DNA of 64,000 nucleotides from Candidatus Methylomirabilota bacterium (lineage in GTDB: Bacteria > Methylomirabilota > Methylomirabilia > Methylomirabilales > Methylomirabilaceae). A program made the translations under genes and the position numbers. A model generated the notes under the pieces. The model did not search any database. It was not told the origin of the DNA and saw nothing but the letters and a program-made list of their open reading frames with translations. The DNA is taken from the NCBI GenBank assembly GCA_003104975.1, contig PQAM01000008.1, positions 1 to 64,000 of the forward strand. Reading direction: 5' to 3'. Shown one piece after another: positions 1 to 64,000 of this stretch (the first letter of the stretch is position 1; every line of letters starts with the position of its first letter).

Positions 1-1
1 C

Positions 2-364
2 AGGAAACCGGGGGAAGGTCACACTATCCAGGAGATTATCAACTCTCTCCCGCTTCACTCTGAGATGCAGGCGGTAAGTTCTGTGGAGGACTGGAACAGA
101 CTGCTGCGAACGGCTCGGTTCCTATACGCTAACTTCTGCGTTGCCGGACGTAAGGTGGGTCAGGGGCTGTGGCAGGTCAGTCCCCAGGGGATGCTCGAAG
201 ATCTCAAGGCGGCCATTGACGCGACTGCGATCTACGAATGGCTCTCAAAAAAGAAAGAGCCGTATTCGGAGGATGTCCGTCAACGGCTTTCCGCCTTGCA
301 GTCGCTCCTCTCGCCGGGGTCGAGCGAGCCAGGAGCGCCTCCCGGCTCATACCAGGACCTATAA
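2..364 (+). CDS. C-terminal part of an unknown protein (partial)
   Basis: This reading frame is already open at the left edge and ends at TAA 362-364, so it is probably the tail of a gene that begins outside the window; an ATG at 65 could also start a 99-residue protein. The visible part is mostly polar and predicted helical, with a stretch rich in W, L and R (DWNRLLRTARFLYANF) and a Pro/Gly/Ser-rich end. I recognise no family and there is no signal peptide or membrane segment in what is visible. Assignment as coding rests only on the open frame and reasonable composition. Confidence 0.35.
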   Translation, partial: RKPGEGHTIQEIINSLPLHSEMQAVSSVEDWNRLLRTARFLYANFCVAGRKVGQGLWQVSPQGMLEDLKAAIDATAIYEWLSKKKEPYSEDVRQRLSALQSLLSPGSSEPGAPPGSYQDL

Positions 365-510
365 GGGGCAAACGAAACCTGAAAACAAAGTGCAGCCATT
401 TCGTGAAGTGGCTTTGGGAGTGGCTCAAGATGTTCCGCGCTTGTGGCTTCAAGAGGCTGGGCGCGAGGGTCCATCGCGACGAACTGGAAGGCGGAGCGGG
501 GGGATGGACG

Positions 511-711
511 TCAGAGGGCGACTTCCAGTGGGGCTTTCTTGAGAGCGCTCACCTTGAGCACCGAGAATCCGAGGATGTTACCCTGATCATCCACCTTTTC
601 CATCACCTGGTCGCTTCCGGTCTCCCGAAAGTAACCGGGCTTCTGATCAAAAATCACTTCCAGGTAATCCGCCTCGGGGTCGTACCAAATCTTCACTTTG
701 TCTTTGACCAC
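511..711 (-). CDS. DUF2283 family small protein
   Basis: A 66-residue protein beginning VKIWYDPEADYLEVIF, which is the typical opening of DUF2283 proteins (a short beta-rich domain with the pattern YDxEADxLxI). The family is small, cytosolic and of unknown function, and is often found beside toxin-like or nuclease-like genes. Here it lies 32 bp downstream of the 744-1007 gene on the same strand, so the two are probably co-transcribed. An antitoxin-like role is possible but is inference. The length is normal for the family and nothing looks truncated. Confidence 0.75.
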   Translation of the reverse strand: MVKDKVKIWYDPEADYLEVIFDQKPGYFRETGSDQVMEKVDDQGNILGFSVLKVSALKKAPLEVAL

Positions 712-743
712 AGCAATAGTCCCGTCTTTATTTTGTCAGTCAA

Positions 744-1007
744 CTAGGCCGTAACTACAAACGCATCCTCTTGCCCGAATTTTACCACAACACAGAGATA
801 CTTTTCTCCGACAAGGGTTGCGGTGTACAAGCGATAATAGAGGTGCGCGTCCGGATCACTGATTGACCCAAGCACCGTTTCTGGTTGTGACAAAGTCTCG
901 CCGATGACGCCCTCAAGCCCGACCATCTCGGGATGCTCCAGAATGTGATTGAGGCGCTCATCTGTTAATCTGATCGGTACTCCCTGATAATCGTGTAGGA
1001 GTCTCAC
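744..1007 (-). CDS. PBECR/Barnase-EndoU-like nuclease-type small protein
   Basis: An 87-residue protein with RLTDERLNHILEHPEM near the N-terminus and YLCVVVKF near the end. The DERxxHIxxHPEM motif followed by a beta-rich half is what I associate with the phage Barnase-EndoU-ColicinE5-RelE-like (PBECR) nuclease-type small proteins, which commonly sit beside DUF2283 genes. The His pair is the obvious candidate for an active site. It precedes the DUF2283 gene by 32 bp, so the two form a two-gene unit. The family match is by motif only, and toxin activity is inferred from context. Confidence 0.5.
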   Translation of the reverse strand: MRLLHDYQGVPIRLTDERLNHILEHPEMVGLEGVIGETLSQPETVLGSISDPDAHLYYRLYTATLVGEKYLCVVVKFGQEDAFVVTA

Positions 1008-1071
1008 GTAGCTCTAGTCCTATTGTCGGTAGCCGGCACTGGAGGGGAAGAGGCTATAGAGAACCGCTGCC

Positions 1072-1623
1072 CTATTCGAAGATCTTGGAGAGCGGCAGTG
1101 TCAAATCCGGTAAGAGGGGCGTGGTGAGGGTGTCGCCCGTCTCGCAGCTGAGTTCGGCGACCCGCTGGTAGCCCTGGCCGGTGGTGCGGTAGACCTTGAT
1201 GGTCTCCAGCTCAGGGTCGACGATCCAGTATTCTTGCACGCCGAAGCGTTCGTAGAGCTTTCGCTTGACGATTTCGTCGGTTTTTCGAGTGGTTTCAGAG
1301 AGGATTTCTACGATGAGGTCGGGGGCGCCTTGAACATTTTGGGCGGTGAGAATGGACGACCTGGCCGACGACACGAAGAGAAGGTCGGGCTGGACAACGT
1401 CGGTCTTGGAGAGCACGACGTCGAACGGGGCAGCGTAAAGTCGACCCAGAGGGCGCTCGTCGAGGTGTGTAGCGATGTGGTGGGTGATGTTGAACGAAAT
1501 GCGTTGGTGTCTTTCTGATGGCGATGGGGTCATGTAGTGTTCTCCATCGATCAGTTCGTGACGTCTGCCGTCATCGGGAAACAGCAGGTAGTCGTCATAG
1601 GTGAACTTCACGTGGACGGTCAT
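1072..1623 (-). CDS. Uma2 family (DUF820) endonuclease-like protein
   Basis: The protein has the Uma2/DUF820 pattern: an opening TYDDYLLFPDDGRRHELIDGE, then VVQPDLLFV, PDLIVEILSETTRKTDEIVKRKLYERFGVQEYWIVDPE and a closing LTLPLSKIF. This is a PD-(D/E)XK-type fold; the conserved acidic residues are in QPDL and the E of VEILS, followed by the K of KRKLYE. The role of Uma2 proteins is unknown, and they occur in many copies in some bacteria. I chose the ATG at 1623 (MTVHVKF) because family members start just before the TYDDY motif; an upstream ATG at 1677 would add 18 atypical residues. Confidence 0.8.
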   Translation of the reverse strand: MTVHVKFTYDDYLLFPDDGRRHELIDGEHYMTPSPSERHQRISFNITHHIATHLDERPLGRLYAAPFDVVLSKTDVVQPDLLFVSSARSSILTAQNVQGAPDLIVEILSETTRKTDEIVKRKLYERFGVQEYWIVDPELETIKVYRTTGQGYQRVAELSCETGDTLTTPLLPDLTLPLSKIFE

Positions 1624-1732
1624 GTCTTCATCCTCATTGCGTACTGCGAGCCTATCAGGATCCGGCAGCAACGGCAAGCGCGCTGATCACGGGCATGAAA
1701 GTCCGTATGACAACTTCCACCCCAAGGCGTTG

Positions 1733-1820
1733 TCATTGCGAGCGACCGGAGGGAGCGCGGCAACCTCACCGTCGTTGTCCTGAAGGACTGTGAGATTGCT
1801 TCGGCTTCGCCTCGCAATGA
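1733..1820. repeat. 88-bp palindromic dispersed repeat, family A, copy 1
   Basis: The unit starts TCATTGCGAGCGACC and ends CCTCGCAATGA, so its ends are inverted repeats of each other. A second 88-bp copy in the same orientation lies at 28698-28785 and differs at only a few positions. The size and terminal inverted repeats suit a non-autonomous REP/MITE-like element. It sits between the Uma2 gene and the end of tldE. Confidence 0.85.
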
Positions 1821-1866
1821 CGCGGACAACGTCGAGGGAAGTACGCCCCGAATCAAGACGGTGGTC

Positions 1867-3210
1867 TCAATGCCCTGCGACGGTCATGCGGCCGATCTTC
1901 AGGGTCGGGGCGACGACGCTCTGGCGGAAGCTCAAGTCACTCCCCACCATCTCGATCCCCGACAGCATCTCCTTCAGGTTACCCGCAATGGTAATCTCAT
2001 GCACCGGATAGGCCAGCTCGCCCTTCTCGATCCAGAACCCTACCGCGCCCTGCGAGTAGTCGCCGGTCACCAGGTTCACGCCGAAGCCGATCAGTTCGGT
2101 GACGTACAGCCCGGCGTCCACCGAACGGATGATCTCGGACGGCTCGTTTGGCCCGGCCTGCAGATAAAAGTTGGTCGGCCAGGCCGTCGGCAGATCGCCG
2201 GCGCCCCGGCTTGCGTTGCCGGTTGACTTCATCCCCAGCTTGCGGGCGGAGTAGCTGTCAAGGAGGTAGCTGCGCAGGACACCGTCTTCGACAATCATAT
2301 TGCGGCGGGTCGGCAGCCCCTCGCCATCGAATGGTTTCGAGCCCAGGTGACCGGGTAAGGTCCCGTCATCGTAGACCGTAACGGCCTCAGATGCGATCCG
2401 TTCCCCCAGCTTGCCGACCAGAAACGACGCCCCTCGGTAGAGCGCCGAGCCGCTGAGCGCGCCGCAGAGCAGACGCATCAGGTTGGAGGCGGTTTCCGAG
2501 TCAAAGATCACGGGGACCTCCTGGGTCTTGATCTTGCGCGCACCGAGGCGTTTGAGGGCTCGCTCGGCCGCACGCCGACCGATCGCTTCGGGCGACTCCA
2601 GGGCGCTCAGGCGTCTGGCGCGCGAATACCAGTGATCGCGCTGCATGCCGTCCTCGGCCGAGGCGATGGGTGCTACCGCCAGACCGAAGGTCGAGCTGCG
2701 ATACTGGCCCATAAAACCTTGGCTGCTGCCGTAGATGATCCGATAGAGGTTGCTGCTGAACTCCGCCCCCTCGGAGTTGGTGATCCTGCTGTCGTAGGAC
2801 AGGGCCGCCTCCTCGGCTGCTTTAGACCGTTCAAGCTGGTCCTTCACAGTAAGGGTCTCGCCCTCAGGATCGTACAGATGCAGATCCGGGACGCTTGTGG
2901 CGCACTCCTCTGCCGCAGGCAAACCCGAACAGTCATCGTGGGCGGTCGCCTTGGCCAGAACGGCCGTATCCTCGACCAATTTCGCAAGCGATTCCTTGGA
3001 CAGGTCCGACGTGGAACTGGTGGCCGATCGTTTGTCGAAAAACACCCGTAATCCAAGCCGGACCTCTTTGGCACTTCGGAGCGTGTCGGTCTCCCGCAGC
3101 CTGATATGGGCCGTGACCAGCTCGTTCTCGATCAAAACCAGGTCGGCCGCTGTCGCGCCTTTTCGCTTGGCTTCCTGCAAGACTTCTTCGGCGATCTGCT
3201 GGCTGATCAT
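1867..3210 (-). CDS. tldE: TldE/PmbA-type metalloprotease subunit
   Basis: A 447-residue TldD/PmbA-family protein. In known systems TldE (PmbA) pairs with TldD to form a heterodimeric metalloprotease that degrades unfolded peptides and trims some ribosomal natural products or CcdA. As expected for TldE, it lacks the HExxxH zinc motif that its neighbour carries. Family features are visible, such as the VIFDSETASNLMRLL region and the C-terminal GNLKEMLSGIEMVGSDL. The start ATG (3208-3210) overlaps the tldD stop as TAATG, so the two are translationally coupled. The length is normal. Confidence 0.92.
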   Translation of the reverse strand: MISQQIAEEVLQEAKRKGATAADLVLIENELVTAHIRLRETDTLRSAKEVRLGLRVFFDKRSATSSTSDLSKESLAKLVEDTAVLAKATAHDDCSGLPAAEECATSVPDLHLYDPEGETLTVKDQLERSKAAEEAALSYDSRITNSEGAEFSSNLYRIIYGSSQGFMGQYRSSTFGLAVAPIASAEDGMQRDHWYSRARRLSALESPEAIGRRAAERALKRLGARKIKTQEVPVIFDSETASNLMRLLCGALSGSALYRGASFLVGKLGERIASEAVTVYDDGTLPGHLGSKPFDGEGLPTRRNMIVEDGVLRSYLLDSYSARKLGMKSTGNASRGAGDLPTAWPTNFYLQAGPNEPSEIIRSVDAGLYVTELIGFGVNLVTGDYSQGAVGFWIEKGELAYPVHEITIAGNLKEMLSGIEMVGSDLSFRQSVVAPTLKIGRMTVAGH

Positions 3211-4679
3211 TATGCGTGTCCCCCCTTTGGCGTGCCGAGGGTCCCGCCCACGGTCAGCCCCTCGATCTTGATCGTCGGCAACCCTACGCCCACAGGGACC
3301 CCCTGCCCATCCTTCCCGCAGGTCCCGACCCCCTCGTCCAGCTTCAGATCACTCCCAACCATGGTTACCCGGGTCAGGACCTCTGGACCGTGGCCGATCA
3401 GTGTGGCGCCCTTGACCGGCGTTGTGATCTTGCCATTCTCGATGAGATACGCCTCGCTGGCCGAAAAGACGAACTTGCCGCTGGTGATGTCCACCTGACC
3501 GCCGCCGAAGGTGACGGCATACAGCCCGTGCCTCACGGAGCTGATGATGTCCTCCGGGGTCGAGTCGCCGGCCAGCATGAAGGTATTGGTCATACGCGGA
3601 ATCGGCTGGTGGGCGTAGCTCTCGCGCCGGCCGTTGCCGGTCGGCGCCATCCCCATCAGGCGAGCATTCAGCCGGTCCTGCATATAGCCGCGCAGGATCC
3701 CGCGCTCGATCAGGACGGTCCGCTGGGTCGGCGTCCCCTCGTCGTCGACATTCAGAGACCCGCGGCGTCCCGGAATCGTCCCGTCGTCCACCACCGTCAC
3801 CAGGTCCGAGGCCACCCGCTGCCCGATCCGATCGCTGAAGGCCGAGGTCTTCTTCCGGTTGAAGTCCCCCTCCAGACCGTGGCCGATCGCCTCGTGCAGC
3901 AGGATACCGGGCCACCCGGGACCAAGCACCACGTCCATCGTCCCGGCCGGCGCGTTGGCGGCGCTCAGATTCATAATGGCCAGACGGGCGGCCTCCTGGG
4001 CATAGCGCTCGAAGCGATCCTCCTCCAGGAAGAACTCGAAATCCGCCCGGCCGCCGCCGCCCCAACCCCCGATCTGCCGATTGGCGCCATCCTGGGCGAT
4101 GCAGGTGACGCTCAGGCGCGCAAGCGGCTGGATATCGCCGACCATGACACCGGTAGAGGTGGCAATCAGGACAATCTTCGACTCGCAGGTAAACGACGTC
4201 ATCACCTGGACGATTCGCGGGTCCGCCTTTCTGGCGATGGCGTCCACGCGCTGGAGCAGATCGATCTTCCGCTCCGCCGGGATCTCTATCGGCTGAACGC
4301 GGATCGGGTACAGATCATGGGGGGGCGCGCCGCCGACCCTCACCGGCGGGGGCGTGCCTGTGCCCGCCTGCTCGGCGATGGCTTTAGCCCGCAGGCCGGC
4401 GAGCTGCAGGTTCTCCACGCTGATCTCGTCGGAAAAGGCATAGCCGGTCTTCTCCTGCGCAAGGGCCCGGACACCGACCCCCTGATTGATGTTCTTCGTC
4501 GCCTGCTTGATCATCCCCTCTTCGAGCGCCAGCGACTCGCTGACCCGATACTCGAAGTACAGGTCGGCGTCGTCGATCTGGCTCCCGAGGGCGGCGCCCA
4601 ACCCCTGCTCGAGGTGCCGCTCGGTCAATCCGAACTTCTCCAGAAAAAACCGCTCCGGTTTTATCGGGTGTATCGTCAT
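3210..4679 (-). CDS. tldD: TldD metalloprotease catalytic subunit
   Basis: A 489-residue protein with the TldD active-site motif HEAIGHGLEGD at about residues 262-272, where the two His and the Glu bind and activate zinc. The N-terminal half matches the family substrate domain (DADLYFEYRVSESL, then INQGVGVRALA). The C-terminal end TRVTMVGSDLKLDEG and the Cys-containing GVGTCGKDGQGVPVGVG are also family typical. It is the first gene of a two-gene unit with tldE, which overlaps its stop by 1 nt. It likely acts in the cytosol as half of the TldD/E protease. A peptide natural-product substrate cannot be inferred, since no precursor gene is nearby. Confidence 0.95.
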   Translation of the reverse strand: MTIHPIKPERFFLEKFGLTERHLEQGLGAALGSQIDDADLYFEYRVSESLALEEGMIKQATKNINQGVGVRALAQEKTGYAFSDEISVENLQLAGLRAKAIAEQAGTGTPPPVRVGGAPPHDLYPIRVQPIEIPAERKIDLLQRVDAIARKADPRIVQVMTSFTCESKIVLIATSTGVMVGDIQPLARLSVTCIAQDGANRQIGGWGGGGRADFEFFLEEDRFERYAQEAARLAIMNLSAANAPAGTMDVVLGPGWPGILLHEAIGHGLEGDFNRKKTSAFSDRIGQRVASDLVTVVDDGTIPGRRGSLNVDDEGTPTQRTVLIERGILRGYMQDRLNARLMGMAPTGNGRRESYAHQPIPRMTNTFMLAGDSTPEDIISSVRHGLYAVTFGGGQVDITSGKFVFSASEAYLIENGKITTPVKGATLIGHGPEVLTRVTMVGSDLKLDEGVGTCGKDGQGVPVGVGLPTIKIEGLTVGGTLGTPKGGHA

Positions 4680-4750
4680 CCGATCCTCACTCTCTTTTCA
4701 ATACTGAATGATTAGCTGTTAGCGTAGGGTCTCAGAAATACCTTGATAAT

Positions 4751-4829
4751 CCGTTCATGGTGAGCTTGTCGAACCCATGAACGGAACCTATTGAAATACT
4801 GCACCCTTCGACAGGCTCAGGGCGAACGG
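4751..4829 (+). repeat. Dispersed repeat family C, copy 1
   Basis: A 79-bp unit with two imperfect palindromes: CCGTTCATGG...CCATGAACGG, then CCCTTCGACAGGCTCAGGG. Its reverse complement recurs almost unchanged at 53003-53080, including the spacer between the two palindromes. It is intergenic in both places. Confidence 0.85.
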
Positions 4830-4846
4830 AATATGAAAAGAAGCGT

Positions 4847-5008
4847 TAGTGCCCTGAGTCAGAAGTTCGGTGAAGAAGTCGGCGCTCTCTGTGTCGTCAT
4901 TCCCGCGAAAGCGGGAATCCAGAACCCCCGGTATTTCCTGGATTCCGGCTCGCGCCCGCGATGCGGGCTTGGCCGGAATGACGTCCCCAAATATGCAATG
5001 AATTTCAG
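4847..5008 (+). repeat. Dispersed repeat family B, copy 1
   Basis: A 162-bp unit whose core (4896-4982) begins GTCATTCCCGCGAAAGCGGG and ends GGCCGGAATGAC, with inner hairpins. The similarity to the inverted copy at 42637-42797 extends about 50 bp to the left of the core and 25 bp to the right, so the mobile or copied unit is longer than the palindromic core. Confidence 0.85.
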
Positions 5009-5072
5009 GCCCAGGACTTTTAGATACACTGTGCTAGCTGTCAGCGTGCTGAAGCTAACCGCTGATGACTGA

Positions 5073-5831
5073 ATGTTATTGAAATCAACCTGGCGACCTA
5101 TTACACTACAGCCGATGCCGCCCGTCAACCGTCATGTTCCGGATCCCGCCATCAGGCGAAGATTTCAGCGGCGGCTCCTGCGCTGGTATGCGCGTCACCA
5201 GCGCGATCTGCCATGGCGGAAGACCTCCGACCCGTATAAGATCCTGGTCTCGGAGGTGATGCTGCAACAGACCCAGGTCGATCGGGTCATCCCCAAGTAC
5301 CACGAGTTCCTCCGCAAGTATCCCACGGTTGAGGAACTGGCCGGCGCCTCGGTCAGCGACGTTGCGGCCACGTGGCGGCCGCTCGGCTACAATATTCGGC
5401 CGGTTCGCCTGCACGCTATCGCGCAACAGGCGGTTCACCGACACGACGGTAAGATCCCGGCCTCGCTGGAGGAGCTCCAGGCGTTCAAGGGGATCGGCCG
5501 CTATACCGCCGGCGCGGTCATGAGCTTCGCCTTCCGTCAGGACGCCCCAATCCTCGATACCAACGTCAAACGGGTGCTGCAGCGGGTCTTCCTCGGTCCG
5601 AGAAACGGGAACGGCTCCAAGTCGCCCAAACGCCTCTGGGAACTCTCGGCGGCCCTGATCCCCAAGGGTAAGGCGTACGACTTCAATCAGGCCGTGATGG
5701 ACTTCGGTGCGCTCCTCTGCACCGCCCGTAAGCCCAACTGTGAGGTCTGCCCCATGCAACCGCTCTGCCGCTCCTATCCATGGGACAAGGACAACACCTC
5801 GTGTCGGAAGCCACGCCGATCGTCGATGTAG
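5073..5831 (+). CDS. mutY: Adenine DNA glycosylase MutY
   Basis: MutY removes A mispaired with 8-oxoG during base excision repair. The domain order is an N-terminal helical region with LPWR, the catalytic Glu in VSEVMLQQTQV (about E61), the helix-hairpin-helix GIGRYTAGAV, the catalytic Asp in LDTNVKRVLQR (about D162), and a [4Fe-4S] site at C216, C223, C226 and C232. It ends shortly after the cluster at 252 residues, so the usual C-terminal MutT-like domain is missing. That domain appears instead as the next, overlapping frame (5780-6226). The start is uncertain, because ATGs at 5073 and 5115 both lack a clear ribosome binding site. Confidence 0.93.
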   Translation: MLLKSTWRPITLQPMPPVNRHVPDPAIRRRFQRRLLRWYARHQRDLPWRKTSDPYKILVSEVMLQQTQVDRVIPKYHEFLRKYPTVEELAGASVSDVAATWRPLGYNIRPVRLHAIAQQAVHRHDGKIPASLEELQAFKGIGRYTAGAVMSFAFRQDAPILDTNVKRVLQRVFLGPRNGNGSKSPKRLWELSAALIPKGKAYDFNQAVMDFGALLCTARKPNCEVCPMQPLCRSYPWDKDNTSCRKPRRSSM

Positions 5832-6226
5832 CAGCCGGTCTCATCGTCAAGGACGGGAAGATCCTCATCGCCCGACGCCCGGACGATGCCCATCTGGGCG
5901 GACTATGGGAGTTTCCCGGCGGCAAGCGTGAGTCAAGTGAAAGCTTTGAGACCTGCCTGAAACGAGAGGTTCTGGAGGAGCTGGGACTGACCGTTGCGGT
6001 CCACGATCAGCTCTTCTCTGCCGAGCACCAGGATGCTCAATGCCGCATCCGGCTCCGCTTTTACCGCTGCACCGTCCTGGCTGGGGAGCCGCGTCCCCTC
6101 GGATGCGCGGCCTGTCGCTGGATCACGCCGGCCGAGATCAGCGCCTACCCGTTCCCACCGGCCGACCTGCCGCTGGTTCACCAGATCGCCTCAGGCCGGC
6201 ATATCGTCGCTCAATGCTTCCAGTAG
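5780..6226 (+). CDS. MutT-type Nudix hydrolase
   Basis: A complete Nudix box is present (G-x5-E-x7-REVLEELGL, from GGKRESSE), preceded by LGGLWEFPGGK as in MutT and in MutY-MutT fusions. The likely job is removal of 8-oxo-dGTP or related oxidised nucleotides in the cytosol. The frame overlaps the last 52 bp of mutY in another register. A GTG at 5801 with AAGGA about 10 bp upstream may be the true start; the ATG at 5780 has no ribosome binding site. Its 3' end overlaps the convergent def gene by 16 bp. It could be the detached C-terminal domain of a former MutY fusion. Confidence 0.88.
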   Translation: MGQGQHLVSEATPIVDVAAGLIVKDGKILIARRPDDAHLGGLWEFPGGKRESSESFETCLKREVLEELGLTVAVHDQLFSAEHQDAQCRIRLRFYRCTVLAGEPRPLGCAACRWITPAEISAYPFPPADLPLVHQIASGRHIVAQCFQ

Positions 6227-6741
6227 CGGCCATACTCAGAAAGATATGAAAAGGTCTCGAGGCTCTTCATCCGGTCGATAAACAGCTTGCCCAGCAGGTG
6301 GTCGCGCTCGTGCTGGAGCACCCGCGCATGGAATCCGGTCGCCACAAAGTCAAGCAGCCGCCCCTCCCGATCGAGCGCCTTCGCCCGCACCTGTTGGTAG
6401 CGCGGCGTCTGCCCGCGGAGATCAATCACACTAAGGCAGCCCTCCCAGTCGTCCTCCAGGTCAGGCGCAATCGGGACCACCTCAAGATTGATCAGGACGG
6501 TCAGCGGGATCTCCGGTGCGTCGGGGTAGCGGCGGTTGTCGGTCGCCTCGATCACGGCGATCTGCCTGGAGACATGGACCTGGGGTGCCGCGATCCCGAC
6601 CCCCTCGTATTCGCGCATCGTCTCGATCATGTCATCGATCAGGCGCTGGGTCTCGGCCTCCCGGATCGTCTCGGGCCTCACGGCCGATGCTACCTGACGT
6701 AAGACCGGATGCCCCAGACGCGCTACCTTCAGGATCGCCAT
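6211..6741 (-). CDS. def: Peptide deformylase
   Basis: Peptide deformylase strips the formyl group from the first Met of new proteins. All three family motifs are present: GVGIAAPQV (residues 47-55), EGCLS (100-104, with the metal-binding Cys) and HERDH (144-148, two metal-binding His and the catalytic Glu). At 176 residues it has the usual length. It lies 16 bp downstream of the cobalamin adenosyltransferase gene, probably co-transcribed, and is convergent with the Nudix gene. Confidence 0.96.
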   Translation of the reverse strand: MAILKVARLGHPVLRQVASAVRPETIREAETQRLIDDMIETMREYEGVGIAAPQVHVSRQIAVIEATDNRRYPDAPEIPLTVLINLEVVPIAPDLEDDWEGCLSVIDLRGQTPRYQQVRAKALDREGRLLDFVATGFHARVLQHERDHLLGKLFIDRMKSLETFSYLSEYGRYWKH

Positions 6742-6757
6742 GCTGCCGCCTCCCTCT

Positions 6758-7300
6758 CTACCACGGTATTTCTTCCACCCCCGCCTTACGGTTAACCGCC
6801 CTCGCCAGGGTGAAGAAGAGGTCGGAGAGCCGATTCATATATGGGATGAGTATAGGCGAGAGCGGCTCATCTAAGGACAATGCGACCATCCGCCGCTCGG
6901 CCCGCCGACAAACGGCCCTGGCCAGGTGCAGCAGCGCGCCGGCCTCCGAGCCGCCCGGCAAGATGAAGGCGCGCAGCGGGCGCAACATCGCATCGTACCG
7001 GTCGATGATCCCCTCCAGCTCTCGAACCCGTCCCTCGGTGAGGCCCGCCTTTTCGGCCCTTTGCTCCACGTGGGCGGTCGGATCGGCGAGTTGCGCGCCG
7101 ACAGCAAACAGGTCGCGCTGAATCTGCGCGAGCTCTTGCCTAATCGTCTCATCCGTCAACCTGGTTCCGATCCAGCCTATGACGGCGTTCAACTCGTCCA
7201 CCTCTCCGCACGCTTCGACCCGCATGGCCGACTTAGGCACACGTACCCCACCAATCAATCCCGTCTCGCCTTTGTCACCCTTTCGCGTATAGATTTTCAT
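6758..7300 (-). CDS. Cob(I)alamin adenosyltransferase, PduO type
   Basis: This enzyme transfers the adenosyl group of ATP to cob(I)alamin to make coenzyme B12. The N-terminal signature TRKGDKGETGLIGGVRVPKS and RVEACGEVDELNAVIGW, plus the later ARAVCRRAERRMV helix, are diagnostic for the trimeric PduO/MMAB family. The 180-residue length is normal. No other cobalamin synthesis gene is adjacent, and the partner downstream is def. A cob-type symbol would be arbitrary, so none is given. Confidence 0.93.
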   Translation of the reverse strand: MKIYTRKGDKGETGLIGGVRVPKSAMRVEACGEVDELNAVIGWIGTRLTDETIRQELAQIQRDLFAVGAQLADPTAHVEQRAEKAGLTEGRVRELEGIIDRYDAMLRPLRAFILPGGSEAGALLHLARAVCRRAERRMVALSLDEPLSPILIPYMNRLSDLFFTLARAVNRKAGVEEIPW

Positions 7301-7438
7301 GGCGCTCTCGCTCGTCCCTCAGGAAGCCCCTTTTTGAGAACATCAGGCGGTATTATAGTTCAACCCACAGACACGGCCAAACGGTTCTTTATGCTGCGCT
7401 ATATTGCAACCTGAGACGTTACATGTTACGCTTCCCTC

Positions 7439-7720
7439 GTGGCGATCCTGAGGTTCAGGCATAAGGGCCTGGAGCGCTTCTTCCTCCATGGAACGACCGC
7501 CGGCATCCAAGCCGAGCATGCCCGGAGGTTACGCCTGATCCTCGGTCGCTTGAACGTTGCGAGAGAGCCCCGCGATATGGGCCTGCCAGGACTGGACCTT
7601 CACCCGCTGAAGGGCGGGCGAAAAGGCACATGGGCGGTGAGCGTGAGTGGGAACTGGCGCGTGACGTTTACGTTTTCAGGTCCCGATGTCGTCAATGTCG
7701 ATTATGAGGATTATCACTGA
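7439..7720 (+). CDS. higB: HigB-type toxin (RelE superfamily)
   Basis: A 93-residue protein with the HigB pattern RHKGLERFF, AEHARRLRLIL, LPGLDLHPLKGGRKGTWAV, SGNWRVTF and the end VDYEDYH. HigB toxins cleave mRNA on the ribosome. The likely start is GTG at 7439, since no in-frame ATG lies nearby upstream. The toxin gene precedes the antitoxin by 9 bp, the reversed order typical of hig loci. All core positions look intact. Confidence 0.93.
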   Translation: MAILRFRHKGLERFFLHGTTAGIQAEHARRLRLILGRLNVAREPRDMGLPGLDLHPLKGGRKGTWAVSVSGNWRVTFTFSGPDVVNVDYEDYH

Positions 7721-7729
7721 GGTGTTGCT

Positions 7730-8017
7730 ATGAAGATGCACAATCCGCCTCATCCGGGTGAGGTGCTCCGCGAACTGTGCTTTCAGCCCCTCGGTCTCAC
7801 CGTGACCGACGCTGCCAAGGCGCTCGGGGTTAGCCGCAAGACGCTCTCGAGCATTCTGAACGGCCGCGCCGGCATCAGCCCGGAGATGGCCGTCCGCCTG
7901 TCAATCGCCTTTGACACCACAGCGGAAAGCTGGCTCAGCCAGCAGATTCACTACGATCTGGCAAAGGCAGAGACGAAACGCCGCTCGCTCCGCGTCAAAA
8001 AGCTCGCCGCCGCTTGA
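7730..8017 (+). CDS. higA: HigA-type antitoxin (XRE family)
   Basis: A 95-residue helix-turn-helix protein opening [11 protein letters not shown] and carrying [20 protein letters not shown] followed by [19 protein letters not shown], the hallmark of HigA/VapI antitoxins. It neutralises HigB and represses the shared promoter. The C-terminus is basic (KRRSLRVKK). It forms a tight pair with higB; the following 134 bp up to the TPR gene contain nothing I recognise. Confidence 0.93.
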
Positions 8018-8151
8018 CCGCTTTCGGGCTAACCACTGCTTTGCTGCCACTGAGCCTACACGTCGAGGCCCCTTAACAGGCTAGCTGCCGTGCGACTCGG
8101 CCGTTGAGTCGGGCTTCGTCTCTTAACCCAGCCTACGACGTTATGCTGAGA

Positions 8152-8787
8152 TTAGTCTTGGAGGGTGTGGAGTTGTTCGAGCGAGGCGCTGTCTTCGCCG
8201 TCGAGGGCCAGGGCCGCCATGAACTCGCCGACAGCCAGATCGCGCATGCCCATCCGCTTGTAGGCAAGGCCCAGATGGAAATGGGAGGAGGCGTCTTCAG
8301 GATTCTCGGATACCACACGCGAGAATTCCCGGATGGCGTCCTGCCACAGCCGTTTCCGCTCGTAGATGATGCCGAGATTGTAATGAACGATGATGTGCGA
8401 AGGGTCCGCGTCCAGTACCTTCTGGAAACTCTGTATGGCCAAGTCCAGTTTGCCCAGATGGAAGTAGGACTTGGCCATACGGTAGTAGGCCCATGGATTG
8501 GCGGGATCCAGCGCCAAGACCCCCTTGGCGGCCTCGATGGCGGCGTGAAACATGCACCGCCGATAATACCAGAGGCTGAGCTGGAAATGGGCGTCGAGGT
8601 GTTTGGGGTCTAGGATGATCACCCGTTGCATCTCGGCGATCGCTTCTTTTGGTTGCCGCGCGCGAAGATATTCCAGCGCAAGGCGATAACGTGCCTGGAC
8701 ATTCTCGGGGTCCAGCTCAACGGCCTTACGGTGGGCCTCAAGTGTCGTCGGGACCGGCTCGTCCTGCATCCTGGTCTCCTCTTTCAC
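8152..8787 (-). CDS. TPR-repeat protein
   Basis: About five tetratricopeptide repeats run through the whole protein, each with the W/Y-x2-LG-x3-Y/F and A-x4-F-x2-A-L-x-L/D-P pattern (examples: AYYRMAKSYFHLGKLDLAIQ and VHYNLGIIYERKRLWQDAIR). TPR proteins are protein-protein interaction scaffolds. There is no signal peptide, so it is probably cytosolic. A second ATG at 8769 is possible as the start. It lies 82 bp downstream of the mscS stop on the same strand, but a link to the glucan cluster is unproven. Confidence 0.88.
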   Translation of the reverse strand: MKEETRMQDEPVPTTLEAHRKAVELDPENVQARYRLALEYLRARQPKEAIAEMQRVIILDPKHLDAHFQLSLWYYRRCMFHAAIEAAKGVLALDPANPWAYYRMAKSYFHLGKLDLAIQSFQKVLDADPSHIIVHYNLGIIYERKRLWQDAIREFSRVVSENPEDASSHFHLGLAYKRMGMRDLAVGEFMAALALDGEDSASLEQLHTLQD

Positions 8788-8869
8788 CGGAGCGCCTGAG
8801 TGCCCTGTTATCTTACTGCCGGTTGAAACCGCAGGTCAAGATGTTTCACGACAGCGTTCAGCTATCAGC

Positions 8870-9768
<899 letters not shown>

Positions 9769-9769
<1 letters not shown>

Positions 9770-11916
9770 CACTCGATCGTCACCTGTATCCGCCCCTCCC
9801 ATGTGTTGCCAGGTTCAAGGCGGAGATCCCAGGTCGGCATGGCGGCCGCCCCCTGTACGGTCCGCTGATAATCCTCCTCCGACTGTGAGACGGTTGCCAC
9901 CAGATGGCTGTACAGCCTGGCGGGATGGTCAACCTCGACGTGGAGCGCCGGGCTCAGCCCTTGAGTAGACACGGTGAAACGCTCGACCTGGTCCGCATCC
10001 AGCGGATGGTCAAGCAAGACGCGCCGGTCGCCAAGCGTCATATGCGTGTGGCCCAAGGCGAGGCTGGGCAGGAAGAGGTTCAGTTCGACCCCGAAGCGAA
10101 CATCCAGGCGATTGCTCCCCTGATTCTGCACTCGATAGAGGACCATGAGGGCCCGATTCTCGGTAAAGGTATATTCCTTGTGCAGGAGGATCGGATGGTT
10201 CGGATCGGACTCGGTGCGAACCCGTCCAGACCGTTGCAGAACGACGCCGCTGGATGTCGGCGTATAGTCCAACAGGGCCTCAGTAAAATCGCCCCGCTCG
10301 TCGAGGCGGCCGCCGGCCCAGCCTGACAGCGGCTCAGGGTCGACAAAAAAGTGGTCGAGAAATGCGGCGCGTTCCCATTGATCGTAGCAGAGAGCGCTCA
10401 CCAGATCGGCCGGCGCCGCCCGCTGCAGATCGTGAATCCCTGGAATCCCCTGACGCGGCGCTCCTTCGGGTTGGGCAGCCGCGCGACGAATGGCGTCGTG
10501 ATAGAGTTCCGGGCGGCGCGTCAAGGTATTGAGGAGATTGAGTTCCCCGGCAAAATCGGTCCATTCGACCAACCGACCGCCCCGGTGCGGCTGAATCTGG
10601 GCCGAGAAGCGGCTGCTGGACACCCAGACCTCCGGCGCCCCATCGCTATCAAGATCTGACAACTCCACCGTGAGCTTGTGGCGGCGGCGGATAAGCGCCT
10701 CGGCGCGCGCCAGGTGCCGCCAAATCTCATGTCGCAAGTGGGGCAGGTACAGGCCGCCGAATATCCCGTGCCAGTAACTATCGTTACACTGGGCTGCCAA
10801 CAGATCAAGTCGGGCCTTTGCGGCCCTCCTCCCTACCGGCAGCAATCGGCTGAGCGCCAAACCCTTCTTATGGGCTCGATTGGCCTCGGGGTACCGGACC
10901 AGGAAATGCTTCCAATGTCCGCCGCGAAGGTGAGGTATGAATCGATCGACGTCGGCGCCGAGTCTGTTTTTCAGCTCCTCAAATCGCCGCCCGCCGTCCG
11001 GCCCCAGCGACCACTCTTCCATCTCAACGTAGGAACAGGTGGGCAGGTAACAGAGGCCGGCAGGGCGAACCCCCTCCATCGCTTCGCCGGCCGTCTGTGT
11101 GATAAGCCAATCACCGGCACCTTCCAGCAAATCCAAAAACCCCTTCAGCCACCCGTCCGTATACACCCACTGCGCGGTTCCGGGCCATCCGCCGAACTTC
11201 TCGCCATCGTCGGCAGCAATCGCCAACCGTCCGCCGATCTGTACGATCCAACGCAGGTACGCCTCGATCTCGGCGGGTGGGCGAAACGGGATCAGGTATC
11301 GGAGGCTTTTGTCGATGGGAAAGACCGCCAACGACTGACCCTCCGCCTCGGTCAGGTAGTAATCGTGTAGTTGCTCAGGCGCAAATCCGGATGTCAGAAA
11401 GGCCCGGTCGTCCATCAAGACGTAGGCGATCCCTGCATCGATCAGCGACGGGATGATGGCGCTCTCCCAGATCCGCTCCGTCAGCCACAGGCCGCGCGGG
11501 CGAACGCCGAACCTGGACCGAAGCCGCTCGCTCATCAGCGTGATTTGGGCGATTCGGTCCTCGTGCGGAATCGCCGCCAGGATCGGCTCATAGAGTCCTC
11601 CGGCCAAGAGTTCCAGCCGGCCGCACTGGACCAGTTCGCCGATGAGATCGAGATAGTCCGGGGCTCGATGCTCCAGCCACAACAGCAGCGGACCGCTTAC
11701 ATGCAGGGTGAGCTTGAGTGTCGGTCTGGCGCGGACTGCCTCCAGTAATGGTCGGTAGGCCCTATCCGTCAGCGCCTGAATCACCTCATCAAAATTACCG
11801 AGAGGCTGATGGTTGTGCAGGACAAATAGAAAACGGAGCCGATCCTGAACGGCGTTACCCGGCGGCTCAGCAGGCCTGTCCGTCATCGTCCGACGCCCTG
11901 TAAGCAATCTTCCCAT
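9769..11916 (-). CDS. GH57 4-alpha-glucanotransferase / alpha-amylase-like enzyme
   Basis: A 715-residue glycoside hydrolase family 57 protein. It shows HNHQPLGNF at the start, GGLYEPILA, the nucleophile region WLTERIWES and the second acid region AADDGEKFGGWP, followed by long C-terminal DUF1925/DUF1926-like beta domains. This arrangement matches Thermococcus litoralis-type 4-alpha-glucanotransferase, which moves maltodextrin segments. The start is ambiguous: ATG 11916 lies at the edge of a palindrome, and ATG 11886 (MTDRP) is also possible. It sits downstream of glgB and directly overlaps mscS. Its place in the block suggests remodelling of short alpha-glucans. Confidence 0.88.
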
Positions 11917-11949
11917 CCCCCCTTTGGTAAAGGGGGGCGAGGGGGGATG
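11914..11949. repeat. Palindromic CCCCCT/AGGGGG repeat (family D, short copy)
   Basis: An inverted repeat of C-rich and G-rich arms (CATCCCCCCTTT...AAAGGGGGG, then a further GAGGGGGGATG) between glgB and the GH57 gene. Similar G/C-rich palindromes occur at 26671-26772, 53142-53241 and 62790-62832. It may also act as an intercistronic hairpin. Confidence 0.6.
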
Positions 11950-11995
11950 TGTCTCGCTCTACGCATCTCGCGCCTCATCTTTTTTATGTCAGGCC

Positions 11996-14215
11996 CTACA
12001 CGGTAGCGGGTTTGAGGATTAACGCGCCCAAGGGGGGAAGGGTGAGCAGCAGTGAGAACGGCCGTCCGTGATCCGGGATCGGTTCCGCCTCGATGCCGCC
12101 GCCATTCCCGAGGTTGCTGCCGCCGTAGATCTCTGCGTCGGAGTTGAGCAGTTCCGTATAATAGCCGCCGGTCGGGACACCGATGCGATAGTCGTGTCGG
12201 GGTACGGGCGTATAATTGCAGACCACAACGACAAAGTCGTCCGGATTCCTGGCGCGTCGGAGAAACGAGACGACACTTCCTTGCCAGTCGTGGCAGTCGA
12301 TCCACTCGAATCCGCGCGGGTCGAAATCGACCTCATAGAGGGCCGGCTGGCACCGGTACAGCCGGTTCAGATCCTGAACCAGCCTCTGCAGCCCTTTGTG
12401 GTGGGGCCCTTCCGCGAGCAGATGCCAGTCCAGACTCTGGTCGTGATCCCACTCGCGCCACTGGCCGAACTCGCCTCCCATAAACAGGAGCTTCTTCCCC
12501 GGTTGCCCATACATATAGACATAGAAGCAGCGCAGGTTGGCGAACTTCTGCCAGATATCGCCCGACATCTTTCCGAGCAGTGAGCCTTTCCCATGTACCA
12601 CCTCGTCATGGGACAGGGGCAGGATAAAGTTCTCGCTGAAGGCGTAGAGCAGGCCGAAGGTCAGGTCGTTATGGTGATAGCTTCTATGAATCGGGTCGAG
12701 CGTCATGTACCCGAGCATGTCGTGCATCCACCCCATGTTCCACTTGAACCCGAAGCCGAGCCCGCCCATATAGGTCGGGCGCGAGACCTGGGGCCATGCG
12801 GTCGATTCCTCGGCAATCGTCATCACGCCGGGATGGCGCTCGTAGACCAGTTCATTGAAGCGCCTGAGGAAGGCGACGGCTTCCAGATTCTCGTTGCCGC
12901 CATAGATGTTGGGGACCCACTCGCCAGGGTTACGGGAGTAGTCCAGATAGAGCATCGAGGCGACCGCATCCACCCGCAGACCATCCAGGTGATAACGTTC
13001 AAGCCAGAAGAGCGCATTGCCCAGCAGGAAGTTGTCCACTTCCTTTCGGCCGTAATTAAAAACGAGCGTGCCCCAGTCGCGATGCTCGCCCTTGCGCGGA
13101 TCTTCATGCCCATACAGGTAGGTTCCGTCGAAATAGACCAACCCGTGCGGGTCGCGGGGGAAATGGGATGGGACCCAATCAAGGATCACGCCGATCCCGC
13201 GCTGGTGCAGGTAATCCACGAAGTACATGAAGTCGGCAGGCGTCCCATACCGACAAGTTGGCGCAAAGTAGCCGATGGTTTGGTACCCCCACGAGCCGTA
13301 AAACGGGTGCTCCGTGATCGGGAGCAGTTCGACGTGGGTGTACCCCATCTCGGTCACGTAATCGGCAAGCCGATGCGCCAGCTCCCGGTACGTGGGGAAC
13401 CCGTTCCATTCCTCATGCGGCCGCATCCAGGAACCCAGATGCATTTCGTAGATGGCGATGGGTCGCTCAATCGGGTTCTGGTGAGTGCGCGCCTCGATCC
13501 ACGACGCGTCACCCCACCGGTACGTATCGATATTGACGACGCGCGAAGCGGTCCGGGGCGGCGGCTCAAAGGCAAAGGCGAAGGGATCGGCCTTCAGGGC
13601 AAGCGGCTCGCCCGATTGCGACTTGATCTCGAATTTGTACAGCACGCCCTCGGTCAACCCAGGGATAAAGAGATCCCATATGCCGTTGCCGGGGTGGTTA
13701 CGCATCGGGTGGCGGCGGCCATCCCAGTCGTTGAAGTCGCCGACGACGCTTACGCTCTTCGCATTCGGGGCCCAGACTGCGAAACCGACCCCGGCGATGC
13801 CATCCAGGGTTGTGACGTGCGCGCCCAACTTCTCATAGATCCCGAGATGGCTGCCCTCGCCGATCAGGTAGAGGTCGTAGTCGCTCAAGGTCGAGGCAAA
13901 GCGGTAGGGGTCCTCGATCTCATAGATCCGCTCCCGCCGGTCGACCACGCGCAGTCGATAGGGCAAGAGGCCGTCCCGCATCGGAACGACGACCTCGAAG
14001 AGCCCGTCAGGATGAATCAACTCCATCGATCGGTCCTCGATGGCGCCATTCGCGCGAACGATCGCCGCTTCCCGGGCCTCCGGGAGGAAGGCGCGAACCG
14101 CGATGGCTGACCCGTTTCCGCCGTTCACTTTATGCGGGCCCAGCACGGCAAACGGATTGCCATGCTTGCCCCGGACAATCGCCTCGATCGCCTCAGTCGG
14201 TAGGGTGGAAGGCAT
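11996..14215 (-). CDS. glgB: 1,4-alpha-glucan branching enzyme
   Basis: GlgB (GH13) makes the alpha-1,6 branches of glycogen. An N-terminal CBM48-type region ([12 protein letters not shown], then [20 protein letters not shown]) precedes the catalytic barrel with [10 protein letters not shown], the nucleophile region [11 protein letters not shown], the acid EEST and [19 protein letters not shown]. The C-terminal all-beta domain follows. At 739 residues the length is normal. It lies between the DUF3536 gene (106 bp upstream) and the GH57 transferase (79 bp downstream), all on one strand. No glgA or glgC is in the window. Confidence 0.96.
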
Positions 14216-14321
14216 CAGACATCCTCAACGGCAACGATGAAAAAGGTAACATAGCGCCTCAAAGATAACACCATCCATGGCTTCAGTCCAATCGCCGTAG
14301 CCCGTCCTACCCTCTGCTCCG

Positions 14322-16748
14322 CTATTCGACCACGATCCCAAGCGCCGCGCCAAGGGGGACGAAATGGTCCACCCATTCCTGCGCCTCAGCGTCTCCTCGG
14401 TCGCGTTTGTCGCGCAGTGCGGGATAGGCCCACTGGAGCAGTTCATAATAGATATTCTGGACCTCCCATAGATCCACCTCGAACGGCAGCGCCCGTGCCA
14501 GGTTCACCATCGTCTCGAGCCGCTGCAGCAGCGGAATCCCGGCGGGTTGTACTCGAAACTCCCCGGCCAGTCGGTCAATCGTCTGTTTCAACGTGTGCCC
14601 GAGGCCGGAGGTGTCAAGCTCAACGCGCCATATCCTGGCGTCCTGTAATAGAGCGCGGATATGGTCGCGGTCCGACACCTCTTCCTGGAAGCCGCGGCGG
14701 AGATCGGTGTTCAAGACGATCTCTGCAGCCGCATGAAAGACCTTGGGCAACGGAACATTGAGCGTACTCAGGAAATGCATCAATGGGGCATGGTGCTCGT
14801 AGAGTTGGCGATAGGTGGTCTCAGCCTCGGCCGTGGTTGATTCAAGGATGAGGTTGAACACCTTTCGCTGCTCGTCGCGAAAGAGCGACTTGAGCGAGTA
14901 GGTGGACGCTCCAAACTGCCTGTCCAGGAGTCGAATAACCTCCGGGAAGTCCGCCCGGGCAAACATCTCGGTCAACTCCTGCGCCATGATTCGATCGGCC
15001 TCCTGATCCCGAAACGCCCGGATGCCGCAGCTCAGGTTGTGATCGCCCATGTGCAGAACCCCGAAGCTAAGTCTCGCCGATTCCCGTGTGATCCCACAGG
15101 TAACCCCTATCCGCCCTACTGCCAGCTTTGTCCCACCGGCCTCAGCAACCCGGTACTCCTCGCGATCAACGGTGTAGCAGTACACCTTGGCCGGCTCACC
15201 GTACGCTTCAAAAAGAGAACTCATCGCGTAATGGGCACCGACCGTGTGAAGGTCCAACATTGCAGGCTTCACGAACTTCTGATAGACATGACGGCCGTCT
15301 TGGTGCTCAGGGAGGTTACTCTTTACTCGCTGCAGCCTGTCCAGGAAAGCGGCCTCATACGATTCGCCAAGCAGCTCTTCAGCCAACTGCACGACACGCC
15401 CGGCGTATTGAATGACCTGCACTGTCTCGATCCCCGAAAGCTCGTCGAAGAACCAGCCGCAGCTCGTGTACATGAGCATCGCATGCCGCTGGAGTTCAAG
15501 GAGCTTGAGCAGGGTGATCTGCTCGGCCTCGCTCAGCTCTCGATCGGCATGCCGGTGCAGGAACCGATCGAGACTCTCGGGCGAGCGATCGAGAATCACC
15601 TCGATGTAGTCGTTGCGAGCCGCCCACGGATCCTTCACAAACCGGCCCGCCTTTTCCTCATAGCGAGGAGCCAGCGTATCCCTGAGCCAGTCCAGGGCCT
15701 CCCGCAGCGGGGCTCTCCAGGCCTGGTTCCACCCCGGATGCCCCCCGGAATTGCAACCGCAGTCGCTCCGCCACCGTTCCACCCCGTGGGCACAGCTCCA
15801 GGAGGTACGCTCCACGATCTGAACCTGGTGAGTGGGCGGATATCTGTCCAGATACTCGCCGTAGTTGGTGAGGCGTGCGAGATTGTTGGCCTCAATGTAG
15901 TCAAGGGCATAGGCCAGCGCCATATCCCCAAACCGATGATGGTGACCGTAGGTCTCGCCGTCAGTGGCGATGTGAGCGAGCTGAGGCCAGGTCCGTGCAT
16001 CGGTAAAACTGCCGGCGAGGCGGTGGGCCAGGTCTTCGCCTTTCGTAAGCAGGTGCTCGAAGGCGACCGCATGCGAAATGGGGCCGTCGAAAAAAAAGAT
16101 GTTTAGTGCCCGGCGCGATGGCAGCCGCAACTCATAGGCCATTGTAGGATCGATGCGCCCGCCGCCGACACTCCGCCAGGCGCGGCGGCCGATCGGCCGT
16201 ATCCGGCCGGCCTGGTGAGGTGCGAGAATCGTAAACCGGATTCCGCAGGTCGCCAGGACGTCAAGGGTCTCGAGATCCACCGCCGTCTCCGGCAGCCATA
16301 TTCCTTCCGGCTTCCGACCGAAGCGCCGCTCGAAATCACGCATGCCCCAGTAGACCTGGGTGGCTTTGTCGCGCCGGTTGGCCAGCGGCAGGATGATGTG
16401 ACCATGGGCCTGAGCGATGGCGGAGCCGTGCCCAGAAAAGGTCTTCTGACTTTTTCGATCCGCCTCGAGAATCGCGCGATAGACATGAGGCGCTTTCTCC
16501 TCCAACCAGGCGAGAAGGGTGGGGCCAAAGTCGAAGCTGATCTTGGCGTAGTTATTGACGATCCTCTTGATCCTACCCTCACCGCTCAAAATGCGGGAGG
16601 CCCCGTTCGGTGCGTAGCACTCGCGGGTGATCCGTTCATTCCAATCGTGGTACGGATAGGCCGAGTCCTGCAGCTCAATCGCCTCAAGCCAGGGGTTCTC
16701 ACGCGGGGGCTGATAGAAATGGCCGTGAATACAGATGTATTGCTCCAT
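14322..16748 (-). CDS. GH57-type DUF3536 glycosidase-like protein
   Basis: An 808-residue protein starting YICIHGHFYQPPRENPW, the GH57 N-terminal motif, with PEGIWLPETAVDLETL (nucleophile-type motif), FFFDGPISHAVAFE and ATDGETYGHHHRFGDMAL (second acidic motif). The C-terminal half matches DUF3536. These proteins usually lie in alpha-glucan gene clusters, but their reaction is not firmly known. There is no signal peptide, so it is cytosolic. The neighbours, treY upstream by 83 bp and glgB downstream, support a role in glycogen or trehalose metabolism. Confidence 0.85.
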   Translation of the reverse strand: MEQYICIHGHFYQPPRENPWLEAIELQDSAYPYHDWNERITRECYAPNGASRILSGEGRIKRIVNNYAKISFDFGPTLLAWLEEKAPHVYRAILEADRKSQKTFSGHGSAIAQAHGHIILPLANRRDKATQVYWGMRDFERRFGRKPEGIWLPETAVDLETLDVLATCGIRFTILAPHQAGRIRPIGRRAWRSVGGGRIDPTMAYELRLPSRRALNIFFFDGPISHAVAFEHLLTKGEDLAHRLAGSFTDARTWPQLAHIATDGETYGHHHRFGDMALAYALDYIEANNLARLTNYGEYLDRYPPTHQVQIVERTSWSCAHGVERWRSDCGCNSGGHPGWNQAWRAPLREALDWLRDTLAPRYEEKAGRFVKDPWAARNDYIEVILDRSPESLDRFLHRHADRELSEAEQITLLKLLELQRHAMLMYTSCGWFFDELSGIETVQVIQYAGRVVQLAEELLGESYEAAFLDRLQRVKSNLPEHQDGRHVYQKFVKPAMLDLHTVGAHYAMSSLFEAYGEPAKVYCYTVDREEYRVAEAGGTKLAVGRIGVTCGITRESARLSFGVLHMGDHNLSCGIRAFRDQEADRIMAQELTEMFARADFPEVIRLLDRQFGASTYSLKSLFRDEQRKVFNLILESTTAEAETTYRQLYEHHAPLMHFLSTLNVPLPKVFHAAAEIVLNTDLRRGFQEEVSDRDHIRALLQDARIWRVELDTSGLGHTLKQTIDRLAGEFRVQPAGIPLLQRLETMVNLARALPFEVDLWEVQNIYYELLQWAYPALRDKRDRGDAEAQEWVDHFVPLGAALGIVVE

Positions 16749-16831
16749 CTAGGCCTCGCAGCTCCGGCTGCCTCTGGACGCCATTGACCAGGGCGCGAGC
16801 GCGTTGTCTCCGTGCTGCGTCGGATACTCAC

Positions 16832-19800
16832 TCATGTGGACAGCTCCAGGAGAGCTACCGGTAAATCCATGAATACCTGGCTCAGCGGCAGCACCATCAT
16901 CCCCTCGCTTGCGACGGCAGCCACAACCGCTCCGGTAAAGATATTGCGATAACGCTGACCGGCCGTCCCGTCCGGAAGCACAACGTAAGAGTCTTGCCAC
17001 ACCTCTTCGCCGATAGGCGGCTCGTCCGGGACCTGCGTGAGCCACGAAAAGAACGTCGCCGCAAGCATCTGCGGCACGCGGCCCACGATCCCCATCTTTA
17101 AAGTCGGGGTAAGTCGTGAAAAGAACCTTGGCGCCACTACGACAATGCGCTGATCGCCGCGTTGTCGTACGAAGGCACACGGATGCTCTTGTCTGTTACC
17201 GCGACCGTCAAGGGGGAGATAGCCCCCTTCGAGAAACAACCCCTGGTGTGCTTTGCGATAGTGGAGCGTCATGTATGTGATGAAGAGCTTGATCCGGCCG
17301 TCCTCCTTCGCGTTCAGCAACTCTCGCGCCAGTCCGGCGAGGTCGCCAACCGGCGCTGCGATCCGGTCTTCCAGCGCTTTCAGCATCTGTCGGCGGAGCC
17401 CGTAATCGACCGGTCTGCGGTTGTCGGGATCGACGAGAGTGAAATCCCAGATCTCGTTGCCCTGGTAGATGTCGGGAATCCCTGGCACCGTGAGCTTGAG
17501 GAGGACCTGACTGAGGGAGTTATAGATTCCGTACGTTGCCACCCGTTGCTGAAACATCTTCAACTCGTCAAGGAACGGATTACGTTGAGAGTCGTCCAGG
17601 ATCGCGTCGACGAAGGTCCGAAGCGCATCATCGTACGCCTTATTGGGATTAATCCAGCTCGTGTGGACCTTTGCCTCTTTGATGGCTTTTTCCATATAGC
17701 ACCGGATCCGGTCCTTAAATGCCCCGTAAGCCGTCCGGTCCATCGGCACGAGAGGCCATGCGCCGAGAAGCGTCTGGTACAACAGATACTCGTCGTTGCG
17801 GTCCGGCGCCGGTTGGTCATCCACCACAACTTTCTTCTTTCTGTTGAGCTTTCCCCATCGGCCAAGACAGGTCTTCCACTCATCCGGGATCTCGGACAGG
17901 ACATTGAGCCTGGCCCGGACATCCTCGCTGCGCTTGGTATCGTGAGTAGACGTCGCCAACAGGGAGTAAGGCCACGCTTCCCGCCGCTGCGCATTTGCTT
18001 TGTGGAAGGTTGTGGGCGAGACCCCGAACTCCTCGGGATCTCCCCCCACTTCGTTGAGGGACAGCAGGCGATTGTAGATATAGAAGGCGGTGTCTTCTAC
18101 GCCTTTGGCCATCACCGCGCCCGTACACTGTTGAAATTTCATGACGAACTCCCTCTGCTCATGCTGTTCTCGCGTTTTCAAATAGTCGGGGAACCGCAGG
18201 CAGAGGATGTCGCGAACAAAGTCGAATATCGACACATTGGTTGTGGGGTTCCGCCTTTTCGCCTTTGCCACGGCGCGATAGATCGCGATGCGATCGCCAT
18301 CGGCAATGCTCGCGTCACTCGGACCGATATAGGTGCGATAAACAGGGAAGCAGGCGATAATCTCGCGAAGCGCGTCGGTGAGGCTGTAGAGCGTGAAATC
18401 CCGGGACCATCGGTTCTTCTCGGAAATCCGGTTCAGGTGATGTCCGAGCACGTTGATCTCGCTCGCCATCGCGGCCTGCATAATGAGCTTTTTGGTATCG
18501 TAGGCGAGATGCGGAAAATCGATCTTCAGATTCGTAAACCTGCTGTAGATATCTTCGAGGCGCTTGCCGTTTGCGCTGTCCACGAAGATACCGTTCAGAT
18601 GGTTCAGAAAGTCGTATCCGGTGGTTCCATCAACGGCCCAACCTTCCGGAAGCCTTTCCCCCTTCGTCAGGATCTTCTCGGCAATGATATAAAACGCGCG
18701 CCGGAAGGGCGGTTGAGGGTTCTGTGAGGTCTGCTCATCGTACCGCTTCAGCAGTCGTTCCTCGATCACCTTCCAGTCGCTTTCACGGTATTGCCGGTCG
18801 GCCTCAAAAAAGTTTCGGCACGCCGCGACAAATACGCCGCGCTGCAAGCGTCGGAAATACTCAGCAGGTTCGTACAGACCGTCTGGGTGATCGATTCTAA
18901 GGCCGGTGACCTTGCCCCCACCAATCAGCCGGAAGATCAGTTTGTGAGTCGCCTGAAACACATCAGCGTCTTCCATCCTGATGGCGGTGAGGTCATTCAC
19001 GTCGAAGAATCGGCGGTAGTTGATCTCCTCGCCGGCCACGCGCCAAAAGGCCACACGATAGACTTGAGCAGCCAGGAGGGCATCCAACAGGTCAAAGCTG
19101 CCAGGATCTCCCTGTTTTCCATTGAAGATTCGGACATTCTCCTCAATAAATCGCCTCGCCTCCGCGCATTCATCGGCGAGCCTGGCAAGCCGTTTTTTGA
19201 CGATCTCCTTTTCGCGTTGCCGCTCGGTCACTTTTTCGGGGTCGGTCTCCGTTGTGGGGGGCAGATGCTCCAGCGCCGTGATGATGCTTTGGAGTTCCAG
19301 GAAGTGGGCGTTTTCTGCTTCCAGCGATTCGCCCAGCGTATCCAGGCCATACTGAAGGATCTGGGCATATCGGCAGGGATCTATCGGCAACCTTCTGTCG
19401 TGATACCACACAACAAACGCCCCATCCTCAAAGGCCAGACGGAGCTCTTGATTCTCCAGGGCCTTGCCGTACTGATCACCGAGGATGGGCAGCAAGATCT
19501 TATTCTTCAGCTCGGCCTTCACCGGCGTCCAGTCGATGTCAAAGAATCGCGCGCACGGAGAGCTGGGACCGTTTTCCAGGACATCCAGCCACCAGGCATT
19601 GGTATTACCCGCAATTCCCATATGGTTGGGCACCCAATCGAGGATCAGGCCCATCTCGTGCTTTTTCAGCTCACCTACAAACGCATTGAACGCCTCCTCC
19701 GAGCCAATGTCCGGGTTCAGCGCACAGTAGTTTGCGATATCATAGCCGTACGAGCTGTCGGATGCAGCCTGAAGGATCGGAGAGACGTAGCAGGCGCTGA

Positions 19801-19960
19801 CCCCTAATTCGTAAAGATAGGGCACCAACTGTCTGGCATCATCGAAGGTGAAGCGCGACTGCAATTGAAGGCGATAGGTGGCTGACGGAACCCTTTTGCC
19901 GGCGGCAAGGGTCCCTTGAAGGCGGTCGAAGAGCTCATCAGCGAGGGCGGAATCGGCCAT
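16832..19960 (-). CDS. treY: Malto-oligosyltrehalose synthase
   Basis: TreY isomerises the reducing end of malto-oligosaccharides to an alpha,alpha-1,1 trehalosyl unit. The N-terminus PSATYRLQLQSRFTFDDA and YELGVSACYVSPIL, then ILDWVPNHMGI and VTGLRIDHPDGLYEP are typical of this GH13 subfamily. So is the C-terminal VPGIPDIYQGNEIWDF. At 1042 residues it is at the long end for the family. It is the first gene of the glucan block on this strand. The usual partner TreZ, which releases trehalose, is not in the window. Confidence 0.95.
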   Translation of the reverse strand: MADSALADELFDRLQGTLAAGKRVPSATYRLQLQSRFTFDDARQLVPYLYELGVSACYVSPILQAASDSSYGYDIANYCALNPDIGSEEAFNAFVGELKKHEMGLILDWVPNHMGIAGNTNAWWLDVLENGPSSPCARFFDIDWTPVKAELKNKILLPILGDQYGKALENQELRLAFEDGAFVVWYHDRRLPIDPCRYAQILQYGLDTLGESLEAENAHFLELQSIITALEHLPPTTETDPEKVTERQREKEIVKKRLARLADECAEARRFIEENVRIFNGKQGDPGSFDLLDALLAAQVYRVAFWRVAGEEINYRRFFDVNDLTAIRMEDADVFQATHKLIFRLIGGGKVTGLRIDHPDGLYEPAEYFRRLQRGVFVAACRNFFEADRQYRESDWKVIEERLLKRYDEQTSQNPQPPFRRAFYIIAEKILTKGERLPEGWAVDGTTGYDFLNHLNGIFVDSANGKRLEDIYSRFTNLKIDFPHLAYDTKKLIMQAAMASEINVLGHHLNRISEKNRWSRDFTLYSLTDALREIIACFPVYRTYIGPSDASIADGDRIAIYRAVAKAKRRNPTTNVSIFDFVRDILCLRFPDYLKTREQHEQREFVMKFQQCTGAVMAKGVEDTAFYIYNRLLSLNEVGGDPEEFGVSPTTFHKANAQRREAWPYSLLATSTHDTKRSEDVRARLNVLSEIPDEWKTCLGRWGKLNRKKKVVVDDQPAPDRNDEYLLYQTLLGAWPLVPMDRTAYGAFKDRIRCYMEKAIKEAKVHTSWINPNKAYDDALRTFVDAILDDSQRNPFLDELKMFQQRVATYGIYNSLSQVLLKLTVPGIPDIYQGNEIWDFTLVDPDNRRPVDYGLRRQMLKALEDRIAAPVGDLAGLARELLNAKEDGRIKLFITYMTLHYRKAHQGLFLEGGYLPLDGRGNRQEHPCAFVRQRGDQRIVVVAPRFFSRLTPTLKMGIVGRVPQMLAATFFSWLTQVPDEPPIGEEVWQDSYVVLPDGTAGQRYRNIFTGAVVAAVASEGMMVLPLSQVFMDLPVALLELST

Positions 19961-20652
19961 AGACCTTCTCCGTAAAAATTTTTTTCATTATACAGTATAG
20001 CTGATATGGACAGCAGGGATTTTTTCTGGGAGGAGGAAGTCCTCACGGTTCACTGAAAGCGGGCCGTCGCAATCGATTCCAGACTCTCTTTTTTTAGTCC
20101 TGAATGAGATCGCGCCCTGCCCACAGATGAGTAAGCATGTAAGATTTGCCGTGGAACGAGTGCCGTCCGCCCTCAACCGATCGATAGACATCTTACGATC
20201 TAGCGTTCATCAAACCCATTGTCACATTTTTTCTAAAGGCTTGGGGAAAGCAAAACTTCCATGGACCGTGGGCGGCGGAAGCCATTGGAATCGGCTTACC
20301 CCTCGAAGACAAACGTCTGCCGAGTCGTCCGCGGTAGACGCCTCTTCCGGATCAGAGGGCAAGGCCGTGTAAGATGGTCGAAGACTCGTAATTCTTACAT
20401 ATTTTCGCCGTGTCAAGATTTCATTCCTGCAACAACTTTCAACGCTAACTGCCCGTCAATTCGCCTTTCACTCGGAATAACCACGCCACGGATCTAGTTG
20501 GCATCGGGTATGCCCGTTCTTGGTGTGAGGGGCCGAAGAGCTCGGCCCGGCCCTTATTACCGCCGCATAAGGACAAGTCGCAAGTACCTGTTGTTCATGG
20601 GAATCGTCATGAAAGTGATTGATGTTTTTAAAGGCGGCGAGGAGGGAATGAA
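19961..20652. other. Long intergenic region between treY and a small exported gene
   Basis: Nearly 700 bp without a credible gene. It holds a decayed C-terminal fragment of an alternative-oxidase-like gene (20050-20094) and several AT-rich stretches. Just before 20653 there is a strong ribosome binding site (GAGGAGG at 20638-20644). The treY promoter probably lies near 19975-20030. I see no further RNA or repeat that I can name. Confidence 0.6.
20050..20094 (-). pseudogene. Decayed C-terminus of an alternative-oxidase-like gene
   Basis: Read on the minus strand, this encodes KKESLESIATARFQ followed by a stop. The last 12 codons match ESLEAIATARFQ-stop, the end of the intact gene at 47512-48180, with one residue changed. 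The DNA is also about 85 percent alike over 41 bp. Upstream of this fragment the similarity fades within a few codons, so it is a relic rather than a gene. Confidence 0.65.
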
Positions 20653-21057
20653 ATGAGACGATCTAGAGCGATATGGCTATTTGCCGTGGGACTGCTCTTG
20701 GTTGCATTCGCGGGCTGGCGTACCCTTGAATCAGCGGAACCGGCACCCCAACTCCTGACCGGTCAACTGTGGCAAACCTTGTCATCGGACGCAAAGGTGG
20801 CGTTTGTCTGGGGCATCGGCAACTTGGTGGAGTTTGAGCGCATCCAAGCCGGCTCCCCACAGGCGGGCACCAAGAGTTTTATCCCGTTTCTTGTCAACGG
20901 ACTGAAAGGGAAATCGATCGACGAGGTCGTCGGCCTGGTCGACAGGTATTACCGGAACCACCCGGACCAGATGCATCGGCCGGTAGTGGACGCGATTTTT
21001 CAGACGGCCGTACTGCCAAAATTGACGGTGGTACCTGAAGGAGGGATGACGAAATGA
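20653..21057 (+). CDS. Small exported protein of unknown function
   Basis: A 134-residue protein with an N-terminal signal peptide (basic MRRSR, hydrophobic IWLFAVGLLLVAFAG), then a soluble domain containing AFVWGIGNLVEFERI, FIPFLVNGLKGKSIDEVV and YYRNHPDQMHRPVVDAIF. I do not recognise a named family. A clear ribosome binding site precedes the ATG. Its stop overlaps the start of the next gene as ATGA, so the two are coupled. The cleavage site suggests a periplasmic or surface location. Confidence 0.8.
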   Translation: MRRSRAIWLFAVGLLLVAFAGWRTLESAEPAPQLLTGQLWQTLSSDAKVAFVWGIGNLVEFERIQAGSPQAGTKSFIPFLVNGLKGKSIDEVVGLVDRYYRNHPDQMHRPVVDAIFQTAVLPKLTVVPEGGMTK

Positions 21058-21311
21058 GACGAGTCTTGGCATCAACCCTGGGCTTGATACTGCTAGTCAC
21101 CGTAGGGTGCGCCAACATGACAGCGAGGGAACAGCGCGCGGTGAGCGGTGGCGCGGCAGGCGCGGCAGGCGGAGCGCTGCTTGGCGCGATCGTTGGTGGG
21201 AGTCCCGCCATCGGCGCGGCCGTCGGTGGTGCCGCAGGTGCCGCGGCCGGCGCCCTATGGGAAGACATCAACAGGAGTCTGAGTGGGGGGCAGAAATCAC
21301 AGTCCCGGTAG
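21054..21311 (+). CDS. Glycine-zipper lipoprotein
   Basis: An 85-residue protein with a lipoprotein signal (LILLVTVGCAN, with lipobox VGC) followed by a long run of glycine-zipper repeats (AVSGGAAGAAGGALLGAIVG, then AAVGGAAGAAAGAL). This pattern is seen in small outer-membrane or stress-related lipoproteins (Glycine-zipper_2 type). The start overlaps the previous gene by 4 bp, so they are co-translated. A strong palindromic hairpin at 21331-21362 follows. Confidence 0.85.
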   Translation: MRRVLASTLGLILLVTVGCANMTAREQRAVSGGAAGAAGGALLGAIVGGSPAIGAAVGGAAGAAAGALWEDINRSLSGGQKSQSR

Positions 21312-21330
21312 GACAGGTTTCCCAAGGAGG

Positions 21331-21362
21331 AAGGGCGGCTCTCATACATGAGAGCCGCCCTT
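21331..21362. terminator. Palindromic bidirectional terminator-like hairpin
   Basis: A nearly perfect inverted repeat, AAGGGCGGCTCTCAT and ATGAGAGCCGCCCTT, lies between the rightward lipoprotein gene and the leftward small-protein genes. It has no long T-run but is placed as a terminator for both. The same stem core recurs at 22484-22518. Confidence 0.7.
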
Positions 21363-21378
21363 CAACTGCCTGCACATT

Positions 21379-21434
21379 TTAGTTCTTTGTCACGGACTGA
21401 GCGGTACGCAGCCCGTCGGCCTCAGCGTAGCCGG
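21379..21434 (-). pseudogene. Out-of-frame C-terminal remnant of the small secreted family
   Basis: Minus-strand translation gives GYAEADGLRTAQSVTKN then a stop. This matches the end of the paralogue at 21818-22180 (YTEADGKLYARSVTKS-stop) but lies 3' of, and out of frame with, the gene at 21438-21728. It suggests that a short insertion or duplication gave that gene a new, earlier end. Confidence 0.55.
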
Positions 21435-21437
21435 TTG

Positions 21438-21728
21438 TTATCCACCAACCGGCCAGAGGAACACGTGGTGGCATAGGGGTTGGTCCCCATCGGCTTGGGT
21501 ATAACGGACCGCTACCCTAGTGCCCGGCATGAGATCAACCAGGTCGTCTACAACGTTATCCGCTACACTGAAGGTTATCTCCTGCCCTTGAGCATCTATC
21601 ATCAGCGCCCTCATGGCGGGGTTTGCCCAGATCACCTCACCAGTGGTCACATGCGTTGCAAACGCCACTCCGGGAATGAAGAGGGCTACCAGGATGGCGA
21701 CAAGGGCAACTGCCACCTTTTTCCGCAT
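21438..21728 (-). CDS. Small secreted protein, paralogue 1 of 3
   Basis: A 96-residue exported protein. A signal peptide (MRKKVAVALVAILVALFIPGVAFA) precedes a short beta-rich domain: THVTTGEVIWANPAMRALMI, QEITFSV, LVDLMPGTRVAVRYTQADG. The same pattern (TGEVISVxP, later PGDxVxV) occurs in the two upstream paralogues, so this is a tandem family, perhaps with an OB-like fold; I know no function. ATG 21728 has an AGGAGGTG ribosome binding site. Its C-terminus (DQPLCHHVFLWPVGG) differs from the paralogues, and a remnant of the expected end lies just downstream. Confidence 0.78.
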   Translation of the reverse strand: MRKKVAVALVAILVALFIPGVAFATHVTTGEVIWANPAMRALMIDAQGQEITFSVADNVVDDLVDLMPGTRVAVRYTQADGDQPLCHHVFLWPVGG

Positions 21729-21817
21729 AGAAGGTTCACCTCCTTTCATATCAAGACAATCGTGAAGGGAGGTAAAAGGTTCCAACGGTCGCTTTTGCCC
21801 GCATGTGTTGCGTCAGC

Positions 21818-22180
21818 TTAGCTCTTGGTTACTGACCGGGCGTAAAGCTTCCCGTCGGCCTCGGTATAACTCACCGTTACCTTATCGCCTGGGGCAAGGT
21901 CAGCAAGAGCCCTTCCGGCCGTTTCCATGTCGCCGGGAATCGGATCCTGTTCCTGCAGAAAGCCGGTAAACAGATAACTGATCAACCTCCCGGCCTTCCG
22001 CTCGATACTGAAGGCCATCTCCTTTCCTTGGACGCGAATCACTAAAGTGTTTGCAGAGGGTTCTACGGAAATCACCTCTCCGCTGATCGTCTTATCTCCG
22101 GCTGAGGCTACCTTAGTATTCGAAAGGGCCAACAGGATGGCGATAAGGGCTGTAGCGGTCACTACCGCTTTCCTGGGCAT
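21818..22180 (-). CDS. Small secreted protein, paralogue 2 of 3
   Basis: A 120-residue exported protein with signal peptide (PRKAVVTATALIAILLALS...VASA) and the shared domain: ISGEVISVEPSANTLVIRVQGKEMAFSI, then LAPGDKVTVSYTEADGKLYARSVTKS. It carries an extra loop (LFTGFLQEQDPIPGD) absent from paralogue 1. The start ATG at 22180 follows GGGAGGTGA. It lies 89 bp upstream of paralogue 1 on the same strand. Function unknown; a periplasmic location is inferred from the signal peptide. Confidence 0.78.
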   Translation of the reverse strand: MPRKAVVTATALIAILLALSNTKVASAGDKTISGEVISVEPSANTLVIRVQGKEMAFSIERKAGRLISYLFTGFLQEQDPIPGDMETAGRALADLAPGDKVTVSYTEADGKLYARSVTKS

Positions 22181-22201
22181 GTCAGGCTCACCTCCCTCCA
22201 T

Positions 22202-22536
22202 AACTTCTTAGCTTAATAGAATGCAATGTGCATGCCACACTCGGGAGACTGATCGCGTATTCTGATCAATGTCCTGATTGTTGAGAGCCTGTCCAGGTAA
22301 CGTTCGGGGTCTGCCCGTGATCCCTCGATTCGCCCTTCACAGATCAGCATATACAATCTCACCTCGTGTCGGTATTCGGTTACCTTGTAAGGCTGATAGA
22401 GTTCCGGTTAACCTGAATCTCTGTCTCCACCGCCGACAGACGCGCATTGAGTCTTGCGACCTGACATTGCACCACCACGGGGAGAAAAGGCGGCTCTCAT
22501 GGCGAGAGCCGCCTTTTCCGGCCGTTTCGCATCGGC
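22202..22536. other. Intergenic region within the small secreted gene array
   Basis: These 335 bp separate paralogues 2 and 3. The only structure I can support is the terminator at 22484-22518 just after paralogue 3. The rest shows no paralogue remnant, promoter pair or coding frame that I trust. Confidence 0.5.
22484..22518 (-). terminator. Rho-independent terminator after paralogue 3
   Basis: On the minus strand the stem GGCGGCTCTCG / AGAGCCGCC is followed by TTTTC, placed 19 bp after the stop of the gene at 22537-22869. The stem core is the same as that of the hairpin at 21331-21362. Confidence 0.8.
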
Positions 22537-22869
22537 TTAACTGCCGGCGGGCAACTTCGTGATGGACTGAGCAGTTATCATCCAGGTAGGACCCTCGTGA
22601 TAATTGGCAGGTGACAAATCACTCAGGAAACTGCCTGTTGCGACTGTCACCATGTCACCCGGCTTCACGGTAGCCAAAGCCATTGTCGCCTGATCTATCG
22701 CAGTGAAGGTCACCGGAAACCCCGAAACATTTATCGTCAGTTCCTGCCAGGAGGGGTTTACCGAAATCACTTCACCGGTGATCATGTGTAGCGCAGACGC
22801 CGCGCCAGTCAAGGAAAGGACTAACAGTACTGCACCAAGGGCGATCACCGCTTTTCGCCACATGGACAT
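22537..22869 (-). CDS. Small secreted protein, paralogue 3 of 3
   Basis: A 110-residue exported protein with signal peptide (MWRKAVIALGAVLLVLSLTGAASA) and the family pattern MITGEVISVNPSWQELTINVSG, PVTFTAI, VKPGDMVTVATG. It is followed by its own terminator, so it is a separate transcript from paralogues 1 and 2. Either the ATG at 22869 or the one two codons later could be the start, and both sit after AGGTGAATGTCC. Function unknown. Confidence 0.78.
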   Translation of the reverse strand: MSMWRKAVIALGAVLLVLSLTGAASALHMITGEVISVNPSWQELTINVSGFPVTFTAIDQATMALATVKPGDMVTVATGSFLSDLSPANYHEGPTWMITAQSITKLPAGS

Positions 22870-23039
22870 TCACCTCCCTTCGTATCAACCATAGGTCGCA
22901 GGGAAGGTCGCGTCAAGAGGTGTGCAAAAAATGAGTCAGACTGAGGAAATTGTACCAGTACATTATCATGCGCAGTGTATTGATATTGCGTCGTTCTTCA
23001 TGTATGTTCTTCTGTATCGCCTTCAGGAACTGACAGCAG

Positions 23040-26015
23040 ATGGTACAGCCACCAACAATTATGGCTTCGGGCGCAGGGACGGCAGGTCTGGACGGCCTGA
23101 ACGAGGCCCAGCAGGCGGCGGTCACGCACGGCGAGGGGCCGTTGCTCGTCATTGCGGGCGCCGGCACAGGGAAGACCACCGTCATCGCCCGTCGCATCGC
23201 CCACCTGATCACCAGCAAGCGGGCCAGGCCAGACCAGATCCTCGCCCTGACCTTCACCGAGAAGGCGGCGGCGGAGATGGAACGGCGCGTCGACCTGCTG
23301 GTCCCCTACGGCTTCACCGACACCTGGATCTCCACCTTTCATGCCTTCGGCGATCGCGTGTTGCGGGAGCATACACTGGAGATCGGGTTAACCCCGGACT
23401 TCCGTCTGCTCACGGAACCGGAGCAGGTGATCTTCTTTCAGGAGCATCTGTTCGAACTCCCCCTCAACTATTTCCGGCCGCTCGGCAACCCGCTGCGGCA
23501 TGTCCAGGCCCTGCTGAAACTGTTCAGTCGGGCCAAGGATGAGGATGTCGGTCCCGAGGCGTACGCGGCCTGCGCAGAGGAGCTGGCACGCCGGGCGGCA
23601 GCCACGCCAGACAACCTCGCTCTGGCGGAACAGGCTGTGCGGGAGCTGGAGATCGCCGCGATCTACCGAGGGTACCAGGCGCTGATGGCCCGAGAAGGGA
23701 AGCTCGATTTCGGCGACCTGATGGTGCGGACGCTTAACCTGCTTCGAGAGCACCCACTGACACTTCAACAGTTGCGGGAGCGGTTTCGATATATCCTGGT
23801 GGATGAGTTCCAGGATACCAACTACGCCCAGTTTCAGATCGTCAGGCTTCTGGCCGCTACCCATCGGAATGTGACGGTAGTGGGGGATGACGACCAGTCG
23901 ATCTTCAAGTTTCGGGGCGCCTCCATCAGCAACATCCTCGGCTTCCGTCGCGAGTTTCTCGACGCGAAGACTGTCGTCCTGACGGAGAACTACCGCTCGA
24001 CACCCGGCATTCTCGATGCCGCGTATCGGCTGATCCAGCACAACAATCCGGATCGCCTGGAGTATCAGGAGGGCGTCGACAAGCGCCTGAAGGCGTGCAA
24101 CGGCGACGGCCCGACCGTTGAGAGTCTGGTCTTCCAGGCCTATCAGGACGAGGCCGACTGGGTGGCCGGGAAGATCGAGGAGTTAATCGAGGCTGAGGCG
24201 TATACACCACGCGACATCGCCATCCTCGTTCGAAGAAACAGCGATGCCGACCCGTTCCTGCGGTCGCTCAACATGAAGGGGATCCCGTGGCGCTTCAGCG
24301 GCGCCAGGGGGCTGTACGATCGGGAGGAGGTACGGTTGGCGATCTCGTTCCTCCGCCTGCTGGTCGACCCCTACGACTCCCTGAGCCTTTTTCATCTGGC
24401 CGGCTCCGATATCTACGGGCTACCGGCGGCGGATCTGACCCTCTGCAACGCCCACGCCCACCGGAAGCATCGGAGTCTCTACGAGGTGTTGCGCGATCTG
24501 ATACGGCAACCGGAGGCGCTGCCGGAACTGTCCGGGGTTTCACCTGAGGGGGCCGCCGCCGCCGCCGCCCTGCTGGACGACCTGCACCGTTATGTGGGTA
24601 AAGCGATCCGCGAGATGACCGGTCGCATCCTGTACGAGTTCCTGATGGAGCATCCGGGCTACGGCAGGCGACTACTCCAGTCGAACGCTCCCCGGGACCA
24701 CCAACGGATCGGTAACCTGGCCGCATTCTTTGGACTGGTGCAACGGTTCGGCGAGGTGGCGCCACAGGATCGCGTCGCCGGTTTCGTGCCGTACCTGACG
24801 ATGCTGATCGAGGCGGGCGAGGACCCGCCCGTCGCCGAGGGAGAAACCGCGGACGATGCGGTCGCGGTGCTGACCCTCCACAAGGCCAAGGGGCTCGAGT
24901 TCGGGGCGGTATTTCTCACAGGGCTGGTCGACAAGCGCTTTCCCTCGATCGACCGTAAGGACGCCATCCCGCTTCCCGACGAGTTGATCAAGGAGACGCT
25001 GCCGACCGGCGACTTTCACCTGCAGGAGGAGCGGCGTCTGTTCTACGTCGGGATGACCAGGGCCAAACGGCATCTGTTCCTCACACGGGCCAGGGATTAC
25101 GGAACGAAGCGGGAGTGGAAGCGCAGCCGGTTTCTGGCGGAGGCGCTGGCACTGCCGAAAGAGGAAGAGGAATCCCCGTGGCGCGGGACACCGGAAGCGG
25201 CCATCGGTCGGGGCGCGCCGCCGCCCGAGATCGACGTTGATCCGATCGGCCGCGCCGACACGCCGCTGACCCTCTCTCACTATCAGATCGACGACTACCT
25301 GACCTGTCCGTTAAAATATAAATATGTCCATCTGCTGCGGGTTCCGGTGCTCAGGGAGCACACGATCGTCTACGGCGCCGCCCTGCATCGTGCCGTTCAG
25401 GCGTATAATAATCGTCGTTTGCAGGGACAGACGATGCCGCTTGAGCATCTGATTGCGACGTTCGAGGCCCACTGGGTCAATGAGGGGTTCATCTCCCGGG
25501 AACATGAAGAGCGGCGGCTGCAGGAGGGACGGGACGCCCTGGCCCGGTTTCATGCCTTTGCCGAGACGCGACGGCCGCCGACCGCCGTCGAGAAACGGTT
25601 CCGATTCGAGGTGGGGGATGACAGCGTGACCGGTTTTTTGGATCGGGTGGATGAGTGCGATGGGGAGACCGTGATTATCGACTACAAATCGTCTGCGGTC
25701 CGGGATCAGAAGACGGCCGATAAAGAGGCGCGGGAAAGCCGACAGCTTGCGCTGTATGCGCTGGCCTACCGGGAATCGGTCGGCCGCGTGCCGGACCGGG
25801 TAGATCTGCATTTCCTGACCCCAGGCGGCGTGGTCATCGGGCAGGCGGTCAAAAAGGACAAGGATCTGCAGCAGGCGGCCGATCGGGTGCGGGAGGCCGC
25901 GATCGGGATCAGGGGAGGGCTCTTCCCGGCGACGCCCAGTCAATGGGACTGCAGCTTCTGCGCCTTCCGGACCATCTGCCCCGCGACCGTGTGGGTCGGG
26001 GAGCGCCAGGGATGA
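23040..26015 (+). CDS. UvrD/PcrA-type helicase fused to a Fe-S PD-(D/E)XK nuclease
   Basis: A 991-residue superfamily 1A helicase: motif I AGAGTGKT, Ia LTFTEKAAAEM, II VDEFQDTN, III VGDDDQSIFKFRGA, IV TENYRST, V LTLHKAKGLEF, VI FYVGMTRAKRHL. The C-terminal 250 residues are a RecB/AddB-type nuclease with the acidic/Lys motif IIDYKSS. It also carries four Cys (one in LTCPLKY, three in CSFCAFRTIC) that probably bind a [4Fe-4S] cluster. It likely processes DNA ends in repair or recombination. No AddB partner is adjacent. The next gene overlaps its stop as ATGA. Confidence 0.92.
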   Translation: MVQPPTIMASGAGTAGLDGLNEAQQAAVTHGEGPLLVIAGAGTGKTTVIARRIAHLITSKRARPDQILALTFTEKAAAEMERRVDLLVPYGFTDTWISTFHAFGDRVLREHTLEIGLTPDFRLLTEPEQVIFFQEHLFELPLNYFRPLGNPLRHVQALLKLFSRAKDEDVGPEAYAACAEELARRAAATPDNLALAEQAVRELEIAAIYRGYQALMAREGKLDFGDLMVRTLNLLREHPLTLQQLRERFRYILVDEFQDTNYAQFQIVRLLAATHRNVTVVGDDDQSIFKFRGASISNILGFRREFLDAKTVVLTENYRSTPGILDAAYRLIQHNNPDRLEYQEGVDKRLKACNGDGPTVESLVFQAYQDEADWVAGKIEELIEAEAYTPRDIAILVRRNSDADPFLRSLNMKGIPWRFSGARGLYDREEVRLAISFLRLLVDPYDSLSLFHLAGSDIYGLPAADLTLCNAHAHRKHRSLYEVLRDLIRQPEALPELSGVSPEGAAAAAALLDDLHRYVGKAIREMTGRILYEFLMEHPGYGRRLLQSNAPRDHQRIGNLAAFFGLVQRFGEVAPQDRVAGFVPYLTMLIEAGEDPPVAEGETADDAVAVLTLHKAKGLEFGAVFLTGLVDKRFPSIDRKDAIPLPDELIKETLPTGDFHLQEERRLFYVGMTRAKRHLFLTRARDYGTKREWKRSRFLAEALALPKEEEESPWRGTPEAAIGRGAPPPEIDVDPIGRADTPLTLSHYQIDDYLTCPLKYKYVHLLRVPVLREHTIVYGAALHRAVQAYNNRRLQGQTMPLEHLIATFEAHWVNEGFISREHEERRLQEGRDALARFHAFAETRRPPTAVEKRFRFEVGDDSVTGFLDRVDECDGETVIIDYKSSAVRDQKTADKEARESRQLALYALAYRESVGRVPDRVDLHFLTPGGVVIGQAVKKDKDLQQAADRVREAAIGIRGGLFPATPSQWDCSFCAFRTICPATVWVGERQG

Positions 26016-26608
26016 GAATCGGCATCGATCTCGACGACGTCCTGGCCGATTCGCTTCCGCACTATCTACAGGCCTTTAATGCGCGCTTCGGCTTCGACGT
26101 TGGGCCGGCTGATGCGGCCTGGCGGATTGCCGATCGGTTTCCCCAGATCCCCAGGCAGGAGGCCGACGACTTCTTCTCGGAGCTGATCGCCGCCGGCTTT
26201 TTCTCGTCACGATCGCTCCTGCCTTATGCGAAAGAGGCGGTGGAAACATTAGCCGACGACGGCCACGATCTGTACATCATCACCGGCCGAACGCCGCGAG
26301 ACGAACGGATTACGATGGACTGGCTGGCGCGCGTCGGCATGCGATCGCACTTCGAGGCGGTCGTTCACCGGACGTGCGACCCGGTCGAGCGCCACAAGGC
26401 AGATGTTGCATCGGGTTTGGAACTCGGCATCTTCATCGAAGATGAGCTGGCGGTCGCCCTGGCTGTCGCGGAGGCCGCCATCTCGGTTCTGCTGTTCGAC
26501 CGCCCCTGGAATCAGGGTCCGGTTCCCAATACCGTACGCCGGGTCGGGTCATGGCCCGAGGCGCTGGCCCAGATTGCGACTATGAACGGCAATGGCGCGT
26601 ATCGATAA
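26012..26608 (+). CDS. HAD-like 5'-nucleotidase / phosphatase
   Basis: The protein starts MRIGIDLDDVLADSLPHY, the DxDxV motif of HAD phosphatases of the NT5C / YqfW type, and has the second motif IITGRTPRDER. Length is 198 residues. The ATG at 26012 overlaps the helicase-nuclease stop (ATGA) and fits the family start; a longer frame from 25943 would only add residues read in another frame of the helicase gene. It is probably a nucleotidase or sugar phosphatase in the cytosol; the substrate is unknown. The coupling to the helicase suggests co-expression only. Confidence 0.82.
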   Translation: MRIGIDLDDVLADSLPHYLQAFNARFGFDVGPADAAWRIADRFPQIPRQEADDFFSELIAAGFFSSRSLLPYAKEAVETLADDGHDLYIITGRTPRDERITMDWLARVGMRSHFEAVVHRTCDPVERHKADVASGLELGIFIEDELAVALAVAEAAISVLLFDRPWNQGPVPNTVRRVGSWPEALAQIATMNGNGAYR

Positions 26609-26670
26609 CCGCTGTCCGCTTGCCTCTCCTGTGTCAGTATGCTAGCGTACTGGTATTCTGCGGACAATCG

Positions 26671-26772
26671 TCCCCCTCACCCCCGCCCTCTCCCCCAGAA
26701 AGGGGGGCGAGGGGAATTTAAAAAACCTCCTCTCCCCAACCTGGGGGAGAGGATAGAAGTGAGGGAGCGGCG
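26671..26772. repeat. G/C-rich palindromic repeat (family D)
   Basis: Starts CCCCCTCACCCCCGCCCTCT and contains AAAGGGGGGCGAGGGG, then CTCCTCTCCCC...GGGGGAGAGGA. It resembles the 62790-62832 element read in reverse and the element at 53142-53241. It fills the gap between the HAD gene and the RodZ-like gene. Confidence 0.7.
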
Positions 26773-27669
26773 ATGACCGATGTCGAGGACGTGACTCACA
26801 GAGTAGAGGGTGACATGAGTGGTGATGCGGGTGATTCGCCGAAGACGATTGGCCCGCTCTTACAGGAAGCAAGGATGGTAAAGGGCCTCACAATCGAGGC
26901 GGCAGCCGACGCCAGCAAGGTCCCCCTCTCCTTTGTCAGGCTGCTGGAGCAGGAGCAGTTCCATCTGGTCCCCGATTTCTTGTATCTGACCCGCTTTCTC
27001 ACGGAATACGCCGCGTTTCTCGGTCTCGATTCGAAACAACTCTTGGCGCAGCTTAAGACACAGGTGATTTCGAGCCGTGTGAGGGAGGTGCCACATCCAT
27101 CATCGTCAATAGGCGCTCAGCTCGATACCCGTCGCCTGCTGATCTACCTGCTGCCTGCGGTGGTCGTGATCCCCCTGATCTTCATCGGGCTCTCCCTCTT
27201 CTCAGGTCCATCGCCGACGCCCCCACCCGCTCACCAATCAGAGCCCCCGGTGCCTCAGGAGACGGTCACGCCGACTCCTGAGGCTACGACGGCAGTCCCA
27301 TCCGGCCCTCAAGGCGCCTCCCCCGGTCAGGAGCGGCCGATCGCACCGATAACACCCCAACAACAGGTCGTAGCGCCACAAATACAGCAGCCGCAACTCC
27401 AGTCCGCGCGGTATACGCTGCGCGCCGAGGCCAAGGATACGACCTGGATTTCGCTGTCCGCTGACGGCGCGCCCTTGAAAGGGGTATTGATGCGTCCCGG
27501 CGAAACCCTACAGTGGTCGGCGAACAACAGATTTGTCGTGACGATCGGTAATATCAAGGGAGTAGCCGTCTCGCTGAACGGGCGGCCGATTGCGTTAAAG
27601 GCGGACTCCGGCCTGGTGATCCGGAATCTTGTCTTACCGACAGAAGGCGGGCCCCCTGCGGGGCAGTAA
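26773..27669 (+). CDS. RodZ-like membrane protein (HTH + DUF4115)
   Basis: A 298-residue protein. An N-terminal helix-turn-helix domain (GPLLQEARMVKGLTIEAAAD...RLLEQEQFHLVPDFLY) is followed by one membrane segment (LLIYLLPAVVVIPLIFIGLSLF). After this come a Pro/Thr/Gln-rich linker and a C-terminal DUF4115-type beta domain (TTWISLSADGAPLKGVLMRPGE, later IGNIKGVAVSLNGRPI). This is the RodZ architecture; RodZ links MreB to the cell wall machinery. No mreB is nearby. The start at 26773 is the longest; ATG 26815 (MSGDAGDS) is also possible. Confidence 0.85.
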   Translation: MTDVEDVTHRVEGDMSGDAGDSPKTIGPLLQEARMVKGLTIEAAADASKVPLSFVRLLEQEQFHLVPDFLYLTRFLTEYAAFLGLDSKQLLAQLKTQVISSRVREVPHPSSSIGAQLDTRRLLIYLLPAVVVIPLIFIGLSLFSGPSPTPPPAHQSEPPVPQETVTPTPEATTAVPSGPQGASPGQERPIAPITPQQQVVAPQIQQPQLQSARYTLRAEAKDTTWISLSADGAPLKGVLMRPGETLQWSANNRFVVTIGNIKGVAVSLNGRPIALKADSGLVIRNLVLPTEGGPPAGQ

Positions 27670-27670
27670 G

Positions 27671-28615
27671 ATGGGAATGGGAGCGCATACGGGCATGGCC
27701 CACGATCACGGAGTTTCCGTCGGTCGGCGTCTGCAGATCGGGATCGTCCTGAACCTCTTATTTGCCGGGGCCGAGTTGGTGGCAGGCCTGACCGCACAAA
27801 GCCTGGCCCTCATCGGCGATGCCTGGCATAACTTCAGCGATGTTATCGGCTTGGCCATCTCATGGATTGCGCTTCGACAGGTGGAGCGCCCCGCCAATGA
27901 ACGGAAGACCTTCGGCTATCACCGGGCCAGCATCCTGGCCGCCCTTGCTAACGGGCTTGCGCTGATCGGGGTCACCCTCTGGCTGTTCTATGCGGCGATT
28001 CAACGGCTGGGGTCGCCGATTGCGCCGGAGGCGCCGATCATGATGGCGGTCGCCGGGATCGGGTGCCTGATCAATGTCGGGGTCGCCCTGTCGCTTCGGC
28101 GCGGGACCCGCGATCTCAACATCCGCAGCGCGTTCCTGCACCTGATGAGCGATGGATTCGTGTCGTTAGGCGTCGTGGTGGCCGGTGGGATTATACAGTT
28201 CGGCGGCTGGGGCCTGATCGACCCGCTCCTGAGTGTTGCGATCGGGCTGCTGGTGCTGGTCGGCTGCTGGGATATCGTGGCGGAGACCGTGAATGTGTTA
28301 ATGGAGGGCGTCCCGCGCGGGGTCCAGATGGATCGCCTGTTGCGGGCCGTGCGCAGCTTCCCGGAGGTCAAGGATGTGCACGACCTGCACGTCTGGAGCC
28401 TCAGCTCGCATGTCTATGCCATGAGCTGCCACCTGCAGGTGGCTGATCTGCAGGGGAGCTACGGCGATCGACTGCTCGACCGGATCAACCAGATGCTGAA
28501 GGAACGCTTCGGTATCGCCCACACCACATTTCAGATCGAGGCCGACGCCTGCACGCTCGAGCAGGCCTGCGCCCTCAATTCGAAGGGACCTACAACCGCT
28601 CTTCAGCCGCGCTAA
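27671..28615 (+). CDS. Cation diffusion facilitator (zinc/cobalt/iron exporter)
   Basis: CDF transporters exchange divalent metal for protons. Six membrane segments are visible, with the metal-site motifs GDAWHNFSDVIGL (HxxxD) in helix 2 and HLMSDGFVSLG (HxxxD) in helix 5. A cytosolic C-terminal domain carries VKDVHDLHVW and YAMSCHLQV. A short His-containing N-terminus (MAHDHG) fits the CzcD/ZitB type. ATG 27671 lies immediately after the RodZ-like stop (27667-27669), so the genes are probably co-transcribed. Metal specificity cannot be read from sequence; zinc is most likely. Confidence 0.92.
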   Translation: MGMGAHTGMAHDHGVSVGRRLQIGIVLNLLFAGAELVAGLTAQSLALIGDAWHNFSDVIGLAISWIALRQVERPANERKTFGYHRASILAALANGLALIGVTLWLFYAAIQRLGSPIAPEAPIMMAVAGIGCLINVGVALSLRRGTRDLNIRSAFLHLMSDGFVSLGVVVAGGIIQFGGWGLIDPLLSVAIGLLVLVGCWDIVAETVNVLMEGVPRGVQMDRLLRAVRSFPEVKDVHDLHVWSLSSHVYAMSCHLQVADLQGSYGDRLLDRINQMLKERFGIAHTTFQIEADACTLEQACALNSKGPTTALQPR

Positions 28616-28697
28616 GGCCCATTAGTTCGCCTTGTGGTTGTCTTGCTCCCGTCGGATTGCGGCCGCGCCCTTAGGTATGTACGCCTGTCCCGCCTGG

Positions 28698-28785
28698 TCA
28701 TTGCGAGCGACCAACGGGAGCGCGGCAATCTCACTGTCGTTGTTCTGAAGAACTGTGAGATTGCTTCGGCTCCGCCTCGCAATGA
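28698..28785. repeat. 88-bp palindromic dispersed repeat, family A, copy 2
   Basis: A second copy of the element at 1733-1820, same length and orientation, with the same TCATTGCGAG / CTCGCAATGA ends. It lies between the convergent CDF exporter and CbiX-like genes. Confidence 0.85.
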
Positions 28786-28808
28786 CTCGGAAAGCGCTTA
28801 AGGCCTTG

Positions 28809-30491
28809 TCAATTGCTCCCCTCTCGCGCTACGGGTGTGTTCTGCAGTCCGGTGGCATCAAGCCAGTTTTCGATCTGTTCCTCGATCCAGCGTGTGAAGT
28901 GTGGATGCGACGCGATACCCTGGTCGTTTAGGGTGTAGTCGAGGCCGGAGAGCAATTTCCGGTATGGGCCGGCCCCGGCGATTCGGTTCGAGATGACAAG
29001 AACCCGCCCGCCCTCTCTTTGCGTTTGTTCGATTGTTTTCCGAACCTCCGCCACGGCGCGCTTGCTCTTCTCCGGCCAGTCCTCGCGCACGGTGGCGACC
29101 TTGATGGCCTTGAACTTCGCGGGGGCCTTTTTTCGAATAAACTCGGCCCGCTTCTCCAGTTGCTCGATCCAGAACCGTTCATCCTCGTCGTCGCCGGAAC
29201 CGTGGGCCAGGAGGATCACCGTCTCCCGATCCGGGGCCTGGCTCACCTCGAGGGTGCGCTGCAGGAGGATCACGGCGATTAGGGGGTGGTCACCGAACCC
29301 GCCACTCGTGGACAGTATCGCCCCGCTCCTGATGCGGGACGGCCCGCTCTTCTCGTTGTGACTGTGGCTCACAGCGCCCATTGTGCTTCTGAGGCCCAGA
29401 ACGAACTCGGTCTCCGCCTGGAAGCTCTGCGGGAGGTCGTAGAGTCGGAGGACGTGGATCCTTCTGGCGCCCCGCGCCTCGACCTTATCGATGGCCGCCT
29501 GGAGGGTGTCGTCATCGGCCATCCCGAAGGCCACCTCGATGTTGTACCTCTGTCGCAGCGGCTCAACAGCAGAAAGAATCCGCGCATTGTAGTATTCACC
29601 CGCGCCGTGCGCCATGACGACAATGCCAACCTCCTCCCTGCGAAGCGGGAGGTAGTGGCTGGCCGTTTTGCGAAGCCAGCGTAACACGAGAGGATCGGGG
29701 AGGAGTTCCCGGCCATCGTAGGCGCCGGCGCCGCCGCTCAGCAGCGACTCGATCTTTTGGCTCAGCCGCATCGATCCGGTGTGCTTGTACCCCAGATGGA
29801 AGGGGACCACCAGCGTGCGGAGGTCGGTCTTCTTGATCGCCCTCACGATGGTTGTCTCGGCCAGCGCGTTCCCCTGATCTCTGACGGCATCGGGGGCCTG
29901 GCCGGCGTACAAGATCGCGATGGACATATCAGCCAGGTGAAGGGTCTTCTTGACCTCGGCCGCAAGGCGCTCCAGCTCGCGGGTCATTGCGTCAGCTTCC
30001 TCCGGCGAGGTCGCCCCAAAACCGATCACGACGAGCCGCTCTTTACTCGGCTCCTTTGAGAGGGTTCTGACGCGGTCTTCGAGGATCTGCTGAGCCGGCG
30101 AGCTTCCACCAAACACCGGCGCAATCCGGATCTTGGCGCTCGCCAGGATCTCCCTGGCCTTTTTCAGGTGGGGATCTGCTTCAGAGACGACAAAAGGAAT
30201 CAGCACGATCTCCGTTGCTCCCTCGCGCTGCATCTCAGCAACGGCGCCCTCCAGTGTCGCGCGGACATCTCGCTGGTAGTCCTCGGACAGGGAAATAAAG
30301 ACCAGGCGGGTGAGGTGCGAGTTGTCGAATTCGGCCCACGCGGTCTTGATCTCTTCGTTGCCAAGATACCCGCGATCAGGGGCGATCACCAGAAAGCCTG
30401 GTGAGGGTAGGGTAGCGAGGGCGGAGGACTCGAGTCCAATAGCTATCGCCACCACAATCCACACTGTAAAGGTCCGAGTCAGCGTATGCAT
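28809..30491 (-). CDS. Exported double CbiX-like chelatase-family protein
   Basis: A 560-residue protein with an N-terminal signal peptide (TFTVWIVVAIAIGLESSALA). Two CbiX/SirB-like modules carry VVMAHGAGEYYN and VILLAHGSGDDEDE, where the His corresponds to the metal-insertion His of sirohydrochlorin chelatases. A first region (LVFISLSEDYQRDV, EIVLIPFVVSEADPHLKKAREIL) looks like a further, degenerate module. Ordinary CbiX is cytosolic and under 300 residues, so export and length are both unusual. It is the last gene of the TonB/heme unit, 36 bp after the receptor gene, so a role in handling an imported tetrapyrrole or metal chelate is inferred. Confidence 0.75.
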   Translation of the reverse strand: MHTLTRTFTVWIVVAIAIGLESSALATLPSPGFLVIAPDRGYLGNEEIKTAWAEFDNSHLTRLVFISLSEDYQRDVRATLEGAVAEMQREGATEIVLIPFVVSEADPHLKKAREILASAKIRIAPVFGGSSPAQQILEDRVRTLSKEPSKERLVVIGFGATSPEEADAMTRELERLAAEVKKTLHLADMSIAILYAGQAPDAVRDQGNALAETTIVRAIKKTDLRTLVVPFHLGYKHTGSMRLSQKIESLLSGGAGAYDGRELLPDPLVLRWLRKTASHYLPLRREEVGIVVMAHGAGEYYNARILSAVEPLRQRYNIEVAFGMADDDTLQAAIDKVEARGARRIHVLRLYDLPQSFQAETEFVLGLRSTMGAVSHSHNEKSGPSRIRSGAILSTSGGFGDHPLIAVILLQRTLEVSQAPDRETVILLAHGSGDDEDERFWIEQLEKRAEFIRKKAPAKFKAIKVATVREDWPEKSKRAVAEVRKTIEQTQREGGRVLVISNRIAGAGPYRKLLSGLDYTLNDQGIASHPHFTRWIEEQIENWLDATGLQNTPVAREGSN

Positions 30492-30527
30492 GTATCTCCT
30501 TCTCCTCCTTCTCCTCAGTTCAGATAT

Positions 30528-33500
30528 TTAGAATCTCCACTCCAACCCCAGCAGAAACGTGCGCCCGGCCTCTTCCACCTTACGGCTCGTTGTGCCGTCG
30601 GCCGCCTTCTCTCGCTCGATTCGCTTCTCATCGGTCACGTTCTCGGCCTCAAAGAACAAAGCGACATTTTTGTAGACGCGCTGATGGACGGCCACGTCAA
30701 CGGTAGAGGAGGGTTTGATCGCCCTCACGCCCCCCTCCGGCTTGAATTCCTTACGTCGTCCGATGTGGTTCCACGCGATGGATGCCGTTGTCCCCAAAGA
30801 GGCGAGGGTATAATCCATCCCTGCGTTCGCGATGACGCGCGGCTGATCTTTGAACCGTCGCTTCCGCCCACTCTTGTCCCGCACTGCCGACTCCAGGAAC
30901 GTCTGGTTGGCCCAGAGCATGAAGCCTCCGAGAACGTCGAGGCCGGTCACGCTGAGGTCGAGCCGCTGCTCGATCTCGGCGCCGCGGGTCCACCCGTCAC
31001 CGACGTTCTGGACCCGGAAGACATCCTTGCCCTCCTTGTCAATACCTGTATCCACTTCCTCGATGACGTCAGAGATCCGCTTGTAAAACAGGTTCACGCC
31101 TAAAAAGAGCCGCGCAGTGGCGAACTCTCCGCCGGCGTCGAAATTCCACGATTTGGCGGGGTCGAGGTTGGGATTGCCGACCGTGATTTTTTTTCCATCG
31201 TCCTGCTCGAATGGCGACAGCTCGTCGAACTTGGGGCGATTGACCGCTCGGGAGACGGCCGCCCGGAGGCTCAGGTCGTCCCGGAAGCGGTAGAGGAGGT
31301 GGACCGACGGATTCGTGTCGGTGACGCTCCTGCTGCCGCGGGTATCGTCGCCGGCGCGGGAGTCGAGGCTCACATGCTCAAGCCGGACGCCGGGGAGCAC
31401 GCTGATCCGGTCGGTCAGCCACACGGTGTCTTGGATAAAGGCGGCGAAGTAGTCCTCTAAAAGGTCGTATTTGTCCTTCGGCTTGGTCGTATCCTTGCGT
31501 TTGCCCGCCTTGTCGATCTCCAGGGCATCCTTGTCCCGAAACCGGTCCCGGGATCGAAAGGCGCCGCCGAACTTCAGCTCCTGTCGCAGGCCGATGACGA
31601 ACGGCACGGCGACCGACGTGGAGACGTTCCACGTCCGGTCCTCCTTCCGTTCCGACTCGACGGTGGTCTTGTCGACGGCAAATACGCCGGCGCTCTCCTT
31701 GAAGGCCAGCTTGTCCTTATCTTTGTCCTCTTCGGTCAGGTAATAGCCGACCAGCGTCTCCCAGGTAAGGCCGCTCGCGAAGGTATGCCGGTGACCCAGC
31801 CCGATCCCCCAAGTCTGTGCCGAGGAGACCTCTTCCTCTTGTTCCTTCGTCGAGGCCTTGCTGGGATCCCGTACGATTTTGGTCTTCTGCTTGTCCTTGT
31901 CGAGATCGAGGAGGAGCGGCTTCAGGTGGAGCTCGCCCGGACCGTAGAACAACCCCAGGTCCAGATTGAAATTTTTAGAGACCTGATCCTCGGAGTCGTC
32001 TTCGACCTCGGTTTTGCCCGTCGAGAACAGCTTCTGCTTGGGGCGCTCGAAGGCGTTGTCGAGGTAATCGAAGGCACCCATAATTCCAAACCACGAGCTG
32101 GGGCGGTAGCCGAACCCGAGCGCGGCGTTCAGGATCTCCCCGTCCAGATCGCCTCGGCCGCCTGCACCCACACGCCCCTCCACCGTCGGCTCCACCGGGA
32201 TCGGACGGGTGTGGATATCGATGCGTCCGGCAAGTCCGTCGCTCTCGAATTCCGCTGTCGGATTCCGAATGATGCGAATGCGATCGAGCATGAACGAGGG
32301 GATCCGGTTGACCTGAAATTCGCGTTTCTCGCCGCCACCGGGCAACTGAACCCCGTCCACCTGAATACGCGTGAATTCTTTGTCGAGCCCACGCAGGCGG
32401 ACGTCGTTTCGCTCTCCCGGTGGACCCTCAAGATAGAGACCGGGCATCCTTTGAAGCACGTCGCCGGCCCGCCGGTTGTTCCGGATCGTGAACTCCTCAC
32501 GGGAGGTTTCGGCCTGTGGCACCGGATCGACCAGACGCCTTCTTTCCGAGATTGCCGTCTCATCGACAACCACCTCCGGCAGGCGGAGGCTCTGTCTCTG
32601 CTCGAGCGTGTCGAGCTCGGCTGGCTGAGCCAGCGCCGGCCCCCCGTGGAGAACTGCCAGAAACAATGCGATCGCCGCGCAGCCACGACCACCGTTTCCC
32701 CGTTGAAGCCGAAGCCTTCTCCGCCTTGCCAACGTCGGATAGATCCACAGATAGAGTCCCGTGCCGACGAAGAGAACGAAGCCGATCGCCGTGATGTCAT
32801 AGAGCAGCCAGAGCCGGTCGGCGAACAGCTTCCCTGTATGGAGGTCGGTCAGATATTTATCCAGCGCCATTCGCGGTATCGCGGCCGTGGCCAGAAGCGC
32901 CAATTGCTTACCGCCCAATTCACTCACTTCGCCCGATGTCTGGTTGTAGCGATAGAGGCCGTTGTGCGTGCCAACGAGTACCGTCTCCTGATGCCCGGGA
33001 GCAAAGGCAATGGCCACGACGTGGCGGGACTTCTCATCGATGGGGAGCACGGCGCTGACATCTTCCCAGTGCGCCCCACCATCGCGCGAGCGGTAGAGGC
33101 CGTTCTGCGTTCCCATCCAGACGGACCGCGGATGCAACAGCGATAATTGGAGGGTTCGCACTTCCAGCTTCTTGCCCCCACCTAGCGGCCCGTCCTTGAT
33201 CGGTGCCCAGGTGCGCCCGCGGTCCAGGCTCTGGAAAAGCCCCCAGCGCGTTCCGGCCAGCCACCTCTCGTCGGTTGCAAGCAACGCGGTAACTTCCACG
33301 CCATCGAGGTCGCCTCCCGCTCGCGCCCACCTGCTCTCCTGTTGCATCATTAACCCGGCCTTGGTTCCGGTGAGCAGGGCGCTCTCGGTCAGTTCCTTCG
33401 TCCCAACGGCTACGGCCTTGATCTCTCTCGCCTTTTCCGCCATCTCTCGTGCGTACCAGCTCGGGATGAGAGCGCCCGACACCTCGGTCGTCCTCAGGAT

Positions 33501-33620
33501 CGACGCAAGATCCTTCTTGTGTACGAGGACCAGCCCCGTCACACCGATGACGGTGACGAACACGGCCAGCACGACACCGACCCACGTGTGGACTTTCCGA
33601 TTCAGCGTGATGAAACTCAT
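30528..33620 (-). CDS. PepSY/BNR membrane protein fused to a TonB-dependent receptor
   Basis: A 1030-residue protein in two parts. Residues 1-300 have a first membrane helix (VHTWVGVVLAVFVTVIGVTG), BNR-type repeats (GLFQSLDRGRTWAPI, GLYRSRDGGAHWEDV) and a PepSY-type end helix (LHTGKLFADRLWLLYD...TGLYLW). Residues 310-331 are then a classic signal peptide (CAAIALFLAVLHGGPALA), followed by a TonB plug (RRAGDVLQRMPGLYLEG, VRLRGLDKEFTRIQVDG) and a 22-strand-type barrel ending FLLGLEWRF. An in-frame TTG at 32730-32732 (residue 297) could start the receptor separately. With hemP nearby, heme or another iron chelate is the likely ligand. Confidence 0.85.
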   Translation of the reverse strand: MSFITLNRKVHTWVGVVLAVFVTVIGVTGLVLVHKKDLASILRTTEVSGALIPSWYAREMAEKAREIKAVAVGTKELTESALLTGTKAGLMMQQESRWARAGGDLDGVEVTALLATDERWLAGTRWGLFQSLDRGRTWAPIKDGPLGGGKKLEVRTLQLSLLHPRSVWMGTQNGLYRSRDGGAHWEDVSAVLPIDEKSRHVVAIAFAPGHQETVLVGTHNGLYRYNQTSGEVSELGGKQLALLATAAIPRMALDKYLTDLHTGKLFADRLWLLYDITAIGFVLFVGTGLYLWIYPTLARRRRLRLQRGNGGRGCAAIALFLAVLHGGPALAQPAELDTLEQRQSLRLPEVVVDETAISERRRLVDPVPQAETSREEFTIRNNRRAGDVLQRMPGLYLEGPPGERNDVRLRGLDKEFTRIQVDGVQLPGGGEKREFQVNRIPSFMLDRIRIIRNPTAEFESDGLAGRIDIHTRPIPVEPTVEGRVGAGGRGDLDGEILNAALGFGYRPSSWFGIMGAFDYLDNAFERPKQKLFSTGKTEVEDDSEDQVSKNFNLDLGLFYGPGELHLKPLLLDLDKDKQKTKIVRDPSKASTKEQEEEVSSAQTWGIGLGHRHTFASGLTWETLVGYYLTEEDKDKDKLAFKESAGVFAVDKTTVESERKEDRTWNVSTSVAVPFVIGLRQELKFGGAFRSRDRFRDKDALEIDKAGKRKDTTKPKDKYDLLEDYFAAFIQDTVWLTDRISVLPGVRLEHVSLDSRAGDDTRGSRSVTDTNPSVHLLYRFRDDLSLRAAVSRAVNRPKFDELSPFEQDDGKKITVGNPNLDPAKSWNFDAGGEFATARLFLGVNLFYKRISDVIEEVDTGIDKEGKDVFRVQNVGDGWTRGAEIEQRLDLSVTGLDVLGGFMLWANQTFLESAVRDKSGRKRRFKDQPRVIANAGMDYTLASLGTTASIAWNHIGRRKEFKPEGGVRAIKPSSTVDVAVHQRVYKNVALFFEAENVTDEKRIEREKAADGTTSRKVEEAGRTFLLGLEWRF

Positions 33621-33784
33621 CTGGACATGACCTCACCGGTCGAGATGCGTTGAGGTTGCTCGGCTTGTCCACAACATTGCAGGCATGGGGGGTGAGGCGC
33701 GCGTCCTGACGTCTCATCGAATGTGGGGACCGACGTTTCCCGGTATTGAGCGCCGGCGACCCGACATCCGTGCTTGACCCACAT
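33617..33784 (-). CDS. Small Cys-rich ORF coupled to the receptor gene
   Basis: A 55-residue frame starting at ATG 33784 with a strong AAAGGAG site 7 bp upstream and ending with an ATGA overlap of the receptor-fusion start. It contains PPCLQCCGQ, three Cys close together, and a further Cys near the N-terminus. I know no family. The coupling and ribosome binding site support real translation, either as a small protein or as a leader that sets expression of the large gene. Confidence 0.5.
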   Translation of the reverse strand: MWVKHGCRVAGAQYRETSVPTFDETSGRAPHPPCLQCCGQAEQPQRISTGEVMSR

Positions 33785-33883
33785 ACGAGTCTCCTTTCTT
33801 CCCGGATGCATCCGGGGATCAGGTGGCTCGCTGCCAGGAGTCGGACGTCGGCTCCGTGGTGGCTGGCTGGTTAACCCGAGGTT

Positions 33884-34099
33884 TTACTTCGTGAGGATCA
33901 ATTTCCCATTGCGCGTGATACGCAAGACGTACTCCTGTCCCTCGTGAATGATCACAAGCTCCCGATCGCGCTGGAACAGCGTCGCGCTCTCGATTTTCCG
34001 TCGGCAATGCACCGGCGGGGACGAGGCCGCCAGGCGATCAGTCCTGTGTGCGGACGGCGCCTGTTTCATCATGGTCGTATCACTCTGTGCATCGATCAT
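33884..34099 (-). CDS. hemP: Hemin uptake protein HemP
   Basis: A 71-residue protein whose C-terminal half (ESATLFQRDRELVIIHEGQE, then YVLRITRNGKLILTK) matches HemP, a small basic protein found beside heme-uptake receptor genes and often required for their expression. Only the last 45 residues belong to the family; the N-terminal part is variable, so ATGs at 34072 or 34069 are also possible starts. It lies 27 bp after tonB and 100 bp before the Cys-rich ORF, inside one leftward unit. It is the best clue that the neighbouring receptor takes up heme. Confidence 0.88.
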   Translation of the reverse strand: MIDAQSDTTMMKQAPSAHRTDRLAASSPPVHCRRKIESATLFQRDRELVIIHEGQEYVLRITRNGKLILTK

Positions 34100-34125
34100 C
34101 TACAACTCTTGGCTGGCATGCCCGG

Positions 34126-35106
34126 TCACCTCAACATGAACCGGACCGGCAGCGTCACCCACACGGCGACCGGCCGGTTCCCCTGTCGGGCGGGCTCAAA
34201 CCGCCACTTCTTCACCGCCTCCAGGGCTGCCCGGTCCAGGTCTCGGTGCCCGGCGGACCGCTCTATCAGGGCCTTATCGACCGTACCATCGGCCCGGATT
34301 TCGAACCTGAGGAGGCTTACGCCCTCGATCCCCTCTCGCCGCGCCGAATCCGGATACCGGGGCCTGATCTGATAGCCCCCCAGAGGCCGAGCGAGCCGGG
34401 TTGGACCTCCCGCCCCTCCTCCAGGTCCCTCGCCGCCGGCTCCCGGGTTGATCCCTGTCACCTTCTCTGCTCCGCCGGTCCTGCCCAGGCCCAGACCGTT
34501 GTTCCCCGCGCCTCCGCTACCTCCGCCGTTTCCGGTTCCAGGCATGGCCACAACGTCTCCCTTCGGCGATAGGCTTCCGGCCCCCGCTTCCCCGCCTTCA
34601 ACCGGCGTCACAGGGTTCCTTTCGGCCGGGGAGGTCGGTCCGAGCAGGTTGCCTTGACGACCCGTCGTATTGATGGCCGGCAGGGGAAGGAGGGGGCCGG
34701 GCTCCAGCTTGGCCGGCGTCTTGGTCTCGGCAGAGGGAAGGGGTCCGGGAGGAAGCTCTTTCGCCTCACGGGGATAGTCCATGGGCACCGGGAACGAGGG
34801 GACCGCTACCGGCTCCTCAATCGAGGGGAGCTTCGAAGCAGACTCAGCCGTGTCGGCTACAGGTCGCTCCTTCAGGCGCGGCGGCGTGATGTGCTCTGAC
34901 GCTTTCGGCCTGGCCATCTCTTTTTGTGGTGAGGGGGGAGGCAGCGGGAGCGAAGGAGCCGTGGTTATCACCTCAATCGGAATAAGCTCCGTCGGCAGCG
35001 ACCGGTCGCTCAGCTCGATCAGGCGCGGGATAGAGGCGAGGCCTGCCATATGGACCAGGACCGAGGTGACTAAGGGATATGTGAAGAGTTTCGATCGTAT
35101 TGTCAT
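34126..35106 (-). CDS. tonB: TonB energy transducer
   Basis: A 326-residue protein with one N-terminal membrane anchor (LFTYPLVTSVLVHMAGLASI), a long Pro-rich middle, a Gly-rich spacer (GNGGGSGGAGNNGLG) and a C-terminal TonB domain (YPDSARREGIEGVSLLRFEI, later DRAALEAVKKWRFEPA). It passes proton-motive energy to outer-membrane receptors. Its start overlaps exbD by 4 bp. Serving the receptor encoded two genes downstream is the natural assumption. Confidence 0.93.
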   Translation of the reverse strand: MTIRSKLFTYPLVTSVLVHMAGLASIPRLIELSDRSLPTELIPIEVITTAPSLPLPPPSPQKEMARPKASEHITPPRLKERPVADTAESASKLPSIEEPVAVPSFPVPMDYPREAKELPPGPLPSAETKTPAKLEPGPLLPLPAINTTGRQGNLLGPTSPAERNPVTPVEGGEAGAGSLSPKGDVVAMPGTGNGGGSGGAGNNGLGLGRTGGAEKVTGINPGAGGEGPGGGAGGPTRLARPLGGYQIRPRYPDSARREGIEGVSLLRFEIRADGTVDKALIERSAGHRDLDRAALEAVKKWRFEPARQGNRPVAVWVTLPVRFMLR

Positions 35107-35516
35107 CTCTGTGCTCCTGCAGGCTTCACGGCGATGGCGAGACGGCCGACGCCCGCCCCGCGCGCCGCATCCATAGCCTCCACGACGCGCCCGTGGGGGA
35201 CGCCCTCGTCTGCATTGAGGATGATGGCCAGGTTGGGATTGTTGGCCAGAAGGGCTTTGAGAGCGTCCGGGAGCGCCTCCAACGAGATCGATTGCTTGTT
35301 CAAATAGAGTCGCCCCTCCTGGGTCACCGTCAGCGAGGCGTGCTCCTGCAGGGCGTGCTGGCCGCTTGCGGCAGTGGGGAGGTTGACGGGCATCCCCCGG
35401 TAGACGGCCATGGAAAGAGACGCCATCATGAAAAAGACCAGGAGGAAGAAGACCGTATCGATCATCGGGATGATTTCGATGCGCGCTTTCTGGGGTGCGT
35501 GGCGAAGAAGCTTCAC
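35103..35516 (-). CDS. exbD: ExbD/TolR-type biopolymer transporter
   Basis: A 137-residue protein with a single membrane helix (IPMIDTVFFLLVFFMMA) containing the conserved Asp (IDTVF) that carries protons, and a periplasmic ExbD/TolR domain. It forms the proton channel with ExbB. The start overlaps exbB and the stop overlaps tonB, each by 4 bp, so the three are tightly coupled. The length is normal. Confidence 0.93.
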   Translation of the reverse strand: MKLLRHAPQKARIEIIPMIDTVFFLLVFFMMASLSMAVYRGMPVNLPTAASGQHALQEHASLTVTQEGRLYLNKQSISLEALPDALKALLANNPNLAIILNADEGVPHGRVVEAMDAARGAGVGRLAIAVKPAGAQR

Positions 35517-36115
35517 GACCGATCTTCCTTCAACATCAACTCGAGTCGAGAGCCGTAGTGCTCTATTTCGCCGAGGGTTCGCTCGATTCTTGCGGAGAAG
35601 TAGTTATAGGGGACGAGGGTGGCGATGGCGATCCCGAGGCCCGTGGCGGTCGCAATGAGAGCCTCGGCGACGCCGCCGGTGATGGCGTTGGGTTGGTTGA
35701 TGCCACTGGACGCCATAACCCCGAAAGCGCTGATCATGCCGGTAACGGTGCCGAGCAGCCCCAGCAGCGGCGAGAGGGTGATCACGGTATCGAGGATCGG
35801 CAGGTGCCTCCGCAATCGGGCCAGTTCCCTGTGAACAGCAGCCTCCATCGCCAGCGTGGCGGAAGGGTTTTTGTGGCAGATCCCCGCTGCCAGGACCCGC
35901 GCGATCGGGGAAGGAGAAGCCTCGCCAAGACGGATCGCATCTTCCCAGTGAGCCCTCGCCGCCAGTTGCAGCGTCCGATCGGCATCCGCGGAAGAGCGGC
36001 GTTGCCACCAGAACCACCCCCGCTCGATGATCACAGCGAGGGACAGTACGGAACAGCAGAGCAGGGGGATCATCACCGGCCCCCCTTTGATGAGCACAGC
36101 AACCAACGCGGACAC
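35513..36115 (-). CDS. exbB: ExbB/TolQ-type proton channel protein
   Basis: A 200-residue MotA/TolQ/ExbB-family protein with three membrane helices: GPVMIPLLCCSVLSLAVII near the start, LSPLLGLLGTVTGMISAF and GLGIAIATLVPYNYF. The LLGLLGTVTGMI motif is diagnostic. It opens the exbB-exbD-tonB trio, 26 bp after the XRE regulator gene on the same strand. Confidence 0.93.
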   Translation of the reverse strand: MSALVAVLIKGGPVMIPLLCCSVLSLAVIIERGWFWWQRRSSADADRTLQLAARAHWEDAIRLGEASPSPIARVLAAGICHKNPSATLAMEAAVHRELARLRRHLPILDTVITLSPLLGLLGTVTGMISAFGVMASSGINQPNAITGGVAEALIATATGLGIAIATLVPYNYFSARIERTLGEIEHYGSRLELMLKEDRS

Positions 36116-36141
36116 CTTTTTCCCCTCCTTGATCTCTTTAG

Positions 36142-36513
36142 TTAGCCCTTCCGACCCAGGATCTCCTTGATGAAGATCCGAAGTTTCTTGAGAGCCGCCT
36201 TATCCCGACTGGCAGCTAGGGTTGTCACGAGGCCAATAACCTCCTGGGCCTCTGAACACCGTTCGGACGACCCCAGAGGGAACTGGAACAGGTCTTCGAC
36301 TCGAACGTCTAGGGCGGAGGCGATCTTTTGAAGTGTCTTTAATGTGGGATTACATCGCCCCGCTTCGATGCGCTGAAGGTATTTGTAGTTCAGACTCTTC
36401 GCCTCTACCGCGTCCTGGCGAAGCCCGCGCGCTGATCGAAGGGCCCTGAGCCTTTTGCCCAGTAAGACCTGAACAGTTGGAGGTAGTCTCTCGGAACCGA
36501 TCTGCCTACTCAT
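36142..36513 (-). CDS. XRE-family transcription regulator
   Basis: A 123-residue protein with an XRE helix-turn-helix at residues 20-75 (GKRLRALRSARGLRQDAVEA, KSLNYKYLQRIEAGRCNPT, LKTLQKIASALDVRVEDLF) and a Lys-rich helical tail. It is directly upstream of exbB by 26 bp and likely in the same transcript, so it may regulate the iron/heme unit; this is inference, as no operator is visible. It is divergent from the ferritin-like gene. Confidence 0.9.
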   Translation of the reverse strand: MSRQIGSERLPPTVQVLLGKRLRALRSARGLRQDAVEAKSLNYKYLQRIEAGRCNPTLKTLQKIASALDVRVEDLFQFPLGSSERCSEAQEVIGLVTTLAASRDKAALKKLRIFIKEILGRKG

Positions 36514-36633
36514 AGCAAGGTTGACATCTTCCGCTATGGGGTCTAAGTTATGAAGTATTCAGGGCGCTTTCTACGCCGCAACGTTATCGCCTTACTCTCT
36601 CAGCCTGTAAGGCCCAGAGGAAAGGAGGAAGCC

Positions 36634-37092
36634 ATGGACGTTCAGCGGGTGATCGCAGGGCTCAATCGAGTGTTGGCCATCGAATATGCAGCCATGATTC
36701 AGTACCTCCAGGACAGCGTCCTGATCCAGGGCCTCGAGCGGGCATACCTTGCCGACTTCTTCAGGGACCGGGCCAAAGATGAGATGGGGCATGCCGAGCG
36801 CCTCGGCGATAAGATCGTGGCGTTGGGCGGCGTCCCCACCATTGAACCGGCGCTGATCACCCAATCGCTCGAAGTGGCCGAGATGTTTAGGCAGGGCCTG
36901 GCGGCGGAACGGGATGCCCTTACGGCCCTGAAGGCGCTGCTGCAGGAGGTACAGGACGATGTCGCCCTCCGGGTGATGATCGAGCAACTCTGTCACGATA
37001 CGCAGGGACACATCGAGAGCTTCGAAAAGCTCCTGGCCCAGAAGCGATTGGTCATCGCTACCAAAGAGGTGCGCCTCAAACAGGTCGCCTGA
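36634..37092 (+). CDS. Ferritin-like / bacterioferritin-type protein
   Basis: A 152-residue four-helix protein. Helix 1 has LNRVLAIEYAAMIQYLQDS and helix 2 AKDEMGHAERLGDKI, giving the E and ExxH iron ligands. Helix 3 has AAERDALTALKALLQ and helix 4 QLCHDTQGHIESFEKLL, supplying the second E and ExxH-like set. It fits the bacterioferritin/Dps-like iron storage superfamily. I chose ATG 36634 because AAAGGAGGAA sits just upstream. It is divergent from the XRE regulator and flanked by iron genes. Confidence 0.85.
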   Translation: MDVQRVIAGLNRVLAIEYAAMIQYLQDSVLIQGLERAYLADFFRDRAKDEMGHAERLGDKIVALGGVPTIEPALITQSLEVAEMFRQGLAAERDALTALKALLQEVQDDVALRVMIEQLCHDTQGHIESFEKLLAQKRLVIATKEVRLKQVA

Positions 37093-37122
37093 TCCAAGGC
37101 CGCTGCTTCCTCATCGGAACTC

Positions 37123-37485
37123 TCAGGGACAGAGCGAGAGGCTCAATCCTTGAGGGTTCCTTTGTGTGTATTGGCTGATTTTGCATGTCATTTTCAATGT
37201 CGGGATAGACGATTTCACTCGCCCGGCGCCCCTCCCCAGAATTGTTTTCAGAGCCCTGATCTGAAGCGGATCGAGCCGTATACGCTTCTGGATATACCAG
37301 CCGATCCCTTCGCCATAGCCTAAGAGACGAAGCTCCAGTTTCGTTTTGCCTTTAGAGGCCAGAAGGGCGATCTCGAGTCGGGTTGTTCCGTCCTCATTGA
37401 ACTGCCCGCCCAGATTGAACTCCTTTTCCTGAACCGCCACCCTCCTGTCTTTCTCCTCTACTGCCATTTGATGCTCTTGAAGCAT
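37123..37485 (-). CDS. Conserved-looking hypothetical protein
   Basis: A 120-residue soluble protein with charged N-terminus and a beta-rich centre (TRLEIALLASKGKTKLELRL) followed by WYIQKRIRLDPLQIRALKTIL. I do not recognise the family. The start ATG at 37485 follows AAGGAGG with good spacing, so translation is likely. It lies 62 bp after the four-helix membrane gene on the same strand and may be the last gene of that operon. Confidence 0.6.
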   Translation of the reverse strand: MLQEHQMAVEEKDRRVAVQEKEFNLGGQFNEDGTTRLEIALLASKGKTKLELRLLGYGEGIGWYIQKRIRLDPLQIRALKTILGRGAGRVKSSIPTLKMTCKISQYTQRNPQGLSLSLCP

Positions 37486-37547
37486 ACGAACACCTCCTTG
37501 CTATTTAGTGCCCAAAAAAGCGCCAGAATATTTTTCACATTCATCCC

Positions 37548-38060
37548 TCATTCTGCCTTTCGGAGATCGTCCCGGTAGGCGTTGGGAACCTTCATGTAAA
37601 GCGCACCGAGGACGGAGACGATCAGCGCTGCCATGGTGGTCTGAAGGAGAAGGAACGCGCCGATCTTGACGTAGGCGAAAGAGGGATGCGCAAACCGGAT
37701 CAACCAGCCCGCGGCCTCGTTGGAAATCGCCGACAGGAAGGTCAGGTGTATCAGCCAGATCTTGATCAGAGGCCTGAAGGGCACGAACAGCACGAGGTGG
37801 CTCAGCGTCAGGATGAAGATGCCCATGGCCAGAAGATGGAAATGGCTGATCTCGAGCAAGACCTTGTAGCTGCGAGGCGGCATGAACTGCTCCTCCGATC
37901 CCCTGTAATAGGCGACGACAGACTCGTAATTAAGCCCCATCTGGTTAAAGAAGAACAATGCGTTGGTGAGCCACAGGCCCGCACTGTAGACGAGAAACCA
38001 CAGAATGATAGCGCGCAGGAGCCGGTTCTGGGTCCACTCCCCTGTGACGACGAAACGCAT
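37548..38060 (-). CDS. Four-helix integral membrane protein
   Basis: A 170-residue membrane protein with four hydrophobic helices: LRAIILWFLVYSAGLWLTNA, HFHLLAMGIFILTLSHLVLF, IWLIHLTFLSAISNEAAGWL and GAFLLLQTTMAALIVSVLGA. Several His lie in or next to helices 2 and 3 (ISHFHLL, LSHLV, LIHLT), which could bind heme b, but this is only suggested by position. The start overlaps the FMN-binding gene as TAATG, a sign of a shared complex. No family name is offered. Confidence 0.72.
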   Translation of the reverse strand: MRFVVTGEWTQNRLLRAIILWFLVYSAGLWLTNALFFFNQMGLNYESVVAYYRGSEEQFMPPRSYKVLLEISHFHLLAMGIFILTLSHLVLFVPFRPLIKIWLIHLTFLSAISNEAAGWLIRFAHPSFAYVKIGAFLLLQTTMAALIVSVLGALYMKVPNAYRDDLRKAE

Positions 38061-38605
38061 TACCGCTCTCCCTTTGCGATCAACACCTGGTAGAGGGCCA
38101 GCACCTTGCGGACCGACTCGGCCATGGCCCGAGCGGTCAAGGTCGCCCCGGTGATCCCGGCGATCCTGCCTCCCACCCGGAGATCCGGGGTAAGCCTTGC
38201 CTGATCGAACTGCTTGAGCCAGCGTGCTTCCGGCAGGTATTCCAGGGGTTCATAGAAGGCCAGGACGATCGTCGATGCCACCCGCCCTTCAGGGGAGAGT
38301 ACAACCATGACGACCTCGGGGAGGGTGCGAACGGTCTGCGCATCGATCACGGCGTAACCCAGCAGCTTTCCGCCCCGCTTTCCCATATACATGGTCACAA
38401 GTTTTGAATCAAGCCGCGTGCGCGCGAGGCTCTCAACCTGCTTCTGCTGAGCCTCCGTCAAAAAAAACGTCTTATTCTCAATGTCATCGGCCTCCGGGAA
38501 GGCCGCTTTGATGGCCTCGTCCTTGGCGTAAAAGACCTTGGCGAGCAGGTGATCTGGTGCTGCGAAGACCAGCGCGATGAGTACCAGGATGGTCAAGAGA
38601 CGCAT
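38060..38605 (-). CDS. Exported FMN-binding domain flavoprotein
   Basis: A 181-residue protein with signal peptide (MRLLTILVLIALVFAAPDHLLA) and an FMN-binding domain of the NqrC/RnfG type ending in GITGATLTARAM. The TGATLT motif (residues 152-157) is where ApbE attaches FMN to the final Thr. The apbE gene is two genes upstream, so covalent flavinylation is very likely. It probably moves electrons on the outer face of the inner membrane, with the coupled membrane protein as partner. Confidence 0.88.
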   Translation of the reverse strand: MRLLTILVLIALVFAAPDHLLAKVFYAKDEAIKAAFPEADDIENKTFFLTEAQQKQVESLARTRLDSKLVTMYMGKRGGKLLGYAVIDAQTVRTLPEVVMVVLSPEGRVASTIVLAFYEPLEYLPEARWLKQFDQARLTPDLRVGGRIAGITGATLTARAMAESVRKVLALYQVLIAKGER

Positions 38606-38718
38606 CTGCCTTATCCTTCTTGTTCCTGTGATAGGGGGGTGACGGGGGCTGCGAGAGGCTTGCTGTTCTGCCGCCTCGTGGCCCCCGTGAACCCCCTTAA
38701 CATCTGCTCCAGCGCCGG

Positions 38719-40158
38719 CTAAAAAGCGAACCCGAGGCCGACGTTCACCTCATCAGCTACCTTCCCGGCCGCCGCATTGAAGGCGCGATAGTCAAACTTG
38801 AACACCACATTGGGGATCGGCTTGAAGTCAATACCGCTGGCGATCACCCGAAGATCGTTCGACGCGACACGGGTCACGCCGGTGGGGACATCGGCCTGGG
38901 TATCCAGCCGCTCGAACCGAATGAACGGGGTCAGCGACATCGTGGTCTCAGGCCATAACAGAGGCAGGACGTTATAGGCCGCCTCTATGTACCCTCCCAA
39001 CAGACGCCGGCTGATGGAACGCTTCAGATCGGCGCTCAAGACGGCGGCGTCGCTGAGGTTACCCTGCGCGTACAGCGCGCGAAGGTGCAGCCCTCGGTAC
39101 TGATACTGACCATGAAACTCAAAGAGTGTGAAGTTCGGATTGATCTTCTTCCCCGCAAACAACTGATCCTGTCCGGTGGTACCCCAGAAGAATGAGCCCC
39201 CTACCAGAGCGCCCGGGATCGGGCTGTAATCGAGGCGGCCGGTCCAGGCTACGTCCTCGAACAGGGCTCGGTTTCCGCTCTGACGGGCTCCTCGGAAGTT
39301 GGCGGTGTTAAAGCCTTTGGCGTTCAGGCTGTTTACGGCATAGGTCCGGTACGTCAGCCCCGGCAGAATCGTGCCGTGAAACCCGGCCCCCAACTCCCGC
39401 CAGGTGGACGGGATGATCCGTTGCTCCACCTCCGGCCTTATGTTGCCAAAGAAGGTTGGGGGCTCGTGCATCTCATTCAGGAATCCCATCGGGATCAGGA
39501 GCAGCCCCGCCCTGAAGTTGAGCCAGTCCGTGAAGAGGAAATCCAGGTTGGCGAATTCGACCTCGACATCTCCGCTGCCTGAGCTCGTCGTGGCTCCAAC
39601 CTTCGCATGTTCGAACTCGATCTCTGAGTTCAGGACGATCCGGTCGGTAAACTTATATCCGATATAGGTCACGAAGCGCAACAGGTCACCGAAGTTTCGC
39701 TGCTTGCCCGGTTGGTCCTTGTCGTTGACGAAGAAGATGGCGCTGGCCTCTCCGTAGCCGCCGATGGCGAGCCCTCGCTGTGTCTGATAGACCTTCGATG
39801 CCGCCGGACCCAGGCCGTAGGCGCTCTTGAGCTCGGCCGTCTCGGGCAGGATGTACCGCTTCTTGATCGCCTCCATCTCCTCGGCGAGGATGCTGGTCTT
39901 CCGCTCCTGTTCTTCTCCTCGCTTGGCCTGCTCTCGTAGTGCCTCAGCTTCTTTGGCGGCCCGCTCCTTCTCGGCCGCCTCGATTTCCCGCATCCTTCGG
40001 TCCTGCTCCTGCTTGTCCTGCTTGAGCAGTTCGATTTGCGCCTGAAGTTCCTTCAGTTGTTTCTCCAGCACTTCTAATGGTGGTGTCGCCGCGACCGCTA
40101 TGATAGGCGAAGCCATTCCGACTATCAATGCGGCCGTGAGACATCGCAGCAACCTCAT
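38719..40158 (-). CDS. Coiled-coil outer-membrane porin
   Basis: A 479-residue protein with signal peptide (LRCLTAALIVGMASPIIAVA), a long charged coiled coil (about residues 28-105, many K/E/R/Q heptads) and a beta-barrel-like remainder with alternating aromatic residues, ending NVGLGFAF. This is the layout of phosphate-selective-porin-like (OprP/OprO) or related carbonate/iron-associated porins. The substrate is unknown. It lies between apbE and the flavoprotein gene, which suggests it admits a substrate of that redox system. Confidence 0.8.
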   Translation of the reverse strand: MRLLRCLTAALIVGMASPIIAVAATPPLEVLEKQLKELQAQIELLKQDKQEQDRRMREIEAAEKERAAKEAEALREQAKRGEEQERKTSILAEEMEAIKKRYILPETAELKSAYGLGPAASKVYQTQRGLAIGGYGEASAIFFVNDKDQPGKQRNFGDLLRFVTYIGYKFTDRIVLNSEIEFEHAKVGATTSSGSGDVEVEFANLDFLFTDWLNFRAGLLLIPMGFLNEMHEPPTFFGNIRPEVEQRIIPSTWRELGAGFHGTILPGLTYRTYAVNSLNAKGFNTANFRGARQSGNRALFEDVAWTGRLDYSPIPGALVGGSFFWGTTGQDQLFAGKKINPNFTLFEFHGQYQYRGLHLRALYAQGNLSDAAVLSADLKRSISRRLLGGYIEAAYNVLPLLWPETTMSLTPFIRFERLDTQADVPTGVTRVASNDLRVIASGIDFKPIPNVVFKFDYRAFNAAAGKVADEVNVGLGFAF

Positions 40159-40263
40159 CTCCCCCTCCTTTTGACTGGTTCGTCACATGTGTGGGTCAGC
40201 AGATCATCGTTCAGGCGAGCCAGCGCAACAGTGCCATCTACATCTCCTTTCTATGTGAGCAGG

Positions 40264-41370
40264 TTACCCTTCAAGTTCCGCAGAGCCGTCCAGAAGCTCC
40301 ACCCGGCCACGAAGCCCCGGCGTGATCCGCACCGCGACCTTCCCCGGACGGCCGGCGAGCGGGTTGACCACGATTCCTTCAACCCCGCGCAGCCGGCGGA
40401 TGAAGGTCATTGCGTCCGTCCCGTGGATCATCGCGGCGGTCGCCAGCGCGTCGGCGCGCATCGCGCTCCCGGCGACGACGGTCGCGCTCAGGGCGGCATT
40501 CGCCGGGAGTCCGTTCTGAGGGTGCAACAGATGTCCGTACTGCCGCCCCCCAATCGTGACATACCGAAAATAATTCCCGGATGTCGCCACACCCTCGTCC
40601 TCGACCAGCACCGCGAGCAACAACCTCGAAGGCGCAAGAGGATGCCGCAAACCGACCCTCCAGATAGCCCCGTCCCGATTGCGGCCGACGGCTCGGAGGT
40701 CCCCCCCCGCGTCGATCAGCCCGCTGCGAACACCGTTGTGCGCGAATGTTTCTGCCGCAACGTCTACGGCATACCCCTTTGCGATTCCCCCCAGATCGAT
40801 TCCCATCCCGGCGCGTTGCAATCGAACACGGCGGTAACGGGGGTCGAGGGAAAGGCCGTCATAGCTCACCAGTCCAACCGCAGCCTCTACCTCCTGCGAC
40901 GACGGCAGCCGATCTCGCATAGCCGCGCGCTGCCAGAGCTGCACCAACGGGTGGACAGTGACATCAAGGGCACCGCCGCTGATACGCCCTATTTGTTGAG
41001 CCTCCGTCAGCACGGTGAAGGTCTCCTGCCCGACGGCGATCGCGCGCGTGGCGGCTGCGCGATTCACCAGGCCGATCTCGCTGTCGGATTGAAAAACGCT
41101 CATCAGGCGATCCACGTCCTCCATCCGCTGAAGGCTGGCCTCGATCGCGTTCCTGGCGATTGAGAGGTCAGGGTGATTCGCCTCAATCTCCACGACCGTA
41201 CCCATCAGCAGACGGCCGAGGGCCAGGGTACGCTGTGTCGAGTTACTCCGCGCCGTTCCGGGCCAGACCAGCCCGAAGAGCATTCCTCCGGCGCTTCCCG
41301 CAATCGCCGTGATGAACCGCCGTCGGCTGCGGCCGAAATCATCAAGAATCGTCAGATCGCGTCCACCCAC
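40264..41370 (-). CDS. apbE: FAD:protein FMN transferase, Tat-exported
   Basis: ApbE transfers FMN from FAD to a Thr in target proteins. This 368-residue protein has a Tat signal (SRRRFITAIAGSAGGMLFGL), then the family motifs MGTVVEIEANHPDL, LMSVFQSDSEIGLVNR, GIDLGGIAKGYAVD and INAGGD-like LIDAGGDLRAVG, and the C-terminal ATSGNYFRYV and LSATVVAGSAMRADALATAAM. The flavoprotein with a TGATLT site two genes downstream is its probable substrate. It follows the multicopper oxidase gene by 18 bp. Confidence 0.95.
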   Translation of the reverse strand: MGGRDLTILDDFGRSRRRFITAIAGSAGGMLFGLVWPGTARSNSTQRTLALGRLLMGTVVEIEANHPDLSIARNAIEASLQRMEDVDRLMSVFQSDSEIGLVNRAAATRAIAVGQETFTVLTEAQQIGRISGGALDVTVHPLVQLWQRAAMRDRLPSSQEVEAAVGLVSYDGLSLDPRYRRVRLQRAGMGIDLGGIAKGYAVDVAAETFAHNGVRSGLIDAGGDLRAVGRNRDGAIWRVGLRHPLAPSRLLLAVLVEDEGVATSGNYFRYVTIGGRQYGHLLHPQNGLPANAALSATVVAGSAMRADALATAAMIHGTDAMTFIRRLRGVEGIVVNPLAGRPGKVAVRITPGLRGRVELLDGSAELEG

Positions 41371-41388
41371 GTCGTAAAATCCTCCTTG

Positions 41389-42549
41389 CTATTCGGTGAC
41401 GGTAAACAGCGCCATCATGCCTGCATCGATGTGGTCGTTGACGTGGCAGTGATACAGCCACGTTCCCGGAGCGTCCGGCACCATGTCCACCGTCTTCATG
41501 CTCCCTGGCAGCAGTTCCACCATGTCGGTGCGCATTCCAGCCATCAACACCGTCTGGCCATGCCAGTGGGGTGTGTGCAGGTCAACCTCAGTCCCGATAC
41601 TGATCAGGTACCAGCGCACCCGCTCGCCCTGCTCCATGGTCAGCCCCGGCAGGTTGCCATAGAGGTAGCCGTTGACCGCGTGCATGAGGTTGCTCTCCCG
41701 AAAATCATCATCCTCCAGTCGCTTCTTCAGCACCCGACGCGGCTTGCCGGTGAATCTTTCAATGTTCTGCTCCAAATAATGGCTGGCATTTTCATCAAAG
41801 ACGGTGAAGAGTGTGACGAATTCCCTGTCTACGTCCTTGGGGGAGCCATCCGGGTTCGCGCTTCCCTGTCGCGTAACGATCAGCGGTCCGACCAGCCCGG
41901 TATTCGTGTCCTTCGGCTCGTCAGGGTGGGAGTGATACATCCAGAGGACAGAACTGCCGTCCATGGGGCCTGGGCCCGACCGCTCCCGGACCTCCCAGGT
42001 ATAGGTGTGGGTGCCGCCGGGGGGGACCGCGTCATCAGCCTTGTCAGATCCGGAGGTGCCGTCGTTATATGGGGTACCCTCGGAATCCTTTCTGTAAAAG
42101 ACGCCGTGGGGGTGCATGCTGGCGGGGAAGCTGGTCATATTCTTAAAGGTGACCTGAATAGTGTCTCCCACCTCCCCCCGGATAACGGGACCCAGGATGC
42201 CCAGGTGTTGCCATCGCGGATCGGCGGCCTTCATCGTCGCGAAGGTGCCATCCGTAAACTCGCGGTAGGCGGCTTTCTGATACACCTTACCGATCCGCTC
42301 TTTGCCGCTTTGTACGAAGACATTCTCGCCTTCGCCAAACGCATTCCCGCTGATCTGGTTGATACCGGTCGGGGCATAGTCCCAGTCCAGATCGACGGCG
42401 GCGATAAAGTATGTGCGGGTGTGTTGGGCGATGGCGGATGTACACCCGATCAGCATCGTGAGGACGGGAATGAGCAGCAGCAGGAGAACCTTTAATTCCC
42501 GGTTCCTGCCAGACCGGCGGAAGACAACAGATCGTCGCGATTCGTTCAT
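41389..42549 (-). CDS. Two-domain multicopper oxidase lipoprotein
   Basis: A 386-residue cupredoxin protein of the ceruloplasmin/multicopper oxidase type. Copper motifs visible: MHPHGVFYRKDSEGTPYNDG, YHSHPDE, HTPHWHGQ and HCHVNDHIDAGMM (type 1 and type 2/3 ligands). The signal ends LIGC, a lipobox, so it is a lipoprotein. Start ATG 42549 has an AGGAGGAAC site. Family members oxidise metals, phenols or nitrite; with iron genes around, a ferroxidase role is plausible but unproven. It heads a five- or six-gene unit. Confidence 0.9.
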   Translation of the reverse strand: MNESRRSVVFRRSGRNRELKVLLLLLIPVLTMLIGCTSAIAQHTRTYFIAAVDLDWDYAPTGINQISGNAFGEGENVFVQSGKERIGKVYQKAAYREFTDGTFATMKAADPRWQHLGILGPVIRGEVGDTIQVTFKNMTSFPASMHPHGVFYRKDSEGTPYNDGTSGSDKADDAVPPGGTHTYTWEVRERSGPGPMDGSSVLWMYHSHPDEPKDTNTGLVGPLIVTRQGSANPDGSPKDVDREFVTLFTVFDENASHYLEQNIERFTGKPRRVLKKRLEDDDFRESNLMHAVNGYLYGNLPGLTMEQGERVRWYLISIGTEVDLHTPHWHGQTVLMAGMRTDMVELLPGSMKTVDMVPDAPGTWLYHCHVNDHIDAGMMALFTVTE

Positions 42550-42636
42550 GATGTTCCTCCTGACCTTGTAACCGGTTGGGGCGGCGAAGTCGTGGCACAC
42601 GCCACGATCACCGCCAGTGCGTCTGGTGTCCGGTTT

Positions 42637-42797
42637 CTGAAATTCGTTACATATTTCTGGCCGTCATTCCGGCCAAGCCCGTATGATGGGCACGAGCCGG
42701 AATCCAGGAAATACCGGAGGTCTGGATTCCCGCTTTCGCGGGAATGACGATACATAGGGCGCCCACTTCTTCACCGAACTTCCGACTCAGGACACTA
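42637..42797 (-). repeat. Dispersed repeat family B, copy 2
   Basis: The reverse complement of 4847-5008 over 161 bp, with the same palindromic core (42663-42748). It lies upstream of the multicopper oxidase gene. Confidence 0.85.
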
Positions 42798-42817
42798 GAA
42801 CGTTGATGTATAACGGT

Positions 42818-43327
42818 TCATTGGATAAAGTCCGCCGGCTTGATCCTGTCCAGCCATGAGGCCGTGTCCGCATCTGCCGGCAGGGGATCCTGCCGGCGCC
42901 CAGCGTTTTTCGCTTCAACGAGCTTTGCCAGTGTCTCGGTTGCAAAGATCGGCACCCGAAGACGAATGGCCAGGGCGAGCGCATCGGCGGTGTGACAAGC
43001 GGCTGCCGTGTCGATGACGCCGGCCCGCATCTTGACGGTTGCTACAACCATGTCGTCTCCCGCGGCGTCCAGAATGACCGAGGTGATCCAGATGCCGCCG
43101 GGTGAGAGTAGACCCTCGATCAGCGCATAGAGCGAATTCGTATAACACCGACACGCAGGGTGATTGCTTTCGATCCGAAGTTCGCTCGCAATGCGGTGCG
43201 TCTCCTCGCGGGTCAAGGCGATCCACAGTTTCCATCCGGCTGAGGAATCCAAGACCAGAGCTGTCTTGCACCTCTTTCGGCATCGGTGAAGCCCTTGAAT
43301 GCTCATCTCCCTCAATGGCATGCCCAT
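42818..43327 (-). CDS. Bifunctional nuclease family (DUF151) protein
   Basis: A 169-residue protein with the BFN/DUF151 pattern: ALVLDSSAGWKLWIALTREE at the start and the closing CHTADALALAIRLRVPIFATETLA, which matches the family end motif (S-D-A-I-A-L-A-x-R-x3-P-I). BFN proteins are reported nucleases in some organisms, but their role in bacteria is unclear. There is no signal peptide. A TA-like or iron-related role is not indicated. Confidence 0.8.
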   Translation of the reverse strand: MGMPLREMSIQGLHRCRKRCKTALVLDSSAGWKLWIALTREETHRIASELRIESNHPACRCYTNSLYALIEGLLSPGGIWITSVILDAAGDDMVVATVKMRAGVIDTAAACHTADALALAIRLRVPIFATETLAKLVEAKNAGRRQDPLPADADTASWLDRIKPADFIQ

Positions 43328-43360
43328 ACCTCCACTTCGCTGTCGCCTTGGAACGGCACT

Positions 43361-43518
43361 AGACTTCCTCCGGGGAGGTTGCTAGAATTAAAAAGCCGGG
43401 AAGGCCAGAAGCAAAAAGACCGCATAGGTCAATCGACAACATGGCCCTCCGAGGCAGCAGGCGGCTCCACCGCGCCGGCCGGCAAGCAGGGAGCGGTGGG
43501 GTCGCCTTTTTCTTCTTA
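43361..43518 (+). ncRNA. Candidate small RNA with promoter and terminator
   Basis: On the plus strand a promoter-like pair (TAGACT at 43361, TAGAAT at 43383, 16-17 bp apart) is followed by about 120 nt that can form several hairpins (GACC-GCATA-GGTC at 43418; GGCC...). A strong terminator stem follows (GGCGGCTCCACCGC at 43460 with GCGGTGGGGTCGCC at 43493), with a T-rich run. No rightward gene feeds this terminator. It does not match the SRP, 6S, tmRNA or common riboswitch consensus that I can recall. The call rests on structure only. Confidence 0.4.
43460..43518 (+). terminator. Strong Rho-independent terminator
   Basis: A 14-bp stem with G-U pairs (GGCGGCTCCACCGC / GCGGTGGGGTCGCC) enclosing a GC-rich loop, followed by TTTTTCTTCTT. 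It reads rightwards, between the leftward DUF151 and fbpC genes, and so ends either an unannotated RNA or stray transcription. Confidence 0.75.
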
Positions 43519-43550
43519 GCGTTCAGCCTTCAGTAATCAGCCCGCCTCAT

Positions 43551-44723
43551 TCACTGCGCTACCCCATTGATGTCGAAACAGACGACATGCGTAGGGTTAG
43601 CCCTGACGACGACTAACGTCCCCGGCTCAATGATCCTCGTGGAATCCTGGCTGCTGTGGATCTTCTGGCCGGACGGCAGGCGTACACAGTACAGGTTGTC
43701 GGCGCCACGGAACTGCCTGGTAAGCACGGTCGCCTTGCTCGCCTGATCTGGGATCAGATCAATATCATCCGGTCGGATCATTACCTCTACCGCCTGTCCT
43801 CCTGCAAGTCCTCGCTGGTTCGGCAATACACCCAGCTCGGTGGTGATTCTCTCGCCTTGAACAAGGCCGGGAATAAAATCGGCAGAGCCGACAAACCGGG
43901 CGACAAAACGGCTGGCCGGAGTGTGGTAGATCGCCTCGGGACGATCAAGCTGCTCCAGGCGGCCGTGGTTCAATACCCCGACCTGATCGGCGATGACAAA
44001 TGCCTCCTCCTGGTCATGGGTCACGAAAATCGCCGTAGTTCCGGCCTGGCGGAGAATGGAGCGGACATCTTCCCGCATCTGCGCCCGCATGTCGGCATCC
44101 AGGTTGCTGAACGGCTCGTCCAACAAGACGACCTGCGGGCTGGGGGCCAGCGCGCGGGCCAGCGCAACGCGTTGTTGTTGCCCGCCGGACAGTTCGTGGG
44201 GATAGCGCCCGTCAAGCTTCGAGAGACCAACAAGATCGAGCGCCTCCGCGATCCGGTTTTGTTGTCGCTCCCCACTCCACTGGCGCAGGCCAAATGCGAC
44301 GTTCTCCAGGACGGTGAGGTGCGGGAAGAGCGCATAGCTTTGGAACACCATGCCCACACCCCGCTGCTCCGGCGGCAAAAAGAGACCGTCCTGGGCGACC
44401 GTTCGACCGCCGATCTCGATCCACCCGCCGTCGGGCGCCTCGAACCCGGCGATCAGCCGGAGGGTCGTCGTCTTGCCGCAGCCGCTGGGTCCGAGCAGGG
44501 CCAGGATCGCCCCCTTCTCGATAGAAAAGGAGACCCCGTCGACTGCCATCACAGAGCCGCCCCCGAAACGCTTGCTGACCTGCTCAACCCGGATGACGGT
44601 TGGGCGGGGCGCCGGGCCCGGCACAGCCTTGGCCTTCCGGGGGTGGCTGATCTGGTCCCACGCGATCACCTTTGTTGCCGTCACCGCGCTCTCTCCTATA
44701 CGCCTTTCTGTCTGTCGCTTCAT
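43551..44723 (-). CDS. fbpC: Ferric iron ABC transporter ATPase
   Basis: A 390-residue ABC ATPase: Walker A GPSGCGKTT, Q-loop VFQSYALFPHLTV, signature LSGGQQQRVALARAL, Walker B VVLLDEPFSNLDA, and a C-terminal TOBE-like regulatory region (TVLTRQFRGADNLYCVRLPS). It belongs to the FbpC/PotA/CysA class and lies 9 bp after the FbpB-like permease. A 45-residue N-terminal extension before VIRVEQVSKRF is longer than usual, so the true start may be inside. The set fbpA-fbpB-fbpC points to ferric iron, though other substrates of the class are possible. Confidence 0.9.
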   Translation of the reverse strand: MKRQTERRIGESAVTATKVIAWDQISHPRKAKAVPGPAPRPTVIRVEQVSKRFGGGSVMAVDGVSFSIEKGAILALLGPSGCGKTTTLRLIAGFEAPDGGWIEIGGRTVAQDGLFLPPEQRGVGMVFQSYALFPHLTVLENVAFGLRQWSGERQQNRIAEALDLVGLSKLDGRYPHELSGGQQQRVALARALAPSPQVVLLDEPFSNLDADMRAQMREDVRSILRQAGTTAIFVTHDQEEAFVIADQVGVLNHGRLEQLDRPEAIYHTPASRFVARFVGSADFIPGLVQGERITTELGVLPNQRGLAGGQAVEVMIRPDDIDLIPDQASKATVLTRQFRGADNLYCVRLPSGQKIHSSQDSTRIIEPGTLVVVRANPTHVVCFDINGVAQ

Positions 44724-44732
44724 CGCATCGAC

Positions 44733-46376
44733 TCACTCGATCCGTGATAACGTGGCATCCCGTCTGGTCATCAGGAAGAGCGGGACCGCCGTGATGGCGA
44801 TCAGTATCAGTGACGTCGCGGCGGCCCCGGCATAATCGACCTCAATCGAGGCAATCCAGATTCGGACGGGCAGGGTGTCAAATCCGGCCGGGCGCAGCAG
44901 CAGTGTCGCCGCCAGCTCCTTCATCGACGAGATGAAGACCAGCATCCACCCCGCCGCAATCCCGGGACGGATCAGGGGGAGGGTGACCTCACGAAGCGCC
45001 TGCCAGGCGGATCGACCCAGACTGCGGGCCGCCTCCTCCAGATGTGCATCGACCTGAACCAGCGCGGCGGTGCTGCCCTGGACCGCCTGCGGCAGAAACC
45101 GCAAGAGGTAGCCGATGATCACCATGGCGGCGGTTCCATAGACCCATGGCAGGTAGGCATTGTAAAGGAGGATCAGGCTTAGTCCGAGCACGGTACCGGG
45201 GACGGCATACCCGAGCTGGGTTGCAGACGTCAGCAGTAACCCGACCGGGCCCTGTCGGCGCTGGGCGAGGTACGCGACGAAGAGCCCAAGCCCCGATGCT
45301 GCGGTCGCGGCCACCGTCGCCGTCCAGAGACTGTTCCACAGGAAATGGTAGCCGGAGACCAGCGTCTGCAATAAGGTCATCAGCGAGCCGGTCTGATAGA
45401 GCAGCAGCGCCACCGGCAGAAACACCGAGCCGCCGAGGACGATGTAGGTGCAGCAGAGGGCCGGAAGCTTCCACCGTCCGAGCGGATAGACGGTGGGCGG
45501 CCTGACGCCGCTTCGGCGCTGGACATAGCTGCGGCGGCCCAGGGTGGCCCGCTGGGCGATCAATACACCGGCCGTAATAAGAACCAGCACACCGGAGAGG
45601 ACAGCCGCGTTCCGCTGGTCGAAGCGGGTATTAAGCTGATGGAAGATCTCGGTAGTAAAGGTATCGACCCGAAGCAACGAAACGGCGCCAAAGTCCGACA
45701 GGGCATAGAGGAAGACCAGCAACGCCCCGGCCAGCAGACTGGGGCGCAGCAGGGGGAGCGTGACGCGACGGAAGGTGGCAATCGACCCCAGACCTACAGC
45801 CCTCGCCGCCTCTTCCAGGGCCGGGTCGGAGCCTTGCAAGGCGCTGCCGGCCATCAGCAGGATATAGGGATAGGTGAACAGGCCGAGCACGAAGATCCCA
45901 CCCCACAGGCCGTAAATGTTGGCAATCGGTCCGCCGGCGCCCAAGGCTTGGGCCGTCGTATTCACCCAGCCGACCGGGCCGAGCAGGGTGATGTAGGTCA
46001 GGGCGCCGATGTACGGAGGAATCGCCAACGGCAGCACCGCCACCGCCAGAAGGACGCGCCGTCCGGGCAGGTCCGTACGGGTGAGGATCCAGGCCGGCGG
46101 CAGCCCAAGGATGATGGCCCACAACGTCGCGAGGGCGGCGAGCAACCCGGTTCGCGCGATGAGCAAGAGGACGGGGCCCTGGGTGACAATCGAAAGGGCG
46201 TTCGCCCCGGCGGCCAGGACCGAGGTCGCGAGGGTAGCCAGGGGAGAGACCGTCAGAAGGATGATCAACGCCGTTCCCGCAATGGCTGCCGGTCCGGGAT
46301 CCATGATTCGGGGTCGCCGTAATACCCTCAGCCCTCCGGATTCTATAGGTCGTACGCCGGTGGTGGTGTTGATCAT
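44733..46376 (-). CDS. fbpB: Ferric iron ABC transporter permease
   Basis: A 547-residue inner-membrane protein with two BPD_transp_1 (MetI-like) halves, about 12 helices in all. Each half has the EAA-type loop: LEEAARAVGLGSIATFRRVT and LEEAARSLGRSAWQALREVT. This duplicated layout is that of FbpB/SfuB permeases. It lies between the binding protein gene (38 bp) and the ATPase gene (9 bp). Confidence 0.92.
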   Translation of the reverse strand: MINTTTGVRPIESGGLRVLRRPRIMDPGPAAIAGTALIILLTVSPLATLATSVLAAGANALSIVTQGPVLLLIARTGLLAALATLWAIILGLPPAWILTRTDLPGRRVLLAVAVLPLAIPPYIGALTYITLLGPVGWVNTTAQALGAGGPIANIYGLWGGIFVLGLFTYPYILLMAGSALQGSDPALEEAARAVGLGSIATFRRVTLPLLRPSLLAGALLVFLYALSDFGAVSLLRVDTFTTEIFHQLNTRFDQRNAAVLSGVLVLITAGVLIAQRATLGRRSYVQRRSGVRPPTVYPLGRWKLPALCCTYIVLGGSVFLPVALLLYQTGSLMTLLQTLVSGYHFLWNSLWTATVAATAASGLGLFVAYLAQRRQGPVGLLLTSATQLGYAVPGTVLGLSLILLYNAYLPWVYGTAAMVIIGYLLRFLPQAVQGSTAALVQVDAHLEEAARSLGRSAWQALREVTLPLIRPGIAAGWMLVFISSMKELAATLLLRPAGFDTLPVRIWIASIEVDYAGAAATSLILIAITAVPLFLMTRRDATLSRIE

Positions 46377-46414
46377 GCGCGATTCTTTACCTCACCTCTG
46401 GTCCCATCGATTCC

Positions 46415-47446
46415 TTACAAACCTGGGAAGAGGGTCATGGTGCGATCCTCAAGTTCGGCCAGACGCTCTTGGTTGATCGGCAGCGCCTTGAACCCCGAGA
46501 GGGGTCTGACCGCACCGGGATCGACGCCTGGCAAAAGCGGGATCTCGAAGGCGTGGCGAACCAGGAGATCCTGAGCCGGTTTACTCAACAGAAAATCGAC
46601 GAAACGCTTGGCCTGATCGAGATTTTTCGCGCCCTTCACAATGGCCACGGCATTCGGGTTGACCAGGATACCCATCCCTCGCGGCCCCTGATCCGGATAG
46701 ACGACCCCGACCGGCAGGTTGGCCTGGACCGCCAAATGGTAGTTGGGTGAGTTGGTCAACCCCACGGCAAACTCTCCGCTCCCAACGCCGCGCCAGACAT
46801 CGGAGTTGTCCGGGAGCACCTTCAGACCGTTGGCCATCAGCCTGTCGATATAGGCCTTGGCCTTCGCTTCGCCCATGACCTGGACCAGGGCGCTCAACCA
46901 GGAAAGGGTGGTCCGTTCGCGTGTTCCGGCTATGGCGATCTTCCCCTTCCATTTGGCGTCGGCGAGATCCAGAATGGAGTTCGGGATATCGCCGCCCTTG
47001 ACAAGATTCTTATTGTAAATGATGACCCGAGCGCGACCGGAGATGCCGGTCCACAATCCACGGGAGCTCTTGTGCTCGGCCGGCATCGCCCGGGCGCCGG
47101 GCGATGCATAGGGCTCCAGGACCTCTTGCCTCGCCAGAATCTCGCAGACGCCCGCCTCGGTGGCGATGAAGATATCGGCCTGCGGCCGCCCTCGCTCCTG
47201 CAGGATCGCGTTTGCGAGGCCGGAGGTCTTCCCGATCTTGAGCGCGACCTTGATGCCGGTCTCGCGCTCAAAGAGCTCCACAACCGGTTTGATGGCGCTC
47301 TCCTTGCGGCCGGAGTAGACGACCAACTCGGCGGCTGACGCGGACGCGTCGACATACGCCGGCAACAATGCCGCGAACAGAAGGACCCAGCGGGGCAGCG
47401 ACCGCACGAACCTGTACACGGATATCGACTTTCCGACTTGTGTCAT
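46415..47446 (-). CDS. fbpA: Periplasmic iron-binding-protein-like ABC substrate receptor
   Basis: A 343-residue periplasmic binding protein with a signal peptide (LPRWVLLFAALLPAYVDASASA) and the FbpA pattern ELVVYSGRKESAIKPVVELF, DIFIATEAG, SDVWRGVGSGEFAVGLTNSPNYH, LVNPNAVAIVKGAKN. Ferric-binding FbpA proteins usually have two adjacent Tyr ligands near the NxYY site; here the place reads NYH, with a single Tyr. Iron(III) remains the likeliest ligand given fbpB/fbpC and fur nearby, but the change makes it less certain. Confidence 0.85.
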   Translation of the reverse strand: MTQVGKSISVYRFVRSLPRWVLLFAALLPAYVDASASAAELVVYSGRKESAIKPVVELFERETGIKVALKIGKTSGLANAILQERGRPQADIFIATEAGVCEILARQEVLEPYASPGARAMPAEHKSSRGLWTGISGRARVIIYNKNLVKGGDIPNSILDLADAKWKGKIAIAGTRERTTLSWLSALVQVMGEAKAKAYIDRLMANGLKVLPDNSDVWRGVGSGEFAVGLTNSPNYHLAVQANLPVGVVYPDQGPRGMGILVNPNAVAIVKGAKNLDQAKRFVDFLLSKPAQDLLVRHAFEIPLLPGVDPGAVRPLSGFKALPINQERLAELEDRTMTLFPGL

Positions 47447-47511
47447 TGCGCCTTACCCTCCAAAGCGTGTCACAACCCAAGCGGCCGTTCTCATATGGCA
47501 CCGCCCCCCGT

Positions 47512-48180
47512 TTACTGAAATCGCGCCGTCGCGATCGCCTCCAGACTCTCTTCCTTATGCATCCGCTCATCGTAGGCGATTTGACGCAATAGATCCGCCA
47601 TGCTCTCAAAGGAGCCATAGTCCTCCTCAAAGAGGCTTTTGAAACCCTCCCACTCGAGTTCGGGGTTTTCCGCGACAAACTCCATATACTCATGCTCGGC
47701 ATGGTCCTCGAATTGGGCGTTCAACAGGTAGCTCCACGACGGCTTGATGGCGTAGAGCAACCAGCAGGTCTGGTAGTAGATGAAGGCGATCACCTGGGGC
47801 AGAACGCGATGCAGCACAAAATTCTCGTTGATGCCGCGGGCATGGGTGAGTTCCTCCAGGATGAGCAGATGCCACATCTCATTGTCCTGGGCCTCCCGGG
47901 CCTCTTTGACCCGGTCGAAGACCCGGCGCGCAAACTCGCGATCGGCGTACATGTGGGTGATGGCGACATAGGCCACGTTTTCCCACGACTGATACGGGAC
48001 GCGGGCGATCAGCTCCAGCACCTTGAATTTGCTCAACGTCTTTTCACGCCCATACACCAGGTCCATCGTCTTGAAAAGGAGACGGGCGATCAGGCCGTAC
48101 GGCATCCTGGGCGAGTCGAGAACGACGGACTGCGCGTGGCGGCGCTGTTCAGGGGTCAACATCTGTAGTTTCGAAGCCAT
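47512..48180 (-). CDS. Alternative-oxidase-like diiron carboxylate protein
   Basis: A 222-residue protein with the alternative oxidase (AOX) order of motifs: LELIARVP (E56, like LETxAAVP), NEMWHLLILEEL (E101, H104, like NERMH), FEDHAEHEY (E158, like LEEEAxHxY) and YDERMHKEE (E205, H208, like ADExxH). All six diiron ligands are thus present, and helices between them (IAFIYYQTCWLLYAI) match the membrane-surface helices. AOX oxidises ubiquinol and reduces oxygen to water without pumping protons. ATG 48180 follows GGAGG; a longer frame to 48210 is possible. A decayed partial copy lies at 20050-20094. Confidence 0.72.
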   Translation of the reverse strand: MASKLQMLTPEQRRHAQSVVLDSPRMPYGLIARLLFKTMDLVYGREKTLSKFKVLELIARVPYQSWENVAYVAITHMYADREFARRVFDRVKEAREAQDNEMWHLLILEELTHARGINENFVLHRVLPQVIAFIYYQTCWLLYAIKPSWSYLLNAQFEDHAEHEYMEFVAENPELEWEGFKSLFEEDYGSFESMADLLRQIAYDERMHKEESLEAIATARFQ

Positions 48181-48253
48181 GGCACAACCTCCACAGCATG
48201 ACAAAGACATTCATTTTCAATTGGATCGCACAAGAGTACGCTTCCCGGGAGCC

Positions 48254-48730
48254 CTAGCCACCCCCGAGCGCATGCATCCCTGGGGCTCGACCGGCGTGTG
48301 CACTACAGTCCCGACACAGACCGTACAACTCCAGTTTATGGTACTGAATATGAAACCCGAGCCTGCGAACGACCTGTTCCTGTAACGCCTCGATTTCAAC
48401 GTTTGCAAACTCGGTGATCTTGCCGCACTCGGTGCAGATGATGTGGTCGTGGTGGCGCTCGCTGGAGGCGTGTTCGAACAGCGCGCGCCCATCGCCGAAC
48501 TGCCGCTCGTGGGCGAGCCCGGCACCCTTCAGCAGCTTCAGCGTCCGATAGACGGTCACGAGCCCGATCCGCGGATGCCGACCCGCCACTCGGCGGTAGA
48601 GGCCCTCGGCACTGACGTGCGCGGCGGTGGCAAAGAAGGCCCGTGCGATCAACTCGCGCTGGCGGGTCGCCTTCAGCCCGGCCCGATGAAGATATTGCTG
48701 AAACTGGAGAAGTTTATCCTGCATAGTCAT
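48254..48730 (-). CDS. fur: Fur-family ferric uptake regulator
   Basis: A 158-residue Fur-family repressor: GLKATRQRELIARAF and VTVYRTLKLLKGAGL (winged helix), HHDHIICTECG (residues 93-103, metal and Cys site) and LYGLCRDC (C139, C142). It represses iron genes when Fe2+ is bound. A near-consensus Fur box lies just upstream (48738-48756), so it is probably autoregulated. Zur or PerR cannot be fully excluded, but the neighbours are iron genes. Confidence 0.92.
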   Translation of the reverse strand: MTMQDKLLQFQQYLHRAGLKATRQRELIARAFFATAAHVSAEGLYRRVAGRHPRIGLVTVYRTLKLLKGAGLAHERQFGDGRALFEHASSERHHDHIICTECGKITEFANVEIEALQEQVVRRLGFHIQYHKLELYGLCRDCSAHAGRAPGMHALGGG

Positions 48731-48737
48731 AGAAAGT

Positions 48738-48756
48738 GAAAACGATTATCAATATC
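48738..48756 (-). promoter_or_regulatory. Fur box upstream of fur
   Basis: Read on the minus strand the site is GATATTGATAATCGTTTTC, matching the 19-bp Fur box consensus GATAATGATAATCATTATC at 16 positions. It lies 8 bp upstream of the fur start codon at 48730. Confidence 0.8.
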
Positions 48757-48874
48757 GATAAGCGGCAACAGACTACCCGTTGGCCTGGGCCGTGTCAAGG
48801 AAAAAATGTACCTGCGGGGGTATAGTTGTCACCCCGAGGTATCACCCGCGACAGTGCGTCGGTCCCGGTACTCG

Positions 48875-49279
48875 CTACTGAAGCCAGTTCTCGACTCGGA
48901 GGTCGGCGATTCGAGAGAAATGACGGACGTTGCCGGTAACGACCGTAAGCCGGCGAACGAGGGCAATGGACGCGATGCGAAGATCGGGTTCCGATACCGA
49001 TGTGCCCCTGCGCTCCAGTTCTGCCCTGAGCTGTCCGTAGACGCGCGCTGCGGCCGCGTCAAACGCGAGGATGGTCACGTTCGGCCAGACCAGATGATCC
49101 AGTTTGTGGAGAAAATAGTCCGGGCGAGCGCTTCGATAGGCACCGTACATCAGCTCACCGACCGTGATCGCAGAGGTGAATTGATACTGAGGAGGAACAC
49201 CGGCCAATCTCCGCACCAGGGCGGGCGATGGCCGTTTCGTGAGAAGATTACTGATGGTGTCCGTGTCAAACAGGTACAC
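48875..49279 (-). CDS. vapC: PIN-domain toxin (VapC type)
   Basis: A 134-residue PIN-domain RNase: YLFDTDTISNLL (first Asp), SAITVGELMYGA (Glu), DLRIASIALVRRLTVVTGN (later Asp) and the end FSRIADLRVENWL. VapC toxins cut tRNA or rRNA. The gene follows its Phd-type antitoxin with a 1-bp overlap. All acidic residues of the active site appear intact. Confidence 0.93.
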   Translation of the reverse strand: MYLFDTDTISNLLTKRPSPALVRRLAGVPPQYQFTSAITVGELMYGAYRSARPDYFLHKLDHLVWPNVTILAFDAAAARVYGQLRAELERRGTSVSEPDLRIASIALVRRLTVVTGNVRHFSRIADLRVENWLQ

Positions 49280-49572
49280 TACGGCAGCTTCCTGACCCTC
49301 CGATCCTTTGCCTGCTCTCTGGCCCGGTACAGATCAGCGATGAGTGCCTCAAGTTGGGGGTAATCCTCCCAGGCAGCCAATGATGCCAGTAGGCCCTTCC
49401 CTTCCTCGCGCGCGCCGACCGTTTGCAGTGTCTCCAGGTCCGTGACGCCCACGAGGGCGGCCACAGCCTTTCCCCGCCGCTGGATAACGAACCGCTCGCC
49501 CTTGAGCGCGACGCGGCTCATCAAGTCCGAAAAGTCCCGTTTCGCCTCGGCAACGCTGACCGTCTTGGCCAT
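49279..49572 (-). CDS. Phd/YefM-type antitoxin
   Basis: A 97-residue protein with the Phd/YefM fold signature: VSVAEAKRDFSDLMSRV, then ERFVIQRRGKAVAALV. The C-terminal helical part (EALIADLYRAREQAKDRR) would bind and block the VapC toxin, whose gene overlaps its stop. The pair is likely autoregulated by the antitoxin. Confidence 0.92.
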   Translation of the reverse strand: MAKTVSVAEAKRDFSDLMSRVALKGERFVIQRRGKAVAALVGVTDLETLQTVGAREEGKGLLASLAAWEDYPQLEALIADLYRAREQAKDRRVRKLP

Positions 49573-49893
49573 GACCTACCTCACGCCATAATGACAATAT
49601 GACACAACAACAACATAATTCGGTATCTTATAAGTGTAAAGCAAAATCCCCAACCCGAACAAAGTAGATCGTAGTACTGAGTCCGACGCTTGGAGCGTGA
49701 AGAGCAGTCTGGCCTGCGATCCTTGGGGCGCTGTTGGCTGCACCCTCCTCCGGTTCCGGCAGGGCGCACAAAAGCCTGCAAGACAATTCCCGTCCGACGC
49801 CGGTTTAGGGCCGGTAACCGGCTAAGGTTACCAGCCCTTCGAACGAACCGGCCGCGCTTGGCGGGAGGGTCAATGCGTCTTAATGCCTGCGCA
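49573..49893. other. Intergenic region with nested hairpins
   Basis: A 321-bp gap between the Phd/PIN pair and the Kelch gene. A/T-rich DNA near 49590-49650 probably holds the antitoxin promoter. Nested hairpins lie near 49805-49840: GCCGG-TAA-CCGGC and the overlapping GGTAACC-GGCTAA-GGTTACC, which exclude each other. They sit downstream of the Kelch stop and may terminate it, although no T-run follows. I cannot match this to a known riboswitch. Confidence 0.5.
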
Positions 49894-51486
49894 TCAGTTG
49901 CCACGGCCGTGCGGGACATTGACCGTTACTACCTGGCTGCTGCTGTTGCCGGATTCATCCGTGCACTGGATCTCCAGCGTGTATACCCGCCCGTTGCTCC
50001 CGCCGGAACGTTCGGCGCGCAGTTGTACGGTCAAATCGCCGGTGATGACAATTTCAGGGCCGGTCGTCCCGTCACCTATGCCGTTGTCCGGCTCGCTGCT
50101 GGTGGCGGAGATGATCTTACAATGGGAGGAGGAGTCACATAGGTCGGAGGCAGAGACCGATACCGTCACCGGTACCATCCTGTGGTTCGGTGGCCAGAGT
50201 ACGCTCGGGCTTGCCGCGGCGTTACTGATAACCGGTGGAGCGGTATCCACGACTTGTACGCTGAGCGTATCCGCGTCACTCGCCGACGAGGGATCCGTGA
50301 CGGTTAACATCACCTCATGGTCGCCAAGCGGCAGTAATACAGTCGGGGTAGCTCCAGAAGCGGAGCCGAAGGAGTTCGTCCAGAGGTAGGTGAGCGGGTC
50401 ACCATCCGGGTCCTCCGATCCCGTACCGTCGAGTGTCACAGCAGTGCCTCCTGGCGCTGTGCACTCAACCGTCTGATCGGGCCCGGCATCGGCGACCGGA
50501 GGCTGGTTGTCTGGCGGGGCGGTATCGGTGATTGGCACATACACCTCTGTTGCAGCGGAGAATCCATTCGCTGTTGATCCGGCAATCACATACAGCTTCC
50601 CCCCCGTTGTTGTTGTACCGATGTTGAGACCGGCGCGAGGGGTGGGAATGGACGCTCGCACGGTCCAGTTATCCGCCTGCGGGTCGTACTCCCAGACATC
50701 AGGCGCAACATCGTTCCCAACAGCATTGATACCGGAGACGGCATACAACTTGTCATCGATAACCCCGACGCCGATCTGATTGCGTGCGGACGGCAGCGGC
50801 GCGGCGAAGCTCCAGATATCGGATGCCGGGTCGTAAACCTGAACCTCGGCCTTTGAGGCACAGCAAACCTGCAGACCTCCGACGACATATAGCCTGTTAC
50901 CGAGCACGGCAAAGCCGGCAGTACGCCGCGCTAGAAGCAGGGATGCCTTTTGTGTCCATACGTTCTGCACTGGATCATACGCGTAGACGAGATTGAGCGG
51001 GTTGCCGCCTGAATCGCCGCCGGCTACATACAAGATGCCGCTGATCACGCCGGCGGCCATGGAGTTGCGGAGCGGGCCTGGAAGCGGCGCGCCTGAGGAC
51101 CAGTCGTCGATGTTGGGATCATAGATCTCGAGAGCAGGGGTATTGCTGTTCGGCCCGTTCACGCCGCCTACGATGTAGAGCCGCCCGTTGATGACACCTG
51201 CTGTCGCCCCGCTTCGCGGAGTCGGTATCGGTGCTCTCATGCTCCACGTGTCGGTCGCCGTATCATACACCTCATGGGTATGGGAACCTTCTTGATTTGG
51301 TATATTGCCGCCGATTGCATGGATGTTGCCGCCGATGGCGCCGACGACCGCACCGGCCGTTGGCGTCGGTTTGGGCGCCTTTTGCTCCCAGACATCGCCG
51401 ATGGCCGCCGCGGGCAGTGGACTCACTGTCAGGAAGAGAACACTCAGCATTGAGGCAACAGGCCCAATAATAAACAGACGCTTCAT
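49894..51486 (-). CDS. Secreted Kelch-repeat protein with a PKD-like domain
   Basis: A signal peptide (MKRLFIIGPVASMLSVLFLTVSPLPAAA) is followed by about six Kelch blades with the pattern AxGxINGxLYxxGG and YDPxxDxWxxxAPLP (a beta-propeller). A PKD/Big-like region comes next (ADAGPDQTVECTAPGGTAVT, then DPDGDPLTYLW), and then an HYR-like tail (CTDESGNSSSQVV). ATG 51486 is preferred because it starts the signal peptide; a longer frame from 51570 would place it internally. The protein is probably extracellular or surface bound and may bind sugars or proteins. No enzymatic residues are evident. Confidence 0.85.
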   Translation of the reverse strand: MKRLFIIGPVASMLSVLFLTVSPLPAAAIGDVWEQKAPKPTPTAGAVVGAIGGNIHAIGGNIPNQEGSHTHEVYDTATDTWSMRAPIPTPRSGATAGVINGRLYIVGGVNGPNSNTPALEIYDPNIDDWSSGAPLPGPLRNSMAAGVISGILYVAGGDSGGNPLNLVYAYDPVQNVWTQKASLLLARRTAGFAVLGNRLYVVGGLQVCCASKAEVQVYDPASDIWSFAAPLPSARNQIGVGVIDDKLYAVSGINAVGNDVAPDVWEYDPQADNWTVRASIPTPRAGLNIGTTTTGGKLYVIAGSTANGFSAATEVYVPITDTAPPDNQPPVADAGPDQTVECTAPGGTAVTLDGTGSEDPDGDPLTYLWTNSFGSASGATPTVLLPLGDHEVMLTVTDPSSASDADTLSVQVVDTAPPVISNAAASPSVLWPPNHRMVPVTVSVSASDLCDSSSHCKIISATSSEPDNGIGDGTTGPEIVITGDLTVQLRAERSGGSNGRVYTLEIQCTDESGNSSSQVVTVNVPHGRGN

Positions 51487-51795
51487 TTTTATCTTCTCTC
51501 TGCTCCGTTCCTTCCACTCAATTAGGCCAACAGCGGGCATTCGCAGGAGACGTGATGCTGTGCCTTTCATGGGCTCCTCCTCTTAGATGTTTTATTGAAT
51601 TCAGCGGCGTTCCATTGATCCTGAGACTGCACGTTCACTCTGGGCTGGTGAAGGTCACCTGATACGCGACCCTTATATCCGGTGACCTTATGTGTCGGGC
51701 ACCAATATGGGATCTCGAATCACCAATTGCAGTCCCTTGGCACATAAGGTGCCGGATAACTATCGTTTTACCTAGCGCTCGTTGGCATTTCACGC

Positions 51796-51822
51796 TTGAC
51801 AGTAAGATTCAGCCGGTATAAT
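51796..51822 (+). promoter_or_regulatory. Sigma-70 promoter for the LuxR gene
   Basis: TTGACA at 51796-51801 and TATAAT at 51817-51822, both perfect hexamers, with a 15-bp spacer, two shorter than optimal. Such a spacer could make the promoter depend on an activator. Confidence 0.65.
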
Positions 51823-51824
51823 GA

Positions 51825-51846
51825 CAATACGGAAAATTCCGTATTG
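51825..51846. promoter_or_regulatory. Palindromic operator-like site
   Basis: Arms CAATACGGAA and TTCCGTATTG around AA, an exact 10-bp inverted repeat. It overlaps the expected transcription start, 25 bp before the LuxR ATG. It is a natural autoregulation site for a dimeric regulator. Confidence 0.7.
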
Positions 51847-51871
51847 CTTCCCTATCTCTTAGGAAGAGGAG

Positions 51872-52972
51872 ATGAAGCGACTCACCTCACCGCAACTCCG
51901 GAAGCTGCTGACATTCCTCGAAGGCCTGGCGGCTATACCGGACCAGGAGGCCTTCGTTCGATATTTGCTTGCCGCGGCTCCAGGCTTGATCCCCTGCGAG
52001 ATGCTCACGTACAACGAGATGATCCCCTCGCAACGGATTTCACGAAACTGGGTGGTTCCCCAGGAGGTCCACCCCCCAGAAACAGACGCCATCTGGGCTC
52101 AGCACATGCACGAGCACCCTACTTTGATGTATTACGCAAAGACAAGAGAAGGGCAGGCTCGTACGATTTCCGACTTCCTGAGCCAATCCCAGTTGCATCG
52201 TCTGGGCTTGTACAATGAGCTTTACCGGGGTTGGCATGTAGAAGACGTTCTTACGGCGGTCTGCCATGTCTCAATCACCGCACCCACCATCGTGGTCGGA
52301 GTGGGTTTTTACCGGAATCGCCGAACCTTTTCTGAGCGCGATCGACTCCTTCTCAACCTGCTGCGGCCCCATCTGGTCCAGACCTATGCGCGCATACAGG
52401 CTCACACACACTTTCGGGAGGAGTTAGTCCGTGCTAAGCAGGCTCTTGATACGCTGGAGCAGGGGGTTATTGTCCTTGCACGCGACGGGTCTGTGCGCGA
52501 GATAACCCTACGAGCACGACAACTCCTAAGGGCGTATTGGGGAGCAGCTCCAGAACATGAGGGACACCTTCCCCCTGAGCTGCAGGAATGGATAGGCCGT
52601 CAACAAGGGCCGGCGCCTCTTGCGGAGCCCGATGGGTCGCCCATTCCGCCCATGCCCTTCATCGTAGAGCGCGAGACGGCGCGTCTGGTAGTCAGACTGG
52701 TGAGGTTCGGTACCGAAGATCACTTGCTGGTTCTCGAAGAGCAGCCGACGGTACTCGTGCCGTCTTTCTTCGGTTCCCTGGGGCTGACAGCTCGAGAGTC
52801 AGAAGTATTGCTCTGGGTGACCCGCGGCAAGACTGATGCTGAGATCGCCACCATCCTGGGCGTCAGTCCCAAAACAGTCGGCAAACACCTGGAGCGGATC
52901 TACCAGAAGCTGGGTGCTGAGAATCGGACGGCTGCCGCTATGTGTGCTCTCACCGCCATCCGTCCCCGCTAG
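51872..52972 (+). CDS. LuxR-family transcription regulator
   Basis: A 366-residue protein whose C-terminal 65 residues are a LuxR/GerE helix-turn-helix (LTARESEVLLWVTRGKTDAE, IATILGVSPKTVGKHLERIY, QKLGAENRTAA). The N-terminal 190 residues form a sensor region of unknown ligand (LRKLLTFLEGLAAIPDQEAF, later TAPTIVVGVGFYRNRRTFSE), followed by a PAS-like middle. There is no receiver domain and no adjacent histidine kinase or luxI. AGAGGAG precedes the ATG. It sits divergent to the Kelch gene, a plausible target. Confidence 0.9.
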   Translation: MKRLTSPQLRKLLTFLEGLAAIPDQEAFVRYLLAAAPGLIPCEMLTYNEMIPSQRISRNWVVPQEVHPPETDAIWAQHMHEHPTLMYYAKTREGQARTISDFLSQSQLHRLGLYNELYRGWHVEDVLTAVCHVSITAPTIVVGVGFYRNRRTFSERDRLLLNLLRPHLVQTYARIQAHTHFREELVRAKQALDTLEQGVIVLARDGSVREITLRARQLLRAYWGAAPEHEGHLPPELQEWIGRQQGPAPLAEPDGSPIPPMPFIVERETARLVVRLVRFGTEDHLLVLEEQPTVLVPSFFGSLGLTARESEVLLWVTRGKTDAEIATILGVSPKTVGKHLERIYQKLGAENRTAAAMCALTAIRPR

Positions 52973-53002
52973 CGTAGTGAATCTAACGCTTCTTTACATT
53001 CA

Positions 53003-53080
53003 CGTTCACCCTGAGCGTGTCGAAGGGTGAAGTATTGCAATAGGTTCCGTTCATGGGTTCGACAAGCTCACCACGAACGG
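53003..53080 (-). repeat. Dispersed repeat family C, copy 2
   Basis: The reverse complement of 4751-4829, including both palindromes and the spacer, with a handful of changes. It begins 30 bp after the LuxR stop and may terminate that gene. Confidence 0.85.
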
Positions 53081-53141
53081 ATTGTAAAGGGATTGCCGGC
53101 GCACTACTACACTAATACAAACGCGGAAAGTCAATTTACAC

Positions 53142-53241
53142 ACCCCTCACCCTCACCCTCTCCCACAAGGGGAGAGGGGACTATAAGAATTCTCCCCTCC
53201 CCGGGTACCCCCTGGGTGCGGAGGGGATTAAGGGGAGGGTG
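53142..53241. repeat. G/C-rich palindromic repeat (family D)
   Basis: ACCCCTCACCCTCACCCTCT then AAGGGGAGAGGGG, followed by CTCCCCTCC...GGAGGGG pairs. It matches the style of the elements at 26671-26772 and 62790-62832. Confidence 0.7.
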
Positions 53242-53301
53242 GAGATGTTAGATTTATTTAATGCGTGAGGCTTAGTGCTTAATTGCAATAATACCCGTAC
53301 C

Positions 53302-53395
53302 GTCATTCCCGCAGTCCTTAAGCGGGAATCCATTGATTTTACTGGATACCCGCTCCCCGCTTGAAGCCTGCGGGGACAAGCTTCGCGGGTATGAC
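53302..53395 (+). repeat. Variant of dispersed repeat family B
   Basis: GTCATTCCCGC...GCGGGTATGAC ends as in family B, with a different inner sequence (TTAAGCGGGAATCCATTG). It is probably an older or distinct subfamily. Confidence 0.6.
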
Positions 53396-53427
53396 GGATT
53401 ATGTGCGCTAACTTTCACAACGAAGCA

Positions 53428-53733
53428 CTAGCGTTGCCGGATGAGCCGCGCCAGGACTTCGTAGAAGCGTTCCCGGCTCTTCACCAGGACAATCTCAACC
53501 TGTCGCTTATCCTCTCGGATACGGTAGGCAATCCGATACTCCACTTTGCGAAAGTGGAAGTGATGAGAACGGAGATCTTGGAAGGGAGAATGGAGCGATG
53601 AAGCAGTATACGGCGATCGGGCAACCTTCCGGGCTTCTGCTTTGATCTGTTCCTGAAGGGCGGGATCGAATTTCTTGTAAAGTCGGTGAGCAGAGGGGGC
53701 AAGGACTATGGCAAACGGCTCACCACTTCTCAA
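53428..53733 (-). CDS. RelE/StbE-type toxin
   Basis: A 101-residue RelE-superfamily mRNA interferase-type protein: FAIVLAPSAHRLYKKFDPAL, then FRKVEYRIAYRIREDKRQVEIVLVKSRERFYE. The R-x-AYR core and the final region with basic and Tyr residues are typical. Its start overlaps the stop of the upstream small gene by 14 bp, so the two form a coupled toxin-antitoxin pair. Confidence 0.85.
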   Translation of the reverse strand: MRSGEPFAIVLAPSAHRLYKKFDPALQEQIKAEARKVARSPYTASSLHSPFQDLRSHHFHFRKVEYRIAYRIREDKRQVEIVLVKSRERFYEVLARLIRQR

Positions 53734-53914
53734 GAGGGATGCCCTCGCCCCGATCCAACTCTTTCAGGGCGCGCCGAATGGTTGCCCGCGCCTGGGGATC
53801 AAGGAGCAGTTCCAGAGTCTCGAGCTCTAGGGGAGTCAGTCCCCTCAGGATAGAGGCCAAGCGCTCCAGATGGACGAGCCCGCCATGCTCCAGAGCCTTC
53901 AGCGTCTTGGACAT
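53720..53914 (-). CDS. Putative antitoxin of the RelE-type toxin
   Basis: A 64-residue acidic, helical protein: KALEHGGLVHLERLASILRG, LTPLELETLELLLDPQARAT, then IRRALKELDRGEGIPLEKW. I see no RHH, Phd or HTH motif, so it is an unusual antitoxin. ATG 53914 has GGAGGAAC upstream; an extended frame to 53950 is unlikely. The antitoxin role comes from its position before the RelE toxin. Confidence 0.7.
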   Translation of the reverse strand: MSKTLKALEHGGLVHLERLASILRGLTPLELETLELLLDPQARATIRRALKELDRGEGIPLEKW

Positions 53915-53999
53915 CGAGGTTCCTCCTTCGACCGGATTATAGGCCAACACAAAGATCCCGTCAAAGGGAAGATCAGGATGAATCGTATCGCAGCCGCGT

Positions 54000-54794
54000 T
54001 CAGGGTTCCTGAAGGAAAGAGAGGGTGAGGCGGTTGAACTCGCCGGCGCGGGTGAGAATTAAGGCGTGGCCGGCGCCGGGGATCACGGCCAGCTTGGCGC
54101 CGGGGATCCGTTCGTGGAGCGTCCTGGTGAACCGCATCGGGGTCATGAGGTCTTCGTTGCCGGCGACAATCAGGGTCGGCGTCGCGATCCGGCTCAGGCG
54201 ATCTTCGCTGAAGTGGCTGAGCGCCGCCTCGACCTGCCGGGTATAGACATCTGCCGACGGAAAGTGTGGGTCATCCTCGAAGCGGGCAATGGCCAAATCG
54301 ACCAGGCCCGGAATCTGATACTCGTCATAGGAGAAGACCCACGGCATGGTCGCCCGCGCGTACTCCTCGGGGCTGAAGCGGGTCCGCATCAGCGCGAATG
54401 AGTTGAGTACGTCGGCTCCGCGCCGATCGGACGAGGTATAGGTCGAGACCAGGACCAATCGGTTGACCCTGGCAGGATGGGTGATCGCCAACTCCTGGGC
54501 GATCGCTCCGCCCATGGACAGGCCGACGATATGGGCCTTGTCGATGGCCAGTGCATCCATCAGGCCGATGGTATCATCGACCAGCGTCTTCATCGTATAC
54601 CTGTCCGGAGAGCGGTCGCTTTCGCCGGTATCGCGGTTATCGAACGCGAGGCATCGAAAATGCTGGGCAAATGTCGAGATCTGGAGCGCCCAGACCTGGT
54701 GATCGATACCAAGCCCGTGGATCCAGACGACCGGGTCACCCTGGCCCTCTTCCTCATAGAACAGCTCGATCTGCCCGACCCGTACCTTTGGCAT
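54000..54794 (-). CDS. Alpha/beta hydrolase
   Basis: A 264-residue alpha/beta hydrolase: VVWIHGLGIDHQVW (oxyanion region), nucleophile elbow VGLSMGGAIAQE (Ser), acid NEDLMTP (Asp) and GAGHALIL (His). The pattern is close to 3-oxoadipate enol-lactonase/esterase-like enzymes, but the substrate is unknown. ATG 54794 (MPKVRVGQIEL) fits the family start; a frame to 54833 adds an atypical leader. It is divergent from the DUF255 gene. Confidence 0.88.
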   Translation of the reverse strand: MPKVRVGQIELFYEEEGQGDPVVWIHGLGIDHQVWALQISTFAQHFRCLAFDNRDTGESDRSPDRYTMKTLVDDTIGLMDALAIDKAHIVGLSMGGAIAQELAITHPARVNRLVLVSTYTSSDRRGADVLNSFALMRTRFSPEEYARATMPWVFSYDEYQIPGLVDLAIARFEDDPHFPSADVYTRQVEAALSHFSEDRLSRIATPTLIVAGNEDLMTPMRFTRTLHERIPGAKLAVIPGAGHALILTRAGEFNRLTLSFLQEP

Positions 54795-54916
54795 AATGGG
54801 GGCGATTGTATGCAAGCAGGTCCTGTATGTCAATCACTCTGTATGCGTGCTGCTTGACACACCGTTGCCCCTCAGTTAAGGTCGAATCAGGAGATAGTGG
54901 AGGGGGGTGATCGAGC

Positions 54917-57900
54917 ATGAGCCAGGAGACGCAACCCCGGCATACCAATCGGCTGATCCGCGAGACCAGCCCGTACCTGCTGCAGCACGCGCATAACCCG
55001 GTGGACTGGTACCCGTGGGGGGAGGAGGCGCTTCGCCGGGCGAAGGAGGAGAATCGCCCGATCCTGCTCAGCATCGGATACTCGGCCTGTCACTGGTGTC
55101 ACGTGATGGCGCATGAGTCGTTCGAAAGCGAGGCGATCGCCGAGCTGATGAATCGGCACTTCGTCTGCGTCAAGGTCGATCGGGAGGAGCGACCAGACAT
55201 CGACGCCATCTATATGGCGGCTACGGTGGCCATGAACCAGGGGCAGGGCGGGTGGCCGATGACGGTCTTTCTGACCCCGGACCTGCAGCCGTTCTTCGCG
55301 GGGACCTACTTCCCGCCGCGGGACGGGTTCGGGCGGGCCGGGTTCCCGACGATCCTTGCGCGGATTGCGCAGGCCTGGCGTGAGCATCCCGATGACCTTC
55401 GGACTCAGTCGGCCGAGATCACCACCTACTTGCGCGAGAGTACCAGCCCATCCCTATCTGCGCCGGTAGGATGGGCCGAGATTGCGGCCGCCGTCGCCCA
55501 CTTCGCCTCAACATTCGATCCCACATTCGGCGGATTCGGCTCCGCGCCCAAGTTCCCGGCCGCGACCGCCCTATCGCTCTTGCTGCGCCATCATCGGCGC
55601 ACCGGCGATGCCCATGTCCTGCAGATGGTCCGGACGACGCTGGATGCGATGGCCCGGGGAGGGATCTACGACCAGATCGGCGGCGGATTTCACCGCTACT
55701 CGACCGATGAGCGCTGGCTGGTCCCCCACTTTGAGAAGATGCTCTACGACAATGCGCTCCTGGCCAGGACCTATCTGGAGGCGTTTCAGGTGACCGGCGA
55801 TCCGTTCTATCGGTGGATCGCAGCCGACGCTCTTGATTATATCTTGCGTGAGATGACCGCCCCGGAGGGAGGATTTTTCTCCGCCACGGACGCCGATTCC
55901 GAGGGCGAGGAGGGGAAGTTCTACGTCTGGACGCCGGCCGAGATCGAAGCGGTCCTGGATGGGGAAGAGGCGCGTGTCTTCTGCACCTACTATGACATCA
56001 CAGAGAGCGGCAACTGGGAGGGCAAGTCGATTCCCAATGTTCGGCGCACAGCCGCGCAGGTGGCCACAAAATGTGGGATGAGCGTCGAGGGGTTGCACGC
56101 GGCACTCGGCCGGGCGCGGTGTAGGCTCTATGGAGCCCGGCGACAACGCGTGCCGCCCGGCCTGGACGACAAGATCCTGACGGCCTGGAATGGGCTGATG
56201 ATCAGCGCCATGGCCGAAGGATCCCGTATCCTGAGTGAGCGGCGGTACCTTGACGCTGCCGTTCGCGCGGCCGACTTCCTGCTCAGGACCCTGGTCGGAC
56301 AGGACGGCAGGCTACTGCGGACCTACCGGAGCGGCGTGGCGCATCTGAACGCCTACCTGGAGGACTATGCGTGTCTCTGCGAGGGACTGATCGACCTGTA
56401 CGAGGCAGGAAGCGAGACTCGCTATCTCCGCGAGGCCGGCCGGCTGGCCGATCGCCTGCTGGTCGATTTCGTCGATGAGGCAAGCGGCGCCTTTTGTACC
56501 ACGTCGCGCGATCACGAGTCGCTGATCCTGCGCCATCGGGAAGGGACCGATGGTGCCGTCCCCAGCGGTAATGCCGTGGCAGCCTCGGCGCTGGCACGCC
56601 TCTCGTTCCAGCTTGCGCGCAACGACCTGCGCCGCGCGGCCGAGCGCGGCATTGCGGCCTACGGCAAACAGATCGCCCTCTATCCGCACGCCTTTGCCAA
56701 GAGTCTCGCGGTCGCAGATCTCCTCCTGGAGGGGCCGGTGGAGCTGACCCTGATCGGCACTCCGGGAGAGGCGGGATATGAGGCCCTGCGCCTGGAGATT
56801 GCGCGCCACTACGTACCTAATCGGATCATGGCATACCACGATCCGACTGCCGGAGAGTCACCCGATTTCCCCCTGGTGAAGGGGAAAGGATTGGTGGATG
56901 GCCGCGCGACGCTCTACATCTGCCGGGACTCCACCTGTCAGGCCCCGATCACCGACACCGCTCAGGTCATCGCCGCCCTCACCCTGCCCGCACAGCCCTC
57001 AGCAGGCGGTCACCGGTCGGTCGTCGGACCAATCCTGACCGGTCACGCGACTGAAGCCGGCACGGGTGCGTACGGCGCCCGCTTTGCCTCAGCGGGCTCT
57101 ACGATGCTCGGCTCGACCGGCCTGATTGCCGGTAGGCTGGGCTTCGGCGGATACCGGATCGACGACGAGACCCGCGAGCACTACGAGGCCCTGAAGAAGG
57201 CGTTGCTCGGAGGCTGTAACTTGGTCGACACCTCCGCGAACTACACAGATGGCGGCAGCGAGCGGTGTGTCGGGGCCGCGCTCGGCGAGCTGGCGCGGAT
57301 CGGCACACTGCGCCGCGAGGAGGTGATTGTGGTCTCCAAGATCGGCTACGTGCAAGGGCAGAATCTGGAGCTGGCTCAGCAGCGGGAAGCGGCGGGAACG
57401 CCGTTCCCCGAGATGGTCAAATATATGGACGGCTGTTGGCACTGCATCCATCCGGAGTTCCTGCGCGATCAGTTGGAGCGATCACTGACGCGGCTGCAGC
57501 TTGATACCCTGGATGTCTGCCTGCTGCACAACCCCGAGTATTTTCTCGCCGATATCATGCACCATAGACGCAGCGATCTCCAGGCGGCTCGGGACGAGTT
57601 TTACCGGCGGTTGCGCGAGGCGTTCGCCTTCCTTGAGACCCAGGTGGCCGCCGGCACAATCCGATGGTATGGTGTCTCCTCGAACACCGCCGTCTCGTCT
57701 GCCACGGATCCCGAGGCGACCTCCTTGACTCGGATGTTCCACGCAGCGCAAGAAGCGGGCGGACCGGCCCACCACTTCCGGATTCTCCAGCTTCCGATGA
57801 ACCTGTTCGAGGCGGGGGGGCTGCTCGTGCGCAATAACGGGCCGGATAACCGGCAGACGGTGCTCGAGGCCGCATCGGCGGCAGGGATCGGCGTCCTGGT

Positions 57901-58222
57901 CAACCGGCCGCTCAACGCCATTGTCGGCAACAGGATGATCCGCCTGGCGGCGACCCCAAGCCGGCGCATCGCGGACGCGATCTCGGCGGCCATTGATCCG
58001 CTCCTCCCCGAGGCGCAACGAGGCGAAAGTCTGTCCAGGAAGGCACTGTGGGCCTTGACCAGCACCAAAGGTGTGAGCTGCGTCCTGAACGGCATGCGCA
58101 CCCCAGCCTACGTCGGGGACTCGCTCGGCGTGCTCCCTTGGCCTCCGCTCGACGACGTCGTCCCGATCTATCAGGCGGTGGCGCGCCTCGATCCGCTTGA
58201 CGTAGATCGGCTAAGCAGGTAG
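54917..58222 (+). CDS. DUF255 thioredoxin-like/glycosidase-fold protein fused to an aldo/keto reductase
   Basis: A 1101-residue protein in three parts. Residues 1-160 are a YyaL/SPATA20 DUF255 thioredoxin-like domain with [10 protein letters not shown] (CHWC at 58-61). Residues 180-690 form the alpha/alpha barrel of the same family ([24 protein letters not shown]-like [14 protein letters not shown]). From about residue 700 comes an aldo/keto reductase domain ([66 protein letters not shown]). The first two parts are a normal YyaL protein; the AKR addition is unusual. A strong ribosome binding site (GGAGGGGGG) precedes the ATG. The function of YyaL proteins is unknown. Confidence 0.88.
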
Positions 58223-58255
58223 CCTGAGGCGTCCGGAGAAAACGGGGAGTTTACA

Positions 58256-59059
58256 ATGGTGCCCGAACTGCTGACAAAATCTGAACATGCGCTGCCGGGG
58301 TATATCCCGCCGCACAAACGGGATCAGCGACGCGCCGACAGCTATCAGCGGACGCTGGAGACTCGCCAGAAGGAGAAGGCGGCGCTGGAGGCGCAACTGG
58401 AGACGAACCGGCTGAAGCGGGCGGAGTTCTGGAAGCAGAATGGCTACAGGTGGCTTCTGCGCCTTGACGGGTACGATACCTGGAAGGAGAAGCGTGCAGC
58501 GTACAAGGCGCTCGCGGAGGAGCGGGCGCAGCTCGTTGAGAAGATTCGGCAGAAGACCATCGATCTGCACCGCAGCCCGGAGGATAAAGACGGTGACGGC
58601 CTGGTCGATACCGATCAATACCCGGATAAGATCGGCCAGAAGCGGGCCAAGCCGGCCTGGATTGCGCTGGTCGATCCGGCCAACTGCTCCGGGTGCAGCG
58701 GCCATGAGGTCAAGCCGGGGGAGTGGGTGACGCCATGCCAGTCGGTCTGTCCAGTGGACTGCATCTCGCACCTGACGCCAGAGCAGGTCAAGATGCATGG
58801 GTACGACCGGAGCGTCCATGCCTTTGTGCCGCCGGTCCAGATCCGGTTCGATGAGTGTATCGGCTGCGACAAGTGCGCCCAAGCCTGCGCGCGGGATGCC
58901 TGGAATGCCGTCACCATGGTCAAGACCGAAAAGTTTGAGGAGGTTTTCGAGATTAAGATCGGCACCAAGTACCCGGGCCGCGCCTCCAACGACATCGACT
59001 TCTCCAAACTCGACCAACTCACGGACGAGGAGTTCTGCAGCCTCTACACGACGGTGTAG
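58256..59059 (+). CDS. Two-cluster ferredoxin-like protein with coiled coil
   Basis: A 267-residue protein. The N-terminal 110 residues form a Lys/Glu-rich coiled coil (ETRQKEKAALEAQLETNRLK). Then comes a calcium-loop-like stretch (EDKDGDGLVDTDQYPD), and then two iron-sulfur regions. The first has Cys in CSGCSGHE and CQSVCPVDC; the second is CIGCDKCAQAC. The clusters suggest an electron carrier or redox subunit. It follows the DUF255-AKR gene by 33 bp and may supply its electrons. I know no named family for the whole chain. Confidence 0.82.
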   Translation: MVPELLTKSEHALPGYIPPHKRDQRRADSYQRTLETRQKEKAALEAQLETNRLKRAEFWKQNGYRWLLRLDGYDTWKEKRAAYKALAEERAQLVEKIRQKTIDLHRSPEDKDGDGLVDTDQYPDKIGQKRAKPAWIALVDPANCSGCSGHEVKPGEWVTPCQSVCPVDCISHLTPEQVKMHGYDRSVHAFVPPVQIRFDECIGCDKCAQACARDAWNAVTMVKTEKFEEVFEIKIGTKYPGRASNDIDFSKLDQLTDEEFCSLYTTV

Positions 59060-59237
59060 TCCCGATCCTTCATACCCGATCCCGAAGCCTGGTCGCTCCT
59101 CGAACCCCTTCCACATGATCCCTGTACATCAGGGCACGACTATATGTAGCGATAAGCCTCAGCAATAGCCGTCATTGGTTAGAAGCTCTATGCTATACTA
59201 ATGGCAGTAATATGCTACCTCATTGGAGGGATAGTCC

Positions 59238-59465
59238 ATGAGCACGTTGGTCATTAAGAACTTTCCCGAAGAATTGCACGCGCGGTTGAAGGCGCAGGCA
59301 CAGCGCCACCATCGTTCCGTCACCAAGGAGGTGGTGAGCCTGATCGAATCCATGCTCGCGGCCCCCCGCCGGCCTCCAAAGCTGTCTCCGCCGCTGAAGC
59401 TGGCCGGTGGCTACCGTCCGACCGTTGAGGACATTGAAACCGCTATCGCCGAAGGGCGCGACTGA
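59238..59465 (+). CDS. FitA-type ribbon-helix-helix antitoxin
   Basis: A 75-residue protein with an N-terminal RHH DNA-binding domain (LVIKNFPEELHARLKAQAQR, HHRSVTKEVVSLIESML) and a toxin-binding tail (YRPTVEDIETAIAEGRD). FitA/VapB antitoxins repress their own promoter together with VapC. A GGAGGGATAG site precedes the ATG. The PIN gene follows after 12 bp. Confidence 0.9.
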   Translation: MSTLVIKNFPEELHARLKAQAQRHHRSVTKEVVSLIESMLAAPRRPPKLSPPLKLAGGYRPTVEDIETAIAEGRD

Positions 59466-59477
59466 GCGTCGTCGCCG

Positions 59478-59882
59478 ATGGTGTTCATCGATACCAACAT
59501 CGCGATCTCATTGTGGGTCGAGAATGAGTGGACGGATTCGGCGCGCCGGCTCCTGGAAAGGGATCCGGATTGGTGTACCGAGTCCTTCGCGTTGATAGAA
59601 TTTGCTAACGTGATGGCGACCTACGTGCGTGTGGGGCTGACCAGCGAACGGGAAGCGCTTGCGCGGTTCGACGAGGCCGAAGCCTTGCTGAGCCCGGGAT
59701 TGACTATCGTCACCCACCGTCATGCCTTATCCGTCGCAATGACCTATAAGGTGTCAGTCTATGACGCCCGCTTCCTCGTAGCGGCTCAGGAACTGGGGGT
59801 AAAGCTGGTCACGGAAGATGCCGCGCTTCGACGTGCCGCGCCAGAACTGACGCAGTCGCTCAACGAAGCTCTCGCCGCGTGA
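59478..59882 (+). CDS. vapC: PIN-domain toxin (VapC/FitB type)
   Basis: A 134-residue PIN protein: VFIDTNIAISLW (first Asp), ALIEFANVMATY (Glu), VYDARFLVAAQELGVKLVTED (Asp pair). The order of acidic residues fits an RNase toxin. It is co-transcribed with the RHH antitoxin. A terminator follows at 59950-59983. Confidence 0.92.
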   Translation: MVFIDTNIAISLWVENEWTDSARRLLERDPDWCTESFALIEFANVMATYVRVGLTSEREALARFDEAEALLSPGLTIVTHRHALSVAMTYKVSVYDARFLVAAQELGVKLVTEDAALRRAAPELTQSLNEALAA

Positions 59883-60385
59883 CTATAGCCCGCCCACCGA
59901 AAGAAGCCTGCGACCCGACCGATGCCGAGAAGTGAGAGCTACTCCAACTGCGCCAATCTCTTTAAGAGTGGCGCTTTGCTTTTCAACGGACACAGTGATA
60001 CCTATAACATGGTGAAATAATTGGACTAATTAGGCGTCTGGCGAGCTTGGGGTGATAAAACCAACGGTGAGGCGACAGAAGTTGACCGGGCGGGGCTGCC
60101 GTTTTTTTAGGCTTGCCTCGTCCTACGAGGCGGGCTATCTTTGTTGTGCATCCGGCGAGGCTGCCGGTTCTTAAAGTTGCCGTGGCGTAGCAGACCTTCG
60201 GTCTCCACCAAGAGGCATCGGACGGCTCCTTCTCTGCGCGAACGCATTTCAGGGAACGATCTTCCGGGATACCACCAAGAGCGAGAGCCTTTTACCGTTC
60301 GGGGTACCGCAAGAAAAGACTTTCCTGTCATGATGATAGCCGGACCTACCCTTCTTACGCAGTCTCGATATGATGGTTGAGAGTG
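59883..60385. other. Intergenic region before the JAMM gene
   Basis: About 500 bp. A terminator (59950-59983) ends the FitA/VapC pair, and a short hairpin GCCTCG-TCCTA-CGAGGC lies at 60115-60131. The rest is GC-rich and contains no ribosome-bound gene or promoter pair that I trust. Confidence 0.55.
59950..59983 (+). terminator. Rho-independent terminator of the VapC pair
   Basis: Stem GCGCCA-AT-CTCTT / AAGAG-TGGCGC followed by TTTGCTTTT, 67 bp after the VapC stop. Confidence 0.75.
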
Positions 60386-60916
60386 ATGGACCTTTATCTG
60401 AGTGAAAATGCCTTCGTCGGACTGTTGGTCTCGACCATTGAGGTCTACCGAAAGGAGTGCTTTGGCGTCCTCCTCGGGCAGGCCACACAAGACCGAATCC
60501 TCGTCGATTTCGTCGTCCCGTACCAGACGGCCAATCGGAAGTTCCGTGAGGTACACGTCGATCTGATGCGAAGTCAGCGGGTCGAGGGAGCCGTCCGGAG
60601 TACCTCGCGCTGGGAGTGTGTCGGCGACTACCACTCGCATCCGATGTACGGCACCTTTCGGGCGACGACCACGCTGAGCAAGGTGGATCGGGATTTCTTC
60701 AAGGATGGACATATCGCTATAGTGGTCGCCATCAACGATTCGGCGCGGCAGCAGCGGTGGAGCTACGTGCGGCGCGGCGGTCTGTCGGGCAGCATCAACG
60801 GGTACAACATCCGAATTGCCGGATACCACAAGACGAATGGTGTCATCGAGCGGGCGCCGATTCATTGTCCGTATGCCATCGGGTTTCAGGCCAAGGAGCT
60901 GAACGGCAAGGAGTAG
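60386..60916 (+). CDS. JAB/MPN (JAMM) metalloprotease-like protein
   Basis: A 176-residue JAMM-domain protein: KECFGVLLGQ (Glu), GDYHSHPMYGTFRATTTLSK and VDRDFF. The zinc motif HSH is present, but the Asp after TLSK lies 16 residues beyond the second His, where the usual JAMM spacing is 11, so the loop is longer than normal. Such proteins cut isopeptides or sulfur-carrier/ubiquitin-like proteins, but no such partner is nearby. ATG 60386 is the first in-frame ATG; TTG 60377 is possible. The TIGR02757 gene follows after 9 bp. Confidence 0.82.
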   Translation: MDLYLSENAFVGLLVSTIEVYRKECFGVLLGQATQDRILVDFVVPYQTANRKFREVHVDLMRSQRVEGAVRSTSRWECVGDYHSHPMYGTFRATTTLSKVDRDFFKDGHIAIVVAINDSARQQRWSYVRRGGLSGSINGYNIRIAGYHKTNGVIERAPIHCPYAIGFQAKELNGKE

Positions 60917-60925
60917 GTCGTCGTC

Positions 60926-61756
60926 ATGGCTATGATGCGCTCCCACGCGCAACTCAAGCAACTCCTGGAGGAACTCTACCACCGCTACAGCCGGCCTGCA
61001 TACCTCTCGACCAGCGCCCTCGGTATTCCGCACCGATATGTCAGTCCGGAAGATCGGGAAATCGCGGCCTTCGTCACGGCCTCCCTGGCCTATGGTAACG
61101 TCAAGCAGATCCACCGCAGTGCCACGGCAGCGCTCGATGCGATGGGCAAAAGCCCAGCCAGGTTCGTTCGACGATTCGATCCCGACCGGGAGTCAGCGCG
61201 CCTGCAACACGTCGTCCACCGTTTCAATTCGGGTATCGATCTGGCGTTGCTGTGCTATCTGCTCAATCAAGCCATCGCGACGGCGGGATCACTGCAGACA
61301 TTCTTTCTCAAGGGGTACGATCCCACGCACGACGACATCGGACCGGCCCTGACCAGCTTTGTCGACCGGATGCTGTCGCTGGACGTCTCGCCGTTCTATC
61401 CTTCCGGCGCACTCCCGTCGAAGGCCGGTGTCCGCTTTTTCTTCCCCTCGCCGCATCAGGGGAGCGCGTGTAAGCGCCTCAATCTGTTCCTGCGCTGGAT
61501 GGTGCGCCGCGGGGACGGGATCGATTTCGGCATCTGGACGGAGGTCTCGCCGGCCAAGCTGATCGTGCCGCTCGACACGCATGTCGCGCGGATCGCCCGA
61601 CAACTTGGCCTGACCAGGATCACACAGCCCAATTGGCGGATGGCCAAAGAGGTTACGTGGCGACTCCGTGCCTTCGATCCCGAGGACCCGGTCAAATACG
61701 ACTTTGCCCTGTGCCGCCTCGGGGTCCTGAGGCAGCCGATCCCCGACCTGGGCTAG
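60926..61756 (+). CDS. TIGR02757 family (DUF2400) protein
   Basis: A 276-residue protein of the TIGR02757/DUF2400 family: YGNVKQIHRSATAALDAMG, HRFNSGIDLALLCYLLNQAI, FPSPHQGSACKRLNLFLRWM, VPLDTHVARIARQLGLT. The function is unknown, and there is no signal peptide or metal motif that I can name. It is 9 bp after the JAMM gene and probably in its operon. Confidence 0.9.
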   Translation: MAMMRSHAQLKQLLEELYHRYSRPAYLSTSALGIPHRYVSPEDREIAAFVTASLAYGNVKQIHRSATAALDAMGKSPARFVRRFDPDRESARLQHVVHRFNSGIDLALLCYLLNQAIATAGSLQTFFLKGYDPTHDDIGPALTSFVDRMLSLDVSPFYPSGALPSKAGVRFFFPSPHQGSACKRLNLFLRWMVRRGDGIDFGIWTEVSPAKLIVPLDTHVARIARQLGLTRITQPNWRMAKEVTWRLRAFDPEDPVKYDFALCRLGVLRQPIPDLG

Positions 61757-61770
61757 ATCTGCCGATCGGT

Positions 61771-62679
61771 ATGGATCGCGTAACCGGACTCTTCCCACTC
61801 TGGGCGGTCCTCATTTCGGCTGTCGCCGTCATCTATCCCGGGTTGCTGATGCCGCTCAAATGGGCCATCGTCCCGTTGTTGGGAGTGGTCATGTTCGGCA
61901 TGGGCGTGACGCTGATGCCGAGCGATTTCACAGCCATCCTCAAGCGGCCCGCCATCGTCGCCCTGGGCGTGGTGCTGCAGTTTCTCTTGATGCCGCTGAT
62001 CGGATGGCTGTTGACCCGGCTGCTCTCCCTGCCGCTACCTCTGGCGGTGGGGGTTGTGCTGGTGGGTGCGGCGCCGGGTGGGACCGCATCGAACGTGATT
62101 ACCTATCTGGCCAGGGGCGATGTAGCGCTCTCCATCACTTTGACCTCCCTCTCAACCATGCTGGCCGTGGTAATGACGCCGTTGCTCACCTGGTTGTACG
62201 TCGGACAGTTGGTGGCTGTGCCGACCGGCGATATGCTGCTTAGCATCCTCAACATCATCCTGTTGCCAGTGGCGTGCGGCGTCGTTGTGAATACCCTTTG
62301 GGGGTATCGACTCGGAGGGATCAAGCGGGTGTTCCCGCTCATATCAATCGCCGGCATCATCCTCATCATCGGGGCGATTGTTGCACTGAATCAGCCGCAG
62401 CTTTCTGCGCTGGCACTCCCGGTCATCATCGCCGTGGTCCTGCACAACCTTGTGGGGCTGACCGGCGGATATCTCGCGCCAAAAGCGCTCGGCCTCGATT
62501 CCACCATCTGCCGAACGATCGCCATTGAGGTCGGTATGCAAAATTCCGGGCTCGCCGTGGCGCTGGCCGTCAAATACTTCTCGCCGGCCGCGGCGCTCCC
62601 CGGCGCCCTCTTCAGCATCTGGCACAACCTGTCAGGCGCGGCCCTGGCCAGTATCTGGTCCCGAACCAGCCGCCAGTGA
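61771..62679 (+). CDS. Bile acid:sodium symporter family (BASS) transporter
   Basis: A 302-residue membrane protein with about nine helices and the BASS motifs FGMGVTLMPSDF, VLVGAAPGGTASNVITYLA and IEVGMQNSGLAVAL. BASS proteins import organic anions with sodium. The substrate is unknown (pyruvate, pantothenate and bile acids are known for relatives). ATG 61771 (MDRVTGLFPLW) is preferred over a longer frame that would begin inside the TIGR02757 gene. Confidence 0.92.
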   Translation: MDRVTGLFPLWAVLISAVAVIYPGLLMPLKWAIVPLLGVVMFGMGVTLMPSDFTAILKRPAIVALGVVLQFLLMPLIGWLLTRLLSLPLPLAVGVVLVGAAPGGTASNVITYLARGDVALSITLTSLSTMLAVVMTPLLTWLYVGQLVAVPTGDMLLSILNIILLPVACGVVVNTLWGYRLGGIKRVFPLISIAGIILIIGAIVALNQPQLSALALPVIIAVVLHNLVGLTGGYLAPKALGLDSTICRTIAIEVGMQNSGLAVALAVKYFSPAAALPGALFSIWHNLSGAALASIWSRTSRQ

Positions 62680-62789
62680 TAGGCCCATCGATACGTCGTA
62701 GTTTTTGCTTGCACTCCAGGCAACGAATAAGGTAGACCTCAGCAGAGATATGGGGTGAGGCACTCGGGGCAGAGGCGTTTTTATTACTG

Positions 62790-62832
62790 CCCCTCGCCCC
62801 CATTTGGGGGAGAGGGCGAGGGTGAGGGGGAA
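62790..62832. repeat. G/C-rich palindromic repeat (family D)
   Basis: CCCCTCGCCCCCATTTGGGG, then GAGAGGGCGAGGGTGAGGGG. Its right end supplies a purine-rich stretch just before the GTG start of the next gene. Confidence 0.65.
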
Positions 62833-62840
62833 CGCTCGGA

Positions 62841-64000
62841 GTGAGGAATCACCTACACCAGCGTCTTGCTCAGCGAGTGGACCAATGGCGAGGAGACGGG
62901 TATCCTGTCCCGCCATATCCTGCGCTGGCCGAGATTCTTGAGTGGGCATACGAGGGCGAGACCGAAACCCTTCGTTTCCTGCGCCGCCCACAGCTTCAGG
63001 CGCTAGAGACCTACTGGTATCTTCGGCTTGTCGAAGGGACTCCCCACGTTTGCGATCTATACCGGCGCTTCTTCCAGAAGCAGTCTGAACTCCTCGATGC
63101 GCTTGGACTTGACAATCCTCGCATCAAAGAATTCGCCCTGGATGAGGGGATCAATGCCCTCTGGACGCGGATCAAGACGGACGACGGATTCGTCCGCGAT
63201 TTTCGGCTGGAATCGCTCCGCGAGACGCTCAGTCTTGACTACCCGAGCTACATCCTTGCCTTGGCGATGGGGGCCGGAAAGACCATTCTGATCGGCGCGA
63301 TCATTGCGACCGAGTTCGCGATGGCGCTGGAATACCGCCACGACCCTGACGCCCCTTTTGTGCAGAATGCCCTCGTCTTTGCTCCAGGTAAGACAATCAT
63401 CGAATCCTTACGCGAACTGGCCGAGATCCCGTACGAAAAAATCCTGCCGCCACGCCTGCACAAACCGTTTGCCGCCTCGGTCAAGCTGACCTTTACACGC
63501 GACGGGGAGAAGGACGTGCCGGTGATCCGAGGCAGCTTTTACAATGTTGTCGTGACCAATACCGAGAAGATCAGGATTCAGAAGGAGACGATCCGGAAGT
63601 CGGATATCGGCAACCTGTTCACGGCTGGGCGGGAGGATGAGGCCCGCGCCGAAATCGCCAACCTGCGTCTCCAGGGTATCGCCAGCCTCCCTCATCTGGC
63701 GGTCTTTTCCGACGAGGCCCACCATACCTATGGGCAGTCGCTTGATACCGAGTTGAAAAAGGTCCGCAAGACAGTTGATTATCTGGCTGCCAACACCAAC
63801 GTGATCTGTGTAGTCAACACGACCGGTACCCCCTATTTCCAGCGGCAGCCATTAAGGGATGTGGTCATCTGGTATGGTCTTTCGGCCGGTATCAAAGACG
63901 GTATCCTCAAGGACCTGGCCGGCAATATCCACGCTTACGATTTCTCAGGCGACGCCGAAACGTATGTCGCCCACGTCATCGAGGATTTCTTTCGAGACTA
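62841..64000 (+). CDS. Type III restriction-type DEAD/DEAH helicase (partial)
   Basis: A reading frame from GTG 62841 runs to the window end without a stop. It shows a Walker A motif (LAMGAGKT), a DEAH-type motif (VFSDEAHHTYGQ) and motif III-like NTTGTPYF, preceded by ELLDALGLDNPRIKEF. This is the layout of type III restriction endonuclease Res subunits or a related DEAD/DEAH ATPase. No Mod methyltransferase is in view; one may lie beyond the window. No in-frame ATG is available before the helicase region, and GTG is the first usable codon after the stop at 62823-62825. Confidence 0.85.
   Translation, partial: MRNHLHQRLAQRVDQWRGDGYPVPPYPALAEILEWAYEGETETLRFLRRPQLQALETYWYLRLVEGTPHVCDLYRRFFQKQSELLDALGLDNPRIKEFALDEGINALWTRIKTDDGFVRDFRLESLRETLSLDYPSYILALAMGAGKTILIGAIIATEFAMALEYRHDPDAPFVQNALVFAPGKTIIESLRELAEIPYEKILPPRLHKPFAASVKLTFTRDGEKDVPVIRGSFYNVVVTNTEKIRIQKETIRKSDIGNLFTAGREDEARAEIANLRLQGIASLPHLAVFSDEAHHTYGQSLDTELKKVRKTVDYLAANTNVICVVNTTGTPYFQRQPLRDVVIWYGLSAGIKDGILKDLAGNIHAYDFSGDAETYVAHVIEDFFRD

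Follow-up and report, generated by a model that had tools for sequence, protein, structure and literature searches.

A single open reading frame joining a PepSY_TM/BNR-like inner-membrane unit to a TonB-dependent receptor beside exbB-exbD-tonB and hemP

The locus and its fused reading frame

The window, i.e., the whole stretch of 64,000 nucleotides analyzed here, includes a same-strand locus in which genes for an HTH regulator, ExbB, ExbD, TonB, and HemP are followed by a single long open reading frame and then by a gene for a CbiX-like protein (Table 1). Apart from the long frame, the locus genes exbB, exbD, tonB, hemP, and the CbiX-like gene all read intact. The frame runs on the minus strand from an ATG at 33620 to a stop ending at 30528 and is free of internal stops, so that the uninterrupted 1030 codons of the original prediction were borne out. 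It comprises, in order, a PepSY_TM-type unit, an 11-residue joint, a signal peptide, and a complete TonB-dependent receptor, and Pfam matches likewise upheld the proposal that two parts with different cellular addresses share one frame. The source genome consists of 3.0 Mb in 19 contigs, and the fusion is known from this one assembly.

Table 1 Features of the fusion-bearing locus, in order of transcription, with window coordinates
Feature	Position	Strand	Basis
HTH regulator	36142..36513	-	Pfam
ExbB	35513..36115	-	Pfam
ExbD	35103..35516	-	Pfam
TonB	34126..35106	-	Pfam, NCBIfam
HemP (PF10636, 8.8e-18)	33884..34099	-	Pfam
55-codon leader ORF with strong Shine-Dalgarno site; its TGA overlaps the ATG of the fusion (ATGA)	33617..33784	-	Comparison with G010, Shine-Dalgarno energies
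Fusion ORF, 1030 aa	30528..33620	-	ATG start, no internal stop
PepSY_TM/BNR-like inner-membrane unit, residues 1-302	32715..33620	-	Pfam PepSY_TM, Ycf48-type matches, alignment with G010/G006/G009/G004
TTG297, sole in-frame ATG/GTG/TTG close upstream of the h-region	32730..32732	-	Shine-Dalgarno at background
Joint, residues 303-313 (LRLQRGNGGRG), poor codon adaptation	32682..32714	-	Sequence and codon statistics
Signal-peptide h-/c-region, residues 314-331, predicted signal peptidase I cut after Ala331	32628..32681	-	Sequence, hydropathy
TonB-box-like LPEVVVD, residues 347-353	32562..32582	-	Sequence resemblance
Mature TonB-dependent receptor, residues 332-1030: plug 372-465, barrel 598-995, C-terminal Phe	30528..32627	-	Pfam
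Exported two-domain CbiX-like protein, downstream of the fusion	28809..30491	-	CbiX match just below Pfam cut-off

The N-terminal unit is laid out as a first transmembrane helix (TM1), a periplasmic BNR-like loop, a second helix (TM2), and then RRRR. Pfam placed PepSY_TM (PF03929) at residues 9–45 with 33.7 bits against a family cut-off of 28.8, and PepSY_TM_like_2 at residues 256–294 with a score under its cut-off. The PepSY domain proper (PF03413) had no Pfam match in the fusion, the periplasmic loop being BNR-like instead; for this loop the Pfam match was weak (PSII_BNR, E = 0.013), but the BNR assignment is supported by matches to NCBIfam NF045728 (5e-15, under its cut-off) and to Ycf48/HCF136 in the PDB (1e-4). 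In an alignment with four relatives (G010, G006, G009, and G004), His11, His34, and His261 fall on invariant histidines, and on this basis the PepSY_TM histidines of the fusion sit on both membrane faces. We predict that the unit is likely a haem-carrying metal-complex reductase and likely reduces iron, haem, or other metal complexes once these have been imported. Searching genome contigs with the PepSY/BNR half returned only an unrelated sensor-kinase propeller protein (Siphonobacter).

The internal signal peptide reads RGNGGRG-CAAIALFLAVLH-GGPALA/QP, where the slash marks the predicted cut, and can be divided into an n-region RRRRLRLQRGNGGRG, an h-region CAAIALFLAVLH at about residues 314–325, and a c-region GGPALA before QP, with LPEVVVD further on. 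This agrees with the signal peptide originally placed near residues 310–331, and both its cut site (ALA/Q, 331/332) and the TonB-box-like motif are internal to the ORF. The h-region has a hydropathy of 2.68 over 12 residues, comparable to the 2.83 of the separate receptor encoded by G010. Downstream, the plug (PF07715, 2.7e-14) and the barrel (PF00593, 1e-46) were both recovered by Pfam, and the sequence ends in Phe. Both halves are complete by domain content and alignment, including the PepSY_TM histidines and the terminal Phe of the barrel. For the substrate class of the receptor, no NCBIfam model reached its cut-off, and the adjacent hemP suggests haem or iron. Structure prediction with AlphaFold2 on the single fusion sequence was uninformative (mean pLDDT 33.8).

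Two further features of the locus lie on either side of the fusion. The CbiX-like protein, which adjoins the TonB/HemP locus, has two class II chelatase-like domains with their HG motifs kept, and may handle a metal or tetrapyrrole in the periplasm. The 55-codon leader is poorly conserved in the close relative G013; a role as a CruR-like regulator was considered and rejected because its Cys residues are not kept there. No Rfam family was detected within 27000–38000.

The two halves in related genomes

At the syntenic locus of the sister genome G010 (L035), ExbB, ExbD, TonB, HemP, a receptor, a PepSY_TM protein, and a CbiX-like protein are encoded in this order. The G010 receptor (768 aa) has its own signal peptide and is 47–48% identical to the receptor of the fusion, while the PepSY_TM protein (240 aa, with a PepSY-like loop) begins 25 bases after it, i.e., in the order opposite to that of the fusion. 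Downstream of exbB-exbD-tonB, G006, G009, and G004 encode first a more distantly related receptor and then a separate PepSY/BNR protein composed of two TM-BNR-TM units, the second of which comes after an RRRR tail. Close relatives thus bear on the original prediction in two ways, as all four have two separate genes but carry the halves in the opposite order. The two-unit PepSY_TM variant (L037, 8955–10784; L038, 8496–10046; L039, 10128–11885), located directly after the receptor in exbB-exbD-tonB loci of the genus, has BNR-like loops in place of PepSY domains.

The fusion is unique within the genomes sampled. Among 15 congeneric genomes, one of 75 plug domains was fused, in the window's frame (1034 codons in this count), and all other plug-containing frames had 857 codons or fewer. 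Across 95 genomes of the phylum, the fusion was the only PepSY_TM match seen to share its frame with a receptor; G056 had one weak match, below cut-off, in a 1108-codon frame interrupted by a TGA. A tblastn search of 72,556 plasmids yielded receptors of only about 24–32% identity, none spanning the fusion. Among the best of these plasmid matches, two (L041 and L042; 28–32% identity) adjoin phytase genes.

Codon statistics, start sites, and competing accounts of the junction

We evaluated the junction through codon statistics computed on the genes of the window only. The fusion frame was the best coding frame nearly throughout, except at residues 286–340, where its log-odds were close to 0 and frame +1 scored equally. 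The codon adaptation of codons 296–332 was 0.47, below that of 98.9% of such stretches in the other window genes, and similarly low values were found at gene starts, namely those of the signal-peptide genes at 28809 (0.48) and 38719 (0.41) and of the G010 receptor (0.47). Because these codons are poorly adapted in the way that starts of signal-peptide genes are, a receptor gene that was once separate seems to have its start buried at codons 296–332. Taken with the separate genes of relatives, this apparent buried start indicates, on sequence grounds, that the fusion arose from two genes. Between the halves, neither a promoter-like site nor a clear excess of terminator signal was found.

A lost stop or a frameshift, one of three accounts in the original prediction, fits both the separate genes of relatives, which lie in the reverse order, and the resemblance of the junction codons to a buried gene start, although no single substitution in codons 297–313 restores two complete genes. 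If one substitution made a stop at 297, 301, 306, or 308, no start codon would remain for the receptor ahead of its h-region. When a single insertion sets the halves apart, the result is mostly a long gene overlap, and the few compact outcomes of single-base changes mostly use TTG297, which removes the conserved RRRR tail of TM2, or give an n-region without positive charge.

These same outcomes weigh against the most serious alternative, namely that the organism has two separate genes, which a base missed in sequencing or assembly, or an artefact of the same effect, has merged into one frame. Such an error would account for the separate genes of relatives and for the drop in coding signal at residues 286–340. 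It also retains some weight because frame +1 fits residues 303–331 better than the fusion frame does (0.73 vs. 0.52), an excess reached by 0.4% of stretches elsewhere and by 1.1% of gene starts, although the signal-peptide gene at 38719–40158 shows the same preference for frame +1. In addition, frame +1 offers a GTG at 32686 with a moderate Shine-Dalgarno site (−6.3), from which a short signal peptide would be made if one base were missing. Against this stand the long overlaps or defective products of most separating insertions, the failure of substitutions at the junction, and the intact state of the other locus genes, and we consider a missed base unlikely. Given the poorly adapted junction codons, either a very recent event or a base error is possible.

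Improbable, too, is a fusion that marks the onset of decay and yields a non-functional product. The close relative G013 does carry the same locus in decay, with the receptor down to 52 codons, exbB-exbD-tonB reduced, and the CbiX-like gene frameshifted, but in the fusion-bearing genome all locus genes are intact, and the receptor and PepSY halves retain their coding statistics, complete domains, and end signals.

Quite improbable, finally, is a real chain whose receptor comes mainly from initiation within the frame, at TTG297 or at some non-standard codon, with the full-length product as a by-product: TTG297 would supply a 35-residue arginine-rich signal peptide, and codons 296–332 look as if a start works or once worked there, but its Shine-Dalgarno energy (−3.1, with −7.2 for ATG1 and −1.7 for ATG251) equals the background (median −3.2), the RRRR that follows it belongs to the upstream protein because it aligns with the conserved TM2 tail of relatives, and, in the absence of a stop, all ribosomes from ATG1 would read through. 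The internal TTG originally put forward as a receptor start is therefore a weak candidate.

A candidate polyprotein, its known counterparts, and its history

The reading that we favor, with confidence and doubt about evenly balanced, is a real, lineage-specific, and probably recent fusion of a PepSY_TM/BNR protein with the TonB receptor from an iron- or haem-type uptake locus, giving a polyprotein that signal peptidase I would cleave in two. More tentatively, and with doubt somewhat outweighing confidence, we propose that this is a natural polyprotein from which signal peptidase I parts an inner-membrane metal-complex reductase from an outer-membrane TonB receptor, so that two proteins for different membranes would be synthesized in a fixed one-to-one ratio. 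Among the three accounts first proposed, cleavage of a polyprotein is the best supported, by the open frame, the intact internal signal peptide, and the topology, with the cleavage itself being a prediction from sequence.

Under the polyprotein reading, the ribosome would make one chain from ATG1, of which TM1 (in-to-out) and TM2 (out-to-in) would insert first, so that the BNR loop would lie in the periplasm and RRRR in the cytoplasm. Next, the internal signal peptide would enter the translocon N-in/C-out, and signal peptidase I would cut after Ala331 and release the receptor. Because the proteins of G006, G009, and G004 have a second TM-BNR-TM unit after RRRR, the signal peptide would hold the place and orientation of their third transmembrane helix. 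The two-helix unit would remain in the inner membrane, while the receptor would cross the periplasm to the outer membrane and be driven by the neighboring ExbB-ExbD-TonB. Without the cut, the chain would scarcely be able to work as a receptor in the outer membrane, because the about 40 residues between the cut site and the plug (332–371) would span at most about 140 Å when stretched, and the periplasm is about 200 Å wide.

A cleaved chain of this general type is known from FbcH, the cytochrome b/c1 precursor of Bradyrhizobium japonicum, in which an inner-membrane protein and an exported protein are made as one chain and an internal signal sequence is cleaved. Both FbcH products stay in one inner-membrane complex, whereas one product of the present fusion would need to reach the outer membrane. 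Receptors joined to the uptake machinery also exist in the MxcH type (NCBIfam NF038079, a cross-match of the TonB protein of the locus), which carries a TonB C-terminal domain at its N-terminus. As far as is known, this added domain is soluble and periplasmic, and so, unlike the fusion, it brings no conflict of cellular address.

The closest functional parallels are PepSY_TM proteins encoded beside TonB receptors, for which a function as periplasmic haem-dependent metal reductases is established or has been proposed (PMC13001220, PMC13038864, PMC12914433). As separate genes, such pairs are familiar (PMC13001220), and >75% of crtA loci have a PepSY_TM gene after that for the receptor (PMC12914433). 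FoxB binds two haems through conserved histidines at both membrane faces, and CrpH needs the equivalent residues (PMC13038864). The fusion resembles FoxB, HiuB, and CrpH (pairs HiuA-HiuB and CrtA-CrpH) in that a PepSY_TM protein with conserved histidines is encoded with a TonB-dependent receptor (PMC13001220, PMC13038864, PMC12914433). These systems consist of separate genes, receptor first, with at least four transmembrane helices and PepSY loops, whereas the fusion has two helices only, a BNR-like loop, the reversed order, and one ORF. The pairs of G006, G009, and G004, along with the PepSY version of G010, are nearer, sharing the genus, the exbB-exbD-tonB setting, and homologous PepSY_TM helices, but differ in having separate genes, the receptor upstream, and two TM-BNR-TM units (except for the G010 PepSY protein beside hemP). 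In the literature library searched, no description of a PepSY-receptor fusion was found; the pairing itself is known, and the new part would be its fused, single-ORF form.

TonB receptors and their PepSY_TM partners are neighbors in many iron and copper uptake loci, yet they belong to different membranes. If the fusion works, an outer-membrane receptor can be delivered from within a polytopic inner-membrane protein by way of an internal signal peptide, and receptor and PepSY_TM partner would be tied directly in function. If it instead reflects a base error or decay, it calls for caution in deducing multi-address fusions from one assembly.

Comparison with G010 and G013 gives some indication of how the locus was assembled. 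The alignment of G010 with the window continues through hemP to 33779, just beyond the Shine-Dalgarno site and start (ATGTGG) of the G010 receptor, and this start corresponds to window position 33784, which now opens the 55-codon leader. What is left in G013 is the leader region plus the final 52 codons of the receptor (protein 87% identical), with everything between, including the fusion junction region, gone. A deletion is the probable cause of this loss, because a short stretch of similar sequence (CTCAACGCATCT / ATCAGCGCGTCT) marks the point where the two ends are joined. Since G013 shares the leader and the receptor end, the PepSY/BNR-receptor cassette, or at least the receptor, would have replaced a G010-like pair before G013 and the window lineage parted. 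In the decaying G013 locus (L036, 6351–11320 of G013:C1:60001-80000), the leader is joined in frame to these 52 codons, exbD is lost and ExbB runs into the end of TonB, a frameshift splits the CbiX-like gene, and between that gene and the receptor remnant lies a histidine kinase gene.
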